DNA from: Methylocapsa sp. D3K7
Lineage (GTDB): Bacteria; Pseudomonadota; Alphaproteobacteria; Rhizobiales; Beijerinckiaceae
NCBI RefSeq assembly: GCF_029855125.1
Contig: NZ_CP123229.1
Span: forward strand, 868,001-932,000
Direction: 5' to 3'
Length of the DNA: 64,000 nucleotides
Shown: in pieces, positions 1-64,000 of the stretch
Position numbering within the stretch: position 1 is the stretch's first letter
Layout: the number at the start of each line of letters is the position of its first letter
The notes under the pieces: model-generated
The model's database searches: none
What the model was told of the DNA's origin: nothing
What the model saw: the letters and a program-made list of their open reading frames with translations, nothing else
Position numbers and translations under genes: made by a program

Positions 1-2431
1 CCAGATCGTCCTCGTCGTCGCCACCTTCTTCCTTAAGGCGGCGGGATTTCGCCCGCCGCACTTCGGGTTCGGGCCGGACACGCTTTTTGCCAGCTTCGAC
101 GATATCACGTTCCGGGCGCGGGAGAACCGGCCCTTCCGGGAACAGGAAGCCCAGTTTCTTGACACCATCTTCTTGGGTCACAACCACGACCCGCACCGTT
201 CCGCCGTTTTTCAAACGGCCGAACAGGACTTCATCGGCAAGCGGCGTCTTGATGACCTGCTGGATCACGCGCGCCATCGGCCGCGCGCCCATCTGCTCAT
301 CATAGCCATTTTCAACGAGCCAGCTGCGCGCCTCATCGGTGAGTTCGATCGAGACATTGCGGTCGGCGAGTTGCGCATCGAGCTGCATGATGAATTTGTC
401 GACGACCTTGACGATGACTTCGGCGGGCAGATGCCGGAAAGTGACAACCGCGTCGAGCCGATTGCGGAATTCTGGCGCGAACATCCGGTTGATTGCCTCA
501 AGATCCTCGCCCTCACGTTTCGTGCGGGTAAAACCATAGGCGGCGCGCGCCATGTCGGCGGCACCGGCATTGGTGGTCATGATCAAGATGACGTTGCGGA
601 AATCGACCGACTTGCCGCTGTGATCGGTGAGCTTTCCATGATCCATGACCTGCAACAAAATATTATAGAGGTCGGGATGCGCCTTTTCGATCTCGTCAAG
701 GAGCAAGACGCAATGGGGATGCTGGTCGATTGCATCGGTCAAGAGGCCGCCCTGGTCGAAGCCGACATAGCCAGGCGGCGCGCCGATGAGCCTTGAGACG
801 GTGTGCCGCTCCATATATTCCGACATGTCGAAGCGCACGAGTTCAACGCCAAGACTGACCGCGAGCTGCCGGGCGACCTCGGTCTTGCCGACGCCCGTCG
901 GTCCCGAGAAGAGGTAGCTGCCAATCGGCTTCTCGCCGTCGCGCAACCCTGCCCTGGCCAGTTTGATCGCGGCTGTCAGCGCCACGATCGCATCATTCTG
1001 ACCATAGACCACGCGCTCAAGTGTCTCGGTCAGATGTTCGAGAACCTCGGCATCATCCTTCGACACGGTCTTGGGAGGAATCCGCGCCATCGTCGCGATG
1101 GTCGCCTCGACCTCCTTGATGCCGATCGTCTTCTTCCGTTTGGGTTCCGGCAGCAGCATCTGGCTCGCCCCCGTCTCGTCGATCACATCGATCGCCTTGT
1201 CGGGCAGCTTGCGGTCGTTGATGTAGCGCGCCGAGAGTTCCACCGCAGCCTTCACCGCTTCATTGGTGTAGCGGATTTTGTGGAACTCCTCGAAATAGGG
1301 TTTCAGCCCTTTCATGATCTCGATCGCGTCAGGGATCGAGGGCTCATTGATGTCGATTTTCTGGAAGCGGCGGACGAGTGCGCGATCCTTCTCGAAATAC
1401 TGCCGGTATTCCTTGTAGGTTGTCGAACCGATGCAGCGCAGGACACCTTGCGCGAGGGCGGGCTTTAAAAGATTGGACGCGTCCATGGCGCCGCCGGACG
1501 TCGCTCCCGCACCGATGACGGTATGAATTTCGTCGATGAAGAGAATTGCCTTTTTGTGATTTTCGATTTCCTTCATCACCTGCTTGAGGCGTTCCTCGAA
1601 ATCGCCACGGTAGCGGGTCCCGGCCAGAAGCGTGCCCATATCGAGCGCGAACACCGTCGCTTCCGCGAGAACCTCGGGGACCTCGCCCTTGACGATTTTG
1701 CGGGCTAGCCCTTCGGCGATTGCGGTCTTGCCGACACCGGGATCACCGACGAGCAGCGGATTGTTCTTGTGGCGGCGGCACAGCACCTGGATGGTCCGTT
1801 GAACTTCCGGCTCGCGTCCGATCAAAGGATCGATCCGCCCATCCCTGGCCTTCTTGTTGAGATTGACGCAATAGGCATCGAGAGCGCCCTCTTTTTTCTT
1901 CGAGTCGCCGTTGTCCTTGGCATCTCTTGGCTCGCGCGCTTCGGCTTCCTCCTCGGTGCCGCGCGGCGTCCTCGAGGAATCCGTAAGGCCGGGCCGTTTG
2001 GCGATCCCATGGCTGATGTAATTGACCGCGTCGTAGCGCGTCATATCCTGCTCCTGCAGGAAATAAGCAGCATGGCTCTCGCGCTCGGCGAAAATCGCGA
2101 CCAGCACATTGGCGCCGGTGACTTCCTCGCGCCCGGAAGACTGCACATGAATGACTGCTCTCTGGATGACGCGCTGAAATCCCGCTGTCGGCTTGGCATC
2201 CTCGCGATCCTCGCTGACCAAATTGTCGAGTTCCTGGTCAATATATTCGCGAAGATTTTTTCGCAGAAGATCGAGATCGACGGAACAGGCCCGCAGCACG
2301 GCGGCGGCGTCCCCATCCTCGGTCAGACTGAACAGCAAATGCTCAAGCGTGGCATATTCATGATGCCGTTCATTGGCGATGGCCAAGGCCCGGTGCAGCG
2401 ATTGTTCGAGATTGCGGGAGAACGACGGCAT
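1..2431 (-). CDS. clpA: ATP-dependent Clp protease ATP-binding subunit ClpA (3' end outside window)
   Basis: This AAA+ unfoldase feeds substrates, including N-degron proteins handed over by ClpS, into the ClpP protease in the cytosol. The reading frame is open for 810 codons from an ATG at 2431 and leaves the window without a stop. The N-terminal Clp_N repeats begin with [10 protein letters not shown]. The first Walker A ([11 protein letters not shown]) is near residue 228 and the second (GPTGVGKT) near residue 509. The visible C-terminus is basic, then acidic ([16 protein letters not shown]). E. coli ClpA has 758 residues, so little should be missing. The start lies 13 bases after the clpS stop, so the two genes form an operon. 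Confidence 0.97.
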
Positions 2432-2444
2432 GGGCTCCAACCTC

Positions 2445-2804
2445 TCACTTTTTTTCCATGATGCACTGCAGGGGGTGCTGATGCTTGCGCGCGTGATCCA
2501 TGACCTGCGTCACTTTCGTCTCGGCGATTTCATAAGTAAAAATCCCGCATTCGCCGACGCCATGCTGATGAACATGAAGCATGATACGGGTTGCCTCTTC
2601 GGGGCCTTTGTTGAAGTATTTCCTCAGGACGGAAACGACGAACTCCATTGGAGTGTAATCGTCGTTCAAAAGCAAGACGCGATACATGTTTGGATGCCGG
2701 ACTTGCGTCTTCGGACGCGTGATCACAGCGGTGCCGGAACCGGGGCCGCCCTCTCCCGGCGGCGTGTCCTTGGCGGCGGCGAAGACCGGGTAGGTCGGGA
2801 TCAC
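2445..2804 (-). CDS. clpS: ATP-dependent Clp protease adaptor ClpS
   Basis: ClpS is the N-recognin adaptor that binds the ClpA N-domain and delivers N-degron substrates. The conserved core is complete: [17 protein letters not shown], then [15 protein letters not shown], and [13 protein letters not shown] towards the end, closing with [10 protein letters not shown]. The frame stays open upstream to 3149, but that extension ([10 protein letters not shown] and onward) does not resemble ClpS. No ATG lies between it and the core. I chose the GTG at 2804, which gives 119 residues, the usual family length. No clear ribosome-binding site supports it, so the 5' end is uncertain. It is followed directly by clpA. 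Confidence 0.93.
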
Positions 2805-3339
2805 TGAGGCGCAAACCGCGGCGGCCTGGCGGAATCCGGCACGAGCTGAGCCGTCCTCCCGCTCATGCCAACCGCCGGGACTGCCAACTTGGCAGTCGCG
2901 CGCTGGGCAACCGTTTGAGTGCCACGCCCTACGATTCGTCAAGACCAAACCTCGCCCGTCAAAGATATTCTGCCCCGGCGATTTCGCCAAGGGGCGGACC
3001 GTCCATGAATAACCCGCGAGCCATGCCGGAAAAAGGGAATCGGCGTTCAGCGCCGGCACCTCTCGATCCTTGATTCTAAGCTTACATCGGGTTCGCTTCT
3101 TGAGCCATATGCGTTTTTTGCCAACGCGCGAGGTTTGCGCTTGTTTCATGCCCCGGCATGACCGCCTCTCCTAAAAAACAGGGGGACCCGCGGCGACGAA
3201 TCAAGAAGGGCCGCACACCGCTGACGGCGGCGGACGGCCCTTCAAATTTTGGGGAATGTGAAAATTAAAGAGAAGGATGCGGCATCGTGTCGTGGTAACC
3301 CATTGTCGGCGGTCACCAAAAATGTTGCTCCGCTCAATC
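2805..3339. other. Gene-free interval upstream of clpS
   Basis: This 535-base stretch holds only the out-of-family 5' extension of the clpS frame and one strong hairpin (3205-3243). The clpS-clpA promoter should lie here, but I could not pick a convincing -35/-10 pair. Confidence 0.5.
3205..3243 (-). terminator. GC-rich hairpin downstream of the long phasin gene
   Basis: A perfect 9-bp stem, GAAGGGCCG at 3205-3213 with CGGCCCTTC at 3235-3243, encloses a 21-base loop. It lies about 95 bases after the stop of the minus-strand phasin gene. The tail read on the minus strand (TTGATTCGT) is only weakly T-rich. On the plus strand the stem is followed by AAATTTT, so the direction of termination is not certain. 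Confidence 0.5.
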
Positions 3340-3978
3340 CTACGTCTTCACACCAGGCACTTTCGTGACGGGCGGCGCGTCCTGCAGGAACGCCTCTCCG
3401 AGTTGACGGCACGCGAGTGCGTTCATGTTTAAGAGATGCGCCATAAATCTGGCATAGGCTGACTTGGCATAACAGTTCCGAAGCTGAACCGCGTTCTCGA
3501 AGGATTTGGCGGTCAGTACGGCGCCCGCAAATGAGGCTCTTGCTTCAAAACAGCTCCGCGAATAATTGGCCGCTTCCCTCGCGAACAGCCGCGCGTTTTC
3601 AGAATAAGAGGTGGCAAGGGATTGAGCCGCCCGCAAACTTTCGTCGCCGAGTTCTTCGAGAACTTCGAAATCATCGGCCAGGGCGGCTTCAATGACTCCC
3701 GTCACCGGATCAACCGGCGATTCGTCTTCCTTCACTCCGGCCGCGTTGATGACGGATGGGACGCTGGGTTCCACTTGGATTTCTTCGGCGGCCACAAGAG
3801 CGGAGTTTTCCTCGGCCGCGTGAAAGGAGTCTTCGGGGGCGGGAAGACTCGCTTCAGCGGCCGGAACAGTCTCTTCCTTGGTTTCTACAGTTTCTTCCTT
3901 GGTTTCTATTGCGGGATTCTCGTCCGCCAATGGCACCCCGGCACCAGGGACTTCTGCGCGGCGGCTTTTTCTGGCCAT
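3340..3978 (-). CDS. Phasin-family protein with long acidic N-terminal extension
   Basis: This is a 212-residue protein starting at the ATG at 3978, six bases after a strong ribosome-binding site (AAGGAGGCG). An upstream in-frame extension to 4293 exists but looks non-coding. Residues 1 to about 110 are low-complexity and rich in Glu, Ala and Pro, with a near-perfect internal repeat (TKEETV twice). Residues about 110-205 form a helical phasin_2-type domain (SLATSYSENARLFAREAANYS). Phasins coat polyhydroxyalkanoate granules. It is the first of three phasin-type genes in a row, but much more divergent than the other two, so the substrate or granule role is inferred. Confidence 0.8.
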   Translation of the reverse strand: MARKSRRAEVPGAGVPLADENPAIETKEETVETKEETVPAAEASLPAPEDSFHAAEENSALVAAEEIQVEPSVPSVINAAGVKEDESPVDPVTGVIEAALADDFEVLEELGDESLRAAQSLATSYSENARLFAREAANYSRSCFEARASFAGAVLTAKSFENAVQLRNCYAKSAYARFMAHLLNMNALACRQLGEAFLQDAPPVTKVPGVKT

Positions 3979-4397
3979 GTTATACGCCTCCTTCGGCAAA
4001 TAATGCTCGCCGCCAAAGGCTTGTGGCGGCGTCGTTTTCGGCCAAGTAAGGATGGCATCCCAAATGGGAGACGCGCGCAATCGCAATGAAACATGTTGCG
4101 CCAGGCGGAGGCCGGCGGCAAGAACTCCGTCCGTCGCTGCGTCATGTGCCCTTACGGCGTCAGAAGGCACGAGCTCCGTCCTGGAAATGGCAAGGCAAAA
4201 TCTGCGGTGCGGAACCAAGCTGAAAAGACCCGCCATTTGTGGCGGGATCAAAGTGACCGCAGCCCATGATCGCATCGCGATGGACGCGCTCATGGCCTAG
4301 CCTGAGTGTTTGGCTGATCTGACCTAAAAGTTTTGCAGCTGTTGGATCAGACCGAGGTTTGTGAGGGCTTAAGCCTTAGGCATCATGCAACGAAAGC
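3979..4397. other. Gap between phasin genes 1 and 2
   Basis: This 419-base interval carries a hairpin terminator for the next phasin gene (4222-4246). It also carries the ribosome-binding site of the downstream phasin gene (AAGGAGGCG around 3985-3993). Short frames here lack codon structure or family resemblance. The 34-base promoter module of the other two phasin genes is absent. Confidence 0.5.
4222..4246 (-). terminator. Rho-independent terminator for phasin gene 2
   Basis: Read on the minus strand, a 7-bp stem (CCCGCCA / TGGCGGG, 4-base loop) is followed at once by TCTTTTC. It sits about 150 bases past the stop of the 113-aa phasin gene. Confidence 0.65.
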
Positions 4398-4739
4398 TTA
4401 GTTCTTCGCAGCCTGCACCTTGGCCAACGCCGTCTCGATCGGCTTGAAAGCTTCCTTGGCTAGGCTTGAATACAATTCGCTAAGCTTGGTTGCTTCCGCG
4501 ACGAAGCCAGCACAGGAATTCTTCCAATAATCGGTCTGGATCTGGATAGCGCTTTCATAAGACTTGGCGCCGAGCAATTTTTCCACGAAAGCAGTGCTGC
4601 TTTCGAAGGATTTCTTCGAATAATCGGCTGTTTCCGTTGCGATAGCTTGTAGAGACTTGGTGAACGAGGTTGTCGCCGCCGCGGCCGCGTCGAACTGTTC
4701 CTTACCAAACTTTTGGAGGTCTTCTGCTTCGTAGCCCAT
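4398..4739 (-). CDS. Phasin (phasin_2 family, PHA granule-associated protein)
   Basis: This 113-residue protein is of typical short phasin_2 length. It is almost wholly amphipathic helix, with the signature TKSLQAIATETADYSKKSFE around residues 27-46 and FVAEATKLSELYSSLAKEAFKP near the C-terminus. Phasins of this type bind the surface of polyhydroxybutyrate granules and set granule number and size. The ATG at 4739 is preceded by AAGGACGA. It is closely similar to the 110-aa phasin at 4975, evidently a tandem duplicate. The two genes also share a 34-base promoter-proximal repeat about 100 bases upstream. Transcription ends at the terminator at 4222-4246. Confidence 0.92.
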   Translation of the reverse strand: MGYEAEDLQKFGKEQFDAAAAATTSFTKSLQAIATETADYSKKSFESSTAFVEKLLGAKSYESAIQIQTDYWKNSCAGFVAEATKLSELYSSLAKEAFKPIETALAKVQAAKN

Positions 4740-4840
4740 AAGATTCGTCCTTCATTGTGTGAACATCAGCGTTTGAATATTGTCACTTCCGTCATCAAGC
4801 TTGATCACGGCCGCTAATATCGCAAGGATTGACAACAAAA

Positions 4841-4886
4841 ATCATAATGCATCGCACAAATCACGTCAAGGTGATGTTGCGCTGCA
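4841..4886 (-). promoter_or_regulatory. Phasin gene 2 promoter with shared 34-base module
   Basis: On the minus strand this reads TTGACG, a 17-base spacer, then TATGAT, a near-ideal sigma-70-type promoter about 100 bases before the phasin start. Positions 4853-4886 match 33 of 34 bases with 5408-5441 in front of the neighbouring phasin gene. The shared part covers the -35, most of the spacer and a TGC-rich element upstream of the -35 (TGCAGCGCAACA). TGC-rich operators are known for the PHA repressor PhaR in Paracoccus. Assigning this element to PhaR is inference. Confidence 0.7.
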
Positions 4887-4903
4887 GCATGCAGACCGGA
4901 GCC

Positions 4904-4920
4904 TGACATCATAGATGTCA
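4904..4920. repeat. 17-base perfect inverted repeat
   Basis: TGACATC, three bases, GATGTCA. It lies between phasin gene 3 and the promoter of phasin gene 2. It could be a regulator site or the remains of a terminator; no T-run follows on either strand. Confidence 0.5.
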
Positions 4921-4974
4921 TGGCCGATTTATACTTGTGGCAAGTCTGGTACTCTTCGGCAAGACTTAGAACCT

Positions 4975-5307
4975 TCATCCCTGGACCTTCGAATACACTG
5001 ATTCCACGGGTTTGAAAGCTTCTTTTGCGAGGCCGGAATAGAGTTCGCTCAGTTTTGTTGCCTCCGCGACAAAGTCAGCGTAAGCACTTTTCCAATATTC
5101 CGTCTGGAGCTGGACCGCACTCTCGTAGGACTTGACGCCGAGCAGCTTTTCGACGAGAGCAGCACTCTTTTCGAAGGATTTTTTCGAATAATTCGCTGTT
5201 TCCGTTGCAATCTCTTGTAGAGATTTGGTTACATTCGTTGTCGCGGCGGCAACAGCCTCGAACTGTGCTTTACTGAATTTTGGGATATCTTGGAAATTTT
5301 GCGTCAT
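4975..5307 (-). CDS. Phasin (phasin_2 family), tandem paralogue
   Basis: This is a 110-residue phasin from the ATG at 5307, preceded by the purine-rich AGAGAGAGAC. An in-frame extension to 5412 exists, but it would run through the promoter module, so it is rejected. The protein parallels the 113-aa neighbour along its whole length (TKSLQEIATETANYSKKSFEK, then FVAEATKLSELYSGLAKEAFKP). Expected role: polyhydroxybutyrate granule surface protein. The duplicate pair has separate promoters with the same upstream module, which suggests parallel regulation rather than an operon. Confidence 0.92.
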   Translation of the reverse strand: MTQNFQDIPKFSKAQFEAVAAATTNVTKSLQEIATETANYSKKSFEKSAALVEKLLGVKSYESAVQLQTEYWKSAYADFVAEATKLSELYSGLAKEAFKPVESVYSKVQG

Positions 5308-5395
5308 TGCGTCTCTCTCTTGTTTAACAAGCCAGCTTTCTCTTCGCGCAAACAACTTATAAAGCGCTATGCGCATCGCGAGCCGACCGGTGACG

Positions 5396-5441
5396 TATTT
5401 AGTGCGCCGCACAAATCACGTCAAGTTGATGTTGCGCTGCA
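5396..5441 (-). promoter_or_regulatory. Phasin gene 3 promoter with shared 34-base module
   Basis: On the minus strand this reads TTGACG, 17 bases, TAAATA. Positions 5408-5441 match 33 of 34 bases with 4853-4886, at nearly the same distance from the start codon (101 versus 114 bases). The TGC-rich element upstream of the -35 is conserved. Confidence 0.68.
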
Positions 5442-5583
5442 AAATAAATCAGATCCGCGACCTTAATTCCGGCTCGCTAACGGGGCCTTAACTAAGCGGT
5501 AACCGCGTTCGGCTAGCTTTCCCGAGGGAGATCACCAGGCGGGCCGTCAGCCCGGCGCTGGTCGAGGAGCAGAGACGCCAAAC

Positions 5584-7263
5584 ATGTTGAAGCCAAACGC
5601 GACGTTTTGCCGCAATGTCATGGCCGCAGGTGGAGCAGTTTGCGCTTTGGCCATGGCGGGCGTCCTCGCCTCTCCCGCTGAGGCCCGTCATTGGCACGGC
5701 CATCACCACTCCGCGCATCATGAAGGCCGCCGGCATCACGAAGCGTCCATCCGCTACCACCATCATATCCATGCAAGCAGCGCCGCGACGCATATCGCGT
5801 CCATCGTTGTCGATGGAAATTCGGGCCAGACGCTCTATGCCCACAATGAAAACGATTTGCGCCACCCCGCCTCCATCACCAAGGTGATGACGCTTTATCT
5901 TTTGTTCGAGCAGCTCGAAAAAGGCCGCCTACGGCTCGACAGCGACATCCAGGTTTCCTCCTTTGCCGCCGCGCAGAAGCCAACCAAACTTGGTCTCCGG
6001 CCAGGTCAAACGATTGCCGTCGACGATGCGATCAAGGCGGTTGTCACCCGTTCGGCGAATGACATCGCAGTGGCCATCGCCGAATCCATCGGCGGCGACG
6101 AGGACAATTTTGCCAGACTGATGACTCTCAAGGCCCACAGCCTTGGAATGAACGATACGCATTTCGCCAATGCCTCAGGACTTCCCAATGACGCGCAGAT
6201 CACGACGGCGCATGATCTCGCAATCCTCGGGCGGGCCATCCAGGAGCGTTTCCCACGCTACTATCATTATTTTTCGACGCATGCCTTCTATTACCACGGC
6301 GCCACGATCATGAATCACAATCATCTTCTCGACCGGGTCGAGGGGATGGACGGTATCAAAACTGGCTATACCCGCGCCTCCGGTTTCAATCTGCTGACCT
6401 CGGTCAAACGCAACGGCCGCTATATCGTCGCCGTCGTGCTCGGCGGCGCGAGTGCCGGGGCCCGCGACAGGATCATGGCCGATCTGATCGAAGACCAGAT
6501 CGGCAACGCCGCGACGATCCGCACGGCATCTTATGCCGGGTCCGGCACCAATCCGCAAAGCGCCGAAACACCAATGAGCCAGGATGCGGTGAGCCAGGAC
6601 GCAAGGTCCCGGACCCGGGAACCGCAACCGGACAAAGAACCAGCTCTCGCCTATGCGGCAAGCGCGCAGAAAGCAGATGCCGCGCTCGACCCGTTCCAGG
6701 TTGCATCGATCAACGCGGATATTCCAGCTGAAAGACCTCGCCCGGCCTATGTTTCGGGTTCGGGGAAATCCGGCGCGCTTCAGACCCGCGCCGATGCTGG
6801 TGACAATCCCTGGAAACAGGCAAGTCTAGATGGTTCCACCGTCCGCAGCCGTCCGGGGCAAATGAGCGGCGTCACGAGTGCGACGCCCTCCGCGACACGC
6901 GCCGCGACGAATCCTCCCGCAACGAAATCGCGCGGCGGCGATCAAATTGCCTCCGCGATCCAAAACTCGCCGTATGGCGGTCTCGTCAAGATTCCCTATG
7001 GCCGTCCGGCGGCAAAGGCCGATAGCTGGATGATCCAAATCGGCGCCACCCCGGATGTCGACAAGGCAGCGGAACTCCTCGCCCGCGCCAAATCAGAAAG
7101 CCCCAAGATCCTGATGGCCGCGCAAGCTTTCACGGAAAAGGTACAGAAAGGCTCGGAAACCCTTTACCGGGCGCGCTTCAGTGGCCTCGAAGCCGAGAGC
7201 GCCGAACGCGCCTGCAAAAGTCTCAAACGTTCGGGATTTTCCTGTTTCGCCACAAAAAATTGA
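5584..7263 (+). CDS. D-alanyl-D-alanine carboxypeptidase (S11 family) with SPOR domain
   Basis: This periplasmic penicillin-binding protein trims the terminal D-Ala from peptidoglycan stem peptides. An N-terminal signal sequence (about residues 1-35, ending SPAEA) leads into a strikingly His-rich stretch (about 36-62, HWHGHHHSAHHEGRRHH). The S11 catalytic domain follows: SxxK is SITK at 97-100, SxN is SAN at 157-159, KTG is at 259-261. After a long Pro/Ala/Ser-rich linker, a SPOR-type domain (about 480-559, DSWMIQIGATPD...) should target the protein to denuded septal glycan. The ATG at 5584 follows GAGGAG. The His-rich segment could bind metal; that is speculation. Confidence 0.92.
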   Translation: MLKPNATFCRNVMAAGGAVCALAMAGVLASPAEARHWHGHHHSAHHEGRRHHEASIRYHHHIHASSAATHIASIVVDGNSGQTLYAHNENDLRHPASITKVMTLYLLFEQLEKGRLRLDSDIQVSSFAAAQKPTKLGLRPGQTIAVDDAIKAVVTRSANDIAVAIAESIGGDEDNFARLMTLKAHSLGMNDTHFANASGLPNDAQITTAHDLAILGRAIQERFPRYYHYFSTHAFYYHGATIMNHNHLLDRVEGMDGIKTGYTRASGFNLLTSVKRNGRYIVAVVLGGASAGARDRIMADLIEDQIGNAATIRTASYAGSGTNPQSAETPMSQDAVSQDARSRTREPQPDKEPALAYAASAQKADAALDPFQVASINADIPAERPRPAYVSGSGKSGALQTRADAGDNPWKQASLDGSTVRSRPGQMSGVTSATPSATRAATNPPATKSRGGDQIASAIQNSPYGGLVKIPYGRPAAKADSWMIQIGATPDVDKAAELLARAKSESPKILMAAQAFTEKVQKGSETLYRARFSGLEAESAERACKSLKRSGFSCFATKN

Positions 7264-7306
7264 CACTGCCGCCGCGCCCGGCTTGGCCGGCTTTACTTGG
7301 ACCACT

Positions 7307-8026
7307 TTAATGACGCCGCATCAGCACGTCCTTGGCTTGGTTGACCCGCGCCGCCAAATCCGTCGACCCCCCGTGATCGGGATGCAATTTCTTCATCAAG
7401 GAACGATGCGAACGGACAACGTCCTCTTCCGACGCGCCCTTTTGAAGTCCCAACACTTGATACGCCTCATCTTCGGACATGCGGCCGGGACGGCGGTTCG
7501 TGCCTCGACGCCCAGAGCTGCCCTGGTTCTGCGTTGCCGCACGCCATCCGGCAAACCGGCGGTCGAGATAGGCTTCCACAAGACGGGCGCCCTCGGGGTC
7601 GTCCTGGCAGCAGAGGTCATAGAGGGCTTCACATTGCGGTCGCGTCATTGAATCGAGCGTTCTGCCTTCATCAGGTCCCGCGAGAACCATTCCCCGCATT
7701 TTGCCGCTGTCGTGATCGAGTTCCATCTCGATCATCGCCGATCTCACGCAGGACGCTTTCTTCTGTCCTGGGCGGCCGCCTGGTCTGAACATTTGAAAAA
7801 GCGATCCGTTGCGCATTCCGAGCAACCAGGCGCCAAGCCCGCCTAGACCTAACGCCATGTCGAAACGTCCCCGTAACAATAGCAAGAGCGCCAAGGCGAG
7901 CGCGACGCCGCCGCCGCCGCGCCGGATGACCAGCGCAAGGGAAGCGGGGTTCGACTCAGCGAACGCCCGCAGCGCGCGGAGCACGAGAAAGAACAGTAGA
8001 ACACCGCCGAGAAGATAAACGATCAT
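7307..8026 (-). CDS. Membrane-anchored J-domain protein
   Basis: This 239-residue protein has two hydrophobic N-terminal segments (about 2-18 and 40-68), a middle region with no recognised motif, and a C-terminal J domain (about 183-239). The HPD tripeptide is in LHPDHGG. The layout, membrane anchor first and J domain last, resembles the Tim14/DjlA-like proteins that recruit Hsp70 (DnaK) to a membrane. The gene lies 12 bases after the VWA gene on the same strand and is probably co-transcribed with it. Client and partner are unknown. It ends convergently with the carboxypeptidase gene. Confidence 0.82.
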   Translation of the reverse strand: MIVYLLGGVLLFFLVLRALRAFAESNPASLALVIRRGGGGVALALALLLLLRGRFDMALGLGGLGAWLLGMRNGSLFQMFRPGGRPGQKKASCVRSAMIEMELDHDSGKMRGMVLAGPDEGRTLDSMTRPQCEALYDLCCQDDPEGARLVEAYLDRRFAGWRAATQNQGSSGRRGTNRRPGRMSEDEAYQVLGLQKGASEEDVVRSHRSLMKKLHPDHGGSTDLAARVNQAKDVLMRRH

Positions 8027-8038
8027 TCGCTGCGTCCT

Positions 8039-8752
8039 TTAGCGCATCTGCGCCAAAAGATGGTCCGCCGCCACCGCGCTGCGGGCCTCAAATTCGAGCG
8101 CCAGGCGGCCGCCGGCAGCATAGGCGGCGGCGGCCGAAAGCAAAGCGACGAGCCGCTCTGGAGAGGACAGATCAAAGGTGGCATAGGCGCCGCCAGTCAA
8201 CTGCGCAATCTTGCGGAAAGCTTGCTCGGCGACCCTATCGCGCCCCTCCTGAAAGACAAAAGCCTTCACGCCCATGAGCCCGAGTTCAGCAGCGAGCCCG
8301 GCCAAAATATCGAGCTTCTCTTCCATGGCATCACCAACGAAAACCACGGCGCCGACCGGTGTTTTCCGGGTTTCATCGAGCGCATGCCGCAAAACTTTTT
8401 CGATCTGGGTCTGGCCTGCGCCGACATTGATCTGGCTCATCAGGAAGGCCAAGCGCTGTCCGCCCGCGACGAAACGCGAGGCCTTGCATTCGGACAAGCC
8501 CCGGTAATACACAAGCTGGACATCGAGGCCGCCATGCGCCGCTGCCGTGGTGAACATGCGCCCTTGCACGCTTTGGGCAATGTCCCAGGTAGCTTGCCGG
8601 CTCATCGTGGCATCGAGGGCAAAAATGAGCCGTCCCCGGCCCGAATCGGACGCCGCGGGCAGTTTCCCCGCGGTTTCGAGAAAACCATCGATATCCGACT
8701 TGCTGCTGGACTTTGGCACGGCGACCGCGCCTTTGTCCCTTGACTGACTCAC
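8039..8752 (-). CDS. VWA-domain protein
   Basis: A cytosolic protein of 237 residues without a signal peptide. After a Ser/Lys-rich N-terminus, a von Willebrand A fold begins near residue 41 (LIFALDATMS). Its MIDAS motif is DxTxS at 47-51. Further conserved-looking parts are the acidic strand VGAVVFVGDAME and a Gly-rich loop with TGGAYATFD. VWA proteins of this kind bind a metal and a protein partner. The partner here may be the membrane J-protein just downstream; that link rests only on the 12-base spacing. No enzymatic role is evident. Confidence 0.75.
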   Translation of the reverse strand: MSQSRDKGAVAVPKSSSKSDIDGFLETAGKLPAASDSGRGRLIFALDATMSRQATWDIAQSVQGRMFTTAAAHGGLDVQLVYYRGLSECKASRFVAGGQRLAFLMSQINVGAGQTQIEKVLRHALDETRKTPVGAVVFVGDAMEEKLDILAGLAAELGLMGVKAFVFQEGRDRVAEQAFRKIAQLTGGAYATFDLSSPERLVALLSAAAAYAAGGRLALEFEARSAVAADHLLAQMR

Positions 8753-8864
8753 CAGGCGCCTCGCGCGCTAAAAATTGACCCTTTATAGATCGTGCTTTCC
8801 GGGCCAGACGGCAAGTATTTTCCCAAGCAGGTGCCTTTGGTGCGTCGCAAAACCCCGGCGGGCA

Positions 8865-9518
8865 CTAGGCAACCTCGTATTTGGGAATTGTCCAGCCTTC
8901 CACTTGCGCTTGCGTGTGCCATTCCTGCCAAGCTGGAAGCGCCATGACGGCGTCCATATAGGCCTTTGTGGAAGGCATGACCGCCACGTCATAAACATGC
9001 AGCCGGTTGACGATGGGCGCGAACATGGCATCCGCCGCCGAAAAATCGCCGAAGAGGAACGGCCCAGCCCGGCCGAATGCCTCCCTGGTTTGCTGGAATG
9101 CCTGCTCGAGGCGCGCCACATCGGCGCTGGCTTCCGGGGTCAGCGCAACTTTTTTCACCGCGCGGCGCATATTCATCGGCAACAGTCCTCGCAAACCCGC
9201 AAAGCCCGAGTGCATTTCGGCGGCGAGCGAACGCGCCCGCGCCCGTGCCGCGAGGGCTTTTGGCCACAGAGGCTTCTCCGGATACATTTCGGCGAGATAT
9301 TCGATGATCGCCAGCGAATCCCAAACGGTGATCTCGCCATCAATCAATACCGGGCATTTGCCCGAAGGAGAATACCGCAGGAGTCCGGCCCGCGTGTTGT
9401 CCTGCGCCAGCGGGATCACGATTTCGTCGAACGCAATCTCGAAATGCCGCATCAAAATCCACGGCCGCAATGACCAGGAGGAATAGGCTTTGTTGGCGAT
9501 AATCAGGGTGAGGTTCAC
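8865..9518 (-). CDS. Glutathione S-transferase family protein
   Basis: A 217-residue soluble protein with the two-domain GST layout. The thioredoxin-like N-terminal part begins LTLIIANKAYSSWSLRPWI, with the SGKCPVLIDGEITVWDSLAIIEYLAE segment that normally binds the glutathione gamma-glutamyl group (cis-Pro and the E/D-S pair). The all-helical C-terminal domain contains the FSAADAMFAPIV N-capping-type motif. Substrate is not predictable. It reads towards the VWA gene but is separated by 112 bases, so it probably has its own promoter in the divergent interval at 9519-9721. Confidence 0.88.
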   Translation of the reverse strand: MNLTLIIANKAYSSWSLRPWILMRHFEIAFDEIVIPLAQDNTRAGLLRYSPSGKCPVLIDGEITVWDSLAIIEYLAEMYPEKPLWPKALAARARARSLAAEMHSGFAGLRGLLPMNMRRAVKKVALTPEASADVARLEQAFQQTREAFGRAGPFLFGDFSAADAMFAPIVNRLHVYDVAVMPSTKAYMDAVMALPAWQEWHTQAQVEGWTIPKYEVA

Positions 9519-9721
9519 GCGCCGCTCCGGTTTCCGAAGGCTGAAGGATCGACTTCGTAGGAGGATTCGGCCTGAACAATCAATCCTGCATCTTCGCCTT
9601 GGCAGGAAATAGCGGCCACCAAGCCCAACGGGAACAAACCCGCCAGCTAGGCGTTTTTTTTGGTTGGGGCTTTTCGTAAACCCTCATTAGAGGTGTTGGA
9701 TAGCCTCACAGGAGGTGTGCT

Positions 9722-10192
9722 ATGGATATTAAAAGTATTTCGATTGTATACGGAACCGCCCTGCTCGCGCTCACGATGAACGCTTCAGCCGGTCCTATGA
9801 GCATTACAAGCTCGCAAATTATTACACCACCAATACAGATCGAGCAGGCCCACTACTATCGGCATCACTATAGGCACTATGGCTGGCACCGGGGCTGGCA
9901 TTATGGCTGGTATCGCGGCTGGCACCGTGGTTGGCCCTACTATGGTTATAATTATGGCTACGGCTATCCGTATGGCTATGGTGTCGGGACCGGATTGGCG
10001 GCTCTCGCGACCGCGCCTCTGGCAGCCGCTGCCGCCGTCACTGAGCCGCTGGTGACGGGCCGGAGCGTGGCAGCCTCTGGAAATTATTGCGCGACCCCCG
10101 TGAAGACATGCTTGCTCTATGAGCCGGGATGGCTTGGAACTGGCTGTTCTTGCAAGGTCAATGACGGCGAAGCGCGGGGAACGGTTCAATAG
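9722..10192 (+). CDS. Exported His/Tyr/Gly/Trp-rich protein with C-terminal Cys motif
   Basis: A 156-residue small exported protein. A signal peptide (about 1-23, ending NASAG) is followed by a low-complexity segment of HYGWHRGWHYGWYRGW type (about 40-85), then an Ala-rich hydrophobic stretch. The tail carries four cysteines in a CATPVKTC...GTGCSCK arrangement. I know similar Cys tails from many rhizobial envelope proteins with Tyr/Gly-rich middles; their function is unknown. The start is well set by AGGAGGTG eight bases upstream. Codon use looks native. Likely surface or periplasmic, possibly cross-linked. Confidence 0.75.
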   Translation: MDIKSISIVYGTALLALTMNASAGPMSITSSQIITPPIQIEQAHYYRHHYRHYGWHRGWHYGWYRGWHRGWPYYGYNYGYGYPYGYGVGTGLAALATAPLAAAAAVTEPLVTGRSVAASGNYCATPVKTCLLYEPGWLGTGCSCKVNDGEARGTVQ

Positions 10193-10527
10193 TGTCACGC
10201 GACGCCAAACGTCTTTGATGAGGCTGCGACCGGGACACACCCGGCCGCGGTTTGAAGCGCCTTCCAATTGGGCCGCTGCCTTCCCCAAAGAGCGAACTCC
10301 TCGACCCGCAATTCCTGCCTTCAAATCCAGCGTCACCTTGAACTACACCGCGATGATGCTTTGTCCAGTTTTCCGGGAATCATCACGCCCGGCGGCACCC
10401 GTGCCGGCGCCCCGGTCACCGCCCTGATGATGCCCCAGAATGGGTCTCGCAGCGAAGCCGCGGGCCATATTTTAACTTTCTTTGGTCCTGTATGATCTCC
10501 TATTGCGAATGGATGAGGCGGGCGACC
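10193..10527. other. Gene-free interval before the L,D-transpeptidase gene
   Basis: 335 bases with no convincing gene. A small hairpin (CCGGG-ACACA-CCCGG, 10230-10244) stands about 38 bases after the exported-protein stop, without a T-run. The rest shows no clear promoter. Confidence 0.4.
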
Positions 10528-12237
10528 ATGCCGAAGTGTATGAGGCATGCCATCTTGGGTATCACGGCGCTGCTCGTGACGAGCCTGGCCGGCCCCGCCA
10601 GTGCCGCCAAGCGCCTCCGGGTCTCCCAGCCTGCCGAGACCGTGGCGGCCCGCCCGGCGGGAACGCCGTTGATGGCGATCGTATCGCTCAGCGACCAGCG
10701 GGTCACGATCTATGATGCGGATGGCTGGATCTTGCGCGCCCCCGTCTCCAGCGGCCAAAGCGGACGAGAAACGCCCGCCGGTATTTTCAGCGTTCTGCAA
10801 AAAGAAGTGGAGCATCACTCCAACCTCTATGATGACGCCTCGATGCCCTACATGCAGCGCATCACCTGGTCCGGCATCGCGATGCATGCGGGAAAACTGC
10901 CCGGCTATCCCGCCTCGCATGGCTGTGTTCGGATGCCCTCTGACTTCGCCGAGCATCTCTACGATCTGACGAAAGTCGGCATGCGGGTGATCATCGCGCG
11001 CAACGATGTCCAGCCCGTCGCGATCGAACATCCCCTCCTCTTCAAACCGAAATTGGTCCCCGCTGATCTCGACCTCAAGACACTCGCCACCCATTGGTCA
11101 CGCGCGGAAACGCCCGCAACGCCGCCCGAAGCCGTTTCCCCCGCCACAGAACCGCAACAGCCAGCCGCCGCTTCTCCCGCGACAGAAACGCTGCCATCTG
11201 ACGCCGCTTCCTCTGCAACGGACTCGCCACCGCCGAACAGCCCGGTGGCGCCTTTGGTCACGTTGTCATCGATCGCGGCCGCCCAAATCGCGGCCGCGAA
11301 TATGGCGGCAAAAAAGGCCGACGCGGCGCGATTGGCCGCCGCAAAATTGACGGCCGAGGCCGCCCGCCTCGTGCGCATGGCGGAGGCCAGCAAACTCCGG
11401 GCGGAAGCGCAACTCGGGGCCGCCAGTGCGGCGCTTGAGGAAGCTGCGTCGCCGGCGGCCATCCAACAGGCCACCGAACGGAAAGCAAAAGCGAGCGCAA
11501 AGCTGACGGAAGCGGAGACGCAACTTGCTGCCGCGCAGGAAGAAGCACCCCAGAAAGCGGAGGCCGCCGCGCACGCCCGGGACGAGGCAGACGCGGCCGC
11601 CACCGCGAAACTCGCGGCCATGGACGCCTCAAAAGCGGCGGCGCGGATGATGGCCCCGGTATCTATCTTCATCAGCAGGAAGACTCAGCGCCTCTATATA
11701 AGGCAGTCCTTTCAGCCGGTCTTCGAAAGTCCGGTTACGATTCGCGAGCCTGGGCGTCCTATCGGAACGCATATCTATACCGCGCTCGAGAGTGCGAACG
11801 GCGGAGCGGGTTTCCGCTGGAGTACCGTTTCGATGGAAGGGAGCGGGCTTGGCCAAAAACGCAAATCGCGCAACGAAGACGATTTTGATATCGAGCCGGT
11901 GTCGTTTGATTTAAATCCGGCCAAAGCAGCGCTCGACCGTATCGAGATTCAACAAGACATCATCGACCGCATCTCGGAAGTCATCTCGCCGGGATCGTCG
12001 CTGATCATTTCCGATGAAGGCATGAGCGTCGAGACCGGCGATAGCACCGACTTTGTGATCATCATGAGCGGCGAGCCGCAAGGCGGCATCAAGATGCGGC
12101 ACCACACGGACGCTCACACCGTCCGCTATGAGCGGCAGAACAATCGCACCTATGGTCGGGCCTATGATGGTTGGAACGGCCGCGCGCCAACCTACCCGCG
12201 GTCCTATGAAAGCGGCGGTTTCTTTGGGCCTTGGTAG
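10528..12237 (+). CDS. L,D-transpeptidase (YkuD) with coiled-coil and second partial domain
   Basis: This periplasmic enzyme is expected to form 3-3 peptidoglycan cross-links or attach proteins to the wall. From the ATG at 10528 a signal peptide (about 1-27) precedes a YkuD domain (about 48-165). The catalytic motif is SHGCVRM, Cys near residue 133. A Pro/Ala-rich linker leads to a long Ala/Lys/Glu-rich coiled coil (about 250-375). The C-terminal region begins SIFISRKTQRLYIRQ and mirrors the first strands of the catalytic domain, but lacks the His/Cys motif. An earlier in-frame ATG at 10492 is possible; neither start has a strong ribosome-binding site. Confidence 0.88.
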   Translation: MPKCMRHAILGITALLVTSLAGPASAAKRLRVSQPAETVAARPAGTPLMAIVSLSDQRVTIYDADGWILRAPVSSGQSGRETPAGIFSVLQKEVEHHSNLYDDASMPYMQRITWSGIAMHAGKLPGYPASHGCVRMPSDFAEHLYDLTKVGMRVIIARNDVQPVAIEHPLLFKPKLVPADLDLKTLATHWSRAETPATPPEAVSPATEPQQPAAASPATETLPSDAASSATDSPPPNSPVAPLVTLSSIAAAQIAAANMAAKKADAARLAAAKLTAEAARLVRMAEASKLRAEAQLGAASAALEEAASPAAIQQATERKAKASAKLTEAETQLAAAQEEAPQKAEAAAHARDEADAAATAKLAAMDASKAAARMMAPVSIFISRKTQRLYIRQSFQPVFESPVTIREPGRPIGTHIYTALESANGGAGFRWSTVSMEGSGLGQKRKSRNEDDFDIEPVSFDLNPAKAALDRIEIQQDIIDRISEVISPGSSLIISDEGMSVETGDSTDFVIIMSGEPQGGIKMRHHTDAHTVRYERQNNRTYGRAYDGWNGRAPTYPRSYESGGFFGPW

Positions 12238-12333
12238 GGGCGCTGGAACGCAAACGGCTATAGATCATCGCCATTAAGTGAAGGTCTTTGCGTTTCCACG
12301 CTCCCGCCATAAGCTCCCGCTGGGGGGACGGGC

Positions 12334-14583
12334 ATGGCGGACGAGACGGAGCACACGGGACCAGCGGCACCGCCAGACGCCGCCGCAGGTGACACAGCTC
12401 CCGCCCCCGACGAGCCGCCGCCACTTCCGGCGACGGCAATGGCCTTCGCTGGCACGGCAAAGGATCTCCAGGCGCTGCGCGACGCCGTGGTTGATGCCGC
12501 CAGTGTCGGCGCGGGACTGTGGTTCAGCTATCTCTTTGTGCTGCTCTACCTTCTCATCGCGGTTGGCGGCGTCACCCATCGCGATCTTTTCCTGCAGAGC
12601 CCCGTCAAGCTGCCGTTCCTCAATGTGGACCTGCCGCTGCTCGGCTTCTTCTGGCTCGGCCCGCTCATTTTCCTCATCGTGCATGCCTATGTGCTTTTGC
12701 ATTTCGTCTTGCTCGCGGGAAAGGTCGGTGATTTCGACACCGAGTTACGAGAGCAGATCCCCGACGAAGACGTGCGACGGCGCCTGCGCCGCCAGCTGCC
12801 GAGCAACATCTTTGTGCAGTTTCTGGCCGGATCGCGCGAGGTGCGCACTGGCGTCATGGGTTTCATGCTGCGGCTGATCGCCCAGATCAGTCTCGTCATC
12901 GGCCCCATCGCGCTGCTGGTCTTTTTCGAGCTTCAGTTCCTGCCCTACCACGATTGGGCGATCACCTGGTGGCACCGGATCGCTGTCCTGGCCGACATCG
13001 TGCTGTTGTGGTTGCTATGGCCCTCCATCGCGCGCGGCGAGACGGCACGGTTAGGGTGGCGCGACTTGCAGCGCGCCAAGATCTGGATACTGGCTTTCGC
13101 AAGCCTTGCACCGGTTCTCCTGGTCACTGCGATCGCAACCTTCCCAGGCGAATGGGCTCAGAACAACCTGCCATCGCTACGATTCATCCCGTGGCCAGAC
13201 GAAAGGGGACGCTGGTTTTCCCCGCATGAGCTGCTGGTTGCTGGCGAGGTCGATCTTGCCGCCCGCAAGCCAAAAAGCCTTTGGTCGAACCGCCTCGTTC
13301 TGCCGGGCTTTGACGTGATCGACCACACCAAATTCGATACCGAGGCAAAGATCGAGGCGCTTCCGGAAACCATCTCTCTTCGCGCGCGCCATCTTGAAGG
13401 CGCGGTGCTGATCGGTGCGAAACTCAGGAAAGCAGATTTTACTTCTGCGCGACTCCAGGGCGCGCGACTCGATGGCTCGGACTTGCGGAATGCAAGGTTC
13501 GAGTGCGACGACCGGGGCAGTGCCGAACCGCAATGCGCCCAGCTCCAGGGCGCATCGCTCAACGGCGCTCAGCTTCAGGGCGCGTCGCTCGACGGCGCCC
13601 AGCTCCAGGACGCCCGGCTCCTCGACGGCGTGCAGCTCCAGGGTGCATCGCTCAAGGGCACCAAGCTCCAAGGCGCGTGGCTCGTAGGTGCTCGGCTCCA
13701 GGGCGCGTCGCTCGATTACGCTCAGCTCCAGGGAGCGCAGCTTAATTTCGTGCAGCTTCAAGGCGCGTCGCTCACGAGCGCCGAGCTCCAGGGCGCGTCG
13801 CTTGATGGCGCCAAGCTCCAAGGCGCGTCGCTCAATTGGACGCAGCTTCAGGTCGCGTCGCTCAAGGTCGCGTCGCTCGATGGCGCCTACCTGCAGAACG
13901 CGCAGCTCCAGGGCGCGCAGCTCGACCGCTCAGATTTGCGGGGCGCAAACTTCGAGTGCGACGTGATCCGTCCAGAACCGCTCCAATGCACACGGCTCGA
14001 GGGCGCGTCGCTAAAACAAGTGTTCGCATGGCGAGCCGACGCTCGAAGGGCGGAAATCTGGGGCGCACGCGTCGCCGATCCGGAGACCGGCCAAAAATAC
14101 CTATGTGAGAAAAACGGCGACCCATCCGCCTGCGACTGGTCGGCTGAATCGTTCGATGAGCTTAGGCGACTTATCACTGACAAAGTTCCCGAAGGCGAGA
14201 AGCGGCGCGCCGCCATGGAAAGGATCGCACAAAGCCTTGATCCATCGAAGCCCATGGAAGGAGAAGACGAAATAGCGAGGTTTTGGGAAGATCAGGCACA
14301 CTCTTCCGTTGCCCATGAAGACTACGAAAAGCGCCTCGCCAGAGTTTGGCGCGAGACAGGCTGCGCCGAAGAAGGGGCACCTTACGTGCTTCGCGCCTTT
14401 CTCGGCCGTTTGGAAGTCTCCTGGGATTCCCCGTTTGACGAGCAAAGCCCGCACCTTCCTGCCCTCGCCGCCACCTTCCTCGACGAGGCGCATTGCCCTG
14501 GCGCGAATGGGCTCACTGACGCCGAGAAGGCAAAACTCAAAGCAATCCGCGACCGCCCGCTGACGCCTGCGCCGAAGCCGTGA
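12334..14583 (+). CDS. Integral membrane protein with pentapeptide-repeat domain
   Basis: A 749-residue protein of unknown function. A Pro/Ala-rich N-terminus is followed by about five membrane helices within residues 55-275. A pentapeptide-repeat domain covers about 345-560; its core is made of near-identical decapeptides of the form LQGASLxxAQ, which should fold as a right-handed quadrilateral beta-helix. Similar segments with two Cys each, DLRxAxFECD...EPxQC, frame the array (about 382-402 and 533-553). The last 190 residues are charged, helical and unassigned. The start has only a weak GGGGGAC upstream. The helix count and topology are estimates by eye. Confidence 0.8.
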   Translation: MADETEHTGPAAPPDAAAGDTAPAPDEPPPLPATAMAFAGTAKDLQALRDAVVDAASVGAGLWFSYLFVLLYLLIAVGGVTHRDLFLQSPVKLPFLNVDLPLLGFFWLGPLIFLIVHAYVLLHFVLLAGKVGDFDTELREQIPDEDVRRRLRRQLPSNIFVQFLAGSREVRTGVMGFMLRLIAQISLVIGPIALLVFFELQFLPYHDWAITWWHRIAVLADIVLLWLLWPSIARGETARLGWRDLQRAKIWILAFASLAPVLLVTAIATFPGEWAQNNLPSLRFIPWPDERGRWFSPHELLVAGEVDLAARKPKSLWSNRLVLPGFDVIDHTKFDTEAKIEALPETISLRARHLEGAVLIGAKLRKADFTSARLQGARLDGSDLRNARFECDDRGSAEPQCAQLQGASLNGAQLQGASLDGAQLQDARLLDGVQLQGASLKGTKLQGAWLVGARLQGASLDYAQLQGAQLNFVQLQGASLTSAELQGASLDGAKLQGASLNWTQLQVASLKVASLDGAYLQNAQLQGAQLDRSDLRGANFECDVIRPEPLQCTRLEGASLKQVFAWRADARRAEIWGARVADPETGQKYLCEKNGDPSACDWSAESFDELRRLITDKVPEGEKRRAAMERIAQSLDPSKPMEGEDEIARFWEDQAHSSVAHEDYEKRLARVWRETGCAEEGAPYVLRAFLGRLEVSWDSPFDEQSPHLPALAATFLDEAHCPGANGLTDAEKAKLKAIRDRPLTPAPKP
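13530..13925 (+). repeat. In-frame 30-base tandem repeats in the pentapeptide gene
   Basis: About a dozen units of 30 bases encode the LQGASLxxAQ decapeptides, each carrying a variant of CTCCAGGGCGCGTCGCTC. The units are close to identical at DNA level. This points to recent expansion by slippage or unequal crossover. One unit near 13615-13630 has an extra codon, and the phase shifts by a pentapeptide near 13855-13875. Confidence 0.85.
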
Positions 14584-14909
14584 CACGCATACCTTCAACA
14601 CGCCGGTAGGGTCATCACCAGGCAAAAACAGGCGCAAAACGGGAGACGTCGCCGGCACGAATTTTGCTTATCGCGCGATCTTACGTCTCTCAAGCCATTG
14701 GGCGTATCTCCCCTTGTAAGGTTTTCGACGCCAATCGTACCAAACCGTTTCACGTGAAACATTTTGGTACGATTGAGGGCCACGACCAATCGAAACGCGC
14801 GCTATGATTTTCGTGTTCCGCGTCTCGTGCCGCCGGTTTCTTGACCGGACATCATGAAGTAAGTGGGAAGGGGCCGTGTTCTTTTCCGGGCGTGCGCGGA
14901 CAAAAACTT
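14584..14909. other. Intergenic interval carrying the parS-like palindrome
   Basis: 326 bases between the convergent pentapeptide-repeat gene and murA. Apart from the palindrome at 14732-14775 I see no gene or terminator with a clear T-run. Confidence 0.5.
14732..14775. promoter_or_regulatory. parS-like centromere site inside a 44-base palindrome
   Basis: GTTTCACGTGAAAC (14747-14760) is a perfect 14-base palindrome. With its flanks it matches 15 of 16 positions of the bacterial parS consensus TGTTTCACGTGAAACA, the binding site of the CTP-dependent clamp ParB. It is framed by a perfect 13-base inverted repeat, CAATCGTACCAAA at 14732-14744 and TTTGGTACGATTG at 14763-14775, with exactly the same centre. 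The whole is symmetric at 40 of 44 bases. The match to parS is seen; ParB binding is inferred from the family. parA/parB are not in this window. Confidence 0.8.
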
Positions 14910-16208
14910 TTAGGCGCGGTCAGTAAGCCGCTCGATCATGGCGCCGCAGGCGCCAAGCTTCTCCTCGATATGCTCGAAGCCGCGATCAAGATGATAGACG
15001 CGATTGACCGTTGTTTCCCCTTCGGCCGCAAGGGCCGCGATGACGAGCGACATGGACGCGCGCAGGTCCGTCGCCATGACCGGTGCGCCTTGCAGCTCAT
15101 CGACTCCTTCGACCACCGCGGCGTCGCCATCAAGCTTGATATGTGCGCCCAGGCGAACCAGTTCCTGAACATGCATGAACCGGTTTTCAAAAATGGTCTC
15201 GGTGATCCGCGAGGACCCTTTGGCCTTGGTCATCAAGGCCATGAACTGGGCTTGCAAATCCGTCGGAAAACCGGGAAATGGCGCGGTGGCAATATCGACC
15301 GGTAAAAGTCCCCTGCCGTTGCGCCGCACGCGAAGTCCTTCATTGGTGGCGGATATTTCCGCACCGGTTTTTTCGATGGCTTCGATCGCGCTTTCCAAGA
15401 GAGTTGGGCTCGCGCCTTCCAGCATCACATCACCGCCGGCCATCGCGACCGCCATCGCGTAGGTGCCAGCTTCGATGCGGTCAGGCAAAACCACATGGCG
15501 CGCGCCGGAAAGACTGCCAACGCCCTCGATCTCGACCGTGGACTGACCTGCACCTTTGATTCGCGCCCCCATTTTGATAAGGCAATCGGCAACATCGACG
15601 ATCTCCGGCTCGCGCGCCGCGTTGTGAAGCACTGTATGGCCCTTTGCAAGGGAAGCGGCCATAAGCGCGGTATGGGTACCCCCGACTGTCACTTTTGGAA
15701 AATGGATCTCGGCGCCGCTCAGCCCCTTTGGCGCCTTGGCTTGCACATAGCCAGCCTCGATCTCGATCACCGCCCCAAGCTTCTCAAAAACCATGAGGAG
15801 AAGGTCGACGGGCCTTGTGCCTATCGCGCAACCGCCGGGGAGGGAAACCTTGGCCTCGCCCATCCGCGCGAGAAGCGGCGCGATGACCCAAAAACTCGCC
15901 CGCATCCGGGAGACGAACTCGTAGGGAGCCGTGGTATCGACGATCTGGCGTGCGCTGAGATGGAGAGCACGGCTGGCGCGCGCGGGAGCACCCGGGCGCC
16001 GGCCATCGATCGAGTGATCGACACCATGATGACCGAGAATACGTAGAAGCATGCCTACGTCCGCGAGATCGGGAATATTCTCAAGGGTTAAAGTCTCATT
16101 TGTAAGGAGCGACGCGATCATCAGCGGCAGGGCCGCGTTCTTCGCGCCAGAAATTCTTATAACGCCATTTAATTTTTGGCCGCCGACGATACGTATCCGG
16201 TCCAACAA
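14910..16208 (-). CDS. murA: UDP-N-acetylglucosamine 1-carboxyvinyltransferase MurA
   Basis: MurA makes the first committed step of peptidoglycan synthesis: enolpyruvyl transfer from PEP to UDP-GlcNAc in the cytosol. The 432-residue product has normal length. The N-terminus holds the substrate-binding SGAKNAALP (Lys23, Asn24). The catalytic, fosfomycin-sensitive cysteine is present at about residue 127 in [13 protein letters not shown]. The late segment [10 protein letters not shown] is also typical. It stands alone, unlike in many Rhizobiales where murA precedes a DUF2948 gene and hisD; here hisD-UPF0262 lies 38 kb away. Confidence 0.98.
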
Positions 16209-16292
16209 ATCCCCCTATTCGAAAACATCCGAAGCAGTCCGCTTGTACCCTCATCGCTTTTGTGAAGGCCCCGCATTTGGCCGAGCCTTCTT

Positions 16293-16523
16293 TCACCGAA
16301 CCGCTTTGCCCCCCTCGCTTGGCGCAGTCTTGCATTGCGGCGTTTCATCCCCGGCCGGGAACGACTCCGCCTTCGCGCGGTCCCTCTTCTGCGCTTTGCG
16401 GCGCGCCAGATTGGCCCGCAGCGCTTGCGCGAGACGTTGGCCACGGGCGGCATTGCCCGAGTCCGCCCCGGAAGCAGCCATAGGCGCGGCGGCGGACTGG
16501 CTGATCAAATCGTATAGTCCCAT
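16293..16523 (-). CDS. Small basic hypothetical protein upstream of murA
   Basis: A possible 76-residue protein starting MGLYDLISQSAAAPM, then an Arg/Ala-rich helical stretch (QRLAQALRANLARRKAQKR). It is on the murA strand, 84 bases before it. There is no good ribosome-binding site and I do not recognise a family. The ATG start and orderly amphipathic composition favour a real gene, but it is close to the limit of what can be called. Confidence 0.4.
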   Translation of the reverse strand: MGLYDLISQSAAAPMAASGADSGNAARGQRLAQALRANLARRKAQKRDRAKAESFPAGDETPQCKTAPSEGGKAVR

Positions 16524-16951
16524 AAGATTGTTTCAAAATTCTTTTAATTCTTCTTTCGCGGAAGCAACCAGCGAAAGGATAGCTGTCCTTTTAAAGCGGC
16601 GCAGCGGTCAAGGCAAGGCACCGGCCGCAGGGCTCGCGATTGATTGAAATATAGCGCAAATAGCGAGAGACCGGCCAACAATAAAATGGGCCTCTCCTCG
16701 AGAAATCCGCTCCATCAAGTTTCTGCCACATTTCAATAGCGTGCAAGCTGAGGTCTTGATTTTTCGTATTATCTTCCGTCGTGGCTGGCTTGGTTTGCTG
16801 GCGCTCGTGCGATAACTATACATATTGGGCACTTGCCCCCGGTGCGGCCGCGCCGCATAACCCCATCCGGGAATGCAGCGGTCGCCAGCTGGGGAGGGCA
16901 GCCTCCCGCGGCCGGAAAAAACGCAGGGACTACGCTTTGGATCAAAGATAT
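16524..16951. other. Interval between small hypothetical gene and YbhN-like gene
   Basis: 428 bases, partly AT-richer than the neighbours (around 16530-16790). The frame of the downstream membrane protein stays open back to 16781, but that part is Arg/Gly/Cys-rich and does not look translated. No clear promoter picked. Confidence 0.4.
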
Positions 16952-18106
16952 GTGCGTCATGACCAGGAGCAAGAGCCAGGTGGCGGCTTGAGTGGATTTA
17001 CGCGTAAGGCGCAGCCGGTCGCGCTTGTCTCCGTGCAGCACGACGCACACGTCCACCAGGACCATGCGGCGCGGGCGCGCCGCCGCTCGATCGGGCAAAT
17101 ACTCGCCGCTGTTTTCAGCCTCGCGATCGCGGCTTTTTCAATCTATGTCCTCGGGCGCGCGGTTTCCGCGGTGAGCCTGAGCGCCTTGCGCCAGGCTATC
17201 GCCGCGACGGGTGCCGATCAAATTGCTGGCGCCGCGCTGTTGACTGTCGTGTCCTTCCTCGCCTTGACTGGCTACGATGGGCTGGCGCTCCGCCAACTGC
17301 AAGCGCGCGTTCCTTATAAGACGACCGCGCTCGCCTCGTTCACCAGCTACGCGATTTCATTTACCTTGGGCTTTCCCTTGATCACGGCGGGCACGGTTCG
17401 CTATTGGATTTATTCGCAGGTCGGCTTAACGGCGAGCAAGGTCGCGAGTCTCACCGTGATCGCGGGTGTGACATTCTGGTTTGGCATGGTTTTTGTGCTT
17501 GGCGCTGGGCTCACGTTTCACGCCAGCGCAATCAGCACCATCAATCACATTTACCCCTTCTTAAATATGGTGATGGGGATTGGCGTGTTGGGAGCTGTCG
17601 TCGCGTACCTTGTCTGGGTGACGATCCGCCGTCGGCATATTAGCATTAAGGGCTTCAAGCTGGAATTGCCCGGTCTCGGTTTGACGGCCGGCCAAATTGT
17701 CCTCGGTGTCATCGATCAATCGGCGGCGGCGGGGGCATTATATGTTCTTCTCCCGAACCACGCCCAGCTAGATTACTTCACCTTCGCGGCGACCTATGTT
17801 TTTGCCTGCATTTTGGGTGTGGTGAGCAACGCGCCCGGAGGCATTGGCGTTTTCGAGGCGGCAATGCTGAAAGCCGTCCCGATCGCCTCGGAAGAAGCGC
17901 TGCTTGCTTCGCTGGTGTTGTTCCGGGTCATTTATTATCTCGTGCCATTTCTCTTTGCGCTCGCTTTCCTTGGGGCTCATGAGATTTTTCGCCGGTGGAA
18001 CAGTTTACGTGAAGATATGAGCCTGAGCGAAGAAGAAACCGTTCTGGAAAATGAGATGAACCCGCTTCGCCGCTGGTACCGCGACACATGGCGCCCGAGA
18101 CAATGA
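16952..18106 (+). CDS. YbhN/UPF0104 family integral membrane protein (lysylphosphatidylglycerol synthetase-like)
   Basis: A polytopic inner-membrane protein with about eight helices in the pattern of the flippase half of MprF (UPF0104/YbhN). Typical pieces are the SFLALTGYDGLALRQL segment, TFTLGFP-like ISFTLGFPLITAGTVRYWIY, and GVVSNAPGGIGVFEAAML near the end. The aminoacyl-transferase domain of true MprF is absent. A lipid-translocation role is suggested by the family but unproven. Start unclear: the frame opens at a GTG at 16781, a GTG at 16952 is used here, and a TTG at 16988 has the best upstream AGGTGG. Confidence 0.8.
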   Translation: MRHDQEQEPGGGLSGFTRKAQPVALVSVQHDAHVHQDHAARARRRSIGQILAAVFSLAIAAFSIYVLGRAVSAVSLSALRQAIAATGADQIAGAALLTVVSFLALTGYDGLALRQLQARVPYKTTALASFTSYAISFTLGFPLITAGTVRYWIYSQVGLTASKVASLTVIAGVTFWFGMVFVLGAGLTFHASAISTINHIYPFLNMVMGIGVLGAVVAYLVWVTIRRRHISIKGFKLELPGLGLTAGQIVLGVIDQSAAAGALYVLLPNHAQLDYFTFAATYVFACILGVVSNAPGGIGVFEAAMLKAVPIASEEALLASLVLFRVIYYLVPFLFALAFLGAHEIFRRWNSLREDMSLSEEETVLENEMNPLRRWYRDTWRPRQ

Positions 18107-18319
18107 CCTCAGCTTCGGTGATTGATGGTTAAGGTCTAGCACATTGTTTTCCGGCGGATCCTCTTACTGCTGGCGTGCGCCGGCATCCGCGAATGCAAGT
18201 TCAACTCGGCCCAAATCGAAGCGAAGTCACACATGCAGATTCGCTCTCGCCGCAGCGCCCACAGCATGATCCAGAGTGATACTTGATATCTGGGCACGCT
18301 CGTATCAGCCGTTACCTCA

Positions 18320-19390
18320 ATGGGTGGCTTCATGGAAAACGAGTTGCAGGTGCGCGACCGCTTGATCATCAGTCAATTTATCGAGGCCTTGCCGGAGGCG
18401 GTAATCGTCATCGACGCAGCCGACAGGGTGGTTGCGGTGAATGCGCCAGCGCGCGTGTTGTTTCCCGTCTTGCGGCCAGACGATCTGCTGGCGCGCAGCC
18501 TGCGGGCGCCGGATGTCCTTGACGCGGTCAAGCGGGTGCGGGCCACTGGCGCTCCAGAACGGGTGACGTGGCTCGAACGCGTGCCCGTGGAAAGATTTTT
18601 TGAATTGCATGCCGCATCAATGGAAGGGCAGCACTTCGAACCCACGATGATATTGACATTGCGCGATTTGAGTGAGGTGCGCCGGGTCGAACGCATGCGG
18701 GTCGACTTTGTCGCAAATGCAAGCCACGAGCTGCGGACGCCTCTCGCGTCGTTGCTCGGATTTATCGAGACGCTCCAGGGGTCGGCGCGGGAGGATGCGA
18801 AAGCGCGGGCGAAATTTCTTTCGATCATGCGCGAACAGGCGCAACGGATGGCGCGGCTTGTCAATGATCTTTTATCATTGTCGCGGATCGAGCAGAACTT
18901 GCATTTACGGCCGCAGGCGGCAGTCGACATCGTTGCGATCCTTCGCCATATCGCCGACACGCTAGCGCCAATGGCAAGCGACAACGATGTTTCCCTCAAA
19001 CTCGATGTTCCGGGCAACGCCATCGTCACAGGCGACCGTGACGAACTTCTGCGGGTGGCCGAAAATCTCGTCGAAAACGCTATCAAATATGGCGCCTCCG
19101 ATTCTCGAAGTAGCAGCCGGAAAGTCGAGATAAGCCTCGCGGCCAAGCAGCGCCAGTGTGTTTTGACCGTTCGCGACCACGGCCCAGGAATTGCGCCCGA
19201 ACATTTGCCGCGGTTGACGGAACGTTTCTACCGGGTGGATCCTGGCCAGTCCCGGGCTAAAGGCGGAACCGGTCTTGGTCTCGCGATTGTCAAGCATATC
19301 GTGGCGCGCCATCGCGGCCGCCTCGGTATTGAATCGAAACTTGGCGAGGGAACCACATTTAGTGTCAGTCTCCCTCTCTACGGAGACTAG
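18320..19390 (+). CDS. phoR: Phosphate regulon sensor histidine kinase PhoR, without membrane segment
   Basis: PhoR autophosphorylates and controls PhoB under phosphate limitation. The 356 residues hold a PAS-like region (about 15-115), HisKA with NASHELRTPL (His136), N-box NLVENAIKYG, G1 DHGPGIAPEHL and G2 GTGLGLAIVKH. The N-terminus is hydrophilic. An in-frame stop at 18284 rules out an upstream membrane helix in this frame, so the protein looks cytosolic, unlike typical PhoR. An alternative ATG at 18332 follows GGGTGG. It leads the pst operon, ending 166 bases before pstS proper, with a Pho box between. Confidence 0.9.
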   Translation: MGGFMENELQVRDRLIISQFIEALPEAVIVIDAADRVVAVNAPARVLFPVLRPDDLLARSLRAPDVLDAVKRVRATGAPERVTWLERVPVERFFELHAASMEGQHFEPTMILTLRDLSEVRRVERMRVDFVANASHELRTPLASLLGFIETLQGSAREDAKARAKFLSIMREQAQRMARLVNDLLSLSRIEQNLHLRPQAAVDIVAILRHIADTLAPMASDNDVSLKLDVPGNAIVTGDRDELLRVAENLVENAIKYGASDSRSSSRKVEISLAAKQRQCVLTVRDHGPGIAPEHLPRLTERFYRVDPGQSRAKGGTGLGLAIVKHIVARHRGRLGIESKLGEGTTFSVSLPLYGD

Positions 19391-19403
19391 GCTCGCTCCG
19401 GCT

Positions 19404-19432
19404 GTGTCATCAAGATGTCATGTAGCTTTCAT
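19404..19432 (+). promoter_or_regulatory. Pho box upstream of pstS
   Basis: Three heptamers at exact 11-base spacing, GTGTCAT (19404), ATGTCAT (19415) and CTTTCAT (19426), match the PhoB half-site CTGTCAT. They lie just after phoR and about 160 bases before the pstS start. This predicts PhoB-dependent transcription of pstSCAB-phoU-phoB separate from phoR. Confidence 0.8.
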
Positions 19433-19589
19433 ATTGCCCTTATGCAGGCCCCCTAGTTTGCGTTCGCAGACCGGCGGCGAGCTAGCCTCTGGCTCGCGAA
19501 AAGAAGATTAAGCATCGATCAACGATGGACCGAGCTTTCGAGTCCGTCGGACGGTCATGAGAGCACGCTGTCCACTGAAAGGCAAAAAA

Positions 19590-20636
19590 ATGACTTTTAC
19601 GTTCCTGCGAACGTCCTTCGCCGCCGCCGCGATAAGCCTCGTCACCGGCTACGCTGCCGGTGCTGTGGATATTTCCGGCGCTGGCGCGACATTTCCCTAC
19701 CCGATCTACGCGAAATGGGCTGATGCCTATAAAAAAGAAACCGGAAACGGCCTCAACTATCAGTCGATCGGTTCGGGAGGCGGCATAAAACAGATCAAGG
19801 CCAAGACGGTCATCTTCGGCGCGACCGACATGCCGCTTGAAGCCGCCGACCTTGCCACTTCGGGCCTCGTCCAGTTTCCGACCGTGATTGGGGGTGATGT
19901 GCCGGTTGTCAATCTCGACGGGATCAAGCCAGGTGAGCTTGTGCTCGACGGCCCGACACTGGCTAAGATTTTCCTTGGCGAGCTTACCAGTTGGGACGAT
20001 CCGGCTATCAAAAAATTGAATCCGAAAGCGAAATTGCCATCCCAGGCCATCGTCGTTGTCCACCGTTCTGACGGCTCCGGCACGACCTTCATCTGGACCA
20101 ATTATCTCTCGAAAGTGAGCGACGATTGGAAATCGAAGGTTGGCTCGAGCACGGCCGTCGAATGGCCCGTTGGAATCGGTGCCAAAGGAAATGAAGGCGT
20201 CGCCAACAATGTCACGCAAACCAAGGGTTCGATTGGCTATCTTGAATATGCCTATGTCAAGCAGAACAAGTTGACCTACACCGATGTCATCAACAAAAGT
20301 GGCAAGGCAGTGGCCCCGAATGCCGACAGTTTTCAAGCGGCCGCCGCCAGTGCCGATTGGGCCAATGCACCCGGTTTTTATCAGATCCTGACGGATGAGC
20401 CCGGCGCCAAGTCCTGGCCGATTTCTGGTGCGACGTTCATCCTCATCCATAAGACGCCTGATGACCCGGCGACCGCCGCCGAAGCCTTGAAATTTTTCAG
20501 CTGGGCTTACAGTAAGGGCGGCAAAATGGCCGAAGAACTCGATTATGTGCCGTTGCCGCAAACACTCGTCGCCCTAATCAAAAAGAGTTGGGCCGCCGAA
20601 ATCAAGGGCGCCGATGGCAAGCCGCTCGTGAACTGA
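19590..20636 (+). CDS. pstS: Phosphate ABC transporter substrate-binding protein PstS
   Basis: PstS captures inorganic phosphate in the periplasm for PstCAB. From the ATG at 19590 (after GAAAGGC) a signal peptide of about 24 residues ends at AAGAVD. The mature protein begins [16 protein letters not shown], with the phosphate-binding loops GAGATFP, SIGSGGG, GATDMPL and HRSDGSGTT. At about 348 residues it has family length. A longer frame from 19557 would spoil the signal peptide. It is the first gene behind the Pho box. Confidence 0.97.
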
Positions 20637-20801
20637 ACTTGCGCACGGAGTTAAAACTTTGTGCCACTCTCGTTTCCGGCCGTTCGCACTGTCGTGCGGC
20701 TGGAAACGAATTGTGCTGAACCTGACTCTTTCCGATGGCGCATGCGCCTCAGGTTGGTGCTTCTATCGACGCTATCAATCAACGCTTCGGGGAAATGCTC
20801 T

Positions 20802-21797
20802 GTGTCCGACAATTTGGTGATTGACAATGCAGGGCTCCAAGCAGCGGAGGGCCGCTTGGGCAAAGCTCTCGCTGGTTTCAAGCTTCGCGACAATACGTTT
20901 CATCTGCTCACCTTGGCGGCGGCCTGGACGGTTTTGATTCTTCTCGGTGGTGTCATCGCCTCGTTGGTTATCGGTTCGATGCCGGCCATCAAGGCATTCG
21001 GCTTGAACTTTCTGACGACGGAGTCCTGGAATCCTGTCACCGAGAAATTCGGTGCGATGGCGCCGGTCTATGGCACGATCGTCACGTCGCTCATTGCGAT
21101 GGCGATCGCAGTACCATCCGCGCTCGGTATCGCGATCTTCCTCACTGAGCTTTGCCCCTTTGCCTTGCGCAAGCCAATCGGTATCGCGATCGAGCTTCTG
21201 GCCGGAATTCCATCCATCATTTATGGAATCTGGGGGCTTTTTGTTCTCGCGCCTTTCCTGCAAGAACACGTCCAGCCTGCTCTCATCGCGGCTTTCGCCG
21301 ATGTGCCTGTTCTCTCGAAGCTATTTGCGGGGCCACCCTATGGAATCGGTGTGCTGACCGCAGGTATCATTCTGGCAGTCATGGTCCTCCCCATCGTCAC
21401 GTCGATTTCCCGTGATGTCTTTGAAACCGTTCCCGCGGTCCTTAAGGAAGCCGCCTACGCCGTGGGCTGCACGACGTGGGAAGTCGTTCGCTCCGTCGTC
21501 ATCCCTTACACGCGGGTTGGCCTGATCGGCGGCATCATGCTGGGCCTGGGACGGGCCTTGGGTGAGACCATGGCAGTGACTTTTGTGATCGGCAACGCGC
21601 ATAGAATAGCGCCTTCGCTGCTGGCGCCAGGCACGACGATCTCGGCAACGATCGCCAATGAATTCACCGAAGCGGTTGGCGATCTTTATACCTCCTCACT
21701 CATCTTGCTCGGCCTCATCCTCTTCGTCATCACCTTCATCATCCTTGCGATCTCGCGATATATGTTGATGCGGCTGCACCAGCAGGAAGGACGCTAG
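20802..21797 (+). CDS. pstC: Phosphate ABC transporter permease PstC
   Basis: An inner-membrane permease pairing with PstA. I start it at the GTG at 20802 (MSDNLVIDNAG...), eight bases after GGGGA. This gives 331 residues, close to the family norm; the upstream in-frame part to 20661 is not protein-like. Six membrane helices are visible. The ABC-permease EAA-loop is EAAYAVGCTTWEVVRSVVIPY, followed by GLGRALGETMAVTFVIGN. pstA begins three bases after the stop. Confidence 0.95.
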   Translation: MSDNLVIDNAGLQAAEGRLGKALAGFKLRDNTFHLLTLAAAWTVLILLGGVIASLVIGSMPAIKAFGLNFLTTESWNPVTEKFGAMAPVYGTIVTSLIAMAIAVPSALGIAIFLTELCPFALRKPIGIAIELLAGIPSIIYGIWGLFVLAPFLQEHVQPALIAAFADVPVLSKLFAGPPYGIGVLTAGIILAVMVLPIVTSISRDVFETVPAVLKEAAYAVGCTTWEVVRSVVIPYTRVGLIGGIMLGLGRALGETMAVTFVIGNAHRIAPSLLAPGTTISATIANEFTEAVGDLYTSSLILLGLILFVITFIILAISRYMLMRLHQQEGR

Positions 21798-21800
21798 GAT

Positions 21801-22640
21801 ATGGCCATTTACGACTCGCGCCGCCGCCGGTCGAAGTTCTATTTGGGACTTTGCTTTCTGGCCGTGATCATCGGTCTCGGGTGGCTGGCGATCATCCTCG
21901 GCACGCTTATTTTCGAGGGTTTGCGGAATACCTCGCTAACTGTCTTTACCCAGATGACGCCGCCGCCCGGTTCCGCAGGCGGATTGTTGAACGCCATCAC
22001 CGGCAGTCTGATCATGACCACTTTGGGCGTTGCCATAGGCACCCCGCTCGGCATGCTGGCGGGGACGTATATGGCCGAATATGGCCGCTACGCGAAGCTC
22101 ACCTTTGTCGTGCGGTTTATCAATGACATTTTGCTCAGTGCGCCATCGATCGTGATCGGCTTGTTTATTTACGAAGTCATAGTCGTGAAAATGGGCCATT
22201 TCTCGGGGATCGCCGGAGCCGTGGCGCTTGCCGTGATTGTTGTTCCTGTTGTCGTGAGGACGACCGAGGACATGCTGCTTCTAGTGCCTGACACGCTAAG
22301 GGAAGCCGCCCGCGCGCTTGGCCTTCCGCGCTCCATTGTCATCGGCAAAGTTGGCTATCGCGCCGCACGCGCGGGCATTATCACAGGTGTGCTGCTAGCC
22401 ATCGCGCGCGTCAGTGGTGAGACGGCGCCCTTGCTCTTCACGGCGCTGAACAATCAGTTTTTCAGCACGAACTTGCTCGCCCCCATGTCGAGCCTGCCGG
22501 CCGTCATTTTCCAATTCGCCCTCAGCCCCTATAAGGAATGGCAGCAGCTTGCTTGGACCGGCGCCCTCCTCATAACCTTGACTGTGCTCGCGCTTTCTAT
22601 CACGGCGCGCGCGCTCCAATCGCAAAGGCCCTCGAAATGA
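21801..22640 (+). CDS. pstA: Phosphate ABC transporter permease PstA
   Basis: The second inner-membrane permease of the Pst system, 279 residues with six helices. The EAA-type coupling motif reads [23 protein letters not shown], and the following [21 protein letters not shown] is characteristic of PstA. It sits three bases behind pstC and 12 bases before pstB, so translation is tightly coupled across the operon. Confidence 0.96.
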
Positions 22641-22652
22641 CCGGCATCTATC

Positions 22653-23495
22653 ATGAATGATGTCTCGAACATCCCATCATCGCCCCCAGAGGTGGAGGCG
22701 GAAGCCCCCGCGAAGGTGCCCGTCGTAAAGATCACAGATTTGGATCAGAAGGTCACGATTCGCAATCTCAAATTTTACTACGGCGACACGCTAGCCTTGA
22801 AGAGCATCAGCCTGCCCCTCTGTACAAACAAGGTAACGGCTTTCATCGGCCCTTCCGGCTGCGGAAAATCGACCCTGCTGCGGGTGTTGAACCGCATGTA
22901 TGATCTCTATCCAAAGCAAAGAGCCGAAGGAGAAGTGCTGCTCGATGGCGTCAACATTCTGCGGTCAGAGCAGGATCTCAATCTTTTGCGCGCGCGGGTT
23001 GGCATGGTGTTTCAAAAGCCGACCCCCTTCCCTATGTCGATTCAGGACAATATCGCTTTCGGCATCAAACTCTATGAGAAGCTTCCGAGAAGCGAAATTG
23101 ACGGCCGGGTCGAGGCTGCTTTGAAGCGTGCCGCTCTTTGGGACGAGGTCAAGGACAAATTGGGCGCTTCTGGCCTTTCGCTTTCTGGCGGCCAGCAGCA
23201 GCGCCTTTGCATTGCGCGCACCGTGGCGCTCCAGCCGGAAGTTATTTTGCTGGATGAGCCATGCTCGGCGCTCGATCCAATCTCGACCGCAAAAATCGAG
23301 GAGACAATTGACGAATTAAAACAAAATTATACGATTGCGATCGTCACTCACAATATGCAGCAGGCGGCGCGGGTCTCCGAGCATACGGCGTTCATGTATC
23401 TCGGCGAACTTATCGAGTTTGGCCTTACCGCCCAGATTTTTACCTCGCCGGAAAAGAAGCAGACGCAAAATTACATCACCGGCCGTTTCGGCTGA
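22653..23495 (+). CDS. pstB: Phosphate ABC transporter ATP-binding protein PstB
   Basis: The cytosolic ATPase driving phosphate import. Its 280 residues include Walker [10 protein letters not shown], the Q-loop [13 protein letters not shown] typical of PstB, signature [16 protein letters not shown], and Walker [17 protein letters not shown] hydrophilic, acidic N-terminal extension of about 30 residues precedes the NBD. Order in the operon is pstC-pstA-pstB-phoU. Confidence 0.97.
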
Positions 23496-23522
23496 TTGCG
23501 GCCGGCAAAAGGGAATTGGTCC

Positions 23523-24236
23523 ATGTCCGATCATATCGTCAAAGCCTATGACAAGGAGCTCGAGATTCTCGGGCGTAAAATCGCGGAAATGGGTGGCATT
23601 GCCGAAAAAATGTTATCGGATGCTATGGACGCCTTGGTCGATTTCGATACGAGGCTCGCGCAGACGACCGTCGATAGCGATCCGCGCCTTGATCTGTTGC
23701 AACGCGACATCGAAGAACAAGCAATCCTAACCATCGCGCGCCGCCAGCCGATGGCCGTAGATCTGCGCGAAATCATCGCTACGATCCGCATTTCCGGCGA
23801 TCTCGAACGCATCGGCGACCTTGCCAAGAATATCGCCAAACGGGCAATCAAGATTGCCGGAGAAATGCAAATACCGCGCGCCACCATCGGCCTGCGGTCC
23901 ATGCATGAGGCGGCGGCGATACTGTTGAAGGATGTGCTTGACGCCTATGCCCAACGCGATGCCGAGAGAGCGCGGGCCGTCTGGCTCGACGACGCTGATC
24001 TCGACTCGCTCGAGGACTCAGTTTTCCGCGATCTCCTGACCTTCATGATGGAAGACCCTCGTAATATTTCGTTTTGCACGCATCTTCTGTTCATCTCAAA
24101 AAATATCGAGAGAATCGGCGATCACTCGACCAACATAGCCGAGACGGTGGTTTATCTCGTGACCGGGGAAACCCTGCCGATGGACCGGCCGAAGGGCCGC
24201 ACTACCCTATCCCCAACGCCGACAACGGTGGGCTAA
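23523..24236 (+). CDS. phoU: Phosphate signalling complex protein PhoU
   Basis: PhoU couples Pst transport to PhoR and represses the Pho regulon when phosphate is plentiful. 237 residues from the ATG at 23523 (MSDHIVKAYDKEL), behind AAAAGGGAA. Two PhoU helical repeats carry the metal-cluster type motifs RISGDLERIGDLAKNIAKR and ISKNIERIGDHSTNIAET. It follows pstB by 27 bases and precedes phoB by three. Confidence 0.97.
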   Translation: MSDHIVKAYDKELEILGRKIAEMGGIAEKMLSDAMDALVDFDTRLAQTTVDSDPRLDLLQRDIEEQAILTIARRQPMAVDLREIIATIRISGDLERIGDLAKNIAKRAIKIAGEMQIPRATIGLRSMHEAAAILLKDVLDAYAQRDAERARAVWLDDADLDSLEDSVFRDLLTFMMEDPRNISFCTHLLFISKNIERIGDHSTNIAETVVYLVTGETLPMDRPKGRTTLSPTPTTVG

Positions 24237-24239
24237 AAT

Positions 24240-25007
24240 ATGGCAAGGGAACAACAGGATATGAATGAAAACCGATCCGCGCTTACACGCGCGGTCGCAG
24301 CGTCTCCTGCAGCTCGCATTCTCGTGGTCGAGGACGAAGCCGCCTTGAGCATGCTCCTGTCTTATAATCTCGAGGCCGAAGGCTTTACCGTGGACAGGGT
24401 CGAACGAGGCGACGAAGCAGAAATTCGGCTAAGCGAAACCATTCCGGATCTCGTCATTCTCGATTGGATGCTGCCAGGTGTTTCCGGGCTTGAAATCTGC
24501 CGGCGGCTGCGGGCGCGTGAAACGACGAGAAGCCTGCCTGTGATTATACTGACTGCGCGCGGCGAAGAAAGCGAGCGCGTGCGCGGCCTTGCGATCGGCG
24601 CCGATGATTACGTAGTCAAGCCATTCTCGGTTCCCGAACTTATGGCACGCGTTCACGCCTTGCTGCGGCGGGCGCGGCCTGACCGGGCGAGCGGCGTCCT
24701 GGTGTTTGGCGATCTTGCACTCGACCGGCAAAATTGGCGGGTTCGCCGTGGCGGCCGTGATATCCACATGGGACCGACCGAGTTTCGCCTGCTCGAACAT
24801 TTGATGGTGAAGCCGGGCCGGGTATTTTCCCGTGGCCAGTTGCTCGACAGCGTTTGGGGGCTCTCTGCGGAGATTGATGAGCGCACAGTTGACGTTCATA
24901 TCGGCCGGCTGCGCAAGGCGTTGTCGAACGCCAGCGAGCAAGATCCGATCCGCACAGTGCGTGGAGCGGGTTACGCGTTCGACGAAACATTTGGTAGAAT
25001 CGTTTGA
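24240..25007 (+). CDS. phoB: Phosphate regulon response regulator PhoB
   Basis: An OmpR-class transcription activator for Pho boxes. The receiver (about 25-140) has the acidic pair in VVEDE, phosphoacceptor Asp75 in LVILDWMLPG, and Lys in DDYVVKPFS. The winged helix (about 155-250) has GPTEFRLLEHLM and RTVDVHIGRLRKAL. Two starts are possible: the ATG at 24240, used here, or 24261, whose upstream AGGA is too close. It closes the phosphate operon and is followed by a strong terminator. Confidence 0.96.
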   Translation: MAREQQDMNENRSALTRAVAASPAARILVVEDEAALSMLLSYNLEAEGFTVDRVERGDEAEIRLSETIPDLVILDWMLPGVSGLEICRRLRARETTRSLPVIILTARGEESERVRGLAIGADDYVVKPFSVPELMARVHALLRRARPDRASGVLVFGDLALDRQNWRVRRGGRDIHMGPTEFRLLEHLMVKPGRVFSRGQLLDSVWGLSAEIDERTVDVHIGRLRKALSNASEQDPIRTVRGAGYAFDETFGRIV

Positions 25008-25056
25008 AACACATTCCATGATCGCTTCGACTTGGAGATCACGATCAATGGGATTC

Positions 25057-25090
25057 AATGAGGCGCCGCGCGGGTATGCGGCGCCTCATT
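25057..25090. terminator. Bidirectional terminator between phoB and pntB
   Basis: A perfect 13-bp stem, AATGAGGCGCCGC (25057-25069) and GCGGCGCCTCATT (25078-25090), with an 8-base loop. The plus strand continues TTCTC, so the run TTTTC ends phoB transcripts. It begins four bases beyond the pntB stop and can also end the convergent pnt operon. Confidence 0.85.
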
Positions 25091-25093
25091 TTC

Positions 25094-26503
25094 TCAACTC
25101 ATCGCTTTCACGATGCCATCAACCATTTTCTTGGCATCTCCAAAAAGCATCGTCGTATTGTTTCTAAAAAACAATTCGTTTTCGACGCCGGCATAGCCGG
25201 AACCAAGGCCGCGTTTGACAAACAGCACATCCTTGGCGTCCTCAACGTCGAGGATCGGCATGCCATAGATCGGCGATGACGAATCTGTTTTCGCAGCGGG
25301 ATTCGTGACGTCATTGGCGCCGATCACGAAAGCGACGTCAGCCCCCGAAAACTCCGGATTGATCTCTTCGAGCTCGAAGACCTCGTCATAAGGCACATTG
25401 GCCTCCGCGAGCAGAACATTCATATGACCCGGCATACGTCCAGCGACCGGATGGATCGCATATTTGACGTCGACACCTTTGCTTTTGAGAATGTCGCCCA
25501 TTTCCCGCAAAGCATGCTGCGCCTGCGCAACCGCCATCCCGTAACCCGGCACGACGATGACTTTCTTCGCAGCGAGCAAGATTTTTGCAGCGTCTTCAGC
25601 CGAGCCCTCCTTGACCGGCGGTCTCTCCTCTACCTCGCCAGAACTCGGCGGCGCGGCGGTGTCGCCGCCAAAGCCGCCTAGGATCACCGAGATGAAGGAG
25701 CGATTCATTCCCTTGCACATAACGTAGGAAAGAATCGCGCCAGATGAGCCGACAAGTGCGCCGGTAATAATCAATGCCAAATTGGAGAGAGTGAACCCAA
25801 CTGCTGCCGCTGCCCACCCCGAATAGGAATTGAGCATCGAAATGACGACCGGCATGTCGGCGCCGCCAATCGGTATGATGAGGAGAACACCAAGCGCGAA
25901 GGACACGAGGACGATCAGCCAGAATACCAGATGCGCTTCGGTCGGGAGGAACGCGAAGATGAAGACAGCGAGCAAAAGCCCAAGCCCGATATTGATCACA
26001 TGCCGGTTGGGGAGGAGGATAGGATTGCCGCTCATCCGCCCGTCGAGCTTCAAAAATGCGATCACCGAGCCGGTAAATGTGATCGCGCCGATTGCCGCGC
26101 CGAGCGACATTTCAAATAGTGTCGTGCCATGGATCGAACCGGAAATGCCGAGACCGAAACCCTGCGGCGCGTAGAGCGCGCTCGCTGCAACCAGCACCGC
26201 GGCAAGCCCGATCAAGGCATGGAACAAGGCAACGAGCTGGGGCATCGCCGTCATCTGGATGGTGCGGGCGCGCCATACACCAATACTGCCGCCGATTCCG
26301 ATTGCGACTAGAACCAAGAAGAACGACGAGAACCCCGATGGCAGTTGATAGAGGAGCGTCGTCGCCGCCGCGATCGCCATGCCGATCACGCCGAAGCGGT
26401 TTCCTTGCCGGGCGGTTTCGGGCGACGACAGTCCGCGCAGGGCAAGAATGAAAAGAACCCCAGAGCTAAGATATAAAAGAGCCGCGATATTCCCATTCAA
26501 CAT
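25094..26503 (-). CDS. pntB: NAD(P) transhydrogenase subunit beta PntB
   Basis: Membrane subunit of the proton-pumping transhydrogenase that makes NADPH from NADH. The 469 residues have about nine membrane helices, then the soluble NADP-binding domain III (about 290-469) with VPGYGMAVAQAQHALREM, HPVAGRMPGHMNVLLAEANVPYDEV and the terminal FVKRGLGSGYAGVENELF. It lies four bases after pntAB. Together the three pnt genes form a split-subunit transhydrogenase of alphaproteobacterial type. Confidence 0.97.
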   Translation of the reverse strand: MLNGNIAALLYLSSGVLFILALRGLSSPETARQGNRFGVIGMAIAAATTLLYQLPSGFSSFFLVLVAIGIGGSIGVWRARTIQMTAMPQLVALFHALIGLAAVLVAASALYAPQGFGLGISGSIHGTTLFEMSLGAAIGAITFTGSVIAFLKLDGRMSGNPILLPNRHVINIGLGLLLAVFIFAFLPTEAHLVFWLIVLVSFALGVLLIIPIGGADMPVVISMLNSYSGWAAAAVGFTLSNLALIITGALVGSSGAILSYVMCKGMNRSFISVILGGFGGDTAAPPSSGEVEERPPVKEGSAEDAAKILLAAKKVIVVPGYGMAVAQAQHALREMGDILKSKGVDVKYAIHPVAGRMPGHMNVLLAEANVPYDEVFELEEINPEFSGADVAFVIGANDVTNPAAKTDSSSPIYGMPILDVEDAKDVLFVKRGLGSGYAGVENELFFRNNTTMLFGDAKKMVDGIVKAMS

Positions 26504-26507
26504 CGTT

Positions 26508-26939
26508 TCAGCCCTTTTTCCGGAACATGGACAGCATCCGTTCAGTGACGAGGAAGCCGCCGAATATATTGACCGACGCCAGGGTCAGGGCAAGGAATCC
26601 AAATACCCGGGCGGTCCCTGACCCCTCGCTGACACTTGAATCGACACCGGCCGACAGAAGGGCGCCAACGACAATGACCGAAGAGATCGCATTGGTGACC
26701 GACATCAGCGGCGTGTGCAATGACGGTGTCACGGACCAGACGACGTAATAGCCAACAACCACGGCAAGCACAAAAATCGCCAGCCGGAAGATGAAAGGAT
26801 CAATGGCGCCGCCGCTGGCCGCCGAGGCACCCGCCGCGATCTGATCGGCGTAGGCCTGCGCCGTTTCGGCGGCGTGGCGCGCCGCCTGCGTCGCGGCCTG
26901 GATCTTGTCCAGCATCTGTGGATCGACTTCAGTTGCCAT
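26508..26939 (-). CDS. pntAB: NAD(P) transhydrogenase subunit alpha part 2 (PntAB)
   Basis: The short membrane part of the alpha subunit, here a separate 143-residue gene. A 45-residue Ala/Gln-rich helical N-terminus leads into three or four membrane helices ([56 protein letters not shown]). The [12 protein letters not shown] segment is conserved in the family. Flanked by pntAA and pntB on the same strand. Confidence 0.94.
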
Positions 26940-27003
26940 CTCATGCCCTCCTTGATTTTCTTTTCGATTGAGATCTTAGAACACCGGCATATAGATCTTG
27001 TGT

Positions 27004-28143
27004 TCAGCCGCCGCTTTGAAAGCTTGGATGCGTGAGGCCTCCGTCCTTAGTAAGCAAGGTAGCCTTCACGAGTTCATCGTCCCATTTGATCGCCAGCGCC
27101 TTGGCTTTCGGATCGACAAGCGTTTCGATGAAGGCTAGCAGATTTTTCGCGTAGAGCGCCGAAGCCGTCGCTGGTAAGCGCCCGGCGATATTCAATGGAC
27201 CAATGACTTTGACGCCATTTTTTGAAACGATGGTTTCGCCGGGTTTGGTCAATTCACAGTTTCCTCCCCGTTCGGCGGCAAGATCGACGATGACCGAACC
27301 GGGGCGCATCGTCTCCACCATCGCGGCCGTGATCAGTACCGGCGCCGGGCGGCCAGGAATAAGGGCCGTCGTGATCACGATATCCTGCGCGGCGATGTGC
27401 GAGGCGGTGAGCGCCGCTTGCTTTGCCTTATAGTCCGCGGACATTTCCTTGGCGTAGCCGGCAGCCGTCTCCGCTTGCTTGAATTCCTCGTCCTCGACCG
27501 CGATAAATTTTGCCCCAAGCGAGACGACTTGCTCCTTCGTCGCGGGACGGACGTCGGTCGCGGTCACGATGGCCGCCAGTTTGCGGGCGGTGGCGATCGC
27601 CTGCAATCCGGCAACGCCGACGCCCATGATAAAGATTGTCGCGGGTTTTATCATGCCCGCCGCCGTCATCATCATCGGAATGACCCGGCCATACTCGGCG
27701 GCGGCATCGATGACGGCGCGATAGCCGGCGATATTGGCCTGGCTCGAAAGCACATCCATCGTCTGCGCCCTGGTGATGCGCGGCATCAGTTCCATCGCGA
27801 AGGCGCAAACGCCCGCCGATGCTAAGGACTGCAAGGCATCAATATGGCCATATGGGTCCATGACGGCGATGACGGCGGCGCCTTGCTTGGCGCCGGCGAT
27901 ATCCGCCGCGCTCGGCCGCCGAACCCGCAAGACAATATCGGCGTCCTGCACGGCCGCGGCGGTGCTAGGAACGATCGCCGCCCCAGCCGCTACGTAGTCT
28001 TGATCCGAAATGCCGGATTTCAGTCCGGCGCCGGTTTGGACCCTCACCTCAGCGCCGAGCCCCACAAATTTTTTCACCGTCTCTGGTGTCGCGGCGACAC
28101 GGCCCTCGGCCGGGTCATTTTCGGCGGGAATGGCGATTAACAT
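27004..28143 (-). CDS. pntAA: NAD(P) transhydrogenase subunit alpha part 1 (PntAA)
   Basis: Cytosolic NAD(H)-binding domain I. The 379 residues resemble alanine dehydrogenase: MLIAIPAENDPAEGRVAATPETV at the N-terminus, the Rossmann segment ATIFIMGVGVAGLQAIATARKL and GSVIVDLAAERGGNCELT. A GGAG ten bases before the ATG at 28143 supports the start. The 64-base gap to pntAB is the largest in the operon but shows no terminator. Confidence 0.97.
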   Translation of the reverse strand: MLIAIPAENDPAEGRVAATPETVKKFVGLGAEVRVQTGAGLKSGISDQDYVAAGAAIVPSTAAAVQDADIVLRVRRPSAADIAGAKQGAAVIAVMDPYGHIDALQSLASAGVCAFAMELMPRITRAQTMDVLSSQANIAGYRAVIDAAAEYGRVIPMMMTAAGMIKPATIFIMGVGVAGLQAIATARKLAAIVTATDVRPATKEQVVSLGAKFIAVEDEEFKQAETAAGYAKEMSADYKAKQAALTASHIAAQDIVITTALIPGRPAPVLITAAMVETMRPGSVIVDLAAERGGNCELTKPGETIVSKNGVKVIGPLNIAGRLPATASALYAKNLLAFIETLVDPKAKALAIKWDDELVKATLLTKDGGLTHPSFQSGG

Positions 28144-28241
28144 GAATGGCTCCGGCTATCCTTGAGGCTTTGACCCAGCCCGATTTTTGTTACCCGGTCA
28201 AGCGGCGGCTGACTGCGAGCGCCGTCCTGGCCATGAACGGT

Positions 28242-28391
28242 TTAGCCGAGGAAAGCCGCCAACAACGCGAGGAGAACCACGACGGCAGCCACGGTCCATT
28301 TTATAGCGCGGATGAACATCTTGTAGGTTTTTTCATGTTCGGCGTAGTCCATCGCGGGATGGTTTGCCGATTGCGCATGATTTTCAGCCAT
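28242..28391 (-). CDS. aa3-type cytochrome c oxidase subunit IV (49 aa)
   Basis: A 49-residue membrane peptide: MAENHAQSANHPAMDYAEH, a short basic linker (MFIRAIKWT) and one C-terminal helix (VAAVVVLLALLAAFLG). The MDYxEHExTY motif before a single helix is the hallmark of the bacterial aa3 oxidase subunit IV family, a small accessory subunit of cytochrome c oxidase. It lies about 100 bases upstream of pntAA on the same strand, an arrangement I know from other Rhizobiales. Oxidase core genes are not in the window. Confidence 0.88.
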   Translation of the reverse strand: MAENHAQSANHPAMDYAEHEKTYKMFIRAIKWTVAAVVVLLALLAAFLG

Positions 28392-28563
28392 AGTGCCTGC
28401 CATTATCGCGGGGTTGTTAACGTTTTAGCTTTCGCAATGATTTTCTTCGTGCGCAAGAGGGAAAAAGACCGGATCTGCCAAATTTTTGTGCGACTAATGA
28501 TTACACATAAGCGTTTCAGGGGTGCCTAAGCATTCCGCATATGCGTTTTATTTGGTCCTGGCG

Positions 28564-29931
28564 CTAGTTTGGTGCCTGCAATCCCGCCTTGGCGAGGGCG
28601 TTAGCCTGCCGCTCGCTCAGGGAGCAGGCCGAAAACGTGCCCATCGTCTCGTGGAACATTTGATAGAAATTCAATCTTGCGTCGAGGTGCAGAAAAGCGC
28701 CGCCGAGGCCAATCGCCGCGCGATCCATGAAAACGAACTCGCGTGGCACTAGAACGGGCCCCCTTTGCTTCAAGGCCTGGTGGACGGCAAAGGCTTCCTT
28801 GCGGCCATAATGCGCGGGCGCGACGCCATCCGCGACACTCCTTACCCGGTCATCGAGCAACGGCCCATAAATGAAGCGAGCCCAGACATTCAGCGTTTCG
28901 GCAAGTTCCCTGGTGAGACCGCGAAAGCCCCAGGTTTCATAGGCATGCACGGTGCGGGCAAAATCATCGTGCAGCAATCCCTCGTAGAGATCGACGACGC
29001 CGCCGACGAATTTCGCAGTGAAAATCCGGATGCAGCCATAGTCCAGGAGGTTGATGCCCGCCGCCTCCCCGTCTTCCTCGCCCCGGAAAACCGTATAATT
29101 GCCAAGATGCGGATCGCCATGGATCACACCATAGCGGCTGAAGGGAATCCACCACGCCTTGAACATCGCCCCCGCGATTCGATTCCGGGCCGCCTCATCT
29201 GCCTGCTTGAAGTCAAGCAATTTACCGCCCTCAAGCCACTCCATCGTCAACAGCCGAGCGGTGGATAGCTCCGCCCGCACGCCTGGAACGCGAACGTCGT
29301 CAACATGGGCGAGAATGTCACGATAGAGCGCGGCATGTTTGGCTTCACGGCAATAATCGAGTTCCTCGCGGACCCGATCGCTGATTTCTTTCGTCATTTC
29401 GCTTGTGTCAATGACCGGATTGAGACGCCGGTGCAGCGCAAACACGATATCGAGCTGACGCAAATCCGCTTCGACGGCAGATGTCATATCTGGATATTGC
29501 AGCTTACACGCGAGCGCCGCGCCGTCCGTGGCGGCCGCACGATGAACCTGACCAAGCGAAGCGGCGGCTGCCGGATGGGTATCGAAGGCGGCAAATCGCG
29601 AACGCCAGCCGGCCCCAAGTTCGGCCTGCATCCGCCGTTTAACAAACGCCGCGCCCATGGGCGGCGCCTGGCTTTGCAGTTTCTGCAATTCCTCCGCATA
29701 TTCCGGCGGCAAAAGGTCGGGGACGCTTGCCATCATCTGGGCGACCTTCATCATGGGCCCCTTGAGGCCGCCAAGCGCGCCCGCCAAGGCTGCCGCCTGG
29801 TTGCCCCAGGCGCCATTCCCGCCAAGCAGACGGGCGCCGGCAATTCTGGCGGCGACCCCGCCGACATTGGCGCCCACCCGGGCATAGCGCGCCGCGCGGG
29901 CTGAAAACCGGTTGCCTTCCTCGTCTTCCAT
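28564..29931 (-). CDS. ABC1/UbiB-family atypical kinase
   Basis: A 455-residue member of the UbiB/COQ8 protein-kinase-like family. Motifs in order: GPMMKVAQMMAS (KxGQ motif with Ala for Gly), AAASLGQVHRA (Ala-rich loop), EELDYCREA, VIHGDPHLGNY (catalytic loop) and LLDYGCIR (DFG-like). Ubiquinone-linked members act as ATPases in a lipid-binding complex. This one has no obvious C-terminal membrane helices and no ubi neighbours, so its role is open. 172 bases separate it from the oxidase subunit IV gene. Confidence 0.88.
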   Translation of the reverse strand: MEDEEGNRFSARAARYARVGANVGGVAARIAGARLLGGNGAWGNQAAALAGALGGLKGPMMKVAQMMASVPDLLPPEYAEELQKLQSQAPPMGAAFVKRRMQAELGAGWRSRFAAFDTHPAAAASLGQVHRAAATDGAALACKLQYPDMTSAVEADLRQLDIVFALHRRLNPVIDTSEMTKEISDRVREELDYCREAKHAALYRDILAHVDDVRVPGVRAELSTARLLTMEWLEGGKLLDFKQADEAARNRIAGAMFKAWWIPFSRYGVIHGDPHLGNYTVFRGEEDGEAAGINLLDYGCIRIFTAKFVGGVVDLYEGLLHDDFARTVHAYETWGFRGLTRELAETLNVWARFIYGPLLDDRVRSVADGVAPAHYGRKEAFAVHQALKQRGPVLVPREFVFMDRAAIGLGGAFLHLDARLNFYQMFHETMGTFSACSLSERQANALAKAGLQAPN

Positions 29932-30140
29932 GCGTCACTCGCAATGTTGGCGGCTCGCACTTGTTCCGGCGAGGGCCATAGGTTCGTCTATGCTGAACGA
30001 GGCCGCGCAGAAAGCAAAATCCATCCGTTCACAGAGACTTGTGGCCACTCACGCTTCAGCGCGGGCCACCACGCGAAGACGCGCTTCGCCGATCGCCACC
30101 CCGGTCTTGCCAAAAGCCTCGGGGTGGGCGACAAGCCCGC

Positions 30141-32039
30141 ATGCTCCACGTCAATGATATTACCCTGCGGCTCGGGCCGCGGCTGCTTTTCGACAAGGCC
30201 ACCGCTGCCCTTCCTGGAAACGCGCGGGTTGGCTTTGTCGGCCGCAATGGGACCGGAAAGACCACTCTTTTCCGGATGATTTGCGGCGAACTCACTCCGG
30301 AATCGGGTTCGCTCTCCTTACCGCGCGCAACCCGCCTTGGCCGTGTCGAGCAAGAAGCGCCAGGCGGCCCGCAAAGCTTGATCGACTTCGTGCTTGCCGC
30401 CGATCTTGAACGTGCGCAGTTGCTGGCTGAGGCCGAGACAGCGACCGATCCAGCCCGCATTGGTGAAATACAAACCCGTCTCGTCGATATTTCAGCCCAT
30501 GTGGCACCTTCGCGTGCGGCGGGCATCCTCGCGGGTCTTGGCTTCGACGAAATGGCACAACAACGCCCACTCGCCGAGTTTTCTGGCGGCTGGCGGATGC
30601 GCGTCGCGCTCGCTGCTGTTTTGTTTTCGCAACCCGATCTGTTGCTGCTCGACGAACCGACCAATTATCTCGATCTTGAAGGCACGCTGTGGCTGATCGA
30701 CTATCTCCGGCGGTACCGGGCAACGATCCTGGTCATCAGTCACGATCGCGATTTGCTCGATGCCGTCTGCGATCATATCCTTCACCTCGATCAAGCCAAG
30801 CTTGCTCTTTGGCGCGGCAATTACTCAAGTTTTGAACGGCAGCGGCGCGAACAGCAAGCGATTCAGCTCAAGCAAAAGAAGAAACAGGACGACCAGCGCA
30901 AACATTTGCAATCGTTTGTCGATCGATTCCGAGCCAAGGCGACGAAGGCGGCGCAAGCTCAATCCCGTCTTAAGATCCTTGCCAAAATGGAGCCCGTGAC
31001 AGCCATCGTCGATGGGCAAGTTCTGCCTTTTCATCTGCCCTCCCCGCACAAGCCGTTGAGCCCGCCTCTTATTGCGATGGATGATGCAAGCGCGGGGTAT
31101 GGCGAGGAGCCGGTCTTGCGGAGGCTCTCGCTCTCTATTTCTGACGATGACCGGATCGGTCTTTTAGGCGCCAATGGCAACGGCAAATCGACCTTCGCGA
31201 AGCTAGTCTCCGGGAGGCTGAAAGCGCAAGGCGGCAGCGTTCGCCATTCATCGAAATTGACGGTCGGCTTCTTTGCCCAGCATCAGATCGACGATCTCGA
31301 TTTGAACGCAACCCCTTATCAATGCGTCGCCTCGCTCATGCGGGAGGCAACTGAAGCAAGGATCAGGACAAAATGCGCCCAACTCGGTTTTCCAAATATC
31401 AAGGCCGATACAAAGGCGGCACAATTGTCAGGCGGCGAAAAGGCTCGTCTTCTGCTGGGGCTCGCAAGCTTCAACGGACCGCACTTGTTGATCCTCGACG
31501 AGCCAACCAATCATCTCGACATCGATAGCCGTGCCGCCTTGATCGAGGCGATCAATGATTATGGCGGCGCGGTCATTCTGGTCTCGCACGACAAATATCT
31601 TCTCGACGCTTGCGCCGACCGTCTCTGGCTCGTGGAGGGTGGTACGGTCACGCCGTTCGACGGCGACAGTGACGACTACACCTCATATGTTCTCGAACGT
31701 GCTGGACGCGGCAACGGCAGGCCAAAAACAAAGGGCAACGGCAACTCGCAGCAAACGATTCCCGACCGCCCCGAGAAGCCGTTCGCCAAAACCAATGCGG
31801 CCCAGTTAAGCAAGCGTATTTCGGCGATCGACGGAAAGATCGGCAAATTTCGTGATCTGATTGCTCGCATCGACGGGACACTTGCCGACCCTGCTGTTTT
31901 TGGCAAAAACCCGGCAAAGGCGGCGCTCTTGTCTAGCCAGCGCGGTGACCTCGCCCGGTTGCTCGCGGCGGCCGAGGAAGAATGGCTCGACCTTGCTGAT
32001 ACTCTGGAGGGGAGCCGGGATTCCACGCCGGCCGATTAA
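30141..32039 (+). CDS. ABC-F family ATPase (Uup/EttA-like)
   Basis: A soluble tandem ATPase of 632 residues without membrane domains. NBD1 has GRNGTGKTT and FSGGWRMRVALA; NBD2 has GANGNGKST and LSGGEKARLLLG. Both have the LLLDEPTNYLD / LILDEPTNHLD Walker B of ABC-F proteins, and between them lies a charged linker (QRREQQAIQLKQKKKQDDQRKHLQ). The C-terminal coiled coil (about 555-625) recalls Uup. ABC-F proteins act on the ribosome; which member this is cannot be fixed. I start at the ATG beginning MLHVNDITL; the open frame to 30039 is not conserved in style. Confidence 0.93.
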   Translation: MLHVNDITLRLGPRLLFDKATAALPGNARVGFVGRNGTGKTTLFRMICGELTPESGSLSLPRATRLGRVEQEAPGGPQSLIDFVLAADLERAQLLAEAETATDPARIGEIQTRLVDISAHVAPSRAAGILAGLGFDEMAQQRPLAEFSGGWRMRVALAAVLFSQPDLLLLDEPTNYLDLEGTLWLIDYLRRYRATILVISHDRDLLDAVCDHILHLDQAKLALWRGNYSSFERQRREQQAIQLKQKKKQDDQRKHLQSFVDRFRAKATKAAQAQSRLKILAKMEPVTAIVDGQVLPFHLPSPHKPLSPPLIAMDDASAGYGEEPVLRRLSLSISDDDRIGLLGANGNGKSTFAKLVSGRLKAQGGSVRHSSKLTVGFFAQHQIDDLDLNATPYQCVASLMREATEARIRTKCAQLGFPNIKADTKAAQLSGGEKARLLLGLASFNGPHLLILDEPTNHLDIDSRAALIEAINDYGGAVILVSHDKYLLDACADRLWLVEGGTVTPFDGDSDDYTSYVLERAGRGNGRPKTKGNGNSQQTIPDRPEKPFAKTNAAQLSKRISAIDGKIGKFRDLIARIDGTLADPAVFGKNPAKAALLSSQRGDLARLLAAAEEEWLDLADTLEGSRDSTPAD

Positions 32040-32052
32040 GCGCGGGCGCACT

Positions 32053-32661
32053 TTAATGGCGTATAAACTCAATCATTTTCCAAAGTCCCAACCCGAACAG
32101 AACCAGCAACGACAACAAAACAAGGAACGCGAGAATTCGGGTTTTTAGAGGAAATGTGACGATGTGGGAGCGAGGGCCTCCAATCCCGGCCACTGGTGCC
32201 GGCGAAGGCGCTTCGCCTAGCCATAAGCAAACCGCCGCGGCAAGTGAGTCCGTATGGCTGATCGAGAGCAAGCAGCCAGGATAAGATGGGCTGCCATCTT
32301 CATCAAAGCTGATTTTTACGTCACGCTCGGCATCTGGTGACGCAACGGCCGCACCCGATTTGACGATGGCACGCTTGACCGCAAGCAACGTTTGGAAGGC
32401 TGCCTTGGCGTCGAGTTGTTTGGTGCAATGAGTGACTTCGGCGGGCGTAAAACGGGTGGCATAGAAATCGTGCTGGACGTAGTCCTCGGCATCCGGCAGG
32501 GCAGCGATATTTAAAATTTCGAGACCGACGCCCTTCGATCCCGGCAATCCGGGGCTTGCGCTTCCAAAAACCCCTTCCTCGGGTGCGGCCGGAGTAATGT
32601 GCACTAGCGCGCTCTTGCCCTCCAAGAGGCTGTTGATCGTGAAGCGGGCCTGGTTTGTCAT
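32053..32661 (-). CDS. Degenerate holo-ACP synthase-like domain with C-terminal membrane anchor
   Basis: A 202-residue protein (ATG at 32661). Residues about 43-146 follow the plan of holo-(acyl-carrier-protein) synthase: GLEILNIAAL (AcpS GxDIVEI), RFTPAEVTHC, LLAVKRAIVKSG (AcpS FAVKEAAAKA) and LLSISHTDSLAAAV. The metal ligands are altered: the Asp is Glu48 and the Glu of KEA is Arg97, so 4'-phosphopantetheinyl transfer is doubtful. A single membrane helix (about 175-195) and a short tail end the protein, an unusual fusion. It converges on the ABC-F gene with 13 bases between. Confidence 0.6.
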   Translation of the reverse strand: MTNQARFTINSLLEGKSALVHITPAAPEEGVFGSASPGLPGSKGVGLEILNIAALPDAEDYVQHDFYATRFTPAEVTHCTKQLDAKAAFQTLLAVKRAIVKSGAAVASPDAERDVKISFDEDGSPSYPGCLLSISHTDSLAAAVCLWLGEAPSPAPVAGIGGPRSHIVTFPLKTRILAFLVLLSLLVLFGLGLWKMIEFIRH

Positions 32662-32928
32662 GGAGGTCACAATCAACTTGTTTCTGGTTCAGTCCTGACG
32701 CAGTCCTCAGAGGACTAGCGCATGGCCCGGCGGAAGGAAAGCCCTAGGCATCCACGAACCTATGATCTGTCTGCCAAAACTTGATTTCTCCAGCTTCGTT
32801 CAGTGCTCCCACAGTATTGTCACGTGGCGACAAAGCGCATTTCTGCACCCGAATTTCGCAAAACGAAAAGTGGAAAGGCGCCTTTGATCACGCCACCTCG
32901 AACAGGGGGCGCGCTGTTTTCCCCGAAG

Positions 32929-35361
32929 CTAAAACGTAACCTTTATACCCCCATAGACCGACAATGGCTGCGCCACCGTGACGGCTCGGGCGTCCCCAAT
33001 CCCCCCATTATCAGGATTGTTGTTGAACAAGGTTTGATTCACATTTCCGGCTGTTGTGTCGACGCCATAAAAGGTCCCGAATGTCGCGTATTTGTGATTC
33101 GTCACATTGTTGATCAAACCGAAAATCTGGATCTGATCTGTCGCCTGATAAGTGGCGCGAAGATTCACAAAGTAATAGGATGGAAGCTGCGGGTTCTGGT
33201 TGGCATCGTCGCCAACGAAATATTGGCGACCGACAATAACCGTTTCGGCGGTCACTTTTAACTGGGGTGTGACAGCGTAGGTGACGCCGAGTTTGGCAAG
33301 GTTGCTTGGAATACCCGGGATACGATCGCCGGGGTGGACGAAAATATTTCCGTTGCCGTCGGCAAAGGGATTGTTGGGCGAGGAGAACGTCGCGGAGAAC
33401 TGGTAGGTCGCATCGACATGGGCGTAGTTGGCGTAAAAGCTCAGCGGGCCGTAGTTATATTGCAGACCGAGTTCGGCGCCTTGCCGTAAGGTCTCGGGAA
33501 CGTTTGTGAAGAACCCTTGTCCAGAAATTGGACTTGCCTCGTTCACAATGTCGTTGGTGCTGGTGATATGGAAAACGCCCGCGTTATAAACCAGCGTGCC
33601 ATAGCCGTTGGGGACAATCATCGTGCCCCGGGCGCCGCCTTCCCATGTGTGAGAGACGACTTGCTGGAGCGGAGGGTCGGAGACCAGCGCTGTCTCGAGG
33701 ACGCACGGCAGCTGGGGATTGGAACATTGGCTTTCGAGTGGGGTTGGCGCTCTATTCGCTTCGGAATACCCGCCATAGAATGTCAATGCGGGTGAGGTTG
33801 TATAGGTGAAGCCGACTACCGGATTGATGCGATTGTAAGAAGCAGTCGAGTTGAGATCCGGAGAGAAGCCGCTTGCGTCCGAAAGAGTATTATTGGCGAC
33901 GTTGAACCGCGCGCCGGATGTCACCGCAAGCTCGTTTGTTACATTGAAGGTGTCGAGTGCGAACACACCGAAATAAGTCGCGGTCGCATGCACCCAGACC
34001 GGCGCGAAGCCGACATTGCCTTGCGTCTGCAGGATCACTCCGGCGCCCGGAAAACCATATAAAAGGTTTTGAAACGCGGGATTGAGCACTCCCAGCTTCG
34101 TTTCCGACGAAAAGCGCGTGTAACTCTGATCCACGCTGCCGCCAACCACAAAATAATTGTCGTGGTCGAGAATCTTGTCTTTGTTCGTCAGCTGTTCTTG
34201 GGTGCCGAATGTTTGCGTATGCGTGGCGGTGAACGCGGTCGTTCCATAGGGGAAACCGTCGCCAAGAAAAGGAATGGGCTGGCCGTGGTTCGAAAACTGG
34301 AAGTCGCTCGGCGCATGAGAGCCAAAATTTCCGTCGTTCGACAGGCACAAATTTCCGTCCGTCCCCCCTTGATCGCCGCAATTTGCGACGTCGGCATCAT
34401 TACCATCAACATGGTACTGGTCGAACTGCCGGAAGTAGAAATTGCTAGCCAGCGACCATGTTGGCGTCACGTCGAACCGGCCCGTGATCTGCGCCAAACC
34501 GGCCTGATTGTTCGTTGTCTGCGGCGTCGTGAAAACGGCATTATACTGCTGGTCGACGAGAACCTCGGGTGTCACGCCCTGAACGCCCAGCCAGCTGCGG
34601 CTGAAGGCTCCGATCGCATGAAATTCAGAGTCCTGGGTTCGGTATCCGACATCGGCGTAGGCGCGTTGCAGATTCTGCGCTCCAAAGGGGCGATAACCGC
34701 CGTCGCGCAGGGCGTCGGTCGCGAAATAGACGCTATAGTCACCAAATTGCTTGCCATATTGAAGGCTACCGTAGACGCGCCCAAAAGAGCCGCCAAGAAG
34801 CTGAGCCTCGCCGCCCTGATAAGTGAAACCATTCTTCATCGTAAAGTTGATGGCGCCACCCAGCGCATTTAGGCCAAAGATCGGATTATTCGTGTAAACG
34901 TCGGCGCGGTCGATCGCGATCGGCGAGATAAGATCGAGGTTGGTGCTGTCGCCGAATGCTTCGTTAATCCGGACACCGTTCTGATAAACCGCGAGCCCTT
35001 GCGCCGTCCCCGATATGCGCGATGTGTCGAAGCCGCGGTAGAAGAGGTCTGGGGACAGGTCGGTGCCGTCAACATTGATCCCGATCGCGGCCGGAACATG
35101 AGCTGTTATCGCGTCCGCAACAGCCGGCGATTTTTTATCTTCAAAGTCCTGTGACGTGACGGTCGATACGAAGGCCGGCACTTTGTTCTGATTGATACTG
35201 CCAGCGCCGGGAACGGGCGTTGGGGATACAACCACATCCACCGCCGGCAGTTCGATCGTCGATTCGGGAGCGGCGGTCTGCGCGAAAGTTAGCTCTATTC
35301 CCGCTGGCCACAGCACGGCGGCAACGCCTAAACTTTTCCAGACGCCAGCCGTTCGCCGCAT
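32929..35361 (-). CDS. TonB-dependent outer-membrane receptor
   Basis: A 810-residue transporter in the outer membrane. A signal peptide (about 1-30) is followed by a plug domain (about 40-160: VPAFVSTVTSQDFEDKKSPAVADAITAHVPAAIG, then GFDTSRISGTAQGLAVYQNGVRINE). The 22-strand barrel closes with ...VYGGIKVTF, the terminal Phe typical of such barrels. The ligand is not evident. I see no cobalamin riboswitch or clear Fur box upstream. Start context TTGGAGCAAC. The neighbouring AT-rich interval must hold the promoter. Confidence 0.93.
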   Translation of the reverse strand: MRRTAGVWKSLGVAAVLWPAGIELTFAQTAAPESTIELPAVDVVVSPTPVPGAGSINQNKVPAFVSTVTSQDFEDKKSPAVADAITAHVPAAIGINVDGTDLSPDLFYRGFDTSRISGTAQGLAVYQNGVRINEAFGDSTNLDLISPIAIDRADVYTNNPIFGLNALGGAINFTMKNGFTYQGGEAQLLGGSFGRVYGSLQYGKQFGDYSVYFATDALRDGGYRPFGAQNLQRAYADVGYRTQDSEFHAIGAFSRSWLGVQGVTPEVLVDQQYNAVFTTPQTTNNQAGLAQITGRFDVTPTWSLASNFYFRQFDQYHVDGNDADVANCGDQGGTDGNLCLSNDGNFGSHAPSDFQFSNHGQPIPFLGDGFPYGTTAFTATHTQTFGTQEQLTNKDKILDHDNYFVVGGSVDQSYTRFSSETKLGVLNPAFQNLLYGFPGAGVILQTQGNVGFAPVWVHATATYFGVFALDTFNVTNELAVTSGARFNVANNTLSDASGFSPDLNSTASYNRINPVVGFTYTTSPALTFYGGYSEANRAPTPLESQCSNPQLPCVLETALVSDPPLQQVVSHTWEGGARGTMIVPNGYGTLVYNAGVFHITSTNDIVNEASPISGQGFFTNVPETLRQGAELGLQYNYGPLSFYANYAHVDATYQFSATFSSPNNPFADGNGNIFVHPGDRIPGIPSNLAKLGVTYAVTPQLKVTAETVIVGRQYFVGDDANQNPQLPSYYFVNLRATYQATDQIQIFGLINNVTNHKYATFGTFYGVDTTAGNVNQTLFNNNPDNGGIGDARAVTVAQPLSVYGGIKVTF

Positions 35362-35829
35362 GATGTTGCTCCAAGATTTACGTTTTTTGGCATATCAAAC
35401 AATACCGAAGACTAAGTTCGCGAAAATCGTGAGGCAATAGAATTTCTGAAACTATGCGCAAACAGTCAGTAACTGTTGCATGGATGCAATTGGAACAGTT
35501 TTGACAGAGTAGGCATAGACGATCGTATAAAATAGAAAAATTCTTAATTTTAACGTATTATTTCGACGTTCTAGATGCTATAATTATGGTTGTCCCTTGC
35601 TTATACTTCCTAAAATGACCAGGAAAAGTTCCCTGGCTTTTTCGGGAATATTTCCCAGCTGGACTTGGAGTGACCGGCGCTGCTCATCTCTCCCGGCTCA
35701 ATCTGCGCTCGAATTTTCTAGGCAGAAGCGTCGCCAAATGTCTGGGAATCGTCCCATATGCGAGAGACTGATCCTTAAAAGTTGCGGCCTTTTTGGATGA
35801 GATCATAGGGCCGATGTAACATCGGGGGC
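35362..35829. other. AT-rich intergenic interval between divergent genes
   Basis: 468 bases clearly poorer in GC than the rest, above all 35500-35600, which has runs such as AAAAATTC and TTAATTTTAAC and a TATAAT at 35579-35584. It separates the divergently read TonB receptor and histidine kinase genes and should hold both promoters. The short frame at 35597-35800 shows no family or codon signal. Confidence 0.5.
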
Positions 35830-37218
35830 ATGATGTCTCTTCGTTTCCGCCTGATCTACCTGATCGCGATCGTGCTGGCCGCGAACCTCGCCTTGGAAGC
35901 TGCTATCGTATCTTTCCACGCCTCTCGATCGGTGCGGACCGAAATGAATTCGGCCCTGCAGGTTGGCCGCCAATTCGTTGAGAGTGCGTTGACTGACCTT
36001 CCGAATTCTAAAGACCGGCGAGGCGATATCGAAACGCTGGTCGCCGCGTTCAAAGGTAACCGTCATCTTCGTGTATCTCAATCCGGGGGGGCCGCCTTCG
36101 TCGCACCCTCCCTCGAAGGGTCGCATTTTGGCCTGGTACCGCGATGGTTTGTGCGCCTACTTGGTATCACACCTCTCACCGCAAGGGTGCCGATTACCAT
36201 CGCCGGACAGAATGATGGGAGCATCCTCATCGAGACCGACCCGAACAACGAGATCCTCGAAGTCTGGAACGACCTCGGCGACGGTTTTGTCGTACTCGCA
36301 CTGTTTTTTGGCCTTAACATTCTGCTCATCTATGTCTACATCGGCCGGGCGTTACGACCTTTGGACCGGCTTGCCGGCGCTCTCCAGCAAATCGGACAAG
36401 GAGACTATAAGTTGCGGATCGGCGGTCATACGGTGCCGGAATTGTCACGGCTTCAGTGGAGTTTCAACCGGATGGCTACCGAACTCGCGGAGCTTGATGG
36501 GGAAAAGCACCGCCTGAATGAGCAGCTGCTGACACTGCAAGAAGAAGACCGCCGAGAGATCGCACGTGACCTGCACGACGAGATCAGCCCATTCCTTTTC
36601 GCCGTCAACGCTGGCCTCACGTCGATCTCGCGGCTTGTTCATCAAGGCCGCAGTGCCGAGATCGCCGGGGAAATCCAGTCGACTTCGGAAGCCGTCTCCC
36701 ATATTCAGCGGCAAATCCGGACAATGCTCAGCCGCTTGCGCCCCGGTGTTCTGGCTGATTTCGGCTTGGCCGCTGCGATTACGAGCACGGTGGATTTCTG
36801 GCGCCGCCGTCTTCCGGAAACCCGCTTCACCATGAGCCTTCCACCAGAGGAGTTAAGCTTCGGCGCTTTGCATGACACCACAATCTACCGCATTATCCAG
36901 GAAAGTTTGAGTAACGCAGTCCGTCATGGCGATCCTAAGGAAATTTCGGTTTCTGTAACTTTGGCGCCAGCTGAGAGTCCGCAGCAAAACCGGATCACCA
37001 TCGAGGTTGCAAATGACGGCCATGGGATGGATGAAAAGGCCAGTTTTGGTTTCGGACTGACCGGTATGCGAGAGCGGATACACGGGCTCGGCGGCAGCCT
37101 CGTTCTCTTTTCCGAACCTGGGCGTGGCCTATTGGTCACGGCAATCCTTCCCGTTCCCGCGACAAGCAACACAGGGTGTAACCAGCTTCATGCCCTCTCT
37201 TTCGCGGGTGAGGTATGA
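35830..37218 (+). CDS. Sensor histidine kinase, NarX/DesK type (HAMP, HisKA_3, HATPase_c)
   Basis: A 462-residue inner-membrane kinase. TM1 (about 8-29), a periplasmic domain of about 120 residues, TM2 (about 152-172), HAMP (about 173-225), then HisKA_3 with REIARDLHDEISP (His249) and HATPase_c ending GFGLTGMRERIHGLGGSL. The signal is unknown. The last codons overlap the start of the response regulator gene (ATGA), so the pair is translationally coupled. It starts at ATGATG (35830 or 35833). Confidence 0.93.
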   Translation: MMSLRFRLIYLIAIVLAANLALEAAIVSFHASRSVRTEMNSALQVGRQFVESALTDLPNSKDRRGDIETLVAAFKGNRHLRVSQSGGAAFVAPSLEGSHFGLVPRWFVRLLGITPLTARVPITIAGQNDGSILIETDPNNEILEVWNDLGDGFVVLALFFGLNILLIYVYIGRALRPLDRLAGALQQIGQGDYKLRIGGHTVPELSRLQWSFNRMATELAELDGEKHRLNEQLLTLQEEDRREIARDLHDEISPFLFAVNAGLTSISRLVHQGRSAEIAGEIQSTSEAVSHIQRQIRTMLSRLRPGVLADFGLAAAITSTVDFWRRRLPETRFTMSLPPEELSFGALHDTTIYRIIQESLSNAVRHGDPKEISVSVTLAPAESPQQNRITIEVANDGHGMDEKASFGFGLTGMRERIHGLGGSLVLFSEPGRGLLVTAILPVPATSNTGCNQLHALSFAGEV

Positions 37219-37868
37219 AAGTCCTTATCGTAGACGATCACCCGATTGTTCATGCCGGCCTCCGGCGTCTCATCGCCGCCGAGACGGAGGCGGAAATCGC
37301 CGAAGCAGCGACGGCGAATGAAGCCCTTGCGCGTTTCACGCAAGACCGCCCGGATCTCGTCATCATGGACCTCAATCTGCCAGGCAGCGGTGGCCTGGAA
37401 ATGATCCGGCGGATCATGATTCAAGACACGACTGCCCGCATCCTCGTCTTCAGCGTGCATGATGATTCGATTCACGTGACGCGCGCCTTCGAAGCGGGAG
37501 CGCGCGGCTATGTGACGAAGAATGCGCCGCCGGACCAGATTTCACTCGCCATCTTCCGCGTCGCCGCGGGGCATAACTACATCGAGCCCGAGATTGCGCA
37601 GGAACTCGCCTTGCTCACTGTCAAGACGACCAACCGCTCCTATCCGGCGCATCCCTTTAATGACCTAACGCGCCGCGATCTTGAAATTCTCCGGCTCCTT
37701 GGCGAGGGCTACAGCATGCTGCAAATAGCCGGAACAATCGGCCTCAGCTACAAGACCGTAGCGAACAATTGCAGCCAAATGAAGAATAAGCTCGGCCTCG
37801 CGCGCACAACCGATTTGATCCGGATCGCCATCGAGCATCGGATTTCCATTCAGTCGGGTGCCAATTGA
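37215..37868 (+). CDS. Response regulator, NarL/FixJ family
   Basis: The 217-residue partner of the preceding kinase. The receiver has VDDH, Asp52 in LVIMDLNLPGSGG, and Lys in GYVTKNAPP. A LuxR-type helix-turn-helix covers about 150-210 (LTRRDLEILRLLGEGYSMLQIAGTIGLSYKTVANNCSQMKNKLG). Targets are unknown; the cobalamin genes begin 396 bases further on but behind their own riboswitch, and the TonB receptor gene is divergent. Confidence 0.93.
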   Translation: MKVLIVDDHPIVHAGLRRLIAAETEAEIAEAATANEALARFTQDRPDLVIMDLNLPGSGGLEMIRRIMIQDTTARILVFSVHDDSIHVTRAFEAGARGYVTKNAPPDQISLAIFRVAAGHNYIEPEIAQELALLTVKTTNRSYPAHPFNDLTRRDLEILRLLGEGYSMLQIAGTIGLSYKTVANNCSQMKNKLGLARTTDLIRIAIEHRISIQSGAN

Positions 37869-37929
37869 AGGCACCGCTGTACAAATTCGGCCGAGATTGA
37901 CACACGCGCCATTCGGTCTAGTGTCACGC

Positions 37930-38125
37930 GCGTAACGGTCCCTCGCTTCGAGGGGTAAAAGGGAATGTGGTGCGGTGCCATCCACCAAGATCGCGCTCGA
38001 AGCCACAGCTGCCCCCGCAACTGTCAGCGGGTAGCCTTTCGCCAATTGGCCACTGGGAGACGGGCGACCGCCCCCTGGGAAGGCGGCGACAGGCGATGAT
38101 CCGCGAGCCAGGAAACCTACCGTTC
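37930..38125 (+). ncRNA. Cobalamin riboswitch
   Basis: A leader with the sequence landmarks of the B12 element: GTAAAAGGGAATGTGGTGC near 37955, GCCACAGCTGCCCCCGCAACTGT near 38002-38024, GCCACTGGGAGACGGG-type helix, GGGAAGGCG near 38077, and the B12 box form GAGCCAGGAAACCTACCG at 38105-38122. Adenosylcobalamin binding normally shuts down the genes behind it, here cobW-cobN-cobG-cobHIJ. It ends about 140 bases before the cobW start. Confidence 0.92.
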
Positions 38126-38264
38126 CATCGATGAAGGGCCGGCGGGGCGCTCCGGCCATTCATCGATGCCGGTGCGCTTTCCCGTATCCGGTGGGACGTT
38201 CCGGGTTCGCCCGGCTCCTGCGACAAGCTCCCGCCGACCGCGCACGAAAACGGGGTGCTTGCCC

Positions 38265-39308
38265 ATGAGTCATCTTTCCAAAATCCCGGCAACGATAGTC
38301 ACTGGCTTCCTTGGCGCTGGGAAGACGACCCTCATTCGGCACCTCTTGAAAAATCCCAAGGGGCGCCGCCTCGCCCTTATCATCAACGAATTTGGCGACA
38401 TCGGCATCGACGCGGAAATATTGAATGGCTGCGGCGATCTCACTTGCGGCGCGGATAACATCATCGAACTTGCCAACGGCTGCATCTGCTGTACCGTCGC
38501 CGACGATTTTCTACCCGCGATCGAACGTATTCTCGCGCTGGATCCGCTCCCCGACCAGATCGTTATCGAGACCTCAGGCCTTGCTTTGCCAAAGCCCTTG
38601 GTCAAGGCTTTTGATTGGCCGGCGATCCGGGCGCGGCTGACCGTCGACGGTGTGATCGCGGTTGTCGATGGCAAGGCGGTCTCGGAGGGACGCTTCGCCG
38701 ACGATCCCGTCAAACTGGCGCGCCAACGTAAAGCGGATCCCTCCATCGTACATGACAATCCGCTTGAAGAGGTGTTCCAAGATCAAGTCTTGTGCGCGGA
38801 TCTGATTGTACTTAACAAATCAGACCTTATTGACGCAGCCGAACAACGCCGCATCGCCGCCGACATTGCGGCTTTTATTCCCCGCGCTGTAAAAATCGTA
38901 CCTGCCCGGGAAGGTCAGATCGACCCTGCCATCCTGCTTGGCCTCGATGCCGCCGCAGAAGATGATCTTGCCGCACGCCCCTCACTTCATGACGGGCTGA
39001 CAGAGCATGATCACGACGATTTCGACAGCGCTATTTTTGAAATTGACGCGATCAAAGATAGCGATGCATGGCTTGCCCGTCTGACTACGATCGCGGAGCG
39101 CCACGATGTGTTGCGCATCAAGGGTTTCGTCGAGGTCAAAGGCAAGCCGATGCGGCTGCTCATCCAGGGTGTTGGAAAACGCTTTCAAAAACATTTCGAC
39201 CGGGCGTGGGCCGCGGGAGAAAGGCGCCGCGGACGACTTGTGGTCATCGGTGAAAAGGGCTTCGACAAGGCGTCGGTTGGGCGATTCATCACAAGCGAGG
39301 AAGCCTGA
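38265..39308 (+). CDS. cobW: Cobalamin biosynthesis protein CobW
   Basis: A G3E-family GTPase metallochaperone proposed to supply cobalt to the CobNST chelatase. From the ATG at 38265 it has 347 residues: P-loop GFLGAGKTT (14-22), metal-binding GCICCT (CxCC type), GTPase NKSDL, and an acidic/His segment EHDHDDFD (metal binding likely) before the C-terminal CobW_C domain. An in-frame opening back to 38166 lies within the riboswitch leader and is rejected. It is the first gene under riboswitch control. Confidence 0.95.
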   Translation: MSHLSKIPATIVTGFLGAGKTTLIRHLLKNPKGRRLALIINEFGDIGIDAEILNGCGDLTCGADNIIELANGCICCTVADDFLPAIERILALDPLPDQIVIETSGLALPKPLVKAFDWPAIRARLTVDGVIAVVDGKAVSEGRFADDPVKLARQRKADPSIVHDNPLEEVFQDQVLCADLIVLNKSDLIDAAEQRRIAADIAAFIPRAVKIVPAREGQIDPAILLGLDAAAEDDLAARPSLHDGLTEHDHDDFDSAIFEIDAIKDSDAWLARLTTIAERHDVLRIKGFVEVKGKPMRLLIQGVGKRFQKHFDRAWAAGERRRGRLVVIGEKGFDKASVGRFITSEEA

Positions 39309-39311
39309 TCG

Positions 39312-42300
39312 ATGCATCTCCTGCGCACCGAGTCACGCTCGCTCGACGAGACCGAAGCCGCAATCGACCTCGGACAATCTCCGGCCGAATTGTTGTTTCT
39401 CTCTTTTTCCGACAGCGACTTGAGCCTCATCGCGGCAGCCGCGCGACAGCGCCCGATGTCCATGAGCTTACGACTCGCCAATCTCGGCGCACTCAAACAT
39501 CCCTATTCAGTCGATCTTTATATCGGGAAGGCCGCGAGCCACGCACGTTTCGTCCTCATCCGCCTTCTCGGCGGCCTCGAATACTGGCGCTACGGCATCG
39601 AGGAATTTTCCCGCGCGGCGCGCAAGCAAAACTTCAAACTCGCCATCATCCCTGGTGACGCGATGGAAGATGAACGGCTCGACGAAGCCTCAACTGTCCC
39701 CGCCGTTGATCTCCGCCAGATGCATGCCGCCTTCCAGCACGGCCAGCTAGAACATATCGCCGAGCTTTTTGATTTCATCGAGAGCCGCGCGGAACAGCCG
39801 TTCGAATGGCGGCACTCTCCAAAGGTAAGGGAAATACCTGCGGCGGGCCATTTCGAGGCTGGCTGCCGTACTCTTGGCTGCGCCAAAGGCAAGGCACTCA
39901 TAGTCTTCTATCGTTCGCTGATGCTCGCCGGGGATACGGCGCCAGTGAACGCGCTAGCGGACGCCCTTGCGGCGCGGAGGCTCGACGTCAGCGCGATCTT
40001 CGTAGCGAGTCTCAAGGACTCCGACGCGATCGCGTTTATACGTGCCCACCTTGCTTGTGTTGGGCCAGACGTGATTCTCAACACGACCGGCTTTTCGGCT
40101 CGGCTCGACACAGACGCTGGAGTGCTGGACAGCGCCGACGTGCCAGTCCTACAGGCAATTTTTACTGGTGCGACAGAGGTGCAGTGGCAGCAAAACCCGC
40201 GCGGCCTTGGTGCCGCCGATCTCGCCATGAATATCGTCCTCCCGGAAATGGATGGGCGTTTGATTACTTGCGCGATTGCCTGCAAGGCAGAAGCCGGACA
40301 TCGCGCTGATCTTGAGTTTACGCCGCGCGTTCACGCGCCTTTGCCATCCCGAGTCACCTTTGTCGGGGATCTCGCCGCCGCTTGGGTGAACCTGCGTAAG
40401 ACGCCACCAGCGAAGCGCAAAATCGCCTGCGTTATTTCCGACTATCCGGGCAAGCAAGGCCGCACCGGCTATGCCGTTGGTCTCGACACTGCGAAGAGTG
40501 TTATCTCGATCGCCAAGACACTTCGTGAAGCCGGATACGACATAGGACTACTCCCAGATTCATCCCAATTGATGCGTGGCCTCGAAAACGCCGCTCCAAC
40601 TGGAAGGCTGACACTCGCCGAATATGTCGCGGCACTTGAGGCCATGTCCCCTGCATTTGTGCAGTCGACATGCGCAGAGTGGGGTCCGCCGGGTTCAGCC
40701 GCGCAGGATGGAGGTTTTGCCTTTTCCGTACTTCGCGCGAACAATTTGCTTGTCGCGGTACAGCCAGATCGCGGCATCGCCGAGAATCGTAAGTCGGACT
40801 ATCATGATACAGGCTTGCCACCCTGCCATTCCTATGTCGCTTTCTATGTTTGGCTCCGCCAATGTGAAAAGATCGATGCGATGATTCATTGCGGCACCCA
40901 TGGCACGCTCGAATGGCTGCCGGGCAAGGCGGCGGCGCTCACGGACGCGTGCGCGCCCGAGGCTGTGCTTGGTCCCCTCCCGGTCATTTATCCTTTTATT
41001 GTCAGCAATCCTGGCGAGGCCGCGCAAGCCAAGCGGCGCATTTGCGCTCTCACCATCGGCCATATGACGCCGCCTTTAACGCTGGCAGGCAGCCACGGCG
41101 TGGCGCTCGAAATCGAAGCTCTGTTTGACGAATATGCGATCGCTGAGTCGCTCGATCCAAAACGTGCGCGGCTTTTGGCGCAAGCCATCCTCGACCGCGC
41201 GGGCGAAACAGGCTTGCTACAGGATAGCGGACTCAAGGACACCGCCGATCCGGCTGCTGCCTTACGCCACCTCGACGCCTTTCTTTGTGATCTAAAGGAC
41301 ATGCGGATTGCCGACGGCTTGCATGTTTTTGGCCAGTCGCCCGACCCAGCGGTGCGGGACGCAATCGTCGAAACTCTGACGCAAACGCTCCAGGATACTT
41401 GCGCACAGTTACCAGATGACGTCCCTTCTTTTTCAGAGCAGATGCGCACGCTTATCGATTGCTGCGGGGATGCGGAAAGCGATTCGCTGATCGCCGCGCT
41501 CGATGGGCGCTTTGTCGTGCCAGGCCCCGGAGGCGCCCCGTCGCGCGGCCGCATCGATGTGCTTCCGACAGGACGCAATCTTTATGGCATCGATCCGCGC
41601 GCGGTGCCAACGCGCACCGCCTGGGAAATCGGTCAGCGTGCCGCACGTGAAATCACGAACCGCCATATCCAGGATCACGGTGAATGGCCGAAAGCGATTG
41701 TCATGGATCTGTGGGCGAGTTCGACCATGCGGACTGGGGGCGATGACCTCGCGCAGGCTTTCGCGCTCATGGGCGTCAAGCCACTCTGGGACCATTCGTC
41801 CGCGCGCGTGACCGGCTTTGAGATCGTTTCGCCCGCCCGCCTAGCGTATCCGAGAGTCGATGTCACCTTGCGGATCTCCGGGCTTTTCCGTGATGTCTTT
41901 CCGGCTCAGATCGTCCTGTTCGATCAGGCTGTGCAAGCTCTAAGCGAACAGGATGAGGAGGACGCTGTAAATCCTTACGCGGCAGTCCGCAGGCAGGCGC
42001 CGGGAAAACTATTGCGAATCTTTGGCGGTGCGCCTGGCGCTTATGGCATCGGTCTTGGACGTGCAATCGGCGAAAATGCTACACTTGCACGGGAAACACT
42101 AGGCGAGCGCTATCTGGCCACGGCTTCGCACGCTTATGGTGGTGCCGATGGAGAAGCAGTTTTAACACGGGCCTTCGCAACACGTGTCGCGTGCGCCGAC
42201 GCCCTGATCCATGTCCAAGATCAAGACGAGCAGGACATTCTGGACTCGGATGCGATCGCCGATCACGAGGGTGGCTTCTCGGCCGCCGCCAATATACTCG

Positions 42301-42710
42301 GCAATGACGCAGCGGTTTATCATGTCTCTTCCGCACGCCCGGATGCCCTCAGGGTGCGCACCCTGGGAGAAGAAATTGCCCGCGTCGTACATGCCCGTGC
42401 AAGCAATCCACGCTGGATCGCCGGGCAGATGCGCCACGGCCATCGCGGCGCCGCAGAAATCGCCGGGACAATCGATAATCTCTATGCTCTTGCGATTCTG
42501 AGCGATGCGGTCCAGAATCAGCATTTCGAGCTTCTCTTCGACGCGACCCTTGGCACGCCCGCGGTATGGGATTTCCTTGTCGAATCAAATCCGAAGGCTG
42601 CGTTTGCTATCGTCCAGAAATTCGAGCAGGCACTCGCTCGCGGCTTCTGGCAAAACCGGCGCAATTCCATCCTCGCTAGCCTCGCTTCCATGCGGGAGGC
42701 GCTGGCATGA
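39312..42710 (+). CDS. cobN: Cobaltochelatase subunit CobN
   Basis: The large subunit of the aerobic ATP-dependent cobaltochelatase, which inserts cobalt into hydrogenobyrinic a,c-diamide with CobS and CobT. 1132 residues of the CobN/BchH family, with the conserved blocks AEWGPPGSAAQDGG, HCGTHGTLEWLPGKAAALTDAC, GRNLYGIDPRAVPTRTAWEIG and SHAYGG. Somewhat shorter than the Pseudomonas denitrificans protein. Begins three bases after cobW and overlaps cobG by four. Confidence 0.96.
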   Translation: MHLLRTESRSLDETEAAIDLGQSPAELLFLSFSDSDLSLIAAAARQRPMSMSLRLANLGALKHPYSVDLYIGKAASHARFVLIRLLGGLEYWRYGIEEFSRAARKQNFKLAIIPGDAMEDERLDEASTVPAVDLRQMHAAFQHGQLEHIAELFDFIESRAEQPFEWRHSPKVREIPAAGHFEAGCRTLGCAKGKALIVFYRSLMLAGDTAPVNALADALAARRLDVSAIFVASLKDSDAIAFIRAHLACVGPDVILNTTGFSARLDTDAGVLDSADVPVLQAIFTGATEVQWQQNPRGLGAADLAMNIVLPEMDGRLITCAIACKAEAGHRADLEFTPRVHAPLPSRVTFVGDLAAAWVNLRKTPPAKRKIACVISDYPGKQGRTGYAVGLDTAKSVISIAKTLREAGYDIGLLPDSSQLMRGLENAAPTGRLTLAEYVAALEAMSPAFVQSTCAEWGPPGSAAQDGGFAFSVLRANNLLVAVQPDRGIAENRKSDYHDTGLPPCHSYVAFYVWLRQCEKIDAMIHCGTHGTLEWLPGKAAALTDACAPEAVLGPLPVIYPFIVSNPGEAAQAKRRICALTIGHMTPPLTLAGSHGVALEIEALFDEYAIAESLDPKRARLLAQAILDRAGETGLLQDSGLKDTADPAAALRHLDAFLCDLKDMRIADGLHVFGQSPDPAVRDAIVETLTQTLQDTCAQLPDDVPSFSEQMRTLIDCCGDAESDSLIAALDGRFVVPGPGGAPSRGRIDVLPTGRNLYGIDPRAVPTRTAWEIGQRAAREITNRHIQDHGEWPKAIVMDLWASSTMRTGGDDLAQAFALMGVKPLWDHSSARVTGFEIVSPARLAYPRVDVTLRISGLFRDVFPAQIVLFDQAVQALSEQDEEDAVNPYAAVRRQAPGKLLRIFGGAPGAYGIGLGRAIGENATLARETLGERYLATASHAYGGADGEAVLTRAFATRVACADALIHVQDQDEQDILDSDAIADHEGGFSAAANILGNDAAVYHVSSARPDALRVRTLGEEIARVVHARASNPRWIAGQMRHGHRGAAEIAGTIDNLYALAILSDAVQNQHFELLFDATLGTPAVWDFLVESNPKAAFAIVQKFEQALARGFWQNRRNSILASLASMREALA

Positions 42711-44017
42711 GGAAAGGTCAGTTGCACAAGGGCTGGTGTCCGGGCGCGTGGCGGCCGATGCCAGCGAAGGACGGCCTCCTCGTGCGGCTACGGATCAGCT
42801 GTGGCACTGTCGGAGCTTCCACGCTGCACGTGCTTGCGCAAGCCGGTCGCGAGCACGGCAACAGGATTTTTGAACTTTCCAATCGCGGCAATATGCAAAT
42901 TCGTGGGGTTCGCGAGAGCAACCTTCCCGCATTGATCAAAACGCTCCAGAGCCTTGGCCTTATCGATGAAGACACTTCGGCAGAGGCAGTTCGCAATGTT
43001 TTGGTTAGCCCGCTTGCGGGACTCGATGGGCGAAATGACACGCTGAGAGCGGCCAAAAGGCTAGAAACCATGCTTTCTGGCAATAAAAATTTGCACGCAT
43101 TGCCAGCAAAGTTCGGCTTTCTTATCGATGATGGAAGCAGCCCTTCGCTTGGTTCTATCGCGGCCGATATCCGCTTCGATTGGATTTCCGCCGCACAATC
43201 TTTCGCTATCGGAATTGGCGGACGCGCAAACGGCGCGGTTTTTCTTGGCTACTGCAGCGAGGACGCTCTCCCTAAGGTTTCCTCGCGTCTCGCAACAGCT
43301 TTCCTGCTTCTAAGTTCCTCAATGGCGGAGCCGCCGCGCCGGATGGCCGGCCTTATCGCGAGTTGCGGAGCACATGCGATTGCCGCAGCGGCCGGAATGC
43401 ACATTGCCGATCCACCAGAGCGCGGCAGCATCGCCGAGCCATGTCCGATTGGCCTGATCCGCAACAATGGTCAACACTGCTTTGGCGTTGGCGTTGCATT
43501 CGGTATGCTTGACGCGGCCATGCTCGATGCGGCGGCAACCGCCGCCAGCAAATTCGGCAATGGGGAGATCAGGCTGACACCCTGGCGCGCAATGATTGTG
43601 CCGCATGTTACTGAAAATCGAGCCGATGCCATAGCCGCGTATTTCACATCGCATCGCTTCCTTGTCGATGCCGAGGACGAGCGCTTGTCGGTCGCGGCAT
43701 GCGGTGGCGGTTTGACCTGCGAACAAGGCACAACCAATACACGCGCAGATGCTTTGTCCTTGATGTCGATCGCACGGAAACTCAGCAAGAATGGAATCGC
43801 GCTGCATGTGTCCGGCTGCGCCAAAGGTTGTGCCCGGCAAGCGTCAACACCCGTGACCCTTATCGCTCGGGATGGATTCTATGACCTCGTGCCAAACGAG
43901 ACCGCGCGCGAGGATGGCATAAGCGCCGCAGATCGCCTTAGCTTGGTTACGGTGCGTGACCTATTGGAAAATGTGATCGCGGGTAAAGGCAGCAATTCTC
44001 GCGGGATAGATAAGTGA
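42707..44017 (+). CDS. cobG: Precorrin-3B synthase CobG
   Basis: An Fe-S monooxygenase that makes precorrin-3B, the oxygen-dependent step marking the aerobic pathway. 436 residues of the nitrite/sulfite reductase family: two ferredoxin-like halves (WCPGAWRPMPAKDGLLVRLR, SNRGNMQIRG) and the 4Fe-4S set, Cx5C in ACGGGLTCEQ and Cx3C in GCAKGCARQ. All four cysteines are present. Overlaps cobN at ATGA. Confidence 0.94.
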   Translation: MRKGQLHKGWCPGAWRPMPAKDGLLVRLRISCGTVGASTLHVLAQAGREHGNRIFELSNRGNMQIRGVRESNLPALIKTLQSLGLIDEDTSAEAVRNVLVSPLAGLDGRNDTLRAAKRLETMLSGNKNLHALPAKFGFLIDDGSSPSLGSIAADIRFDWISAAQSFAIGIGGRANGAVFLGYCSEDALPKVSSRLATAFLLLSSSMAEPPRRMAGLIASCGAHAIAAAAGMHIADPPERGSIAEPCPIGLIRNNGQHCFGVGVAFGMLDAAMLDAAATAASKFGNGEIRLTPWRAMIVPHVTENRADAIAAYFTSHRFLVDAEDERLSVAACGGGLTCEQGTTNTRADALSLMSIARKLSKNGIALHVSGCAKGCARQASTPVTLIARDGFYDLVPNETAREDGISAADRLSLVTVRDLLENVIAGKGSNSRGIDK

Positions 44018-44664
44018 TGAGTGAGGCACCATCTTTAAGCCGTTTTAATTATTTGCGTGACGGCTCTGAAATATACCGGCGCTCTTTCGCGACGATTCGC
44101 GCCGAGGCCAATCTCGCCCGCTTCAGCCGCGACGAAGAGCATGTCGCGGTTCGCATGATTCACGCCTGCGGCATGGTCGAGATTGCCGGTGATCTCATGT
44201 TCTCGAACGATGCCGTGGGGCAAGCACGAAGCGCGCTCCTGCAAGGAGCTCCCATCCTATGCGATTCAAAGATGCTCGCGCGAGGCATTATCATGGCGCG
44301 CCTGCCACGTGGCAACGAGGTGATCTGCACACTTGACGATCCAAGCGTCGCATCGATTTCGCAAAAACTCGGCAACACCCGCAGCGCGGCCGCTCTCGAA
44401 CTCTGGCGCGACCGTCTCGATGGCGCGGTCATTGCCATCGGCAATGCGCCGACCGCCTTATTCCATCTTCTCGAAATGCTCGATGAAACATCGGCTCGGC
44501 CTGCCTGCATAATCGGCATGCCGGTCGGCTTCGTTGGTGCCGTGGAATCGAAGGAAGCACTCATCAAAGATGCCCGAGTGCCGTTTATCGCCATCAAGGG
44601 GCGCAAGGGAGGAAGTGCCATGGCGGCGGCAGCCTTGAACGCCATCGCGAGCGAATCCGAATGA
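44017..44664 (+). CDS. cobH: Precorrin-8X methylmutase CobH
   Basis: Moves a methyl group from C11 to C12 to give hydrogenobyrinic acid. 215 residues, with RMIHACGMVEIAGDLMFS (the catalytic His), GAPILCDSKMLARGI and GMPVGFVGAVESKEAL. A GTG at 44014 is in frame, but the ATG at 44017 sits in a TGATG overlap with the cobG stop and is preferred. Confidence 0.96.
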   Translation: MSEAPSLSRFNYLRDGSEIYRRSFATIRAEANLARFSRDEEHVAVRMIHACGMVEIAGDLMFSNDAVGQARSALLQGAPILCDSKMLARGIIMARLPRGNEVICTLDDPSVASISQKLGNTRSAAALELWRDRLDGAVIAIGNAPTALFHLLEMLDETSARPACIIGMPVGFVGAVESKEALIKDARVPFIAIKGRKGGSAMAAAALNAIASESE

Positions 44665-45404
44665 ACGAGATTAACTCTAGCGATGGCCGCCTCTATGGCG
44701 TTGGCCTCGGCCCCGGAGATCCCGACCTCGTGACGGTCAAAGCCGCGAAAATCATCGCCGCGGTTCCGGTCGTCGCCTATTTCGCGAAGCAAGGCGCGCG
44801 TGGAAAAGCCCGCGCCATCCTCGATCGTTGGCTTTCAGAAACATGCCTGCAATTGCCATTGCTCTATCCATTAACGACGGAAACTCACTTCTGCGATCCC
44901 GCGTATGTCAAGGAATTGAGCGGCTTCTATGCGGACGCCGAAGCTTCCATCGCGGCTCATCTCCGCGCGGGGCGCGATGTCGCTCTCGTCTGCGAGGGCG
45001 ATCCGCTTTTTTATGGGTCGTTCATGCATCTTTACATCCGGCTTAAGGATCGCTTCCCCATCGCAATCATTCCCGGCGTCACCGGCATGTCAGGCTGCTG
45101 GAGTGCAGCCAAGACACCAATGGCCTGGGGTGATGACGTCTTAAGCGTAATTCCAGGCACGCTCGACAATAAAGCGCTAGTCCGTCATCTTACGGCGGCC
45201 GACGCCGTGGTGATCATCAAGATCGGCGCCAATCTCGCGAAAATCCGGGCGGCGATCGTCGAAGCAGGGCGCCTTCCGGGGGCGATTTATGTCGAACATG
45301 GTACGAGTGAAACCGAGAATATCATTCCGCTTGCCGCGAAGTTGGACGGCCACGCGCCTTATTTTTCTTCGATTCTTATCCCTGGCAATGGGAGGCGCCC
45401 GTGA
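44661..45404 (+). CDS. cobI: Precorrin-2 C20-methyltransferase CobI
   Basis: SAM-dependent methylation of precorrin-2 to precorrin-3A. 247 residues of the tetrapyrrole methylase fold, with the YGVGLGPGDPDLVTVKAA N-terminus, LVCEGDPLFYGSFMHLYIRL and IPGVTGMSGCWSA. Overlaps cobH (ATGA) and cobJ (GTGA). Confidence 0.96.
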   Translation: MNEINSSDGRLYGVGLGPGDPDLVTVKAAKIIAAVPVVAYFAKQGARGKARAILDRWLSETCLQLPLLYPLTTETHFCDPAYVKELSGFYADAEASIAAHLRAGRDVALVCEGDPLFYGSFMHLYIRLKDRFPIAIIPGVTGMSGCWSAAKTPMAWGDDVLSVIPGTLDNKALVRHLTAADAVVIIKIGANLAKIRAAIVEAGRLPGAIYVEHGTSETENIIPLAAKLDGHAPYFSSILIPGNGRRP

Positions 45405-46165
45405 AACCCCCGGGAAGCTTGCGGATCGTCGGCATTGGCCCGGGCAAAGACGCATGGATCACACCTGAAGCTTCGAGCCTCGTCAGCACCGCGACCGATC
45501 TCGTCGGCTATGCGCCCTACCTCGAAAGGCTTCCGCTTAAGTCAGGGCAACGGCGCCACCAAACCGGCAACGGCGCCGAACTGGAACGCTCGCGGCATGC
45601 CTTGCGCTTGGCCGCAGATGGCCGCCATGTCGCGCTCGTCTCCGGTGGCGATCCAGGGGTTTTCGCGATGGCGGCGGCAGTTTTTGAGACAATCGACGAT
45701 GGGGAGCCGTCTTGGCGCAGCATCGACATCGTCGTAAGCCCTGGTATTTCTGCCATGCAGGCGGCGGCGGCGCGCGTGGGCGCGCCTTTGGGGCACGATT
45801 TCTGCGCAATCTCATTGTCCGACAATTTGAAACCTTGGTCCATCATCGAAAAGCGGCTGATGCTCGCGGCGGAAGCGGATTTCGTGATTGTACTCTTTAA
45901 CCCGGCTTCGGCGGCGCGGCCGCGCCGTATTTACGAGGCCTTCGCAGTTCTTCGCGCCATCAAACAAGCATCCACGCCGATTGTTTTTGCGCATGCGGTG
46001 GGACGCCAAAATGAACGAATTTCCATAGAGACGCTGGCCAGCGCGGACCCTGGCTGTGCCGGCATGAGCACACTGATCATCATCGGTTCCAGCGAAACCC
46101 GGATCGTTCCGCGCGGCGTAGGTACGCCTTTCGTCTATTCCTCGCGTGGGAGCAAGGCGCTCTGA
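45401..46165 (+). CDS. cobJ: Precorrin-3B C17-methyltransferase CobJ
   Basis: Methylates C17 with ring contraction to give precorrin-4. 254 residues: LRIVGIGPGKDAWITPEA, DLVGYAPYLERL, LVSGGDPGVFAMAAAVFE and SPGISAMQAAAARVGAPLGHDFCAISLSD are standard. GTG start in a GTGA overlap with cobI. Its last 31 bases overlap the end of cobK on the other strand. It is the last gene of the forward run from cobW. Confidence 0.95.
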   Translation: MKPPGSLRIVGIGPGKDAWITPEASSLVSTATDLVGYAPYLERLPLKSGQRRHQTGNGAELERSRHALRLAADGRHVALVSGGDPGVFAMAAAVFETIDDGEPSWRSIDIVVSPGISAMQAAAARVGAPLGHDFCAISLSDNLKPWSIIEKRLMLAAEADFVIVLFNPASAARPRRIYEAFAVLRAIKQASTPIVFAHAVGRQNERISIETLASADPGCAGMSTLIIIGSSETRIVPRGVGTPFVYSSRGSKAL

Positions 46166-46896
46166 TGCAAAAGCAGAAACGCCATGACTTCGGCTGGATC
46201 GTGCAGCACCGCGCGCGCGGCCTGTTGTGGGCGTGCGACCATGACGACCGGCAGCCCAAGATTGCGCGCCGCGAGGATTTTTCCGAATGTTGCCTCGCCG
46301 CCGCTGTTCTTGGTCACGATCACGTCGATCGCTTCCTCGCGGAAGAGCTTTTCCTCCGCTTCAACGGTGAATGGGCCGCGTCCAAGAATCACCCGATGGC
46401 GCGGCAGGCTTGGTGTCGGCTCAAGCGGCTCGATCGCCCGGACAAGATAGAAATGCTGGGGTGCGGCCGCGAAGGCTTCGATTTGCAATCGACCAATTGT
46501 CAGAAAAACGCGCTTTTGTTCCTGCCCGAGTGCAGCGGCAGCGGCGGCCATATCTGCAACGCAGATCCAATGGTCGCAGACTTCGGGACGCCACAGAGGG
46601 CGCGACAGACACACGAGCGGAATGTTTGCACACGCCGCCGCCTGGATCGCATGCCGCGACATCTGCTCAGCAAAGGGATGCGTGGCATCGACAAGCACGT
46701 CGATGCACTCAGCCTTGAGATAGGCCGCAAGCCCCGCGGCGCCGCCAAAGCCGCCGCTGCGATAGGGAATCTCCGGCACACGCGGCGCCTTGGTACGGCC
46801 GGCGAAAGACAACACGCCGGAGATGCCGCTTTGCCCAGCAAGCAGACTTGCGAGCATGCTCGCTTCCGCTGTCCCACCAAGCACGAGTACCCGCAT
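46135..46896 (-). CDS. cobK: Precorrin-6A reductase CobK
   Basis: NADPH-dependent reduction of precorrin-6A to 6B. 253 residues of the CobK/CbiJ family: MRVLVLGGTAEASMLA, VDATHPFAEQMSRHA, LSRPLWRP, and VTKNSGGEATFGKILAARNLGLPVVMVARP. It is the only cob gene here on the minus strand, ends inside cobJ and starts 38 bases from cobL, so the cobK and cobL promoters must share or overlap this short divergent gap. Confidence 0.95.
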   Translation of the reverse strand: MRVLVLGGTAEASMLASLLAGQSGISGVLSFAGRTKAPRVPEIPYRSGGFGGAAGLAAYLKAECIDVLVDATHPFAEQMSRHAIQAAACANIPLVCLSRPLWRPEVCDHWICVADMAAAAAALGQEQKRVFLTIGRLQIEAFAAAPQHFYLVRAIEPLEPTPSLPRHRVILGRGPFTVEAEEKLFREEAIDVIVTKNSGGEATFGKILAARNLGLPVVMVARPQQAARAVLHDPAEVMAFLLLHQSALLPREE

Positions 46897-46934
46897 CGCC
46901 TACTTCCCAAACTCTTGCTTTCGCCGCCGTGACC

Positions 46935-48149
46935 ATGCCTTCTTGTGGAAAATGGCTAACGCTGATCGGCATTGGCGAAGACGGCATAGATGCCCTTTCT
47001 CCTGCCGCGCGGCGGCTGCTCGCGCAAGCCCAATTGGTAATTGGAGGTGCCCGTCACATCGCGCTTGCCGGTCCTATTTCCAGTGAAACGATGACTTGGC
47101 CTTCCCCAATTGTCGCAGCGATACCTCAAATTCTGGCGCGGCGCGGCTCGCCGGTCTGCGTCCTCGCCTCAGGTGATCCATTTTTTTATGGCGTCGGCAC
47201 CTTGCTTAGCGCTCATATCGGCGAAGATGAAATGCAATGCTTGCCGGCGCCATCGGCATTCAGCCTCGCAGCGGCCAGGCTCAATTGGAGCTTGCAAGAT
47301 TGCCGCCTTATCTCCCTGCATGGGCGAGAATTCGAGCGGATCATTCCGGTGTTGCAGCCCAGTGCGAAAATCCTTTGTTTGTCATGGGACGCGACGACGC
47401 CGTCGCGCCTGGCAACACTTCTCACCGGGCGAGGCCTTGGCCAATCGCGGATCGCCGTGATGGAAGCAATGGGTGGCCCGAAGGAACGGATACGGGTGGC
47501 CACGGCCGGAACATTCAACTTAGAATCAATAGATCCGCTCAATCTAGCCGCGATCGAAATCACCGCCTCGGTGGACTCCCGAATTCTTCCCGTTGCAACC
47601 GGACTTGCCGATGGCTGGTTCGAATCCGATGGCCAGCTGACCAAGCGGGAAGTTCGCGCGATTTCGCTTTCATCGCTGGCACCACGGCGCGGCGAACTCT
47701 TGTGGGATGTCGGTGCGGGGTCAGGATCGATCGCAATCGAATGGCTGCTGTGCGACCCGGCAAACCAAGCGATCGCGATCGAGGCGCGGACCGATCGCGC
47801 CGGCCGCATCTCGCGCAATGCTTCGAACCTTGGCGTGCCGCATCTTAAGATCATCACGGGCAGAGCGCCGGAGGCCTTAGCGAACCTGCCGCAGCCTCAG
47901 GCGGTTTTCATCGGCGGCGGGGCAAGCGACCCGCATCTCCTCGACACGGCCTACGCGGCCCTGCCCCCTGGCGGCAGGCTTGTCGTGAACGCGGTCACCC
48001 TTGAAACAGAAGGGGAGCTTATCCGCCGGGTCGCGGCGCATGGTGGCGAGCTTCTGCGCATCGAGATTGCCCGCGCCGAACCGCTCGGCTCTTTTCACGG
48101 CTGGCGTCCTGCTTTGCCGGTGACGCAATGGTCGCTGACGAAGCGGTGA
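46935..48149 (+). CDS. cobL: Precorrin-6B C5,C15-methyltransferase (decarboxylating) CobL
   Basis: A bifunctional CbiE-CbiT fusion that methylates C5 and C15 and decarboxylates the C12 acetate. 404 residues from the ATG at 46935: CbiE half (LTLIGIGEDGIDALSPAARRLL, LASGDPFFYGVGTLL) and CbiT half (about 220-404: GELLWDVGAGSGSIAIEWLL, ITGRAPEAL, VFIGGGASD). The frame opens at 46848 but that part overlaps cobK. cobM does not follow; the next gene is a convergent DUF1465 gene. Confidence 0.95.
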   Translation: MPSCGKWLTLIGIGEDGIDALSPAARRLLAQAQLVIGGARHIALAGPISSETMTWPSPIVAAIPQILARRGSPVCVLASGDPFFYGVGTLLSAHIGEDEMQCLPAPSAFSLAAARLNWSLQDCRLISLHGREFERIIPVLQPSAKILCLSWDATTPSRLATLLTGRGLGQSRIAVMEAMGGPKERIRVATAGTFNLESIDPLNLAAIEITASVDSRILPVATGLADGWFESDGQLTKREVRAISLSSLAPRRGELLWDVGAGSGSIAIEWLLCDPANQAIAIEARTDRAGRISRNASNLGVPHLKIITGRAPEALANLPQPQAVFIGGGASDPHLLDTAYAALPPGGRLVVNAVTLETEGELIRRVAAHGGELLRIEIARAEPLGSFHGWRPALPVTQWSLTKR

Positions 48150-48155
48150 GGCCTG

Positions 48156-48707
48156 TCACATCGTCGGCGAAGCCGCTCGCGGCGCGGCGAATGCGGCCCG
48201 CAATTGCTCGATCTGATGCTCGACTGGGCTTGCCGGCGCAATGCTATTGCCGCGTGGATCGCGCGACTTATAGATCAGGAGATCGAGATGGATGATGCGT
48301 GCCTGAAGGCGAAGAGATAGTCCGATGAGATCGCGCAGACGCGACGGCAACCTAGCGAGAACATCCTTATTCGAGACAGCGTCCTGTTCGGACAGACGAA
48401 TCCTACGCTTTTCGGCGGCGGCCTCGACGCGGGTGAGTTCGCCTTCATTGACGGCGCGCTGGAGCAGCAGCCAGGATGCGGCTTGCATGAGTCTTGTCGT
48501 CAGACGCATGCTTTCCACCGCATAAGCGACCGCCGCCGGGCGCGGCAGGAGTTTCGCCTCCTCGCGGCCGTCCCCGTCGAGATAGACCGCGGCCCGGCTC
48601 ACCAAATCCATTCCCTCCTGGAAAAGCGCCAGGAATTGCTCGGACGCCGCCAGCTTCTCGCCGAAGGAGACCGTCGTACTCTCTTTTAAAAGCGGCGTCT
48701 GACCCAT
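48156..48707 (-). CDS. DUF1465 family protein
   Basis: A 183-residue mainly helical cytosolic protein I recognise as the alphaproteobacterial DUF1465 family, of unknown function. Family-like segments: SEQFLALFQEGMDLVSRAAVYLDG, YAVESMRLTTRLMQAASWLLLQRAVNEGE, and the C-terminal LPSRLRDLIGLSLRLQARI. I start at the ATG beginning MGQTPLLKES; the open frame to 48824 is not family-like. Only six bases from the convergent cobL end. Confidence 0.8.
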   Translation of the reverse strand: MGQTPLLKESTTVSFGEKLAASEQFLALFQEGMDLVSRAAVYLDGDGREEAKLLPRPAAVAYAVESMRLTTRLMQAASWLLLQRAVNEGELTRVEAAAEKRRIRLSEQDAVSNKDVLARLPSRLRDLIGLSLRLQARIIHLDLLIYKSRDPRGNSIAPASPVEHQIEQLRAAFAAPRAASPTM

Positions 48708-48919
48708 AATATGCCCATACTTTTGTAAAGGACCAACTGAAAATGATCCTGCCGGGACGCGGACCACGCGAGCGGCCCTATTTGTTGGGATCATAGGCCA
48801 AATCGCGGGCAAGCGGGGGTTCACATTTAATTAGGATTAACGCGGAAGTTGAAGTGTTGTAAGGAATCCCGATGTTGCACTCTGACTCACGCTGAAGAAA
48901 CGTCAGCAACGGTCAACGA

Positions 48920-49351
48920 ATGATGACGGCGGCTATGAACATTCGAGACCATAATCCCCTCTTTGCGGAAACGTCCCGCCCAGTACCGGATGAAAGAAGC
49001 ACTGCAACGCTCCGGCTTACTATGATTGGCGGCATTGTTGGGGCGTTCGCGTCCTCGGCGTGTTGCATCGCACCCTTGGCGCTGTTCAGCCTCGGCGTCA
49101 GCGGCGCATGGATTGGCAACCTCACGGCGCTCGCCCCCTATCAGCCCTATTTCATTGCGGCGACGCTTGTCTGTCTTGGCTATGGCTATTGGCTGGTGTA
49201 CCGCCGCAAAAACCTCGCTTGCGCGGATGGCACCGCCTGCGCCCGTCCACTGCCCACCCATATCGTCATAGCTGGTCTCGTCCTGGCGACGCTTCTCGTT
49301 GGCGGCGCGATTGGCTTGGACCTGCTAGGACCCTATTTCTTTAGCCCATGA
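48920..49351 (+). CDS. merT: MerT-type mercuric ion transporter
   Basis: An inner-membrane protein of 143 residues with three helices. The metal-binding vicinal pair lies in helix 1 (SSACCIAPLALFSLGVSGAWIG) and a second pair in the loop (ACADGTACARP), the MerT pattern for passing Hg(II) from MerP to the cytosol. The N-terminus is about 25 residues longer than usual; ATGs at 48920, 48923 and 48935 are possible. No merR gene and no merR-type operator stand upstream, and no merA follows, so uptake alone would be harmful unless reduction is encoded elsewhere. Confidence 0.85.
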   Translation: MMTAAMNIRDHNPLFAETSRPVPDERSTATLRLTMIGGIVGAFASSACCIAPLALFSLGVSGAWIGNLTALAPYQPYFIAATLVCLGYGYWLVYRRKNLACADGTACARPLPTHIVIAGLVLATLLVGGAIGLDLLGPYFFSP

Positions 49352-49380
49352 TCTTCCATTTTAGCCTTGAAAGGACGCCT

Positions 49381-49665
49381 ATGAGCAAACTGCTTTCGAC
49401 CGCCGCCTTTGCAATAGGCGTTCTTGCGTCACCGTCTGCTTTCGCCGCCGAAAAAACCGTCACACTGGCGGTTCAGCATATGACCTGCGCCGCGTGCCCT
49501 CGCACGGTGAAAGCGAGCCTGCAGGCCGTGCCGGGCGTGACTAGCGTCGTCGTGTCCGCCACGGAGAAGACTGCCATCGTGACCTTCGACGATAACAAGG
49601 CGGAGGTGGATGCGCTCGTGAAGGCAACGACGAACGCCGGCTATCCGTCCTCCCCCAAAAGTTGA
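49381..49665 (+). CDS. merP: MerP-type periplasmic mercury-binding protein
   Basis: A 94-residue periplasmic protein from the ATG at 49381, with GAAAGGACG upstream. Signal peptide (about 1-23, ending SAFAA), then one HMA domain with HMTCAACPRTVKASL (CxxC) and the helix-strand ending ALVKATTNAGYPS, the MerP form. It would bind Hg(II) and deliver it to MerT. It follows merT by 29 bases. Confidence 0.88.
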   Translation: MSKLLSTAAFAIGVLASPSAFAAEKTVTLAVQHMTCAACPRTVKASLQAVPGVTSVVVSATEKTAIVTFDDNKAEVDALVKATTNAGYPSSPKS

Positions 49666-49699
49666 GCAGAACTCCAATGTTTGCCGATCCGGGCGCACC

Positions 49700-49927
49700 A
49701 TGATCCTTGAATCCGTCATCACCTGTCCGTATTGCGCCGCCGCGAAATCGGAGTCCATGCCGGCCAATGCTTGCCAGATTTTCTATACGTGCAACGGCTG
49801 CGGTGCAGTTCTACGGCCAAAGCCGGGCGATTGTTGTGTGTTCTGCTCCTACGGCTCGGTTCCATGCCCGCCGATTCAGGCCACGCGTTCGGGTGAAATG
49901 GGTGCTGCCTCCTGCTGCGCCGGATGA
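49700..49927 (+). CDS. GDCCVxC-motif small cysteine-rich protein
   Basis: A 75-residue cytosolic protein with ten or more Cys. CPYC near the N-terminus and CNGC in the middle resemble a zinc ribbon, followed by the motif GDCCVFCSYGSVPCPPIQ, which defines a family often found in mercury-resistance loci (some relatives carry selenocysteine). Here the motif is all Cys with no in-frame UGA. It ends with a CC pair (SCCAG). Thiol chelation or transfer of mercury is a fair guess. Confidence 0.85.
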   Translation: MILESVITCPYCAAAKSESMPANACQIFYTCNGCGAVLRPKPGDCCVFCSYGSVPCPPIQATRSGEMGAASCCAG

Positions 49928-50009
49928 CGGAGGATGCTTCGCGCCGGCACCAGCCCTCTTGCTGGACGAAACCGCCGCGACTATTTGATGCTCCAGGGAG
50001 TGAGACCGG

Positions 50010-50780
50010 ATGGACGATCCGCACGAATGCGTAGCATCCGCTTCGGACACATCGGCAGTCCTGGGACCGGAGCAAGCGCTCGAAAAAATCGTCGTCAAAT
50101 CGGCGCTAGCGACTATGGGGACGCCGGAATATTTCACCCGCTTCGACGCCCTTGCGCCAGACAAGCGCGGGCAACGCAAAGTGATGATGGGCGATGACCC
50201 GGCTCTTTCCAAAATGCCTGCCGCGCCAACGCTTCTTGACTTCTTCAAATTGAGGTTTGACCCCGCCGCTGCCAGCCATCTTCTGCAGAGCGCCAATCTC
50301 GCACTCAGGGCGGGCGTTGAGGAGAAAGGCGTGCTTGCCTGTTTGCTGCACGACATCGCGATGGTCGGCCTCATCGGTGGCGACCATGGCTACTGGGGAG
50401 CGCAACTCATTGCGCCTTACGTCGACGAGGAGGTTGCTTTTGCGGTGCGTTATCACCAAGCCTTGCGGTTCTTCCCCGATCCCGCCGCCGGCTATGAATA
50501 TCCGCAAGCCTATATCGACATTTTCGGCAAGGACTATAAACCCGAACCTTATATTCGCGCCGACTATGAATATGCGCGCAAACACAAATGGTACGGCATG
50601 GCGCGGATGATCACGCTCAACGATCTCTACGCGTTCGATCCCAACACCACGGTCGATCTGGAGACGTTCACCGACATCGTCGGCCGCCACTTTCGTCAGC
50701 CCAAGGAGGGCCTCGGCTTCGACAACTCCTCCGTCGCCCATATGTGGCGAACGATGATCTGGCCCAGAAATTTCCTATAA
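50010..50780 (+). CDS. HD-domain metalloprotein
   Basis: A 256-residue cytosolic protein. The HD signature is His90, His114-Asp115 (LACLLHDIAM), His126 (DHGYWGAQLI), His149 (VRYHQAL) and Asp205 (TLNDLYAFD). Two more His after the HD pair would permit a di-metal site, as in HD oxygenases of the PhnZ/MIOX class as well as phosphohydrolases, so the reaction is open. It follows the GDCCVxC gene by 82 bases on the same strand and may belong to that module. GGGAG stands 12 bases before the ATG. Confidence 0.65.
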   Translation: MDDPHECVASASDTSAVLGPEQALEKIVVKSALATMGTPEYFTRFDALAPDKRGQRKVMMGDDPALSKMPAAPTLLDFFKLRFDPAAASHLLQSANLALRAGVEEKGVLACLLHDIAMVGLIGGDHGYWGAQLIAPYVDEEVAFAVRYHQALRFFPDPAAGYEYPQAYIDIFGKDYKPEPYIRADYEYARKHKWYGMARMITLNDLYAFDPNTTVDLETFTDIVGRHFRQPKEGLGFDNSSVAHMWRTMIWPRNFL

Positions 50781-50922
50781 ATCTCGGACATACAAAGTTA
50801 CATCCCCGCCCTTCCGGGAACCCGCATAACTGTGCTGAGCTGAAGGTTAACTGGACCGGAAGACACTTGTTGCGCAAATGTCATCCGGCCAAACACAATC
50901 GGCGGCGAAAATCGGGGGACGA

Positions 50923-51543
50923 TTACGCCGGCTTTTTTGGGACAGCCGACTTTTGCTGTTTTCCGCCGTAATACCAAATACCAAATACTCCACCGCCGAG
51001 ACCCACCAGAATCAACCCGTAGAGAACCAGGCTTTTGCCTACCTGTTGACCAACCGAAAATGGGAATTGCGAGACAAATTTCTGGCCGTGGTCGTTTTCT
51101 ACTGTCACAATGCCGATGAATTTCCCGTTCTCTGGGAAGGTATGCTCGAAGGTCAGCGTGCCCGTCGGATATTTCTTTGCCGGTAAATAGGCGATGCTCA
51201 CGGCATCTAGCGCGGCTTTGTTCGCCAGCTCCGCATCCGACAAGAACGGTAGCCCATTCATCTGCGTATGGCTTCCATCATCCTTGATGAGCCGGATTTC
51301 AGTGAGCATGTTGCGAAGCTCGGTTTCTTGCATGTCGAGCGCGACAACCGTTTGCCCCATATTGGGGACGTCGTCACAAAATTCTTCCCGGGAATTTTGC
51401 GGCTGGTATCCGGTGAAGAACATGATATCCGGGCCAATTCGTAACACACATCTATTGTCCTGCATGCCGACGCCGCCATGCGCATAAGCGCCCGACGTGA
51501 GCAGAACTGTAGCAAGGAACCACGCGGCTAATCGTATGATCAT
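50923..51543 (-). CDS. Exported, C-terminally anchored protein of unknown function
   Basis: A 206-residue protein. Signal peptide (about 1-21, ending GAYAHGG), a periplasmic domain with two Cys (NRCVLRIG and EEFCDDVPN) and possibly metal-binding His/Met (AHGGVGMQD, MLTEIRL), then a single C-terminal helix (about 172-194) and a Lys-rich tail. I do not recognise the family. The mature N-terminus AHGGVGM and the two Cys would suit a copper or other metal role, but this is only a guess. It converges on the HD-protein gene. Confidence 0.65.
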   Translation of the reverse strand: MIIRLAAWFLATVLLTSGAYAHGGVGMQDNRCVLRIGPDIMFFTGYQPQNSREEFCDDVPNMGQTVVALDMQETELRNMLTEIRLIKDDGSHTQMNGLPFLSDAELANKAALDAVSIAYLPAKKYPTGTLTFEHTFPENGKFIGIVTVENDHGQKFVSQFPFSVGQQVGKSLVLYGLILVGLGGGVFGIWYYGGKQQKSAVPKKPA

Positions 51544-51809
51544 GATGTATGAGTCCTCCCAGAATTATTGCGCCTGCTGGCGTTTCTGCTCCAACAGATT
51601 AACTTATATAGTGTTTGTTTCCTCTTAAAGACTGTTCGAGGAACTGTCTTAAGATAGGTTAGCCCCTCCGAATTGCTCACCTCGGGCGCCTCCTTCTTCT
51701 AGGCACCGTCAGCCTTTATACAACAGTGCCATCGTCTTTCCAAAAGCGCGTAGCATTGAGTTAAATCAAAACTCTCTCACAATCACGTGAGTGCCTTCCG
51801 CGGCTGACT

Positions 51810-53615
<1,806 letters not shown>

Positions 53616-53761
53616 TGCGCCGCAATAGCAGGCGCTGGCCGCGAAGGGAAGGCAAACCACTCGGAGAACGGGGCAGTGACTGTCTTTAAGAGAATTCCGT
53701 AGGACGGGTCAGCTGTAATGCCGGGGTGCTTTGAAAAATGCCGCCGCAATACCGCCTGCTT

Positions 53762-54217
53762 TCAAAGATTTCCCATAGAATGATAATCCAATAGCTTTTT
53801 GATACGAACGAGGAGGCCGTCCCGCACGTCGCGGTAGGCGTCGAGCACCCGCTCCCGCGACCCTTCAACGGCGGTTGGATCCAGCGTCGGCCAATAAACA
53901 ACATCCGTGGCGAGCGTACGGGTGAATTCCAATGCCTTATGATGCGCCTCTGGCGAGAGAGTCACAATGACGTCGAAAGACGCATCTTCAAGATCCTCGA
54001 AGGTATGGGAACGATGTTTTGTCATGTCGATTCCCAATTCATCCATAGCCGCAATGGCAAAGCCATCGGATTGACCGCGCTTGACGCCCGCCGAGGCGAA
54101 ATAGATCTCCTTCCCGAAAAAATGTTTGCCAAGAGCTTCCGCCATCGGCGAGCGAACAATGTTCCGCGTGCAGGCGAACAGCACGGATTGCGGGCGGTTT
54201 TTGACAGCGGCTTTCAT
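53762..54217 (-). CDS. Low-molecular-weight protein tyrosine phosphatase / arsenate-reductase-like
   Basis: A 151-residue LMW-phosphatase-fold protein. The P-loop is CTRNIVRS (Cys16, Arg22, CX5R) and the C-terminal acidic loop WPTLDPTAVEG supplies a general acid. In Rhizobiales this gene follows UPF0262 in the hisD operon, as here. I use the ATG at 54217; a TTG at 54271 would overlap the preceding gene. Arsenate reduction versus phosphatase activity cannot be decided by eye. Confidence 0.85.
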   Translation of the reverse strand: MKAAVKNRPQSVLFACTRNIVRSPMAEALGKHFFGKEIYFASAGVKRGQSDGFAIAAMDELGIDMTKHRSHTFEDLEDASFDVIVTLSPEAHHKALEFTRTLATDVVYWPTLDPTAVEGSRERVLDAYRDVRDGLLVRIKKLLDYHSMGNL

Positions 54218-54258
54218 TTCGGTGGTGTCCCGGCGTTTCGCGCCGCCGGCATCCTCGC

Positions 54259-54744
54259 TCAGCCTTTCCAATGCAACGCGACTACGAGCGTAAAGATACG
54301 CCGCGCCGTGTCGTGGTCGCAGTCGACCTTGCCCTTCAAGCGTTCAAGGAGAAGTTCCGCTGCCTCATTGTGGATCGCTCGCCGGCCCATATCGATCGCT
54401 TCGATTTGGCTCGGCATCGCGGTACGGATCGCCGCATAATAGCTTTCGCAAATCATAAAATAGTCCTTGAGAAGACCACGGAACGGAGTCAGCGAAAGGA
54501 TATGCGCAACAACCGGCGCACCGCTTTCGTCCGTAATTTCCAAAACCAGCTTGGCGTCCTGCAAAGCGATTTTTAGGCCGTAAGGACCGGCGTCACGTCC
54601 CGGCAATGCAAAACTGTTTTCATCGATCAGATCGTAGATCGCGATCTGACGCTCGTGCTCCTGGTCTGCCGCGCCACGATTGATAGAGGCCTCGTCGAGG
54701 CTCACCGAAACAAGGCGGTTGCGTTCCTGATTATCCCGGCTCAT
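54259..54744 (-). CDS. UPF0262 family protein
   Basis: A 161-residue conserved alphaproteobacterial protein of unknown function. Characteristic pieces: [43 protein letters not shown] and LFTLV-like [14 protein letters not shown] at the end. The ATG at 54744 overlaps the hisD stop (ATGA), so the two are translationally coupled. Confidence 0.9.
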
Positions 54745-56042
54745 GGCGCCCGGTGATAGGTTCGCAGCGCCACGGACCGCGCATGCGCATCCAAACCTTC
54801 GGCCTCGCCGAGCGTGATCGCGGCGGGTCCAAGTGTTTCGAGACTGTCCGGTCCGCATTTCAAAATCGAGGTTCTTTTCAGAAAATCGAGAACGCTGAGA
54901 CCCGAGGAAAACCGCGCCGAACGCGCGGTCGGCAGCACATGGTTCGACCCGCCCACATAATCGCCAATAGCTTCAGGCGTATGTGCCCCAAGAAAAATTG
55001 CGCCGGCATTTTGGATCTGGTCACCGAGCGCGTCGGGATCGGCGGTCATGATTTCGAGATGTTCCGGCGCGAGCCGGTCGGCGAGCACAATGCTTTCTTT
55101 GAGATCGGCAACAAGGATGATCGCGCCAAAATCCCGCCAGCTCGCCGCCGCGATTTTTTGCCGGGGAAGCCCGCTCAATTGCCGCTCGACCGCCATCTCG
55201 ACGGCGCTGGCGAGAGCTGCATCATCTGTTATCAAAATTGACTGCGCCGCCGCGTCATGCTCGGCCTGCGCGAGGAGATCGGCAGCGATCCATTCGGGAT
55301 TGTTGTCCTTGCTGGCAATGATCAGCACTTCGGAAGGTCCGGCGATCATGTCGATGCCGACGGTCCCAAAAACCCTCCGCTTGGCCGCCGCCACATAGGC
55401 ATTGCCTGGACCCACGATCTTGGCAACCGGGGCGATCGTCTTGGTGCCATAAGCCAGCGCGGCGACCGCTTGGGCTCCCCCGACACGGTAAACCTCATCG
55501 ACGCCAGCGAGCTTGGCCGCCGCCAAAACGAGCGGATTGATCCGCCCTTCCGGCGCCGGTACGGTCATGACGAGGCGTTTTACGCCGGCGACCTTGGCGG
55601 GCGCAGCATTCATCAAAACCGAGGACGGATAGCTCGCGGTGCCGCCTGGGACGTAGAGCCCAACGGACTCGATAGGACGCCAGCGCCAGCCGAGTTCGAC
55701 GCCAACTTCGTCGGTAAACCGCAGATCTTCCGGCAGTTGCCGCTTATGAAAGGAGATAATCCGGCCATGCGCTAAGCGCAGCGCATCGAGCGCTTCCGCC
55801 GGACAGGCCTCGAAAGCTGCGTCGATCTCACAGCGATCCACCCGCAAACCGAGCTTTTCCAGATCAACAAAATCGAATTTCTTCGAATAGGCAATGAGCG
55901 CGGCGTCACCCCGCGCGATGACCTCCGCGATGATCGCGGCAGCCGCCTGATCGACATCCTCCGCGGCTTCCCGTTTCATCGCTAGAAGCGCATGAAAGGC
56001 GGCGGCAAAATCCGGGCGCCGCGTATCGAGACGCAAGGGCAT
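54741..56042 (-). CDS. hisD: Histidinol dehydrogenase HisD
   Basis: Catalyses the last two steps of histidine synthesis, L-histidinol to L-histidine with NAD. 433 residues. The motifs [57 protein letters not shown] and [25 protein letters not shown] cover the NAD and zinc sites. A strong AAGGAGG stands before the ATG at 56042. First gene of hisD-UPF0262-LMW phosphatase. Confidence 0.98.
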
Positions 56043-56171
56043 AGGACAACCTCCTTGACACGCCCGCCACTCTCATGCGGCGCTTGTGAAACCACTCCGA
56101 TAAGCCGGGTCATCGCGCGTCAAGCATTTGCCGGACCCTTCCAGGCCCAGATCAATTGCGCATTCCCCGCA

Positions 56172-56651
56172 CTACAGCAACTTATCGATTTCCTTTGCGA
56201 GCTGGTCCGGCGCCACCGAAGGTGCGAAACGCTCGGTTACCGTGCCCTCTCGATCGACCAGGAATTTGGTAAAATTCCATTTGATCGCCTCGGTTCCCAG
56301 CACCCCCTTCGCCTCGCCCTTGATAAAGCGGTACAGCGGATGGACGTCAGCGCCATTGACGTCGATCTTGCCGAACATGGGAAACGTCACATCATAAGTG
56401 AGCGAACAAAATCGTGCGATATCGGCCGCATCACCAGGTTCTTGACCACCAAACTGATTGCATGGGAAACCCAAGACGACGAAACCTTGCGATTGATATT
56501 TGCGATAGAGCGCCTCTAGCCCCTCATATTGCGGCGTAAAGCCGCATTTGCTCGCCGTGTTCACCACGAGCAACACTTTTCCCGAAAAATCGGCCAGAGA
56601 CTTGTTGCTCCCGTCGAGGAGACTGGCGGTAAAATCATAAACGGTGCTCAT
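56172..56651 (-). CDS. Glutathione peroxidase family protein (thioredoxin-type, Cys)
   Basis: A 159-residue peroxidase that reduces hydroperoxides. The catalytic Cys36 is in [12 protein letters not shown] (cysteine, not selenocysteine); Gln in [12 protein letters not shown] and Trp in [13 protein letters not shown] complete the tetrad. No signal peptide, so cytosolic. The second Cys in FPCNQF is usual for thioredoxin-dependent forms. Separated from hisD by 129 bases. Confidence 0.95.
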
Positions 56652-56737
56652 CGTCGCCTCCGCGCCGCGTCATGCCCTCGAGAAACCAATTCGGCAAGGA
56701 TCGATTTCCGAAGCAGGCCGGCATTGTCCCTGGGTGC

Positions 56738-57427
56738 TTACCCCCGCTCCGCCGGTTCGCTGCGCGTCGGCGTCGGAAGCCTTGGCGGATTGCCGAGACG
56801 GCGATCGAGATAAAGCCCGATCTCTTCGTTCAAAGGCTCGATGCAGTTCTCGAAAAAATGGTTGGCCCCTGGGATGACGGCGTGCTCGATTGAAATGCCC
56901 TTCTGGGTCTTGAGCTTTTCGATAAGACCGGTGACTTCCTTCAAGGGGGCGACGCGATCCTGGTCCCCATGCACGAAGAGCCCGGAAGAGGGACAAGGCG
57001 CAAGAAATGAAAAGTCGAAGCGGTTGGCCGGCGGAGCAATCGCCACGAACCCTTCAATTTCCGGCCGCCGCATCAAAAGCTGCATGCCGATCCAAGCGCC
57101 AAACGAAATTCCCGCGATCCAGCAGGAACGAGCTTCGGGATTGATCGACTGCGCCCAATCGAGGGCCGCCGCAGCGTCCGATAGTTCACCTTGGCCGTGA
57201 TCGAAACCGCCTTGTGACCGTCCAACACCGCGAAAATTGAACCGCAGCACGGAAAACCCACGCTCAGCGAAAGTATAATAGAGATTGTAGACGATTTGAT
57301 TGTTCATCGTCCCGCCGAACTGCGGGTGCGGGTGAAGGATGATCGCCAACGGCGCCCCCCGCACGGGAGAGGGTTGAAACCGGCCCTCAATGCGGCCGGA
57401 AGGACCATTGAACATCACCTCGGGCAT
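56738..57427 (-). CDS. Alpha/beta hydrolase
   Basis: A 229-residue cytosolic hydrolase of the dienelactone-hydrolase-like type. LHPHPQFGGTMNNQIV near residue 31 (oxyanion region), nucleophile elbow GISFGAW, acid in HGDQDRVAPL, and His in IPGANHFFEN. The substrate is unknown. It reads divergently from the iscS-suf operon, a neighbourhood I also know from other Rhizobiales. Confidence 0.92.
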   Translation of the reverse strand: MPEVMFNGPSGRIEGRFQPSPVRGAPLAIILHPHPQFGGTMNNQIVYNLYYTFAERGFSVLRFNFRGVGRSQGGFDHGQGELSDAAAALDWAQSINPEARSCWIAGISFGAWIGMQLLMRRPEIEGFVAIAPPANRFDFSFLAPCPSSGLFVHGDQDRVAPLKEVTGLIEKLKTQKGISIEHAVIPGANHFFENCIEPLNEEIGLYLDRRLGNPPRLPTPTRSEPAERG

Positions 57428-57845
57428 TCGTACTCCACTGTGACTGAACGGCTGCCAGGCAGCCGAAATGGCGGAAGCGGATATCGATCCGCGATTGGAG
57501 AAGGCAGCGCGTCAAAGTGTAGACGTGCTCTCAATTAGTTGGTTCCTCGTGTGAACTTATCCAAATTGCCCGCAACTCATTTTTTTAAATGGCCGATATC
57601 TCACGGTGTCAAACCTATGATTGCCACGAGGAACTTGACTTGCGTGCCAAGCGGGACCTAAGTCAAAAAAGCACCCGGTGCGAGGAACACGAGCGGTGGG
57701 CAGCTCGCGAAAACCGGCATTCTGGGAAACCATCGGGCCTTCTAGCACGTATCCCCCGCCGGAATGCAAGCGCTTTCGGAATGCTGGGGAGCCTTGGCTT
57801 TGAGGCCCGCCCGGCCGCTTAATTTCAAAAGGTTATGGAGTTCTC
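57428..57845. other. Divergent interval before the Fe-S assembly operon
   Basis: 418 bases. A perfect small palindrome CGGCTGC-CAG-GCAGCCG lies at 57449-57465 just before the hydrolase gene. The 77-codon frame at 57589-57822 looks non-coding. I found no gene for an IscR/RirA-type regulator here and no clear iron-responsive box. Confidence 0.45.
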
Positions 57846-59030
57846 GTGTCGCGCGCTCGCGTCTACCTCGACTATAACGCCACGGCGCCACTACATCCGG
57901 CGGCGCGCGCGGCCATGGGCGCGGCCTTCGACCTTTGTGGAAACGCCTCGTCCGTACATGCCGAGGGGCGGGCAGCGCGGGCTTTGATCGAAGCCGCCCG
58001 CGCCGAAGTGGCGGCTTACGCGGGAACTGCGCCCAAAAATATCGTTTTCACATCTGGTGGAACCGAAGCGCTCAATCTGGCGCTCACGCCACACGTTGAA
58101 ACGTCCAGCGATAAGGCAAAACCATTCGATTTGCTCCTGACGGGGGCCGGAGAACACCTAGCGGTGCTTGCGGGGCACCGTTTCGCGCCTAGCCAACTTG
58201 AACGTGTCAGTTTAACACCCGAGGGCGAACTCAACCTCGAGGCGCTCGGCGAGGCGCTGGAACGTGCCCGCTTGGCAGGGAGACGGGTGATGTTCGCCCT
58301 GCAAGCGGCCAATAACGAGACCGGCGTCATTCAGCCGGTCACCGTGGCAGCGGACATGGTCCATGCAGCGGGCGGACTTGTCATCTGCGACGCGGTCCAG
58401 GCGGCAGGTAGAATCGCTTGCGATCTCGGCAGTTTGAAAGCGGACGCGGTCGTCTTTTCGGCGCATAAATTTGGTGGCCCGAAGGGCGCAGGGGCGCTTT
58501 GTTTTGGCCCGGATGGCTACCATATAAAAGACCTGCTCCTGCGCGGCGGCGGTCAGGAGCGGGGGCTGCGTGCGGGAACCGAAAATATCCCCGCGATTGC
58601 CGGAATGGGCGCGGTTCTCGCGGCGACAAAGGCGCGGATAGCCGAGCAAGCTACAGCATTGGCGCTCTTGCGGGACGAAATGGAGACGAGAATCGCGCAT
58701 GCCTTGCCAAATGTTGTGTTTTACGGCGCCAGCGCGAAACGGCTACCCAATACCTCCTGCTTCGCGCTGCCCACGCTCGAAGCGCAAGTCTTGCTTATCG
58801 CTTTGGATATGGAGGGTTTTGCGGTATCATCGGGGTCAGCTTGTTCGTCGGGGAAGGTCAAACGGTCACATGTCCTGAGCGCGATGGGCGTTGATCCTGA
58901 TCTGGCGATGGGCGCCATCAGGGTCAGTCTGGGGTGGGAGTCGCGGCCGGAGGATTGCGTTTCCTTCGTCGAGGCGCTGGCCAAGACGGTGCGAAGGATC
59001 GAGGCAAGGCGGGATAGACCGGCAGCGTAA
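57846..59030 (+). CDS. Cysteine desulfurase (NifS/IscS type)
   Basis: A PLP enzyme that takes sulfur from cysteine for Fe-S assembly. 394 residues: YLDYNATAPLHP, TSGGTEALN, PLP-binding SAHKFGGPKG (Lys208) and the active-site loop SSGSACSSGK (Cys333), a group I enzyme. GTG start with TTATGGAG upstream. It opens the sufBCD operon, in which a group II enzyme (SufS) comes last. Two desulfurases in one operon are usual in Rhizobiales. Confidence 0.93.
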   Translation: MSRARVYLDYNATAPLHPAARAAMGAAFDLCGNASSVHAEGRAARALIEAARAEVAAYAGTAPKNIVFTSGGTEALNLALTPHVETSSDKAKPFDLLLTGAGEHLAVLAGHRFAPSQLERVSLTPEGELNLEALGEALERARLAGRRVMFALQAANNETGVIQPVTVAADMVHAAGGLVICDAVQAAGRIACDLGSLKADAVVFSAHKFGGPKGAGALCFGPDGYHIKDLLLRGGGQERGLRAGTENIPAIAGMGAVLAATKARIAEQATALALLRDEMETRIAHALPNVVFYGASAKRLPNTSCFALPTLEAQVLLIALDMEGFAVSSGSACSSGKVKRSHVLSAMGVDPDLAMGAIRVSLGWESRPEDCVSFVEALAKTVRRIEARRDRPAA

Positions 59031-59181
59031 TAGCAAGGCCATTCCCCTTTCCGGTACATAGAGCAAAGTACGGGACAAGGCACCCTTGGAAATTAAGCAA
59101 CGCTATGAGATAGGTTACAATATAATACAAGAAGGTACCTGAACCAGCGGTCCTTGAAACCGCCAAGGTTAGGAGAATGGC

Positions 59182-60654
59182 ATGGCTGCGGTCCAAGAGA
59201 CCGTCGATCGCGTGAAAGCGATCGACGTGAGCGAATACAAATATGGATATTCTTTCGATATTGAGTCCGACAAGGCGCCAAAGGGCCTCAGCGAAGAAAC
59301 CGTCCACTTCATTTCCGCGAAAAAGAACGAGCCGGCCTGGCTGACGGAATGGCGGCTGGGCGCTTACCGGCGCTGGTTGACGATGGCTGAACCGCACTGG
59401 GCGCGGGTCGAGTTTCCAAAGATCGATTACCAGGACATTTACTATTATTCGGCGCCCAAGACGGCGGCCGGCCCGAAGTCCCTCGACGAGGTGGATCCCG
59501 AGCTTCTCAAAGTTTATGCGAAGCTTGGAATTCCCTTGCGCGAACAAGAAGCCCTCGCCGGGATAAGTCCGGAACGCCGGATCGCCGTCGATGCGGTGTT
59601 CGATTCCGTCTCAGTGGTCACGACCTTCAAGGAAGAACTCGCCAAGGCCGGAGTGATCTTCTGTCCCATTTCGGAAGCTGTGCATTCGCATCCCGAACTT
59701 GTGCAAAAATATCTCGGATCGGTTGTGCCAACAACGGACAATTACTATGCGACGCTGAACAGCGCCGTATTTTCCGACGGCTCATTCGTCTATGTCCCAC
59801 CGGGCGTCCGCTGCCCAATGGAACTTTCGACCTATTTCCGGATCAACGAACAAAACAGCGGGCAGTTTGAACGTACGCTCATCATCGCCGACAAGGGCAG
59901 TTATGTGTCCTATCTCGAAGGCTGCACGGCGCCCAAGCGTGACGAAAATCAACTGCACGCGGCCGTCGTCGAACTCATTGCGCTTGACGATGCCGAGATC
60001 AAATACTCGACCGTGCAGAACTGGTATCCCGGCGATGCCGAAGGTAAGGGCGGCATTTACAATTTCGTCACCAAACGCGGCGATTGCCGTGGCGCCAATT
60101 CCAAGATTTCCTGGACGCAGGTGGAGACAGGATCGGCGATCACCTGGAAATATCCATCTTGCATTCTGCGGGGGGATAATTCGCGGGGCGAATTCTATTC
60201 GATCGCCATTTCCAATGGCCGGCAGCAGGTCGATTCCGGCACTAAGATGATCCATCTCGGCAAGAACACAACGAGCCGTGTCATCTCGAAGGGAATTTCC
60301 GCGGGCCGCTCGCAAAACACCTATCGCGGGCTCATCTCCGCCCATCGGAAGGCAACCGGCGCACGCAATTTCACCAATTGTGATTCGCTTCTGATCGGCA
60401 ATTCCTGCGGTGCCCACACCGTGCCTTACATCGAATCGAAAAATCCCAGCGCGCAATTCGAACATGAGGCGACAACCTCGAAAATCTCCGAGGACCAGCT
60501 GTTCTATTGCATGCAGCGCGGGCTTTCGGGTGAGGAAGCGACGGCTCTGATCGTCAATGGCTTTGTTCGCGATGTCCTGCAACAGCTGCCGATGGAATTC
60601 GCGGTGGAAGCACAGAAATTGATCGCCATTTCGTTAGAAGGAAGCGTCGGCTGA
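59182..60654 (+). CDS. sufB: Fe-S cluster assembly protein SufB
   Basis: Scaffold subunit of the SufBC2D complex in the cytosol. 490 residues: [49 protein letters not shown], ending [32 protein letters not shown]. The ligand-type Cys in [21 protein letters not shown] and the late [20 protein letters not shown] are kept. A TATAAT at 59121-59126 may be part of a promoter 56 bases upstream. Confidence 0.97.
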
Positions 60655-60795
60655 TCGCCCATGCAAGGTGATTCTGCCGGGCCATCGCACCCGTCTCGAA
60701 ACCTCGAAGAGCTGGACTGGCAGCGTCGCGGAGATGGATCGCGGACAGGCCAAATTTCTTAGGGTCCGACATCGTTAACTGAGGATGAACCAACC

Positions 60796-61551
60796 GTGCT
60801 GGAAGTAAAAAACCTCAGCGTTTCTATCAATGGGCGCATAATCCTTGATGATCTCAGTCTTGTTGTCCGAGATGGGGAAATTGCCGCGCTGATGGGACCA
60901 AATGGGAGCGGCAAATCGACGTTGTCCTATGTCCTGGCCGGCCGCAAGGATTACACCGTCGAGACGGGCGACATTTTGCTGAATGGCGAAAGCCTCTTAG
61001 ACCTCGAGCCGGATATCCGCGCCGCCAAAGGTTTATTCCTCGCCTTCCAGTATCCTATCGAAATTCCCGGTGTCGCGACGCTGACGTTTCTCAAGGCGGC
61101 GTTGAATGCGCAACGCAGAGGCCGCGGGCAAGATGAGCTTTCCACACCGGATTTCATGAAAAAGGTCAGGGTATCGGCGAGTAAGCTACAAATCAGCCAG
61201 GACATGCTAAAGCGCGCGCTCAATGTCGGTTTTTCCGGGGGCGAAAAAAAGCGCATGGATATTCTCCAAATGGCGCTGCTTGAGCCGTCATTCGCCATTC
61301 TCGACGAAACCGATTCCGGCCTCGACATCGATGCCTTGCGCGTGGTCGCCGATGGCGTCAATGCGCTGCGCACGATCAACCGCGGTTTTCTTGTCATCAC
61401 CCATTATCAGCGGCTACTCGACTATGTCGTACCGGACACCGTGCATGTGATGGCGCAAGGCCGGATCATGCGCAGCGGCGGCAAGGAACTCGCGCTTGAG
61501 CTCGAGAAGAGCGGTTATCGCGATTACAACGTTGAGCCGGTGGTTGCCTAG
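60796..61551 (+). CDS. sufC: Fe-S cluster assembly ATPase SufC
   Basis: ABC-type ATPase of the SufBCD scaffold. 251 residues: Walker A GPNGSGKST, Q-loop FLAFQYPIEIPG, signature FSGGEKKRMDILQMALLEP and Walker B AILDETDSGLDIDALR, all in the SufC form. GTG start (MLEVKNLSVSI). The 141-base gap after sufB is wider than the other gaps in the operon, without an evident terminator. Confidence 0.97.
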   Translation: MLEVKNLSVSINGRIILDDLSLVVRDGEIAALMGPNGSGKSTLSYVLAGRKDYTVETGDILLNGESLLDLEPDIRAAKGLFLAFQYPIEIPGVATLTFLKAALNAQRRGRGQDELSTPDFMKKVRVSASKLQISQDMLKRALNVGFSGGEKKRMDILQMALLEPSFAILDETDSGLDIDALRVVADGVNALRTINRGFLVITHYQRLLDYVVPDTVHVMAQGRIMRSGGKELALELEKSGYRDYNVEPVVA

Positions 61552-61566
61552 AAGGTCAGGGTTCGC

Positions 61567-62943
61567 ATGAGCGCCGAAATTATCCCCGCGAGAACGCCAG
61601 CCGAGGTTTTCCTGGCCAGCGCGTTCGAACGTTCCAAGGCCACGCTGCCCGGCAACGCCAAGGTGGCGAAATGGCGCGAAGATACGTTTCGACGCTTTTA
61701 TGCGGCGGGACTGCCGCACCGGCGTATAGAGGCCTGGCACTATACCGATTTGCGGTCGCTGATGCGCGAAGCTCTGCCAGTCGCCACGCCGCCGGATGAA
61801 ACGGCCATCGCCGCGCTACGCGAAACCTTTGCGGCGGATGCTCCGGCGCTGCGTCTGGTTCTGGTTGACGGATTTTTCGCCGGCGGATTGTCCACCCCGA
61901 TGCCAGATGGAATAAGGGTTGCTTCCCTTGCGTCCGTGTTGTCAGAGGGGCGACTCGAACTGATCGCGCTGTTGGCTTCGCAAGATCTCGGCGGCGAGGA
62001 TCCCATCGTCGCCTTGAACGCGGCTCTGATGCAGGATGGCATCATTATCGAGGTGGCGGACGGAACGCAGGTCGCCGAGCCTATCCATCTTATTCATGTG
62101 ACGGCTTCGCCGACAGCCGCGGCGCATTTCTCCCGCTCGGCCGTGATCGTCGGAGCGGGCGCCGCGATCCGTCTCGCGGAATCATGCCATTCAGCGAGCC
62201 CTGTTGCTAAAGCCTGTGCCAGTCAAGTCAACGCCTGCCTGACCGTATCGGTCGGCGATAATGCGCGACTCGCGCATACCGCGATGGTAACCGGACACTC
62301 CCCGCATGGAGTGCGGCTCGAAACCATGCTGGCGCGAGTCGGCCAAAGAGCAAAATTCGACAGCTTCGCCCTTGTGTCCGGCATTGGTCTCGTCCGCCGC
62401 CAGACGTTCCTGCGTTTCGAAGGCGCCGGTGCCGAAGCCTCGTTTGGGGGCGCATCCCTGCTCGGCGGCCGTGAACATGCCGACACAACCTTGCTCGTCG
62501 AGCACATGGCGCCCGCCTGCCGGAGCCGTGAGACCTACAAATATATTCTCGACGAGGAGGCAACTGGCATCTTTCAGGGCAAGATTCACGTCGCGCCGAA
62601 GGCACAAAAAACCGACGGCAAGATGCTTTCAAGAGCCGTGCTTTTGTCGGACATGGCCGCCATGAACAACAAGCCGGAACTAGAAATCTTTGCCGATGAC
62701 GTTGTCTGCGGCCACGGCGCCACATGCGGCGGTCTGGACGCTGATCAATTGTTCTACCTGCAAACGAGAGGCTTGCCTCTTCCCGAGGCTGAAGCGCTGC
62801 TTTTGGAAGCCTTCGCGGGAGAATTGATCGATGGCATCGGCGATGATGGATTGATCCATGAGTTCCGCGGCCAGCTTCGAATCTGGCTTGCTGCCCGGCG
62901 TCATGCAGCGAAAGCGGCTAATGACCAGATGGAGCGCGCATGA
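61567..62943 (+). CDS. sufD: Fe-S cluster assembly protein SufD
   Basis: SufB paralogue that completes the SufBC2D scaffold. 458 residues. An N-terminal helical part (AKWREDTFRRFYAAGLPHRRIEAWHYTDLRSLMR) and the beta-helix core with GGREHADTTLLVEHMAPACRSRETYKYILDEEATGIFQGKI and VCGHGATCGGLDADQLFYLQTRGL, containing the interface His/Cys. Begins 16 bases after sufC and overlaps sufS at ATGA. Confidence 0.96.
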   Translation: MSAEIIPARTPAEVFLASAFERSKATLPGNAKVAKWREDTFRRFYAAGLPHRRIEAWHYTDLRSLMREALPVATPPDETAIAALRETFAADAPALRLVLVDGFFAGGLSTPMPDGIRVASLASVLSEGRLELIALLASQDLGGEDPIVALNAALMQDGIIIEVADGTQVAEPIHLIHVTASPTAAAHFSRSAVIVGAGAAIRLAESCHSASPVAKACASQVNACLTVSVGDNARLAHTAMVTGHSPHGVRLETMLARVGQRAKFDSFALVSGIGLVRRQTFLRFEGAGAEASFGGASLLGGREHADTTLLVEHMAPACRSRETYKYILDEEATGIFQGKIHVAPKAQKTDGKMLSRAVLLSDMAAMNNKPELEIFADDVVCGHGATCGGLDADQLFYLQTRGLPLPEAEALLLEAFAGELIDGIGDDGLIHEFRGQLRIWLAARRHAAKAANDQMERA

Positions 62944-64000
62944 ACAAACATATGGGCATGGACGCGCCGCTCGATGTCGCTCGCCTGCGCGAGGATTTTC
63001 CAATACTTTCCACGACGGTTCATGGCAAACCGCTGGTTTATCTCGACAATGCCGCGTCGGCGCAAAAGCCACGGGAAGTCGTCGACCGGATGGTTCACGC
63101 GACCTACCACGAATACGCCAATGTGCATCGCGGCTTGCATCATCTCGCCAATGCCGCGACGGAAGCCTATGAGACAGCGCGGGAAAGCGTGCGGACCTTT
63201 CTCAACGCCGGCTCCGTGAATGAAATCATTTTCACGAAATCGGCGACCGAGGCGATCAATCTGGTCGCGGCCTCCTTTGGCGAAGCCTTCATCAAAGAGG
63301 GCGACGAGATCGTCTTGTCCATCATGGAACACCACGCCAATATCGTGCCTTGGCATTTTTTACGGGAGCGCAAGGGCGCCGTCCTAAAATGGGTGAACGT
63401 CGATGACGATGGAAATTTTCTCCTCGACCAGTTCAAACAGGCGTTGACCGCCAGGACCAAGATCGTCGCCTTAACCCATATGTCAAATGTGCTCGGCACC
63501 GTGACCCCAGTCAAGAAAATCGCCGGAATTGCGCATGCGCGCGGTATTCCCGTCTTGATCGATGGTTCGCAAGGCGCCGTCCATCTCGACGTTGACGTGG
63601 TTGACCTCGACGTCGATTTTTATTGCATCACCGGCCATAAACTCTATGGGCCGACCGGCGTCGGCGCGCTCTACGGAAAGGCGGAGTGGCTGGCGAAAAT
63701 GCCTCCCTTCCTCGGCGGCGGCGAGATGATCGAGGAAGTCACCACGGATCGCGTGACTTATAATGAACCGCCACATCGGTTCGAAGCTGGCACCCCGCCC
63801 ATCGTGCAAGCGATTGGGCTCGGCGCGGCCGCAAACTACCTTCGGCGGATCGGCCGCGACCGCATTCATGCACATGAAATGGCTTTGAGCGACTATGCGC
63901 ATGAACGTTTGTCGCGGATCAATTCGCTGCGCATTTTCGGCCGCGCGAAGAGCAAAGGCGCTATTATTTCGTTCGACATGAAGGGGGCCCATCCGCATGA
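62940..64000 (+). CDS. sufS: Cysteine desulfurase SufS (3' end outside window)
   Basis: Group II cysteine desulfurase feeding sulfur to SufBCD. 353 codons are visible and the frame is open at the window edge. VYLDNAASAQKP, HRGLHHLANAATEAYE, TKSATEAINLVA, EHHANIVPW and PLP-binding TGHKLYGPTGVG (Lys about 234) are present. The catalytic Cys region lies beyond the window. The start overlaps the sufD stop. sufT/sufA-type genes would be expected to follow. Confidence 0.96.
   Translation, partial: MNKHMGMDAPLDVARLREDFPILSTTVHGKPLVYLDNAASAQKPREVVDRMVHATYHEYANVHRGLHHLANAATEAYETARESVRTFLNAGSVNEIIFTKSATEAINLVAASFGEAFIKEGDEIVLSIMEHHANIVPWHFLRERKGAVLKWVNVDDDGNFLLDQFKQALTARTKIVALTHMSNVLGTVTPVKKIAGIAHARGIPVLIDGSQGAVHLDVDVVDLDVDFYCITGHKLYGPTGVGALYGKAEWLAKMPPFLGGGEMIEEVTTDRVTYNEPPHRFEAGTPPIVQAIGLGAAANYLRRIGRDRIHAHEMALSDYAHERLSRINSLRIFGRAKSKGAIISFDMKGAHPH

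Follow-up and report, generated by a model that had tools for sequence, protein, structure and literature searches.

A parS core within a near-palindrome between two convergent genes

We analyzed a 64,000-nucleotide stretch of DNA (the window, G000:C1:868001-932000) from a source genome, G000, whose chromosome is a single contig of 4,151,390 bases. Within the window, a pentapeptide-repeat gene on the plus strand and murA on the minus strand converge on the 44-base near-palindrome CAATCGTACCAAACCGTTTCACGTGAAACATTTTGGTACGATTG, which is self-reverse-complementary at 40 of its 44 positions; its two arms are 22 nt each and 91% complementary. At its centre lies the 14-mer GTTTCACGTGAAAC, flanked by a perfect 13-base inverted repeat. 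Because the site falls between the ends of the two genes it is intergenic, and in these respects (near-palindrome, inverted repeat, non-coding position between convergent genes) the sequence agrees with the initial annotation. The near-palindrome is itself the central part of a longer unit that has a 29-bp inverted repeat on each side, laid out as follows.

12334..14583, plus strand: pentapeptide-repeat protein, 749 aa; the gene ends 130 bp ahead of the element
14714..14742, no strand: left 29-bp inverted repeat, TTGTAAGGTT-N9-AATCGTACCA, matching TTGTMMGRTTN{3,12}AAYCKKACMA at G000:C1:882714-882742
14732..14775, no strand: near-palindrome of 44 bases, 40 of 44 symmetric
14743..14746, no strand: left 4-bp spacer, an offset shared by 122 of 124 well-formed arms, with 2 one base closer
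14747..14760, no strand: parS core GTTTCACGTGAAAC, 61 exact copies in the genome
14761..14764, no strand: right 4-bp spacer, from the offset analysis of arms
14765..14793, no strand: right 29-bp inverted repeat, more degenerate, read by eye and unmatched by the strict pattern; its inner half-site TGGTACGATT is intact and its outer half degenerate (GACCAATCGA)
14910..16208, minus strand: murA (EPSP synthase family); the gene end lies 116 bp from the element

The closest named relatives of this murA come from Beijerinckiaceae and Hyphomicrobiales, in a comparison from which the source record and its nearest neighbors were possibly excluded.

The core is repeated some sixty times in a composite unit

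Searching the genome for the 14-mer and listing its flanks, as the initial annotation had proposed, revealed 61 exact copies of GTTTCACGTGAAAC in the 4.15-Mb chromosome against 0.009 expected from base composition, a number far beyond chance. A reversed control pattern gave 0 copies, and allowing one mismatch gave 62 places. Of the 61 copies, 60 were read with their flanks (58 dispersed and 2 native), and nearly all the dispersed ones carry arms: by a strict nine-letter match, 50 of 57 have two arms, six have one and one has none, and the 58th has two arms by eye.

When the copies are aligned on the core, information reaches background just past 40 bases from the centre, and the unit is therefore approximately 80 bp long. 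It consists of a 29-bp inverted repeat, 4 bp, parS, 4 bp and the mirrored repeat, where the repeat reads TKGTNNGRTT-N9-AAYCNNACMA and begins 4 bases from the core. Not every copy is complete: some have a single arm, and some a degenerate one. In several one-armed elements (L133, L134, L135, L153, L165, L248, L260) the armless side abuts a recurring RTTTGG-NN-ATTAT-like stretch followed by TTGAC, which by eye we guess to be perhaps the promoters of the next gene; in L135 such a stretch is also fused straight to an arm with no parS core between them.

The dispersed core matches the native parS pair, and ParB retains parS-reading residues

The dispersed core is letter for letter the same as both native parS sites of the G000 chromosome, bearing out its description as a perfect parS-type palindrome. 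The native pair (2224457 and 2224740) lies between mnmE and mnmG, clustered with parA and parB, and lacks the 29-bp arms. Near it, a 746-aa open reading frame (L114:10068-12308) resembles by eye the pentapeptide-repeat protein of the window.

In G000 and G003, a different, TTTAGAA-N3-TTCTAAA-like palindrome sits 2–3 bases from the native core (L114 7458 and 7741, L257, L183), and G010 has a similar one between its two native cores. Searching by pattern revealed none beside 29 cores of 16 genomes that lack dispersed elements. A reading of the TTTAGAA flank of native sites as an iron-box (Irr) was considered and dropped, as a literature search lent these letters no support.

A ParB protein search found one chromosomal-type ParB in G000, with all three ParB domains present, while three other ParB_N matches lie inside DNA-methylase genes. 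Residues were numbered by matching our alignment to those named in PMC7383237, where R173 and G201 are among the parS-contact residues of ParB. Relative to Caulobacter ParB (6t1f), the G000 protein keeps Q162, G170, K171, S172, R173, N178, G201 and R204; positions 179 and 184 hold S and R, respectively. With the parS-reading residues kept, binding of this ParB to the dispersed cores is expected from its sequence.

The arms resemble protein half-sites

From 302 half-sites in six genomes we kept 124 arms in which both 10-mers were present and at least 14 of 16 fixed letters matched. The offset from the core was identical in 122 of these and one base closer in 2 (three offsets tried). The variable NN pair, which played no part in choosing the arms, is mostly AC, CC or AA, and its two halves within one arm were equal in 32 of 124 cases as opposed to 33.0 after shuffling. 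This lack of covariation fits protein half-sites more than a base-paired hairpin or stem.

Comparing the left and right inner arms of an element, the variable letters matched about as often as expected by chance in G000 (28/50 versus 26.6), G005 (6/14 versus 5.8) and G006 (10/12 versus 9.2), with an excess in G003 only (10/12 versus 5.9, P 0.007). Pooled over genomes the matches numbered 58/92 versus 38.1, an excess that can stem from arm types differing between species. At the inner NN of well-formed arms, AC predominates in G000 and G003 (GGTAC type), and CC predominates in G005, G006 and G012 (GTCC type). The suggestion in the initial annotation that the site might extrude as a cruciform thus finds weak support, in the G003 excess, against chance-level matching in the other three genomes. 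Its suggestion that the arms may serve a second protein fares better, as the arms genuinely recur with the unit and have a pattern consistent with this idea; they are best read as putative sites of a second, hypothetical protein. In many G012 copies the 29-bp repeat occupies one side of the core, and the other carries a TTTAGAA-N3-TTCTAAA-like palindrome like those beside the native parS sites of G000 and G003.

Copies are scattered along the whole chromosome

We mapped 57 of the 59 dispersed copies. Their distances from native parS fit a uniform distribution (KS P 0.59), the middle half of the chromosome arms holds 32 of the 57, and the gaps between copies show no greater regularity than random placement would give (CV 0.90, P 0.30). 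Copies are mildly scarce close to native parS, with 3 within 300 kb where 8.2 were expected (P 0.027 at the most marked of the four limits tried), and are not depleted at the opposite pole, with 9 within 300 kb against 8.2 expected. The reported site itself lies 1.34 Mb away from native parS, which is 65% of the distance to the opposite pole. GC skew, sampled at the loci examined, puts the origin near 2.1–2.35 Mb, as compared with 0.87–0.93 Mb for the window. Distance, even spread and skew all argue against the site as a marker of an origin-proximal region, which is how the initial annotation had read it. That annotation had also held that random occurrence of the 14-mer without clustering near the origin would speak against a parS site. 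The spread is indeed even, but it is not a random scatter, since the copies share arms, context and partly their position across species.

A chromosome-wide spread of this kind could reflect a Noc-like system, in which ParB or an unseen partner uses the dispersed sites to link the nucleoid with division-site placement and not for segregation; Noc sites likewise resemble parS and are recognized by a protein of the ParB family (PMC7383237). We consider this improbable: the core is that of parS and not of a Noc site, the G000 ParB has R173 and G201 and not the Noc residues, and copies are not depleted opposite the origin. Nor did the ParB search and the ParB_N matches reveal a Noc-type paralogue in G000, as the one chromosomal ParB is accompanied only by matches in methylase genes.

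Gene context came from a simple gene caller based on codon usage, with 26 open reading frames of the window as its training set. By this measure 27 of the 57 dispersed sites lie between tandem genes, 22 between convergent and 2 between divergent genes, 5 lie within a predicted gene and 1 is of unknown context, whereas intergenic sequence in the window comprises 5232 bp tandem, 2034 bp divergent and 554 bp convergent. Of the 52 sites outside genes, 42 have a 3' end as their closest predicted gene end. Relative to the intergenic supply, these counts indicate that divergent promoters are avoided and gene ends favored.

Closeness to gene 3' ends also raises the idea that the unit is chiefly a gene-end element (a terminator or RNA hairpin) or a regulator's operator, with the parS-like core as its middle. 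The transcript of the reported element does fold better than shuffles (z -2.54). However, neither a T-run, examined at the reported site only, nor an Rfam match was found there, and we rejected an intrinsic terminator at that site for want of a hairpin followed by a T-run. Together with arm halves that do not covary and a core that is letter for letter native parS, this makes a gene-end role or an operator improbable as well, slightly more so than a Noc-like system.

The elements are confined to part of one genus

Across 15 genomes of the genus, GTTTCACGTGAAAC occurs 61 times in G000, 47 in G012, 42 in G006, 29 in each of G003 and G005 and 14 in G010, and exactly twice in each of the remaining nine. 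Elsewhere in the order we counted 0–5 copies per genome in 296 other genomes, from an evenly drawn sample of 297 that included G000 and no other genus member. Two genomes of the same family (G195 and G293, genus g9) carry five copies on several contigs, a pair and three singles, as against the usual one or two. The 29-bp repeat pattern is present in G000, G003, G005, G006 and G012 and once in G001, and is absent from G010 and eight others of the 15 genus genomes searched. Draft genomes undercount the cores because Ns and contig ends fall within these palindromes: several G005 cores contain Ns, and contigs of G003 and G005 end inside cores (L293, L296, L297, L299-L303, L305). We found no match to the element in a plasmid collection or in viral contigs, and on these grounds rejected spread by plasmids or viruses.

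The initial annotation had suggested comparing the murA interval in related genera. In G006, whose murA is 92% identical over 345 aa, the reported site has a counterpart downstream of that gene: a parS core that keeps a single arm, the other having been replaced. The exact core is absent from all 80 murA loci of other species (L016-L095).

Positions are partly conserved and cores partly spoiled

We compared the 57 dispersed elements of G000 with those of its relatives: 23 of the 42 exact copies of G006 (picked by one flanking base), 20 of 29 in G005, 19 in G003, 6 in G010 and 29 in G012. Counting a neighboring gene as shared when identity was 55% or more across 100 aa or more, we obtained 31 pairs of a G000 element and a relative's element with a common neighboring gene. 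The gene has the same orientation to the core in 31 of 31 pairs and a similar distance from it in 28, covering 22 of the 57 G000 elements, and in 19 pairs its 3' end faces the core.

Core identity within these pairs arises by construction, exact cores having served to select the loci in the relatives; a search that starts from the arms (exact 13-mer) is a fairer test of core conservation. Of 51 places in G000 with an exact 13-mer arm, 47 retain the core exactly and one carries it with two mismatches, the remaining three being arms that stand alone; both arms are exact in just 13 of the 47. At least two G000 cores are spoiled, one by two mismatches (1318469) and one by an internal deletion (1656662). 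Arm-found elements of G003 have an exact core in 10 of 18 determinable cases and a spoiled one in 8, with two more cut by contig ends; in G005 the core is exact in 10 of 12, and 7 more are hidden by Ns or contig ends. Allowing up to two mismatches, we counted 58 cores in G003 (29 exact, 14 in the reversed control), 51 in G005 (29 and 14), 65 in G006 (42 and 5), 22 in G010 (14 and 4) and 64 in G012 (47 and 3). The count exceeds the sum of exact and control matches in all five relatives, and therefore spoiled cores exist there. G000 has thus preserved its cores very well, and those of its relatives are spoiled in part, most clearly in G003.

Spoiled cores bring in the main rival explanation, namely that a REP/BIME- or MITE-like repeat captured a native parS site and spread, ParB binding being incidental or mildly harmful and the copies now decaying. 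Such a selfish repeat would account for 8 of 18 determinable G003 cores being spoiled, for the excess of one- and two-mismatch cores in all five relatives, for confinement to one clade and a mostly extragenic location near gene ends (3' end nearest in 42 of 52), and for one-armed and mosaic copies such as those of G012 with a native-type left flank and a repeat right flank. It sits poorly with the rarity of core-less exact arms in G000 (3 of 51) and with positions partly common to several species. Target-site duplications at the unit ends, a mark of MITEs, numbered 0 of 57 (k=4, shift 0). A PF01797 search likewise revealed no REP-type transposase with arms beside it: matches occur in only three of the six carriers (G000, G003 and G006) and in 0 of the 9 other genus genomes, the flanks examined contain no arms or cores, and the one intact copy from G000 that was tested belongs to the IS200/IS605 transposases, so mobilization by a Y1/RAYT transposase was rejected. 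Altogether, we regard a selfish repeat as possible but somewhat unlikely.

A candidate chromosome-wide set of composite ParB sites

The reading we prefer, at about even chances, is that the elements together make up composite ParB sites dispersed over the whole chromosome, with arms that a second, hypothetical protein would bind. In its favor we count the excess of exact copies and their even spread, the fixed offset and lack of covariation of the arms, the positions shared with relatives, the G000 cores that stay exact where arms often do not, and the single chromosomal-type ParB with its parS contacts. This one canonical ParB would load at the dispersed cores as at the native pair, so that, in place of one origin-linked ParB complex, both chromosome arms would carry numerous places where ParB, and probably SMC, loads. 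With less certainty, a second dimeric protein would bind the TKGTNNGRTT half-sites flanking the core on both sides and would limit or tune the sliding of ParB clamps from dispersed sites, while the armless origin pair would keep a special role in ParA-driven segregation. Spoiled cores, above all in G003 (10 of 18 exact), count against this composite set, as does the cost of extra mid-arm parS in Caulobacter described next. A selfish origin and a later function are compatible and not exclusive.

In Caulobacter, a second parS cluster is tolerated mainly within approximately 500 kb of the native one, plus a small zone near the terminus, and is disfavored mid-arm (PMC5815017). On this basis, the 57 dispersed sites should be harmful if ParB acts on them as usual. 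Dozens of mid-arm copies would then mean either that ParB and SMC load chromosome-wide, or that the arms or ParB have changed such that the sites are tolerated. A bolder version, which we put forward tentatively and think rather doubtful, is a polycentric (holocentric-like) chromosome: ParB would load at about 60 composite parS sites on both chromosome arms, the second protein, bound to the paired repeats, would fence its clamps, the origin pair would remain dominant for ParA, and the dispersed sites would organize the chromosome, for example as SMC loading points.

Scatter over the whole chromosome in place of origin clustering is very unusual. The position of parS is considered tightly restricted, extra mid-arm sites being costly in Caulobacter (PMC5815017), and the reason for parS clustering has been raised as an unanswered question (PMC7333895). 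A natural lineage with dozens of identical sites chromosome-wide, alongside sister species with only two, amounts to a ready-made experiment on parS clustering. Binding of ParB to the dispersed sites would make them a distributed bacterial centromere. Were ParB not to bind them, some factor, possibly the arms, would have to exclude it from perfect parS sequences. The element makes long-standing questions of bacterial chromosome segregation testable.

Comparison with known systems

REP/BIME sequences are short extragenic palindromic units, often near gene ends, with two inverted arms around a centre. The element described here is likewise an extragenic palindromic repeat in many copies (5 of 57 within a predicted gene), but its centre is parS, no RAYT gene lies beside the arms (PF01797 only), and its approximately 60 copies occupy positions partly common to species.

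In Firmicutes, Noc-binding sites (NBS) occur across the chromosome, as do the sites of G000. Both are parS-like palindromes; a protein of the ParB family binds NBS (PMC7383237), and one is predicted to bind here. Unlike NBS, the G000 sites have a parS core and show no shortage opposite the origin, and no Noc protein was found in this genome. The G000 ParB has R/S/R/G at positions 173/179/184/201, where Noc has Q/K/K/R (PMC7383237).

Chromosomal parS of ParABS systems has core and machinery in common with the element: the 14-bp core is identical, a native pair accompanies parAB, and ParB carries parS-type residues. In titles and abstracts we found no published precedent for chromosome-wide dispersed parS, and the highest known numbers are 20–23 sites, near the origin (PMC7333895). 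In contrast to the clustering at the origin that marks chromosomal parS, the 57 mapped copies of G000 are dispersed (KS versus uniform P 0.59), and the roughly 60 copies along this chromosome mostly lie between paired 29-bp inverted repeats.
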